From positions 1 to 21,099 of the IMG/VR virus record IMGVR_UViG_3300029910_000099: a DNA stretch of 21,099 nt; one strand, written 5' to 3'. The translations under genes were made by a program, and so were the position numbers. This stretch comes from a virus. The notes below the pieces were generated by a model. The model ran no database searches and was not told the DNA's origin. It was given only the letters and a program-made list of their open reading frames with translations. Shown piece by piece: positions 1-21,099 of this stretch; the stretch's first letter is position 1, and each line of letters begins with the position of its first letter.

Positions 1-1
1 C

Positions 2-937
2 GACCCTGAGACGAAGAAATTTTACGGCGTGGTCTTGGACACCGCCGGCCCGACGATCATCTGGCGCTACGACTACGGCACTTCGAGCCCGACGATCGTG
101 GCACGAGCCTCGAAGGTCGCGGGCGAGACGTATGGCCGTGGGCGGGTGCTGCTCGCGTTGAGCGACGCTCGGACTGTCGACCGCATGCAAGAGTTCGTTT
201 TGACGCAGGCGGCCCTGCAGGTCGCTCCTCCGATGACGGGCGTGAGCGATGGCATTCTGAACCCATACACGGCCAGCCTCACGCCGAACACGATTATCCC
301 CGTGGCGAGCAATGCGGACAATTCTCCGTCGTTGCGGCCCCTTGAGATCGGGGCGAACTTCAACATCACCGAGCAGATGATGAAGGATTTGCGCGAGCGC
401 ATACGAAGGACGTTGCTCGGGCCAGAGCCCAGCGAGGGTCCGGTAAAAAGCGCAACGGAAATTTCCGTCGCCGACCGTAACCGCCTCTGGGCGATGAACG
501 GTGAGTATAACCGCATCCAAGCGGAACTCCTCGCAAAGATCGTCGCTCGCGGGTTTTTTATTCTGACGCGCAAAGGCATCGTACCGAAGATGAAGATCAA
601 TGGCCGGCAGGTCGCGGTCAAGTACACGTCCCCCTTCGCGAAGACGCAGAACACGGACGATGTGATCGCGCTGCAAGAGACCTTCCAGGTGCTCGCGCCG
701 CTCGGCCCCGAAGCGCTCGCGGCCGGCCTGAAGACGAAAGATATCCCGGCATGGGTCGCGCGCAAAAAAGGCTTGCCTGAGTCGTTGATCATGACGGACG
801 CGGATCGGCAGGCGCTCGTGAAAGCGGGCCTGGCCGCGCAGCAGGCGCAGCAGGCGAATCAGGTGCAGCAGAATGCGGCGATGAATCCGCAGCCGCCGAA
901 CACGACGAATCAGGCGCCGCTAGGACCGACACAGTAA
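2..937 (+). CDS. Portal (head-tail connector) protein, C-terminal part
   Basis: The portal forms the dodecameric ring at the capsid vertex through which DNA enters and leaves. The frame is open to the window edge from base 2, so the N-terminus is missing. The GTG at 29 is only an internal valine codon, not a credible start. About 311 residues are visible; T7 gp8, the family reference, has 536. Family features are the stretch SLRPLEIGANFNIT followed by an Arg/Glu-rich helix, then SATEISVADR, which fits the T/S-A-T-E-x-x-x-R pattern of T7-type connectors. The C-terminal 45 residues are Gln/Ala/Asn/Pro-rich and probably disordered. It heads the morphogenesis operon and is followed 18 bases later by a small gene with a good GAGGAG ribosome site. 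Call made from motif and gene order. Confidence 0.9.
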   Translation, partial: DPETKKFYGVVLDTAGPTIIWRYDYGTSSPTIVARASKVAGETYGRGRVLLALSDARTVDRMQEFVLTQAALQVAPPMTGVSDGILNPYTASLTPNTIIPVASNADNSPSLRPLEIGANFNITEQMMKDLRERIRRTLLGPEPSEGPVKSATEISVADRNRLWAMNGEYNRIQAELLAKIVARGFFILTRKGIVPKMKINGRQVAVKYTSPFAKTQNTDDVIALQETFQVLAPLGPEALAAGLKTKDIPAWVARKKGLPESLIMTDADRQALVKAGLAAQQAQQANQVQQNAAMNPQPPNTTNQAPLGPTQ

Positions 938-955
938 AACATCGAGGAGAAGTCG

Positions 956-1273
956 ATGGCCCTTGGAGAATGGCAAGAAGGCGATGACCCGTTCGCGACC
1001 GTCACGAAGTCGAACGAGCAGGTCATCCTCGACAAGAAGGAAAACGATCAGGCCGCCCTGATCTTCGCGCAGAAGTACCTGATGTTCGAGTCAGGCGTCG
1101 CGAAAGAGATTTTGGATTTTTGGACGCGCACAGTGCGCAGTCGCAAGATAGCGCCGGCCGCCAGCGCTACAGAGTTGGCGTACTTCAACGGCGTTCGCGA
1201 ATTCGTCGAGGGGATACACCAGCAGATCGGGTTTGCTAAAAACGGCGGACAGTCGCCTTACACAGAGAGATAA
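956..1273 (+). CDS. Small portal-proximal protein, possibly Bbp19-like
   Basis: This 105-residue protein sits between portal and scaffold, a slot that in many podoviruses holds a small conserved protein of unknown role. It is predicted largely helical and charged, with no signal peptide or membrane segment. The C-terminal part, around residues 75-105, has an Arg-rich helix (YFNGVREFVEGIHQQ) and ends QSPYTER. This resembles the Bbp19-like phage family of Bordetella phage BPP-1 relatives; the link is from memory and weak. The start ATG at 956 has GAGGAG about 6 bases upstream and is convincing. The next gene begins 3 bases after its stop, so the two are co-translated. Function unknown. Confidence 0.5.
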   Translation: MALGEWQEGDDPFATVTKSNEQVILDKKENDQAALIFAQKYLMFESGVAKEILDFWTRTVRSRKIAPAASATELAYFNGVREFVEGIHQQIGFAKNGGQSPYTER

Positions 1274-1276
1274 TAC

Positions 1277-2272
1277 ATGCCAGATACAGCTCCGGCCGCT
1301 CCCGCGGCACCCGTAGCTCCTGTAGCACCAGCACCGGCACCTGCCGCGCCGGCGCCAGTTGCCCCCGCCGCGCCTGCGGCTCCTGTTGCGCCAGCCCCCG
1401 CCGCGCCGGCGCCAGTTGCTCCGGCCACACCGGCGCCGACGCCCGCCGCGGAAGAGTCACTGCTCGATGGCGCTGCCCCGCCGGCTCCGGCCGCCGGTGT
1501 TCCGCCGACGCTCGAGGAAGCGCAACGGATCGTCGAGGCGGCCAAGCTCGCCGCTCAGCCGAACTCAGGACTCGCTTGGAATTTGAATGACACGACACCG
1601 GGCGTCGGCGAGAAGCCAGCCTGGTTCAAGAGCGACAAGTACAACTCGGTCGCGAAGCAGGCAGAGGCCTATGTCGCGCTCGAGTCGCGAATGGGTGCTT
1701 TCGTCGGTGCGCCGAAAGATGGCAACTACGAAATCAAGTTGCCGACCGGCGTCCAAGTCGACATGAAGCATCCGATGATGGTCGGGTTCAAGGACTGGGC
1801 CGTCAAGAATCAGGTCAGCAACGAGAAGTTCAACGACTTGCTCGGCCAGCTGGCCCAGTACGAAGCAGCGCAGGCGCCGAGCATGGCCGCCACGAAAGCT
1901 TCGCTCGGACCGGACGCGAACACCCGCATCAGCAACGTCGTGACGTGGGCCAAGGCGAACCTGGACCCGGCGGGCTTCGAGACGCTCCGCACCGCGACTT
2001 CCGGCCATCAAGCGGCCGCGACATTCAAGGTGCTCGAGCAGCTGATCAACAAGAGCGGCCAGGTCCGCATGCCGAAGCCGGGCGACGACGTCCCGCAGGG
2101 TGGCACCGGCGGCCTCGCCGAGATCGACAAGATGCAGGCGGCGAAGAACGAGAAGGGCCAGCGTCTCTACGAGATCGACCCGGCGTATCGTCGGACGGTT
2201 GAGCAGAAGCGCACCGAGTACTTCGCAGCGAATCCCGTTGCGAGAGACCGGCAAGGAAACCGCAGAGGATAG
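1277..2272 (+). CDS. Capsid scaffold/assembly protein
   Basis: This 331-residue protein lies directly before the capsid module, where T7 has its scaffold gene 9. Scaffolds guide coat protein polymerisation into proheads and then leave. Residues 5-58 are almost entirely Ala, Pro and Val, and must be extended and disordered. A conserved-looking middle follows, with PAWFKSDKYNSVAKQAEAYV near residue 114 and then LESRMGAFVGAPKDGNYEI. This 'W-x-x-K-y-x-S-v-x-x-q-A-x-a-Y-x-x-L-E-x-r-x-G' pattern is typical of podovirus scaffold proteins. The rest is charged, helical and soluble, ending in a basic tail, which in scaffolds often contacts coat protein. It ends in two consecutive TAG codons immediately before the ATG of the phosphatase gene, in the same frame. 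Role assigned from pattern and position. Confidence 0.8.
   Translation: MPDTAPAAPAAPVAPVAPAPAPAAPAPVAPAAPAAPVAPAPAAPAPVAPATPAPTPAAEESLLDGAAPPAPAAGVPPTLEEAQRIVEAAKLAAQPNSGLAWNLNDTTPGVGEKPAWFKSDKYNSVAKQAEAYVALESRMGAFVGAPKDGNYEIKLPTGVQVDMKHPMMVGFKDWAVKNQVSNEKFNDLLGQLAQYEAAQAPSMAATKASLGPDANTRISNVVTWAKANLDPAGFETLRTATSGHQAAATFKVLEQLINKSGQVRMPKPGDDVPQGGTGGLAEIDKMQAAKNEKGQRLYEIDPAYRRTVEQKRTEYFAANPVARDRQGNRRG
1343..1419 (+). repeat. Short direct repeat in the scaffold Ala/Pro tract
   Basis: An identical 20-base unit beginning GCCGCGCCGGCG occurs at 1343-1362 and again at 1400-1419, 57 bases (19 codons) apart and in frame. Both copies encode the same residues within APAPAAPAPVAPA-type sequence. It reflects expansion of the Ala/Pro low-complexity segment of the scaffold gene, probably by slippage or unequal recombination. 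Confidence 0.8.
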
Positions 2273-2275
2273 TAG

Positions 2276-2947
2276 ATGGATTCGAGCCTTCTAGACACGG
2301 TTCCCGAGCCTACCAAGAATAGCCTCCTCGACAACCCAAGCATGGGTGTCGGGGCGGTCTACTTGATGCGGCACGGGAGCACCGTGCTCGATGTGACTCG
2401 ACGCTCAGACGGCTGGCTCGACATGCCGTTGTCGGACGATGGCCGTCTGAGCGTGATCCCGGCGCAGCAGTATTTGAAGACGATCCCGCTGAAGACGATC
2501 GTGTGCTCGGATCTGAAGCGCGTGAAGGAAACGGCGTACATAGTCGCCTCCGGCACGTTGTCCAAGCCGGAAGTGGTTCCGACGCATGACGGCCGGACAT
2601 GGAATCTCGGGATCATCGCCGGCACGAAGAAGCAGTACGGACGGCCCGAGGTCCAGAAGCTGATCGACTCGCCCGATACCGCGCCGATGGGCGGAGAGTC
2701 GTTCAACAGTTTCTGCGACCGGTTCCTGCCTTGGTTCAACGAGCAGGTCGAGAGCGCGACGCGCGCTGACCCGGTGCTCTACGTGGGCTCAGGAGCGAAC
2801 CTGCGCTTGATCGGAGAGACGCTCTTTGGCGATGCCGATGCGCTGGACCTCGACGAGGGCGGCCTGGTTGCTCTCCACAAGACCGGCGAGAGCTGGAACT
2901 ACGAGGTGGTCATGGGCGGCGAGGATTACGAAGGGGACATTTCTTAG
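2276..2947 (+). CDS. Histidine-phosphatase-fold (phosphoglycerate-mutase-like) protein, atypical active site
   Basis: This 223-residue protein belongs to the histidine phosphatase (branch 1, phosphoglycerate-mutase-like) superfamily. Visible motifs are YLMRHGST at residues 29-36, with the normally phosphorylated His33 after Arg32; PLSDDGR at 51-57; CSDLKRVKETA at 77-87, giving the second Arg (Arg82) and T86; and GGESFNSF at 139-146. The second catalytic His, normally in a VxHGxxxR context, is replaced: the matching stretch is YVGSGANLR, with Ser172 in the His position. The usual Glu of the general acid region is also not evident (RTWNLGIIAG). The first 26 residues lie outside the fold and contain SLLD twice. 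The ATG at 2276 lies just after AGAGGA; M23 is a less likely start. No counterpart sits here in T7. Substrate unknown; catalysis is doubtful. Confidence 0.8.
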   Translation: MDSSLLDTVPEPTKNSLLDNPSMGVGAVYLMRHGSTVLDVTRRSDGWLDMPLSDDGRLSVIPAQQYLKTIPLKTIVCSDLKRVKETAYIVASGTLSKPEVVPTHDGRTWNLGIIAGTKKQYGRPEVQKLIDSPDTAPMGGESFNSFCDRFLPWFNEQVESATRADPVLYVGSGANLRLIGETLFGDADALDLDEGGLVALHKTGESWNYEVVMGGEDYEGDIS

Positions 2948-2951
2948 AGAG

Positions 2952-3049
2952 TAATTTTAGGCGGCCTTCTCGCAAGGGCCACCGTGAATTACGAAGCGGA
3001 AACGCCGCGGGGACCTCGCAAGAGCCCGCGTGACGCCCGCCTAGAGTTA
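2952..3049 (+). promoter_or_regulatory. Candidate structured leader RNA upstream of the major capsid gene
   Basis: This fills the only long non-coding gap (2948-3154). Bases 2952-2964 (TAATTTTAGGCGG) can pair with 3037-3049 (CCGCCTAGAGTTA) in an unbroken 13-bp helix with two G-U wobbles. Inside lie three hairpins: one at 2965-2977 (CCTT/AAGG, or alternatively CTC/GGG closing a GCAA loop); GCG-GAAA-CGC at 2996-3005; and, with no gap, 3006-3030 (CGCGGG/CCCGCG, a GAC bulge, then CTC-GCAA-GAG). Two or three loops are of GNRA type. There is no T-run, so it is not a terminator, and no tRNA TPsiC arm. I infer a cis-acting leader that could influence processing, stability or translation of capsid mRNA; I recognise no known family. 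Confidence 0.5.
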
Positions 3050-3059
3050 AGGTGAGAGA

Positions 3060-3077
3060 GGGCCGGAAACGGGACCC
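3060..3077 (+). promoter_or_regulatory. Additional GAAA-tetraloop hairpin in the capsid leader
   Basis: GGG-CCG-GAAA-CGG-GA-CCC can fold into a 6-bp hairpin capped by a GAAA tetraloop, with a two-base 3' bulge. It lies ten bases downstream of the large leader fold. The remaining leader, 3078-3154, includes a short palindrome CTGCGCAG at 3086-3093 and then turns AT-rich before the capsid start. No clear sigma70 promoter is visible. Confidence 0.4.
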
Positions 3078-3140
3078 CGATCGAACTGCGCAGAGCTGCC
3101 GTGGAAGCCGGCCGAGTAGTTTTATCCCCCTTATATCAAA

Positions 3141-3147
3141 TTGAGGA
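3141..3147 (+). promoter_or_regulatory. Ribosome binding site that fixes the capsid start
   Basis: TTGAGGA lies 7 bases before the ATG at 3155. An in-frame GTG at 3101 would add 18 residues but has no such site and would begin inside the structured leader, so 3155 is taken as the start. Confidence 0.75.
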
Positions 3148-3154
3148 TTTTCAC

Positions 3155-4030
3155 ATGTCAATCAACTTGGGTGGCGTCTACACGTCCACCACGGACGCCG
3201 CGATTGCAGCGTTCGATACCGAAGTCAAGCTGGTGTACCAGGGCGAAGGCGTGCTGCGCAGTTGCGTTCGCGTCAAGACCGGTGTGACCGGCCAGCAATA
3301 CGCGTTCCGCAAGATGGGCGCAGGCATGGCCTATCAGCAGACCTCGTCCGCTGAAGCCATTACGCCGAACGACACCAGCCATAGCAAGATCTTCGCGACC
3401 TTGACCAACTGGCGCATCGGTGACTACACCGACCTGTTCGACCAGGCCGAGACGAATATCGACGAGCGCATGGAGCTTGCCAAGAGCTTCGCGAAGTCGA
3501 TCGGCCGCGCCGAGGACCAGCTGATCATCAACGCGTTGAACACCGCGACCGGACTTGCCGGCGCTGTGACTGCCAACTACGGCGGCACGAGCACGGGCCT
3601 CACGGCCGACAAGCTCCGCCACGCCAAGCGTTACCTGATGCAGAACCAGGCCGCCGGCGGAGACCATTACCTCGCGACGACTGCGATTGGCCTCGAGACG
3701 GCTCTGGCTGAGATCGAAGTCACTAGCGCTGACTACCAGACGATGCGCGTCCTTGTGGACGCGAACTTGGACAACAAGAAGGCCTTCGGCTTCACGTTCA
3801 AGATCATCGAGAATCGCTTGGAAGGCGGCTTGCCGACGGCGTCGACGACTTGCGTGTACTCCTACGCTTGGGACAAAGCTTCGACCGGTCTCGCGACCGC
3901 CATCGAGCCGCAGTCTCGCGTGGACTTCATTCCGGTCAACGGGGCCTGGCTGAGCCAGTCGATTTACATGGGCGGTTCGGCAGTCATTGACGCGTTGGGC
4001 GTCGTGTCGATCAGCGTGTACGGCTCGTAA
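3155..4030 (+). CDS. Major capsid protein
   Basis: This 291-residue protein forms the icosahedral shell. It follows the scaffold and precedes a small probable decoration gene and a terminator, as T7 gene 10 precedes its terminator. The N-terminus MSINLGGVYTSTTDAAIAAF, the region GQQYAFRKMGAG near residues 47-58, and a long helical segment after IDERMELAKSFAKSIGRAED are typical of podovirus coat proteins in the phage-capsid-like family. The C-terminal part is beta-rich and hydrophobic (QSIYMGGSAVIDALGVVSISVYG). No signal peptide or membrane segment is present. It is somewhat shorter than T7 gp10A (345 residues). It has its own leader and a strong ribosome site, consistent with high expression. 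An HK97-type fold is expected from the family but cannot be seen from sequence alone. Confidence 0.88.
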   Translation: MSINLGGVYTSTTDAAIAAFDTEVKLVYQGEGVLRSCVRVKTGVTGQQYAFRKMGAGMAYQQTSSAEAITPNDTSHSKIFATLTNWRIGDYTDLFDQAETNIDERMELAKSFAKSIGRAEDQLIINALNTATGLAGAVTANYGGTSTGLTADKLRHAKRYLMQNQAAGGDHYLATTAIGLETALAEIEVTSADYQTMRVLVDANLDNKKAFGFTFKIIENRLEGGLPTASTTCVYSYAWDKASTGLATAIEPQSRVDFIPVNGAWLSQSIYMGGSAVIDALGVVSISVYGS

Positions 4031-4062
4031 GCCATCACTTTATAATTTAGAGGTACACTACC

Positions 4063-4392
4063 ATGTCATTCGGTGCATTCAATGCGAACCTGGCCCGTGC
4101 GTCTGTCGGTAACGACAACGCGCCGACCATCTGGACCTACCGGTCCACGGACGCCACTTCGGCCGCGACTCTCAACAGTGTGATTACTGCCTCCGGGTAT
4201 TTCAACGCTGCTGCGAACCGCCTCAAAGTCGGCGATATGATTTTCGTCACCAGCGCGAACTCGACCTCCGGTTGGGCCGCGGGTCTCGTGATCGTCAAGT
4301 CGAACACTCGCTCGGTCGTCCCGCCCTTCGTGGCTGGCGTCGTCGATTGCTTTGACGCGACGGTCGTCAACGTGACTTTGAACAGCTACTAA
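4063..4392 (+). CDS. Probable capsid decoration/structural protein
   Basis: This 109-residue beta-rich protein follows the major capsid gene after 32 bases and precedes a terminator, so both are probably made together in quantity. The sequence contains PTIWTYRSTDATSAATLNSV, then GYFNAAANRLKVGDMIFV at about residues 47-64. This 'Y-x-T-x-D ... GYF ... L-x-x-GD-x-I' pattern is common in small structural proteins encoded next to phage coat genes. Thr/Ser/Asn content is high and only one Cys is present. No signal sequence. AGAGG lies about 7 bases before the ATG. A decoration or head-fibre role is inferred from position; no enzymatic motif is seen. Confidence 0.55.
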   Translation: MSFGAFNANLARASVGNDNAPTIWTYRSTDATSAATLNSVITASGYFNAAANRLKVGDMIFVTSANSTSGWAAGLVIVKSNTRSVVPPFVAGVVDCFDATVVNVTLNSY

Positions 4393-4399
4393 GCTTGTC

Positions 4400-4429
4400 G
4401 GCGGGGGGACTAACACTCCCGCCTTCTTT
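4400..4429 (+). terminator. Rho-independent terminator after the capsid/decoration genes
   Basis: GGCGGG at 4400-4405 pairs with CCCGCC at 4418-4423, extendable to 8 bp by G-U and G-C pairs, and TTCTTT follows at once. It lies 8 bases after the decoration stop. T7 has its main terminator at the equivalent point after the capsid gene, so it probably sets capsid expression above that of the tail genes. Confidence 0.8.
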
Positions 4430-4442
4430 AGAAACCCACACA

Positions 4443-4454
4443 CCTTTCGGAAGG
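4443..4454 (+). promoter_or_regulatory. Small hairpin covering the ribosome site of the next gene
   Basis: CCTT-TCGG-AAGG is a 4-bp hairpin whose 3' arm is part of GGAAGGG, the ribosome site of the ATG at 4460. It could mildly dampen translation of that gene. The stem is short, so this is only suggestive. Confidence 0.3.
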
Positions 4455-4459
4455 GACCA

Positions 4460-5302
4460 ATGGCAATCGTTACTCTTGATGGCGTGATCTCCGGCATGCA
4501 AGCCGGATGGACATTCAACAAGGCAGTCACCCCGACTCTAGTCGCAGGCGTGCCCAATTCTTTATGGCTTCTCGGCGGATCTCCTGCCGCAGGCGTCGCG
4601 GCTCTCACCACCACAGTCGGCGGTGCGGCTCTCACTAGTTCCACGACCATACCGGCCGGCGCCCTTCCGCACTATAACCCGGCATCCGGCAAGAACGCGT
4701 ATCTCGCTTCACTTTCCGCGATGATCGCCGGTCAAGCTGGCGTCTTGCAGCTGTGCGATCGGCTTCACCAGAACGCCACTCTCACGGCGGGCACTGCTCT
4801 TTTGGCAACTGCAACCACCGCGCAAGCGATAGTCAACTCCGCGCTCCCTGCGCGCGATGCGAACGGTGCGGTGACAGGCACCGGCGTGCTATGTGCCCTT
4901 GAGAATCAAGGCACGATGGGCGCGGCCACTTCGACCACTGAAACGCTCGTTTATAACGACGCCAACGGCACACTCGCCAATTCGGTAGTGTCGGCAGACG
5001 CTGCGGCCACGGCCTCCGGGCAGTTCTTTCGCTTTCCTTTGATATCTGGCGGTACAGGTGTTGCCTCAACCGTTTCAATTCAGCATCAAGCATCGTGGAC
5101 TTCGGGCCAACAGGCGCTCGTATTGTACCGCGTGCTTGCTTCGATCATCATCACCGCAACTTTGGTTCCGGCGCAGATCGACGCGTTGACGGGTGGTTTC
5201 CCGCAACTGTTCAACGGCGTTGTGCCGTTCTTTGTATTCATTCCTTCAACTACTACAGCGTCAACGCTGCAGTGTGGTTTCTATAGAGAGACACAAGGCT
5301 AA
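4460..5302 (+). CDS. Putative phage structural protein, function unknown
   Basis: This 280-residue protein opens the block inserted between capsid and tail genes. It is rich in Ala, Thr, Ser and Val with few charged residues, a composition typical of virion proteins. The C-terminal third (SIQHQASWTSGQQALVLYRV near residues 206-225, then VPAQIDALTGGFPQLFNG) looks like a conserved beta-rich phage domain I have seen only as unnamed hypothetical proteins. No signal peptide or catalytic motif is present; hydrophobic stretches look like beta strands rather than membrane helices. Its stop shares a base with the next start (TAATG), so the two are translationally coupled. It could be a second shell or fibre component. 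Confidence 0.5.
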   Translation: MAIVTLDGVISGMQAGWTFNKAVTPTLVAGVPNSLWLLGGSPAAGVAALTTTVGGAALTSSTTIPAGALPHYNPASGKNAYLASLSAMIAGQAGVLQLCDRLHQNATLTAGTALLATATTAQAIVNSALPARDANGAVTGTGVLCALENQGTMGAATSTTETLVYNDANGTLANSVVSADAAATASGQFFRFPLISGGTGVASTVSIQHQASWTSGQQALVLYRVLASIIITATLVPAQIDALTGGFPQLFNGVVPFFVFIPSTTTASTLQCGFYRETQG

Positions 5303-5748
5303 TGAGCACCGCAGGCGGCGGGTTTAAGGTTGGCGTCTCGTCTTGGCTGTTGCAGGCGAACGCCCGCGGCCTGTCTACGCTTGACTTCGTGAAGCAGCGC
5401 GCCTCCGCGCTGTCGCGCGTTGGAGAGGCAGCATGGGTCAACTTTTTCTTTCCGCCGCTCGCCGGGTCGCTCTCTAGCAACCCGACATGGATACCGAACT
5501 GGGTGCCGTTGCAAGTGGCGCTGCAGATGCCGGCGATCAAGCGACTGCAGCCCGGCTACGCGAATAACACGGCGCGGGCTAATATGAATTGGTTCATTGC
5601 GCTCGCCCAGGCAGAGGCCTCTGGCAACGCTGTTTGGGCGAAGTTTAGAGCCGGCACGAATCCGGGTTACGGCTTTGGGGGCCGCATTGTTGTTCAGTTG
5701 AAGATGGTGCCTGGTTATTATCAGCCGCTGTCGTACGACCAAGACTAA
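5302..5748 (+). CDS. Hypothetical protein with a duplicated W..IPNW-type module
   Basis: This 148-residue protein has no family I recognise. Residues 44-85 (AWVNFFFPPL ... IPNWVPLQVALQMPAIKRLQPG) and 111-148 (VWAKFRAGTNP ... IVVQLKMVPGYYQPLSYD) look like two diverged copies of one module: W, aromatic/hydrophobic alternation, then (V/L)QV or VQL, a Pro and R/P-L. Residues 67-148 also align roughly in order with the 118-residue protein at 7117, which suggests paralogues. It is basic, aromatic-rich and lacks a signal peptide. It overlaps the previous gene by one base and is followed 17 bases later by the Rossmann-like gene. A structural or adhesin role is a guess. Confidence 0.55.
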   Translation: MSTAGGGFKVGVSSWLLQANARGLSTLDFVKQRASALSRVGEAAWVNFFFPPLAGSLSSNPTWIPNWVPLQVALQMPAIKRLQPGYANNTARANMNWFIALAQAEASGNAVWAKFRAGTNPGYGFGGRIVVQLKMVPGYYQPLSYDQD

Positions 5749-5765
5749 TTTTCGCAGGAGAAGCT

Positions 5766-6461
5766 GTGAAGTCGATACTCGTGGTCGGATCGGCCCCGTG
5801 TCTCTATGACGACGTGGAGCGCGCGCAGAAGCTCCGCCCGTTCGCCTCGATGTTCCTCGTAAACGGCGCGTGCACAGCGTTTGAAAACGTCGAGCATGTG
5901 CTCGCCGGGCACGAAGAAAAAGCTGAGTTCTTCCAGCGTGAGCGCAAGGCGAAGTTCCCGAACGCGCAGCCCTGGAGGCTCCACGGGTGCACATGGGAGC
6001 ATCGTCGCAAGGCCATGAAGGAGCTTTGTCCTTCCGTCACCGACTGGTGGCCGATCGATTACATGCTCCACGCGACATCGGCCAGCAAGGCGATCAAGAT
6101 CGCGCTGACCGGGCTCGGCTACGATGAAGCGATTCTTTGTGGCTGCCCTATGGATGGTGGCGGCTATTTCCCCGGCGAGGCTGTTGTTCCTCACGAGACG
6201 GCCTGCTACCGCGTAGGGCACGACCGCGAGACCGGCACGAAGGCAGACGGAAAGCTCTGCGGCGGCCGCGTGATCACCCCGCCGCACAAGGGCGAGTATT
6301 CGACGCAGCCCGGCGCGCCGATGCTGACGCAGGAAACGAAGATCATCCGGCTGTACCGGACGCGATTCAAGGAGCTTGCAGAGACACCTCTGTTCAAGCA
6401 CGTGTATTCAATGAGCGGGTTCACCCGCGATATCGTAGGCGAGCCACCTTCAAGGAATTAG
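5766..6461 (+). CDS. Rossmann-like phage protein, possibly glycan-related (DUF115/MptE-like)
   Basis: This 231-residue protein starts at GTG 5766, 5 bases after AGGAG. It opens MKSILVVGSAPCLYDD, a strand followed by a G-S-A-P-x-L turn like the nucleotide-binding loop of DUF115/MptE-like and some sialyltransferase-like proteins. LVNGACTAF at residues 31-39 and YDEAILCGCPMDGGGYF at 119-135 are the other recognisable blocks, the latter a second strand-turn with conserved-looking Cys and Asp. SASKAIKIAL near residue 105 resembles the helix that contacts nucleotide in such folds. No membrane segment. It shares the insertion block with three glycosyltransferase-like genes, which makes a role in glycan modification plausible but unproven. 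Confidence 0.5.
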   Translation: MKSILVVGSAPCLYDDVERAQKLRPFASMFLVNGACTAFENVEHVLAGHEEKAEFFQRERKAKFPNAQPWRLHGCTWEHRRKAMKELCPSVTDWWPIDYMLHATSASKAIKIALTGLGYDEAILCGCPMDGGGYFPGEAVVPHETACYRVGHDRETGTKADGKLCGGRVITPPHKGEYSTQPGAPMLTQETKIIRLYRTRFKELAETPLFKHVYSMSGFTRDIVGEPPSRN

Positions 6462-6462
6462 C

Positions 6463-6876
6463 ATGGCAGTTTCACCAGATCCAGGCAACAAAGACAGCGT
6501 AGCGCTCAACACGAAAGTGACGGCCGTGCAGACCGCGCTCACGGCGGCACCCGTCGGCAGCACAAGTGCTGTTGCGCTGACGAAGGCTCTCGCGCAAGCG
6601 CAGTCCGAACTTGTGCTCCATTACGTCGCCGCGGGGCGTGTGAGCCCTGCCGCGGTCCTTTCGACTCTAAGCACGCCGCCGGACGGCGACATCAACAGCC
6701 TTGCGCTGGCGTCGCGCGTCACGAGTCTCGCGACCGCGGTCTCAGCCGCAGTTGCGGGGAGCGCTTCGCAGAAGGCGCTGACGGTTGCCTTGGCCGCCGC
6801 GCAAAACGACTTGTTCAATCATTACGCAGCGCGTGGTCGCATCAGCGCGGCAACTGTTCTTTCGACGATGTCCTAA
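6463..6876 (+). CDS. Ala-rich protein made of two tandem 60-residue repeats
   Basis: This 137-residue protein consists of two copies of one helical module: residues 11-70 and 78-137. By hand alignment 33 of 60 positions are identical. Both copies share V-T near the front, a central AL(A)xAQ, HYxAxGR(V/I)S, and the ending AVLST(L/M)S or TVLSTMS. A third diverged copy forms the next gene. The composition (Ala, Ser, Thr, Val) suggests paired amphipathic helices, a possible coiled coil or oligomeric fibre. There is no signal peptide and no catalytic motif. AAGGAA precedes the ATG, which begins one base after the previous stop. I know no named family for it. Confidence 0.6.
   Translation: MAVSPDPGNKDSVALNTKVTAVQTALTAAPVGSTSAVALTKALAQAQSELVLHYVAAGRVSPAAVLSTLSTPPDGDINSLALASRVTSLATAVSAAVAGSASQKALTVALAAAQNDLFNHYAARGRISAATVLSTMS
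6493..6873 (+). repeat. Tandem duplication encoding two 60-residue modules
   Basis: Copy 1 is 6493-6672 and copy 2 is 6694-6873, offset by 67 codons. The protein copies are about 55% identical by hand, so the duplication is old. A third copy lies at 6922-7110 in the next gene. Confidence 0.75.
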
Positions 6877-6888
6877 GAGGAAATTTAG

Positions 6889-7113
6889 ATGGCAATTGCA
6901 ATTCCCGCGAGCGATGTGACCAACACCACGCTCAACGCCTATGTGACAGCGATCGGCACCGCGATCACCAACGCGCCGACCGGTTCGCCGATCGTCGCGC
7001 AGCTGATCCAGTTGAAGATCGCCGCGCAAGCTCAGCTTGTGGCGAGCCTGATGGCGACTCCCGGTGGTCTCACCCCGGGCGGCATTCTCACCGCAGCAAC
7101 CTACGGAACATAA
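6889..7113 (+). CDS. Single-module relative of the preceding repeat protein
   Basis: This 74-residue protein corresponds to one copy of the 60-residue module in the gene just upstream. Residues 12-74 line up: TLNAYVTAIGTAITNAPTGS matches the repeat front, and GGLTPGGILTAAT matches the GR(V/I)SxAxVLST end, although the HY pair is lost. AGAGGAAA lies upstream of the ATG, and the previous stop is 12 bases away. It is small, Ala/Thr-rich, without signal peptide or charged active-site residues. It probably arose by gene duplication and may co-assemble with its neighbour. Function unknown. Confidence 0.55.
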   Translation: MAIAIPASDVTNTTLNAYVTAIGTAITNAPTGSPIVAQLIQLKIAAQAQLVASLMATPGGLTPGGILTAATYGT

Positions 7114-7116
7114 CAG

Positions 7117-7473
7117 ATGGCAACTTGGATCAGTTTGAAACGCGCCTGCAAATACCCCGAGGTAGATCGGGTGTACAAGCGCGCTGGCCGTGGCCAGGGT
7201 ACTGCACAAGCCGCCCCTACGTACGTTCTTGGCACCTTGCAGAGCGCACCGGAGGGTTTCTTTCGCACGGTGATGAACTTCGTGCAGGGCTCCAACGCCG
7301 GCAACGGTCTTGGGCCGAACCTGCCCGCGTGGATCCGTTTGCGAACCGCCACCCTCGGCACGACGCAGTCGATACCGAACTGGCAGAACGTGCAGGTCGA
7401 TGTGACCGCAATCCCCGGCGTGCGCCCGCTCCGTGACAGCGGCAAGTGGACGAAGTTCGACCAGCAGTCTTAA
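7117..7473 (+). CDS. Hypothetical protein, likely shorter paralogue of the gene at 5302
   Basis: This 118-residue basic protein starts 3 bases after the previous stop. Hand alignment suggests it matches residues 67-148 of the 148-residue protein at 5302 in order: W4..L..A..YPEV.RV with W67..L..A..MPAI.RL, MNFVQ (53-57) with MNWFI, then AWIRLR ... IPNWQNVQVDVTAIPGVRPL (71-105) with VWAKFR ... VVQLKMVPGYYQPL. Similarity is low and needs a profile comparison. No recognised domain, signal peptide or membrane segment. It is followed by the first clear glycosyltransferase gene, as the 148-residue protein is followed by the Rossmann-like gene. A virion role is possible. Confidence 0.45.
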   Translation: MATWISLKRACKYPEVDRVYKRAGRGQGTAQAAPTYVLGTLQSAPEGFFRTVMNFVQGSNAGNGLGPNLPAWIRLRTATLGTTQSIPNWQNVQVDVTAIPGVRPLRDSGKWTKFDQQS

Positions 7474-7497
7474 GTTTTTCATCGGAGGAGAAGACCG

Positions 7498-8148
7498 ATG
7501 CATATCGTGCCGACACGGGGGCGCCCTGCGCTCCTGCAGAGATTCTTTGACGTGGGGCAACCTGCCGAAAAAGGTGTCGTGGTCATCGACGCCGACCAGT
7601 GGGCGATGTACGAGAACGTACGCCTCCCTGCGAGTTGGACGCGCCTGAAGGTTCCTTCGATGCGCGGGTTCGTGTGGAAAGCCAACGCAGGCTTCGAAGC
7701 GTTCCCCGACGAGCCCTGGTACGCGTGGGGCGGCGATGACTGCATTGGCCGCACGAAGGGCTGGGATACGATCCTGTCGGCTGCCACGGTCGGCGGGTTC
7801 GTGTCGTGGGGCGATGATCTCCACGCGCACAAGTGCACGCATCCGTTTATCGACGGGGGGTTGTGTCGCGCGCTCGGGCATGTCGCCTACCCTGCATTTA
7901 AATCGCAGTACGTCGACTATGTGTGGGAGCAGGTGGCGTACAGACTAGGCATCGCCCGCCCGCGCATGGACGTGATCCAAGAGGCTCATCACTTTATGCC
8001 GGCGCAGGGCGCGACGCGGCCGAAGATGCAGCCGGACCTCACGGTGTTCGAGAGTCGCTTCTTCCGGCAGGCCGACAAGAAGCTGGCAGACGAGCATCTG
8101 GAGCAGATCATCGATATGTTGGCTACTGCGTTGAAATGCGCGTCGTAA
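7498..8148 (+). CDS. Putative glycosyltransferase, GT-A type
   Basis: This 216-residue protein looks like a compact nucleotide-sugar-dependent glycosyltransferase. It begins MHIVPTRGRPALLQRFF, the N-terminal strand and loop typical of GT2-like GT-A enzymes. A second strand, GVVVIDADQ (residues 26-34), follows. KANAGFEAFP (61-70) is in the place of the usual K-x-N-x-G motif, and WGGDDC (77-82) resembles the metal-binding D-x-D site. HHFMP near residue 163 could supply a catalytic-site His. No membrane segment, so it acts in the cytoplasm. GGAGGAG lies 7 bases before the ATG. Donor and acceptor cannot be deduced. Its last 13 bases overlap the next gene. Confidence 0.65.
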   Translation: MHIVPTRGRPALLQRFFDVGQPAEKGVVVIDADQWAMYENVRLPASWTRLKVPSMRGFVWKANAGFEAFPDEPWYAWGGDDCIGRTKGWDTILSAATVGGFVSWGDDLHAHKCTHPFIDGGLCRALGHVAYPAFKSQYVDYVWEQVAYRLGIARPRMDVIQEAHHFMPAQGATRPKMQPDLTVFESRFFRQADKKLADEHLEQIIDMLATALKCAS

Positions 8149-8762
8149 CCATCCTGCGCTCCGGCCAGGACTTCGCGCCGGTCCACGTTCAGGCTCTGCA
8201 GAAGCAGATCCACAAGCACTCGCCCAACGTCGAGTTCTTGTGCATCGCCGATGTGCCGGTGCCGAAAGTTAAGACGGTCATAGCCGACTACGACTGGCCG
8301 ACGTGGTGGCTGAAGATGGAAATCTTCCGCCCGAGCATCGAGGCGCCGTTCCTGTACATGGACCTCGACACCGTCGTGCGCGGCCCGATCGATGACTTCT
8401 TCGAAGGCCATCTGCCTGGCACGATGACCGGTCTTCGGGACAGCCGCCCAGGCAAGTTCGGCAACGGCCTGCTGTGGGTGCCGGACGGCGTCAGCGAGTA
8501 TCTGTGGAACGAGTGGCTGCTGGATCCGAAGAAGCACATGGCGCATTACGAGAAGTCCTACGACAACCGCATACCGCGGTACGACCAGGGCTTCATGGAA
8601 GATCGGATCCCAGGTCAAAACTGGGAAGACATCCTGCCGGGTCGCCTGACGACAGCGCAGGAAGCGATGCATAAGGGCTTCCGCCCGGGGCAGGATATCG
8701 TGATTTGTTGGGGGCGCCGTCGCCCGTGGCACTTGCCGATGTTCTCGGGGCTCTACCGATGA
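8136..8762 (+). CDS. Putative glycosyltransferase (GT8-like), first of a tandem pair
   Basis: This 208-residue protein has the layout of a GT8-like (glycogenin-type) GT-A fold. It starts with strand MRVVTIL, has WPTWWLKMEIF near residues 54-64, and then LYMDLDTVV, with the D-x-D metal/nucleotide-sugar site at Asp75 and Asp77. NGLLWVPDG and YDQGFM are probable acceptor and active-site loops, and WGRRRPWH near the C-terminus matches the GKPxPW-type end of the family. The frame extends upstream, but the ATG at 8136 aligns with the start of its paralogue downstream, so it is preferred. It overlaps the preceding gene by 13 bases and the following one by four (ATGA), implying coupled translation. 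About 45% of the first 86 residues match the next gene. Substrate unknown. Confidence 0.7.
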   Translation: MRVVTILRSGQDFAPVHVQALQKQIHKHSPNVEFLCIADVPVPKVKTVIADYDWPTWWLKMEIFRPSIEAPFLYMDLDTVVRGPIDDFFEGHLPGTMTGLRDSRPGKFGNGLLWVPDGVSEYLWNEWLLDPKKHMAHYEKSYDNRIPRYDQGFMEDRIPGQNWEDILPGRLTTAQEAMHKGFRPGQDIVICWGRRRPWHLPMFSGLYR

Positions 8763-9400
8763 AGATCGTCACAGCATTGAACAGCGGCGGCGAATTCACG
8801 CCCGCGCACGTCCAGGCGCTGAAGCGCCAGTGCGATCACTACGCGCCGTTCACCGAGTTCGTGTGCATCACGAACAAGAAGGTGCCGGGTGTCGACTGCA
8901 TCCCGGATCCGAACGAATGGCCCGGCTGGTGGATCAAGATGAACGCGTTCGCGCCTTCCATGAAAGGCACGATTCTTTGGATGGACCTCGACACCGTGAT
9001 TGTCGGATCGCTTGAGGCGATTACGAGCACTAATCGCCTCACGCTGCTCCGGGACTTCTATCGCGACGGCAAAAGGCATATCGAAGGCTTGCAGGCGTCG
9101 CTGATGCTGCTACCTGAAGAAGATCGCGCAGAGCCTTACGAGTACTTCAGCAAAAGTGCGCGTACGTACATGGAGACGTACAAGACCAAGGGTGACCAGC
9201 CCTTGCTCGAGCGCTACTACCTGAAGCATGCGCGGCGTTGGCAGGATGTGCTTCCCGGCCAGATGGTTTCGTGGAAGGTTGACTGCTGCGGCGGGAACAT
9301 TTTCCGCAAGCCGGTGATTCCCGCGGATGCGCGGATTATAGTATTTCATGGCAAGCCCCGCCCGTGGGACTGCCAAGAGTGGGAGCATTTGTACCGATGA
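8759..9400 (+). CDS. Putative glycosyltransferase (GT8-like), second of a tandem pair
   Basis: This 213-residue protein is a paralogue of the gene before it: 39 of the first 86 residues are identical by hand, with no gaps. It keeps strand MKIVTAL, the block WPGWWIKMNAF, and LWMDLDTVI with Asp75 and Asp77 as the D-x-D site. The C-terminus is FHGKPRPWDCQEWEHLYR, closer to the canonical H-x-G-x-x-K-P-W end of GT8 enzymes than its partner, whose His and Gly differ. The middle has diverged more, which suggests different acceptors. The start ATG overlaps the previous stop in ATGA. A longer frame from 8705 is rejected because it would overlap the upstream gene by 58 bases. It overlaps tail tubular A by ATGA. 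Target unknown: virion protein or host surface glycan. Confidence 0.7.
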   Translation: MKIVTALNSGGEFTPAHVQALKRQCDHYAPFTEFVCITNKKVPGVDCIPDPNEWPGWWIKMNAFAPSMKGTILWMDLDTVIVGSLEAITSTNRLTLLRDFYRDGKRHIEGLQASLMLLPEEDRAEPYEYFSKSARTYMETYKTKGDQPLLERYYLKHARRWQDVLPGQMVSWKVDCCGGNIFRKPVIPADARIIVFHGKPRPWDCQEWEHLYR

Positions 9401-10002
9401 CCGCGCCAGCCCAGATCGTCACACAGACGCAGATCTCTATGATGAGCACAGCTCTTGTGCTCGCCGGCGAGAAGCCGTTGAACTCGATCACCGATCCGCG
9501 CTACGGCGCGCAGGTCGTCGCGTCTTTGTTCGATATGGTTTATGAGAACGAGCTGACCGCCAACCCCTGGCGCTTCTCGTGCAAGAAAGGTCAGCTCTCC
9601 CAGATCAACGGCATCCCGCTCAACGAGTGGCAGTATGCCTGGCAGATTCCCACCGATTGCATATCGATGATAGGCTTCTGGGGCGTAGGCCCTGACAAGC
9701 TCTACGAGATCTACGGCAACGTCATCTACACGAACATCGTGTCGAACCCGAGCGTCTCGCCCGCGGCGCTCATCGCCGAATACCAATTCAAGCCCGACCC
9801 GTCCACACTGCCGAGCTACTTCTCGCTGCTGGTGACGTTGGCGCTTGCCAAACACGTTGCCAAGCCGATCACGGAGTCGGACAGCAATCGCACGAAGTGT
9901 GAGCAGGCCTACGAGGTGCAGCGGAAGGTCGCCATGTTCGCCGACGCGCGCCAGCGCCCGAACCGTCCGCTCCAGCATCGGCCGTTCATCCAAGTTCGAT
10001 AA
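9397..10002 (+). CDS. Tail tubular protein A (T7 gp11-like adaptor)
   Basis: This 201-residue protein is the ring joining portal to nozzle in T7-type tails (T7 gp11, 196 residues). Family marks are the helical N-terminus with ALVLAGEKPLNSITDPRYGA at about residues 19-38, ENELTANPWRFSCKK near 51-65 (the 'l-x-x-x-x-W-x-F' motif), and EWQYAWQIPTDCISM near 78-92 (the 'w-x-Y-a-y-x-l-P-x-D' motif). A helix-rich C-terminus (LPSYFSLLVTLALAKHVAKP) completes the expected pattern. The ATG at 9397 overlaps the preceding glycosyltransferase stop in ATGA, and its own stop shares a base with tail tubular B. No signal or membrane segment. Assignment is firm on motif, size and order. Confidence 0.88.
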   Translation: MTAPAQIVTQTQISMMSTALVLAGEKPLNSITDPRYGAQVVASLFDMVYENELTANPWRFSCKKGQLSQINGIPLNEWQYAWQIPTDCISMIGFWGVGPDKLYEIYGNVIYTNIVSNPSVSPAALIAEYQFKPDPSTLPSYFSLLVTLALAKHVAKPITESDSNRTKCEQAYEVQRKVAMFADARQRPNRPLQHRPFIQVR

Positions 10003-12683
10003 TGGCGAATATTCTAACCCACACAACGCAGAGCAACTTCCTTTCGGGAGTGCTCGACCCGCGTACGCAGGGTCGTGTGGATACCTCTGCTTATATCTCG
10101 AGCATGCTCGTTGGCACGAATGTCGAGCTGAGCCATCTCGGCGGCGTGAGTCGACGGCGCGGCATGCCGTACTGCGCGACGATGCCGAACCAGCTGAGCC
10201 TGCTTTCAGGCACCTACACCGTGCCGAACGGCGGCACGTTTCTTTGGTCGCCCGCGGGCAACAGCTACTACGTTTCGGCCGGCGCGCCTGCGACTGCCGG
10301 TGTCGCGCTAGGCTCGAGTCAGTGGGGCACATACTCGACGGCCACGACAACCGGCATCAGCACGAACAACCCCTACGTTGTCGTCCAAGTTGATTTAGGC
10401 TCGGCGCAGCAGGTGCTGTTCGCAGACGTTGTCGGCCTGTCTTTGTCGGCCGGCGCCAGCAGCACACAGTTCGCGATCCAGTACAGCACCGATAACTCGA
10501 CGTGGGTGACAGTGCCGACCGGGGGCGCCCTGCCGCAGCTCGACAGCAGCAACGGCACGCCTGCCGGCAATGACACGTACGGCGGCCCGGGGTACACGTA
10601 CCGCGCCGTCGGCCCGATCACAGCCCGCTACTGGCGCGTCGCGCGCGTGGGCGCAACCAACCTAGGCACCGACGTCGTAGGCATTGGCGACTTCTCTCTG
10701 TGGGCTGACTCAGGCATCGTGTCCGGCGGCCGTCTTCTGTCATTCGAAGTTTCAGTCGGCGAGCAGTATTTGATTGCCGTAACGGATCGCAGCGGCAACG
10801 TGTTCAATGCGAATACCGGCGGGCTCGTGCAGCAGATCGCTCTGCCCTACGCGAGCGCGGATCTGCCCTTGGTGGACGCGCAAGCCTCTGCAGAGTCGAT
10901 GGGCATCGTGCACCAGACCTATGCGCCGCTGTTCGTAATCAGACAGACCTCCCCGCTTGCGCCGTCGACGACGCCGCAGTACGGCACGTACTACAATTTT
11001 CAAGCGTTTCCGATGGTGTTCGACCTGATACCGCAGGTCTACTATGCCGACAGCAAGAGCCCGACGCCAACCTCCGATATTCAGACGTTCCAGTTTAACA
11101 ACGGCTGGGTGGTTGGCGACACCTTTACGGTCACGCTGCTTACAGATACGACCGGCCCGATCGTTTACTCAGGCGATGGCGCGACTACAGCCACCGCTAT
11201 CCAAACTGCGGTGCAGGCGCTTTGGGCTGTCAACGGCTTCTCAGGTGTGTCGGTCGTAAGTAACGGCAGCTACGCCTACACCGTTACGTTCGCGAACGCA
11301 GCCGCTGCGCCGATCGGCGCGATAGCGATCACTTCGCTTTCTTCGAACGCTACGGCCACCGCTACAGAGACCCAGGTCGGCATCTCTGCGCAGGAGAACG
11401 TGTGGAGTCCCGTGCGCGGCTACCCCGGCACGATCTCGTTCTTCCAGGGCCGCATGTACTTCGGCGGCTTGCTTTCGCAGCCCGAGTCAATCGTTGGCAG
11501 CTGGGTCAACAGCATCCTTAACTTCTCAACCGCGCAAGGTCTCGACGATCAGGCGATCTACGTCACCATGAACGGTGTTGCGTTGAACGCGGTCAACGGA
11601 CTCTTCCCCGGCAAGTCGCTCTGCGTGTTCACGACCGGCGGTGAGTTCCGCTTCGTGAACGACCAGAACCAGCCGGTCGTGCCGACGAGTTCACCGACGA
11701 ACCAGACGCAGTACGGCGGCGCGCATATCAAGCCGGTCATGCTCGACGGCAACATCATTTTCGTGCAGCGGAACCTGAATTCGATCCGCGACTTCCAGTT
11801 CGACTACACTGTCGACCAGTACAACTCGCTCGGCGTGTCTGCGCTCGTCCCCAACCTGATTTACAACGTACGGGACATCGCGGCCTGGCAGGGTGCGATC
11901 GAGGAGGAGTTGAACCTTCTCTTCGTCTGCAACGGCACGAACCCTAGCACGGACTTCGACGCATACCCGAGCGGTAGTTGCTCTGTCTACAACACGCGCA
12001 AAGAAGTCGGTGTGCAGGCGTGGGTCAACTGGCAGACGCAGGGGTTATACAAGAACGTCGTTGCGGTCGTCGAGAACATTTTCTTCTTGGTCCAGCGCGT
12101 ACTGAACGGCGTGACGGTGCTCACTCTAGAGCAGCCGACGCAGAACACGTATATGGACTGCTCGTACTACACAGCCGCGGCAACAGCAGGGCAGACACAG
12201 ATCTCAGGGCTCACTTGGCTCAACGGCATGTCGGTGCGAGTGCTCGCCGATGGCTACGTGCTCGACACGCAGACAATATCCGGCGGCGTGTGCCCGCTCA
12301 CCTCGGGCGGTGTCGTCTACACCACAGCAGGCGGCGTGGTCGAGATCGGGCTGAACTTCAACCCGACCGTGACGCCGATGCCGTTGCAGACCGTGCGATT
12401 CCCGACGGGAACGAACTTGACGCACAAGAAGCGTATCGTCGCGATCCGCGCGAAGGTGCGCGAGACACAGGGCCTCTACGCGAACGGCAACCTCCTGCAG
12501 CTCGCTCAGCTCGACAACTTCAGCATGGACTCAGGCCCGCTGCCGCTGTACACCGGCGTCGTCGAGCTGGAAGAATCCACGAATTGGGATCAGGAAGAAG
12601 ACAAGATGGTGACCTTTACTCAGGTGGATCCGCTGCCTATGCAGATCCTGTTCCTCGACGTCGAACTTTCCGGTGAGCAATAA
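10002..12683 (+). CDS. Tail tubular protein B (T7 gp12-like nozzle) with inserted discoidin-like domain
   Basis: This 893-residue protein forms the tail nozzle (T7 gp12, 794 residues). The start is typical: NFLSGVLDPRTQGRVDTSAY, then HLGGVSRRRGM near residues 46-56. The core motif is GYPGTISFFQGRMYFGG near 471-487, and the C-terminus has DPLPMQILFL. Two extra segments explain the length. Residues about 95-238 look like an F5/8 type C (discoidin) jelly roll: VVVQVDLGSAQQV, IQYSTDNSTWVTVP and ARYWRV. Residues about 353-460 (VGDTFTVTLLTDTTGPIVYS ... YTVTFANAAAAP) resemble a beta domain often repeated in phage tail proteins. Discoidin domains often bind glycans, so a receptor role is plausible. 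It is coupled to both neighbours by TAATG overlaps. Confidence 0.88.
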   Translation: MANILTHTTQSNFLSGVLDPRTQGRVDTSAYISSMLVGTNVELSHLGGVSRRRGMPYCATMPNQLSLLSGTYTVPNGGTFLWSPAGNSYYVSAGAPATAGVALGSSQWGTYSTATTTGISTNNPYVVVQVDLGSAQQVLFADVVGLSLSAGASSTQFAIQYSTDNSTWVTVPTGGALPQLDSSNGTPAGNDTYGGPGYTYRAVGPITARYWRVARVGATNLGTDVVGIGDFSLWADSGIVSGGRLLSFEVSVGEQYLIAVTDRSGNVFNANTGGLVQQIALPYASADLPLVDAQASAESMGIVHQTYAPLFVIRQTSPLAPSTTPQYGTYYNFQAFPMVFDLIPQVYYADSKSPTPTSDIQTFQFNNGWVVGDTFTVTLLTDTTGPIVYSGDGATTATAIQTAVQALWAVNGFSGVSVVSNGSYAYTVTFANAAAAPIGAIAITSLSSNATATATETQVGISAQENVWSPVRGYPGTISFFQGRMYFGGLLSQPESIVGSWVNSILNFSTAQGLDDQAIYVTMNGVALNAVNGLFPGKSLCVFTTGGEFRFVNDQNQPVVPTSSPTNQTQYGGAHIKPVMLDGNIIFVQRNLNSIRDFQFDYTVDQYNSLGVSALVPNLIYNVRDIAAWQGAIEEELNLLFVCNGTNPSTDFDAYPSGSCSVYNTRKEVGVQAWVNWQTQGLYKNVVAVVENIFFLVQRVLNGVTVLTLEQPTQNTYMDCSYYTAAATAGQTQISGLTWLNGMSVRVLADGYVLDTQTISGGVCPLTSGGVVYTTAGGVVEIGLNFNPTVTPMPLQTVRFPTGTNLTHKKRIVAIRAKVRETQGLYANGNLLQLAQLDNFSMDSGPLPLYTGVVELEESTNWDQEEDKMVTFTQVDPLPMQILFLDVELSGEQ

Positions 12684-13294
12684 TGGGTAGCATTTCGGTT
12701 CCGACGATTGCCGCTGTTGGTGCGGAGGCATCCGCAGATGCCGCCGCTGCTGCTTCGGCCTCTGCTGCCGCTGCGGCTGCGACAGTAGGCACCGCCGCCG
12801 GCGCTGCAGATCTTACCGCCGCCACAGCGGCGAGCCTTGCCACGGCCGCTTCAGGAGCAACTGCTTCTGCGACTCTCGCGGGTGGATCAATCTTCACGCT
12901 CGGCAACGCCTCCCTCGCAGCTACCGCTCTGAGCGGGATCGGCGGGGCTTACGAGAAGCACGTCCAGGGCGTCGCAGCGAGCAACGACGCGAAGGACAAG
13001 GCCCGGCAGGCCGGGCTCGAGGCTGCACAGAAGCAGATCGGTATTCGGCAGAACATGCTACGCGCGCTCTCCTCGCAGAACGCGCAGGCCGGTCAGGGCG
13101 GCATTGGCACGGGCGGCAGCTTCGGTGCGAACGTAGGCCGGCAGATCAGCCAGAATCAAAACGACTTGCTCGCGCTTTCCGCGGACACCAGCGGCCAGCA
13201 GCAGCAGTACGGATCGCAAGCAGCCGCGGCGTCGCAGGGCGGCAACGTGGGCGCAGGCCTCTCGCTGCTTGACACCGGCGCGAAGTTACTATAA
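12683..13294 (+). CDS. Internal virion protein, T7 gp14-like
   Basis: This 203-residue protein matches T7 gp14 (196 residues) in size, position and composition. Residues 12-80 are Ala-dominated and hydrophobic, suitable for insertion in the host outer membrane, as gp14 is reported to do on ejection. The second half has a long polar helix and the family-like stretch QNMLRALSSQNAQAGQGGIG then GTGGSF near residues 126-151, and an Asn/Gln-rich segment (QISQNQNDLL). It ends in Gly/Gln-rich sequence. Start and stop both overlap neighbours as TAATG. No catalytic residues are expected or seen. In the capsid it should be part of the inner core and leave first during infection. Confidence 0.75.
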   Translation: MGSISVPTIAAVGAEASADAAAAASASAAAAAATVGTAAGAADLTAATAASLATAASGATASATLAGGSIFTLGNASLAATALSGIGGAYEKHVQGVAASNDAKDKARQAGLEAAQKQIGIRQNMLRALSSQNAQAGQGGIGTGGSFGANVGRQISQNQNDLLALSADTSGQQQQYGSQAAAASQGGNVGAGLSLLDTGAKLL

Positions 13295-14958
13295 TGGCGC
13301 TCGACAACGGCCCGGTAGACTACCGCCAGCTCCAAGGCCCGGAGCAGCTCATGTCGGCTGCCTCCGTGCCGACCTCTGGCCGTGCGTCCGAGGCCGAGGA
13401 GCTGTCGCAGTCGCTGAAGCAGTTCTCATCTTCCGCCGGCCAGCTCGCTGACAAAGCCGAGTCGCAGGCAGGTGCGATCGCCGGCGCCGCTATGGGCGCC
13501 ACAGGCAATCCGAACTACAAGACAGGCCTCACTCGTCTGTCTGCGTATTCCACAGCGTACAACAACGCCGCGACCGGCGCGTATGCGATGGAGTCCGAGG
13601 TGCATGCCGAGGATCTCGCCGCGAAGCTTCGCGTGCAGGCCAACAACGATCCGGCGACGTTCGCCCAGACCTACGCGGCCGCGCGCGACGCGACTGTCAA
13701 GGAAGCGCCGCCGATGGCGCAGGCGATGCTGACTGAAGTTTACAATCGTCACCTCGCCGCGGGCGTTGCGGCGCTCTCCGGCAGCCAGGCCGAAGAGATC
13801 AAGAATACGCAGAAGCAGATCTACGACAAAGACGTGGACCGCTCGGTAAGTCGCGTCGCGATCCTGCAGGGCTCCGCGAACCCGCAGGACCAGCTCCAGG
13901 CGCTCGATGAGCACACGAAGTTGGTCATGAAGATCGACGGCGGCGTGAACTCTGGTCTCTATAGCCACGCCGAGGGTGAGGCCATGAAGGTCAACGCGAC
14001 GCGCGAGATTACGAAGCAAGTGTTCGACACGCAAGTCGACCGCGAACTCGGCAAGATGGCCGACGGTTCGGGGCAAGCTGGCGACGTCGTGAACCTCGTG
14101 GAGAACTTCCGGCGCGCGCACGAAGAGAACCTTGCGAACCCAGACGAGCCGCCGGTGTTCTCCGAGACCGAGTTCAACTCGCTCTACGGCCTCGCGAAGC
14201 AGAAGATCATGCAGCAGAAGCTGCTTGACATGTACACGAAGAATGGGCAGAAGACCGCGCAGCAGCTCCTCTGGGAGCAGAACGATGCGCAGTACACCGC
14301 GCTCGCCGCGGTAGGCCACACCGATGTGACGCAGGTAGCGCGCGCGATCGCGCACGGCGATCTTGAGCCGGAGAAGGGTCGCGCGATCCTCGGCATGCTC
14401 ACGAAGGGCCAGGATGCGCCGCCGAACAAGGAGCAGCTGTTCCTCGCGATGCACAATCCGAACCGGTTTGATTGGTCTCCGCAAGATATCGACAAACTGC
14501 CGATTAACAGCCAGCAGAAGATCGAACTTTCGAAGAGTATTGCGAACGAGCAGAACACTTGGGAAAGCCATCCTGCCATTAAGGATGCTGATCGGCATAT
14601 CGACGCCGAGCTGAAGATGCCTGCAGGCGGGTTCGACGCGATGAGCGGGGAGGAGAAGACAGCGTACATCAAAGCACACGACGACTTCCGCAAGCAACTG
14701 AGTGCTCTCCCTGTTGACCAGCGGGATGCGCAGGCTCCGCGCGTCGCGAACAACGTGATCTACGCCCGGCAGGCGACGACAGCGGACGCAGAGGTTGCCA
14801 TGTGGAAGCGCGGCCTGGCCACAGCTACAAACACCTACGGGCCGAGCGGCACATCGCCAGATCCTGTGAAGTTCGCTAGGCAGCAAGCTTTCAACCAAGC
14901 GAAGATCAAAGCTGCGCAAGATGCTGCGACGCAGGCTCGCGCAGGGATAACCAAATAA
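13294..14958 (+). CDS. Internal virion protein, T7 gp15-like position
   Basis: This 554-residue protein is almost wholly helical and hydrophilic, with many Ala, Gln, Lys and Glu. It lies where T7 encodes gp15 (747 residues), which forms the periplasmic tube during ejection. The N-terminal segment around residues 35-65 is Ala/Gly-rich (AGAIAGAAMGATGNPNYKTG); then repeated helices such as FAQTYAAARDATVKEAPP and QLQALDEHTKLVMKIDGG suggest a helical-bundle or TPR-like stack. Residues 400-470 contain QDIDKLPINSQQKIEL and DKDxxIDAEL-like polar helices. No lytic transglycosylase motif or signal peptide is seen. It is joined to both neighbours by TAATG. Family assignment rests on order and composition. 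Confidence 0.65.
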   Translation: MALDNGPVDYRQLQGPEQLMSAASVPTSGRASEAEELSQSLKQFSSSAGQLADKAESQAGAIAGAAMGATGNPNYKTGLTRLSAYSTAYNNAATGAYAMESEVHAEDLAAKLRVQANNDPATFAQTYAAARDATVKEAPPMAQAMLTEVYNRHLAAGVAALSGSQAEEIKNTQKQIYDKDVDRSVSRVAILQGSANPQDQLQALDEHTKLVMKIDGGVNSGLYSHAEGEAMKVNATREITKQVFDTQVDRELGKMADGSGQAGDVVNLVENFRRAHEENLANPDEPPVFSETEFNSLYGLAKQKIMQQKLLDMYTKNGQKTAQQLLWEQNDAQYTALAAVGHTDVTQVARAIAHGDLEPEKGRAILGMLTKGQDAPPNKEQLFLAMHNPNRFDWSPQDIDKLPINSQQKIELSKSIANEQNTWESHPAIKDADRHIDAELKMPAGGFDAMSGEEKTAYIKAHDDFRKQLSALPVDQRDAQAPRVANNVIYARQATTADAEVAMWKRGLATATNTYGPSGTSPDPVKFARQQAFNQAKIKAAQDAATQARAGITK

Positions 14959-16904
14959 TGGCCCTCACCGAACAAGATGTGAACACCCAGATGGAGGCGG
15001 CCGCCAACGCGCCTGATCCGAAGACGGACGCGCCGCACCCGATGGTGGGTGCAACGCCTGCGCCTCCGAACCCGATCGATGCAGCGAAGGCACCGCCCCC
15101 TGCTGTGCCGACGCCGTCGTTCCTGGACAGCGTTATCTCGAATGTGGACAAGTACACATCGAAGCTCACGGAGAACCTGAAGGCGCATGCGGATAACCAG
15201 AACGATGCGATGAACACAGACCCGGTCGAGCGTGCGATACGCGCAGGCGCCTCGGGCGTTGCTACTGAAGTCGCGAATACGGCGCAGGCGGCCGAACCTT
15301 ACGTGAAAGCTATCGCCGGCGATCTTGGGTTCGACATTCCACACCCGGCGTATGAGCATGCCCGGCAGGCTGTGCTCAACTTCCGCGATGCGATCGCGCT
15401 CAAGGATCCGAGCATCCCGGAGAACCTGATCAAAGGCGCCGGCCAGTTCATACCGTCGTTCATGATGTTCTCGCGCGTGTTGGGCTCCTTCGGCAATGCC
15501 GCGGCCCTCGCCTCCGGCGGCGAAGCAGCGGCGGGCCTCGCAGCGCGCGCAGCGGCCACTACCGGCAAAGTTGCGCAGTTCGCGGCGGCAGACGCTGCAA
15601 CGAGCGCCACCGTGAATGCGCCGCATGATCCGCGCCTCGCGGACGCTGTGTCGCTGATGCAGCATTCTGAGGGCCAGTTCGGCAACCTGCTTCGTGAAGT
15701 CGCGCCAGACGGTGTGCAGCACTACATCAACTACCTCGCAGATCACGAGAACGAGGGCGAGGCCGAAGGTCGCTGGAAGAACGTGGTCGACGGATGGGGC
15801 GCGGGCGCCGCGCTCACCGGCATGCTGCACACGGGCGGCAGCGTCCTCAAGCAAGGATGGAATGCGCTGCATTTCATGGCCGACAACAACATGGGATCGA
15901 TGGGCGATCTCACGCCTCCGACGCCGGGAAGCCAGCGCGGCGCTGTCGGCGATCTGACGAAGCCGCAGGACACAGGTGCGGCGTTACAAGACGCTGTCCT
16001 CGGCAAGGAGCCGCCATTCGGCAAGCCGAACCAAGGGCCGTCCGCAGAGACCATCCCAGACGCAGGACTCGAGCTTGCGCCGTCGCCGAAGCGTGTTGCG
16101 TCCTCCGGCTCGTTCCCTAGCGTGATGGCCTCAGACGAGGATTTACGGAACGGCATCGTGCAGAACCGCAACACAGTGAACACGCTGCGCAACGTGCTGC
16201 AGAAGTTCAATGACCGCGGTGGTGCGCAAGTTCCTGGCGGCCCGCTGGAGCAGCAAGCTTACGGGCACGGCGCGCCGCTGAAACCCATCCTGCAGACGCT
16301 GAGCAGCGGTATCTCGCGCAACACCCCGCAGGGCGCGTTCTACGGGGACATCATCGATCGACTCGTAGCGAAGGACTCGGGAGCGAACGTAGTAGCGTCC
16401 GGCACCGGCTACCATACGGCAGGCGCTCAGCGCGGCGACTTCGGGACCTACCACACCGACAGCCACACGCTCGCGATCCACCAGGGCGCGCTCGACGCGA
16501 GCAACCAATCAGTGCTGCATACGTTCGTGCATGAGGCTGTTCACTCGGCCACCATCCGCGCGTTCGCCGACGATAAGGATGCGGGCGCCGCTGTGAAGGG
16601 CCTCCTCAAGGAAGCGACTGCAGCAGCTAAGCCTGCGGCAGACGAAGGGACCGTGAACGCGCTTGCCGCGCTCAAGGATCACGATCGGTATGGCCTGACG
16701 AACGTCAACGAGTTCGCGGCCGAAGCAGAGGCCAACCCGCGCTTCCGCGCGGCGCTCAAGATGACGCAGGCAGCGGACGGCAGCGGCTCGCTCTGGGACA
16801 AGTACAAGGCCGTGGTCGGCCACATCCTCGGCGTCGGTTCGGTAGCCGTCGGTTCGAAGGCCTTCGACAAGTTGCTGACGAAACAGGAGAGTGAAGGTGC
16901 CTGA
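14958..16904 (+). CDS. Internal virion protein with zinc-metallopeptidase (HExxH) motif
   Basis: This 648-residue protein lies among the ejection proteins. Its N-terminal 60 residues are Pro/Ala-rich; around residues 175-220 it is Ala-rich and hydrophobic (GGEAAAGLAARAAATTGKVA), a possible membrane-active segment. Near the C-terminus is LHTFVHEAVHSATIRAF, an HExxH zinc site with His525, Glu526 and His529. About 60 residues later comes YGLTNVNEFAAEAEAN, where Glu585 or Glu589 could be the third ligand, as in gluzincins. This pair resembles metallopeptidase-type domains of large phage polyvalent proteins. It may cleave an envelope or virion protein on entry; that is inference. The stop overlaps the next gene by 8 bases. 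Confidence 0.7.
   Translation: MALTEQDVNTQMEAAANAPDPKTDAPHPMVGATPAPPNPIDAAKAPPPAVPTPSFLDSVISNVDKYTSKLTENLKAHADNQNDAMNTDPVERAIRAGASGVATEVANTAQAAEPYVKAIAGDLGFDIPHPAYEHARQAVLNFRDAIALKDPSIPENLIKGAGQFIPSFMMFSRVLGSFGNAAALASGGEAAAGLAARAAATTGKVAQFAAADAATSATVNAPHDPRLADAVSLMQHSEGQFGNLLREVAPDGVQHYINYLADHENEGEAEGRWKNVVDGWGAGAALTGMLHTGGSVLKQGWNALHFMADNNMGSMGDLTPPTPGSQRGAVGDLTKPQDTGAALQDAVLGKEPPFGKPNQGPSAETIPDAGLELAPSPKRVASSGSFPSVMASDEDLRNGIVQNRNTVNTLRNVLQKFNDRGGAQVPGGPLEQQAYGHGAPLKPILQTLSSGISRNTPQGAFYGDIIDRLVAKDSGANVVASGTGYHTAGAQRGDFGTYHTDSHTLAIHQGALDASNQSVLHTFVHEAVHSATIRAFADDKDAGAAVKGLLKEATAAAKPAADEGTVNALAALKDHDRYGLTNVNEFAAEAEANPRFRAALKMTQAADGSGSLWDKYKAVVGHILGVGSVAVGSKAFDKLLTKQESEGA
16885..16889 (+). promoter_or_regulatory. 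Ribosome site deciding the start of the large ejection protein
   Basis: AGGAG lies 7 bases before the GTG at 16897 but only 1 base before the in-frame GTG at 16891. The spacing favours 16897, so the product is two residues shorter than the longest reading. Confidence 0.65.
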
Positions 16905-19900
16905 TTACGGACTAGGTGAAGCGCTCGCGAGCGCGCTGAAGACCCTCGGCAAGGGTGCCGACTTCACACGCGCGCCCGAGGCTGCCGCTGCCGCCCAGGC
17001 TGCCAAGCGCGCCGCGCCTGACGCCGGCGTTGCTGCAGGCGCACAATCGCCCGCCGCCCCCGCGGCAAGCCCGGCCGCGCCCGAGCCGGTCAACCCGGAC
17101 ATGCCGGACCTCTCCGCGCAGAACCCGAAGCCGGCGGCGCCTGCTCCGGTCGACACCTCCCCGTCTCCGCCGGCTGACGCCGGCACCGGTGCGCCTGCCG
17201 TCACGCCGCCCGTGGGCGACCTCGAGCCGCAGGCGGAGCCTCTAGGCAAGCCAGGCCAGACGCCCGTGGAGGCCGCCGGCACGCCGCCGGCCACCGACCC
17301 CGTCCCTGAACCCATCCCGCCGCGTCCGGCCCCGCAGAGCCCACTGGAAGCGGCCGTAACCACCGACGCACAGCGGTTCGTGACCGCCAACATGTCTGAC
17401 TTCGAGGGCAAGCTCAACCTCGAGCACATGCCGAACACGGACACGATGGCCTCGCCCGACAGTATGAAGGCTGCCATCCTCCAGGTGGCCGACGACAATA
17501 AGGGCGCCATCCTCGACGCCAAGCGCGGCACGATCGGGAACGAGCAGCTGCTCGGACTCGCGCAAGACCTCGCGCTCAGCACCGACGTCGTGGGCACCGT
17601 CTTGAAGCGCCAGCTGGGCACCCAGTTCACGAGCCCTGAGACCGTCCTCGCGGCCCGCCTGGTAGAGCAGAACCTCCTGGGCACCCTCCAGGCCGGTCCG
17701 GCCGACAAGATCCTCACCGGGGCCGCAACCTCCGCGGACATCCTCGAGTACGCCCGTCAGAAGCAGCAGTTCGTGGATTACCACACGCAGCTCGCGGGCG
17801 GCGTCTCTGAGCAGGGCCGCGGCCTGAATGCGGCGAGCATCCCTGCGCCCGGCACGCTGCCGCCCGCGGTCATGGACCACATCGCCCAGGTCATCCGCCA
17901 GAACAACCCGAACCTCGACCAGGAAGTGACTGCGATCAAGCTCGCGCAGACGCCGGTCGGTCTTGCGAACATCATGCTCGGGAGCCTCCCGAAACGCATC
18001 GCGCTCGCCGCACGCAGCATGATCACCCGCATCTTCGTGAACGGCGTGCTCTCTGGTCCCCCGACGTGGGCCAAGATCCTCATCGGCAACAACTACAACC
18101 TTGCCGTGAACGCGTTCGATATCGTCAACGCCGGCATGATCCGCGGCGCTACCGGCTTGGCCGGCCGCATCGGCCGCTTCCCGACGTCCGCGGAGGGCGC
18201 GGATCTTGCGGACGCGTACACGTACGTCCACGGCGTCATCTCTGGCACCTCTGACGGGCTGCGACTTATGGGCCGCACGATGAAGACCGGCGTCTCTATG
18301 GACGGGCTCTTGCGCTTCGATCCTAGCGACGTATCGGGCATCAATAACGTGAACCCGAAGCTCGGTACGACGCAGTCGGTTCTGCCGGAGCTGCAAGGCA
18401 CGTACCTGGGTTCCTTCGCTAAGGTCCTTGATACAGTCATCGATGCGCCGGGCTCCCGTGTGATCGGTGGTGTGGACGAATTGACGAAGACGATGGGCGC
18501 GCGTGGCTACCGCACGATGATGGTCATGAAGGAGATCCGCTCGCAGCTTCTCGACGGCACACTGAAGCCGGGCGACGAAGGCGTGGTCGCCAAGCAGATG
18601 TTCGAGAACCCTTCTCCTGAGATGCTGCAAGCCGAGGAAGACTGGGCTCACCGCCAAACCTTCCAGAGCCCGTTCCCCGAAGGCGGCCCGGGCCAGGCGT
18701 TCTCGAACTTCATCACGACGCAGGCGCCCGCGCTCAAGTTCATCTTCCCGTTCATGAAGACGGCAACCAACATCCTGAAGCAAAGCGCCGTCGAGCGCAC
18801 GCCGCTCGCCTTGTTCTCGAGCCGCATACGGAACTCCTTGGCCGCAGGCGGCATGGAAGCGGACCTCGCCAAGGGGCGCATCGCCTCCGGTACGGCGATC
18901 ACCTCGATGCTCGGCTGGCTGGCCGTGCACGATCGCATCACCGGCGATGCGCCGAAGGATCCTGCCGAGCGCGCGTTGTGGGACGCTGAAGGTCGCCAGC
19001 CGTTGTCGATCAAGGTTACGAATCCGGTCACCGGCCAGGAGGAGTGGCGCTCCTACGCATGGCTCGAGCCTATCGCTACCGTCGCGGGCATCACAGCGAA
19101 CGCGGCCCGCGTGTTCTCGCACGTCCACCAGGACGAGGAGATCGACACGCTGAAGCCGCATGCGGAGATGCTGGGCGATGCGATCACGAACGTGGGCGCT
19201 TCTGTCATCACCAACATCGGTGATAAGACGCTGATGACGGGCGCCGCGAAGTTCGCTGAGATGTTCGCAGATCCGCAGAAGGGCTTCCAGATGTGGGCGC
19301 AAGACACCGCGACCTCAATGGTCCCTTACAGCAAGGCGATCGAGTTCAGCCGGAACCTGCAGGATCCGTACTTGCGCGATGCGCAGAACCTTCTCGACAA
19401 GATCGAGAACGATCTCCCCGGGCAATCCCAGAAGCTCGGCGTGCGCGTCGACTATTTCGGCCAACCTCGGGTAGGCCGAGGCGGCAACTCGATCCTCGGG
19501 CCGATGAGCCCTTTCCCCAGCTCGCCGGTGAAACAGGACGACGTCACGGACGAACTCGAGTCGGTGATGAACGCGACGCACGATGTCCCGATGAAGATGC
19601 CGAGCAAGTACATAGCGCTGCCGCAGTCAGGCTCAGGCAAAGGTATCCTTGGAGGCGCCGGGCTCCCGCTTACCTCTCAGGAATATTCCGAGCTTGTGCA
19701 GAAGTCGCGCGCAGAGCCTGTGCCCGGATGGGGTTTGAACCTACACGATAAGCTCGCGCAAGTTATGCAGACCGGGCTCTATCAAGGAGCGACGGCGCCT
19801 GAGCGGGCCGCGATCATCTCCCAGTACCAAGAGGACGCTGACCGCGCAGGTCGCGCCCGTCTCTACAACGAAAACGATGACTTCAAGCAGCGCCTGATCG

Positions 19901-19941
19901 CCTGGGCTGCCGACAAGAATCGCATCCGAACTCAACAGTAG
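16897..19941 (+). CDS. Large internal virion/ejection protein, T7 gp16 position
   Basis: This 1014-residue protein is last of the internal protein set, where T7 has gp16 (1318 residues). Residues 20-150 are Ala/Pro-rich and disordered. The folded part includes LPKRIALAARSMITRIFVNG, then LSGPPTWAKILIGNNYNLAV near residues 366-400, and FIFPFMKTATNILKQSAVER near 627-650. These 'LSgp-T-x-x-x-N-x-x-g-N' and 'i-x-PF-x-x-T-x-N-i' blocks recur in large internal or polyvalent proteins of podoviruses. Hydrophobic Ala/Gly stretches (ASGTAITSMLGWLAV) could contact membrane. I see no lytic transglycosylase catalytic pattern, unlike T7 gp16. GTG start chosen on ribosome-site spacing; it overlaps the preceding gene by 8 bases. 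It stops at TAG, 8 bases before the fibre gene. Confidence 0.72.
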   Translation: MPDYGLGEALASALKTLGKGADFTRAPEAAAAAQAAKRAAPDAGVAAGAQSPAAPAASPAAPEPVNPDMPDLSAQNPKPAAPAPVDTSPSPPADAGTGAPAVTPPVGDLEPQAEPLGKPGQTPVEAAGTPPATDPVPEPIPPRPAPQSPLEAAVTTDAQRFVTANMSDFEGKLNLEHMPNTDTMASPDSMKAAILQVADDNKGAILDAKRGTIGNEQLLGLAQDLALSTDVVGTVLKRQLGTQFTSPETVLAARLVEQNLLGTLQAGPADKILTGAATSADILEYARQKQQFVDYHTQLAGGVSEQGRGLNAASIPAPGTLPPAVMDHIAQVIRQNNPNLDQEVTAIKLAQTPVGLANIMLGSLPKRIALAARSMITRIFVNGVLSGPPTWAKILIGNNYNLAVNAFDIVNAGMIRGATGLAGRIGRFPTSAEGADLADAYTYVHGVISGTSDGLRLMGRTMKTGVSMDGLLRFDPSDVSGINNVNPKLGTTQSVLPELQGTYLGSFAKVLDTVIDAPGSRVIGGVDELTKTMGARGYRTMMVMKEIRSQLLDGTLKPGDEGVVAKQMFENPSPEMLQAEEDWAHRQTFQSPFPEGGPGQAFSNFITTQAPALKFIFPFMKTATNILKQSAVERTPLALFSSRIRNSLAAGGMEADLAKGRIASGTAITSMLGWLAVHDRITGDAPKDPAERALWDAEGRQPLSIKVTNPVTGQEEWRSYAWLEPIATVAGITANAARVFSHVHQDEEIDTLKPHAEMLGDAITNVGASVITNIGDKTLMTGAAKFAEMFADPQKGFQMWAQDTATSMVPYSKAIEFSRNLQDPYLRDAQNLLDKIENDLPGQSQKLGVRVDYFGQPRVGRGGNSILGPMSPFPSSPVKQDDVTDELESVMNATHDVPMKMPSKYIALPQSGSGKGILGGAGLPLTSQEYSELVQKSRAEPVPGWGLNLHDKLAQVMQTGLYQGATAPERAAIISQYQEDADRAGRARLYNENDDFKQRLIAWAADKNRIRTQQ

Positions 19942-19949
19942 GATTATCC

Positions 19950-21092
19950 ATGGCCGTTCCCCTGACCCTTCTCTCCGTGCCGGCGCAGACGCCGTACATC
20001 CAGTACGTCTCGACTTCGAGCCAGACGGTGTTCCCGTACCCGTTCGAGATCACGCAGGATGCGGACCTCGTGTGCTTGATCAACGGCGTTCAGCAGGCGA
20101 CTGACTCAGGCTACACGCTCTCCGGCCAAGGCGCTACCGGCGGCGGGAACTTGACCTTTACGACCGGTCAGTCTGCAGGCACGATCATAACGCTGTATCG
20201 AAATATCTCGATTGCGCGCATCACGCAGCTCGCGCAGAACGGCACGTTCTTTTCATCGAATTTCAACAACGAATACAACCGCATCTACCTGATCATGCAG
20301 CAGCTGCAGCAGTCGATCAACAACTGCCTGCAAATCCCGAACACGAACTCCCCGCAGCTGGCCTCTTACGAGCTGCCCGCTGCGTCTTACGCCGGCTTGT
20401 ACCTCGCGTTCGACTCGAACGGCAACCCGACCCCGGCCGCGCTCACCTCAAGCGGCTCGGTGACCGCGGCGCTCGTCGGCGGCCTGATCTTCCCGCGCTC
20501 GGCAACCGAGATCGCGAACAGCATAGTGCCTATTGTCCAGTACCCCTACGGCTCGCTTCGACGCTACGGTGCAGATCCTACAGGCGTTGCTTCGAGCAGC
20601 ACGGCGCTCTCGAATGCGCTCCTCTGCAATTCCTACGTGTGGGACGACTTCCCAGGTGGCGGAAGCTACCTGTTTAGCTCGCAGGTTACGATCGCCAACT
20701 ACCCTGTGCGCCTGCAAGGCCAAGCGGGAAGTTTGGGCGGCGGCGGGCTCACCGGCACAGTGTTTACGCTCGCTTCGGGCGTCACCTCACTGCTCGTTGC
20801 TGCGTTCTTGCAAGGTGTCGTGATCAGCGACATCGAGTTCGTGTTCGGCTCGGGCAGCACCAGCCAGTACATGATCTACGGCAACACCATTTCGGCGGTC
20901 AACTGCCAGTGGCGCAACTGTACGATCGAGGGGTGCACGTTCAAGGGCCTCGGCGTCGGGGACACGAACACAGGCATATACCTCAACAGCACCGGAACGT
21001 ATTCTGCGTTCAACACGATCCGTAGCAACTACTTCTCTGGCTTGAGCGCGGGCATCCTGTTCAACGGTACGACCACGCCAAACGTCATCTAG
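19950..21092 (+). CDS. Tail fibre/spike: T7-type anchor plus truncated beta-helix
   Basis: The 380-residue reading starts with a T7 tail-fibre anchor: QTVFPYPFEITQDADLVCLI near residues 25-44, INGVQQATDSGYTLSG, LTFTTGQSAGTIITLYRNI near 69-87, and FNNEYNRIYLIMQQLQQSIN at about 105-124. A linker leads to SLRRYGADPTGVASSSTAL near 203-221, the usual N-terminal strand of pectate-lyase-like beta-helix spikes. Coils follow (VISDIEF, NCTIEGCTFKG, NTIRSNYFSG). TAG at 21090-21092 stops it after NVI; the two following codons, Asn-Asn, would continue a plausible coil. Such spikes usually need several hundred residues, so the protein is either truncated, read through, or miscalled near the window end. The missing part would hold the receptor-binding or depolymerase site. 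Confidence 0.8.
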   Translation: MAVPLTLLSVPAQTPYIQYVSTSSQTVFPYPFEITQDADLVCLINGVQQATDSGYTLSGQGATGGGNLTFTTGQSAGTIITLYRNISIARITQLAQNGTFFSSNFNNEYNRIYLIMQQLQQSINNCLQIPNTNSPQLASYELPAASYAGLYLAFDSNGNPTPAALTSSGSVTAALVGGLIFPRSATEIANSIVPIVQYPYGSLRRYGADPTGVASSSTALSNALLCNSYVWDDFPGGGSYLFSSQVTIANYPVRLQGQAGSLGGGGLTGTVFTLASGVTSLLVAAFLQGVVISDIEFVFGSGSTSQYMIYGNTISAVNCQWRNCTIEGCTFKGLGVGDTNTGIYLNSTGTYSAFNTIRSNYFSGLSAGILFNGTTTPNVI

Positions 21093-21099
21093 AACAACA

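Follow-up and report, generated by a model that had tools for sequence, protein, structure and literature searches.

In tailed phages, hundreds of capsid copies and a dozen portal subunits are made from the same operon. The coat-protein operators of the RNA phages MS2, Qbeta and PP7 are single hairpins of approximately 20 nt with a one-A bulge, and RNase III processing sites occur in the late and early mRNA of T7. The gene 10 unit of T7 (NC_001604) comprises the phi10 promoter, the gene 10 leader and the T-phi terminator. In cyanophages, the structured RNAs manA and wcaG precede metabolic, exopolysaccharide or photosynthesis genes (PMC2864571). The element described here is a new family within a known kind, the structured phage leader RNA. 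A first-pass annotation had proposed that a structured leader RNA of no recognised type directly precedes the major capsid protein (MCP) gene, and this is strongly borne out by covariation, a fixed position and absence from Rfam.

The window, i.e., the whole stretch of DNA that was analysed, is a virus record of 21,099 bases from a virus of bacteria. Its operon runs in the order portal (PF12236), a small gene, a scaffold-like gene with a weak PF05396 match, a histidine-phosphatase-like gene, a gap of 207 bases and MCP; the annotated gap ahead of MCP is real (2948-3154). Downstream of MCP, one small gene is followed by the tail genes. The nearest capsids of cultured phages are less than 40% identical to the window MCP. 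At the position of the histidine-phosphatase-like gene, the relatives that were inspected seemingly carry other genes or none. Elsewhere in the window, the frames 7923-8762 and 8705-9400 adjoin, and their proteins (MRVVTILRSGQDFAPVHVQALQKQ and MKIVTALNSGGEFTPAHVQALKRQ) resemble each other visibly; the paired frames within 7923-9400 are perhaps glycosyltransferase-like.

The leader RNA comprises approximately 180 letters, and its parts are listed in Table 1. Hairpin I begins 3 nt past the stop codon of the preceding gene and consists of a lower stem (GUAAUU/AAUUAC), a small internal loop and an upper stem; it is common in the family without being universal, since it is missing or altered in some of them (L121, L131, L064, L067 and L022). 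Helix B encloses hairpin II, in which GGAC (3011-3014) stands opposite C (3025) in an asymmetric internal loop. In hairpin III, C (3063) stands opposite GGAC (3072-3075), which is the motif of hairpin II with its orientation reversed. In the family, NNAC opposite C is found in both hairpins, usually as GGAC and oppositely oriented with respect to the hairpin loop, and the variants AUAC, ACAC, AAAC, GCAC and CCAC also occur. We interpret the bulges of hairpins II and III as one shared motif, and its repetition suggests a putative repeated binding or tertiary site. A further hairpin, IIb, has the loop ACGANAC in most members and is lacking from the window as well as from several relatives. The loop of hairpin IV follows U-G-R-R-A-x-x in most of the family and is T-loop-like by sequence only. 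The 3' strand of the closing helix P0 ends 9 nt ahead of the Shine-Dalgarno sequence of MCP, which lies just downstream of P0 and outside all the conserved helices.

Table 1. Coordinates of the leader RNA, its parts and neighbouring features in the window
Feature	Position	Strand	Basis or remark
Histidine-phosphatase superfamily gene	2276-2947		Between scaffold gene and MCP; PF00300, E 9.7e-24
Whole conserved leader RNA	2951..3133	+	Position and fold kept in ~40 relatives
Hairpin I	2951..2992	+	Minimum-energy fold of the window; comparable two-part hairpin of other sequence in most relatives
Helix B, 5' strand (GCGG)	2996..2999	+	Swap test; minimum-energy fold of the window
Hairpin II, GCAA loop	3007..3029	+	Double changes in 7/8 pairs
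Helix B, 3' strand (CCGC)	3037..3040	+	Swap test; minimum-energy fold of the window
Closing helix P0, 5' strand (UAAGG)	3048..3052	+	Swap test; minimum-energy fold of the window
Hairpin III, GAAA loop	3060..3078	+	7 pairs: 4 double changes, 2 invariant, 1 one-sided
Hairpin IV, 7-nt loop UGGAAGC	3098..3112	+	Double changes in 4/4 pairs
Closing helix P0, 3' strand (CCUUA)	3129..3133	+	Swap test; minimum-energy fold of the window
Shine-Dalgarno-like GAGGA of MCP	3143..3147	+	Sequence
MCP gene	3155..4030	+	PF19821, E 8e-55; phrog_3437 major head protein
Terminator-like GC-rich hairpin, T-rich tail	4400..4423	+	After MCP and the following small gene

The core alignment, A3, contains 30 sequences, and 24 pairs were scored in it. 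In A3, 92.9% of the cells are paired, compared with 28-46% in slid controls, a percentage that is favoured by the derivation of the structure from the same sequences; this derivation can hardly explain, on the other hand, the number of double changes, in which both sides of a pair are replaced and which were found in 20 of the 24 pairs. The covariation score of A3 is 0.480, compared with 0.147 after shuffling and 0.06-0.09 with slid partners. Judged by these compensatory double changes, which go beyond the shuffled and slid controls, the element is a conserved structured RNA. In addition, G-U cells outnumber A-C cells in the alignment (27 versus 7), which favours an RNA of the + strand. Because the length and sequence of helix B and P0 vary too much to be counted column by column, these helices were assessed by a swap test, in which the duplex energy of a sequence's own two strands is compared with that of strands exchanged between sequences. 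Across 36 relatives, helix B reached a z of -5.8 (none of 5000 permutations as good) and P0 a z of -3.0 (9 of 5000), kinship between the sequences remaining in the statistic; in a divergent subset (n = 23), the corresponding counts were 0/5000 and 136/5000. The compensation in helix B can also be followed by eye, from GCGG/CCGC in the window to CGAC/GUCG and CGAUGA/UCAUCG in two relatives (L020 and L002, respectively). A tandem G-A helix formed from the flanks of hairpin III, attractive by eye, was marginal in the same test (z -1.6) and was set aside.

The fold drawn in the first-pass annotation was different. Its 13-bp helix (2952-2964 with 3037-3049, two of the pairs being G-U), said to enclose three hairpins, is present in the sequence and is recovered when only 2940-3085 is folded (z -1.40; 19 of 200 shuffles equally good). 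However, the helix is absent from the minimum-energy fold of 2945-3140, which contains hairpins I, II and III, helix B and P0; in L002 and L020, the closest relatives, its best contiguous version is reduced to 6-7 pairs; and the strand-swap test on the 36 relatives gave no covariation for it (z +0.5). On these three grounds the 13-bp helix is ruled out as the functional fold, and another conserved architecture takes its place; the comparison of relatives, which had been suggested as a check, thus speaks very strongly for the conserved fold and not at all for the 13-bp helix. The GAAA-loop hairpin of that annotation persists as hairpin III, and the element, which it had ended at 3077, runs further, to approximately 3133. 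Hairpin IV is absent from the minimum-energy fold of 2945-3140 and draws its support from the relatives. In the suggested comparison of folding energy with shuffled sequence, the window by itself does not stand out (z about 0), whereas the family has a mean z of -2.70, with z < -1 in 30 of its 36 members.

The relatives were collected by capsid searches of IMG/VR, which yielded 17, 77 and 44 loci in succession, with many of the loci lying on the same contigs. The same element stands directly before MCP in approximately 40 relatives, whose MCPs are 46-100% identical. The covariance model R1 matches the window, itself among the sequences used for building R1, at 3006-3116 (75.2 bits, E 2.6e-17). 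With R1, each locus has a single match, immediately ahead of MCP, with E values of 1e-9 to 1e-29, and each of 12 contigs of 35-60 kb contains exactly one copy. Members outside the build set are matched as well (L003, L016, L020, L057, L067, L131, L126 and L127), and one locus missed by R1 (L064) has a gap that reads by eye as a divergent member. No R1 match was obtained in capsid clades at approximately 45% identity or less, which include Dunaliella viridis virus SI2, Methylophilales phage MEP301, and Vibrio and Pelagibacter phages. When 2.9 million virus contigs and approximately 85,000 genomes were scanned for its pattern, the element proved confined to this phage lineage, apart from two loci (L175 and L178), which were rejected as copies outside the capsid context, being apparent coding sequence with one hairpin matched in each. 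The sole match in genome_contigs (L123, JAJFUQ010000281.1) is the same phage operon on a contig binned as Nocardiaceae. This contig carries phage portal, scaffold and capsid genes plus the element, and its binning is either a hint of the host or an error.

Two further groups of observations concern individual relatives. The capsid gene of L003 contains a group I intron-like insert of approximately 213 nt (L003:6081-6257; RF00028, E 3.9e-9, 42 bits, under the gathering score of 50), and this relative has a different sequence where hairpin I stands. The marine relatives without the element (L073, L077, L081 and L085-L115) have a leader of their own with conserved hairpins, an example of which, GCAG-C-CC-GAAA-GG-AUAC-CUGC, resembles hairpin III by eye. 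Deep homology with the marine leaders (L073-L115 and MEP301) was rejected, as a preset motif criterion found nothing above chance; this criterion is strict: of 36 members, it picks up motif II in 32 and motif III in only 12.

Comparison with known RNA families also agrees with the first-pass annotation, which had recognised neither a tRNA or terminator nor a known ribozyme or riboswitch. Rfam 15 gave no match in the window, with none up to E 5 over 2900-3200, and no match at gathering score in the loci of 12 relatives; the Rfam ribozyme classes were likewise unmatched in the window and in these loci. ARAGORN found 0 tRNA/tmRNA genes, no intrinsic terminator or attenuator (GC-rich stem plus U run) was present in 2945-3154, and blastn of the gap against cultured phages gave no match. 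The open literature that was searched yielded no description of the leader RNA, although one may exist in a 2017 structured-RNA survey.

With respect to transcription, no T7-type polymerase (PF00940) was found in 12 contigs, which may be incomplete, while the same search found the polymerase of T7 itself at E 1e-109. The host polymerase is probably used. In the window, no sigma-70-like site was detected on the + strand before MCP. Promoter-like sites in the 260 nt before MCP have a family mean score of 3.0, compared with 5.7 in the members' own shuffles, and a score of 9 or more was reached in 1 of 36 members. Most relatives without the RNA have a sigma-70-like promoter, which in the marine group stands approximately 175 nt upstream of MCP. 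This contrast between clades is a lead and not a proof, given that the marine relatives are mutually close, base composition differs between the clades and the shuffles are mononucleotide. The terminator-like hairpin of the window (Table 1) is a putative 3' border of the capsid cassette; in 19 of 32 members, a similar hairpin lies 1205-1290 nt past the MCP start. Another terminator-like hairpin directly follows MCP in some members. Taken together, the absence of a T7-type polymerase, the scarcity of promoters and the terminator-like hairpin fit a capsid cassette whose output is controlled post-transcriptionally.

Based on the results presented above, we put forward, as a quite possible though not yet probable reading, that the RNA is a cis-acting structured leader in the late transcript of this podovirus lineage, which would act after transcription on MCP output. 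The leader probably sets the amount of shell protein made; from what the sequences offer, this output is most likely set post-transcriptionally, in an operon without a recognisable local promoter. Through the folded domain, MCP would reach an output unlike that of the portal and scaffold genes that lie upstream. By likeness to other phage capsid genes, we infer processing and stabilisation of the MCP message: in the favoured route, the long late message would be cut at or near hairpin I, the MCP message would be left with a 5' end protected by the compact fold, ribosomes would load directly downstream of the fold, and the terminator-like hairpin would mark the 3' end of the message in many members. 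A host nuclease, a ribosomal protein or a phage protein may recognise the fold, as the conserved loops and the paired NNAC/C bulges suggest. By its shape alone, hairpin I is compatible with an RNase III processing site; however, not all members have this proposed cut site in intact form, which counts against the favoured explanation, as does the openness of the ribosome site, which is only moderate and does not discriminate. Sequestration of the ribosome site was rejected as a route, its openness being indecisive.

The repeated bulge motif by itself is suggestive of a coat-protein operator, and a second, somewhat unlikely explanation builds on it: MCP, the scaffold or another phage protein may bind the NNAC/C sites and tune MCP translation, in an autogenous or assembly-coupled control. 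The asymmetric motif occurs twice and in opposite orientation, the element is found only ahead of a capsid gene, and rare motif variants tend to fall in both hairpins together (L057, L064 and L078), although this joint variation amounts to three divergent sequences and no conserved helix locks the Shine-Dalgarno sequence. We regard it as improbable that the element is a catalytic or ligand-sensing RNA, in which a new self-cleaving ribozyme or a riboswitch-like domain would separate or gate the MCP cistron; its compact branched fold, the conserved sequence of its internal loops and the T-loop-like loop of hairpin IV would suit such a function, but it matches no known ribozyme or riboswitch family in Rfam, has no obvious cleavage site, and a metabolite sensor ahead of a capsid gene would be unusual. 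Equally doubtful is an element acting at the level of transcription, whether as an RNA that modifies the polymerase (antitermination, as with the put RNA of HK022) or by attenuation before MCP. The terminator-like hairpin that many members have behind the capsid cassette and the probable use of the host polymerase are consistent with it, but antitermination sites, which are usually near the transcript start, rarely stand mid-operon before one gene, and the element contains no terminator-like U run. Accidental folding of a GC-rich intergenic stretch, to which the window alone, folding no better than its shuffles, might point, has a negligible probability and is refuted by the covariation over the 30 aligned members, together with the family mean folding energy and the fixed position.

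A large conserved RNA solely before the capsid gene of an uncultured podovirus lineage suggests an RNA-based solution to dosage, and its covariance model provides a marker for this lineage in metagenomes. It is unlikely that the leader represents a new functional class, in which either a capsid-assembly protein reads the two oppositely placed NNAC/C sites or the RNA cleaves itself in a new way, so that capsid output would be tied to particle assembly or would be released from the operon by the RNA. Involvement of a protein or of catalysis would open a new RNA class.

Among the known systems, the leader resembles manA and wcaG as a phage structured RNA ahead of genes that was found through comparative genomics, and it differs from them as the leader of a capsid gene, the word "capsid" being absent from the main text of PMC2864571. 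Like the operators of MS2, Qbeta and PP7, it places bulged hairpins, and thereby a possible protein-binding site, at a phage coat gene; unlike them, it is branched, spans approximately 180 nt, has 4x1 internal loops and belongs to a DNA phage. Hairpin I shares with the RNase III sites of T7 a long stem, an internal loop and a position at a cistron border, whereas helix B, hairpins II, IIb, III and IV, and P0 are far more elaborate and more conserved in sequence than a nuclease site needs. As in the gene 10 unit of T7, a capsid expression unit is set in a late operon, with the scaffold upstream, a leader before the gene and a terminator after it; T7 has its own polymerase and a promoter there, whereas the phages described here have no T7-type polymerase and carry a large conserved RNA instead.
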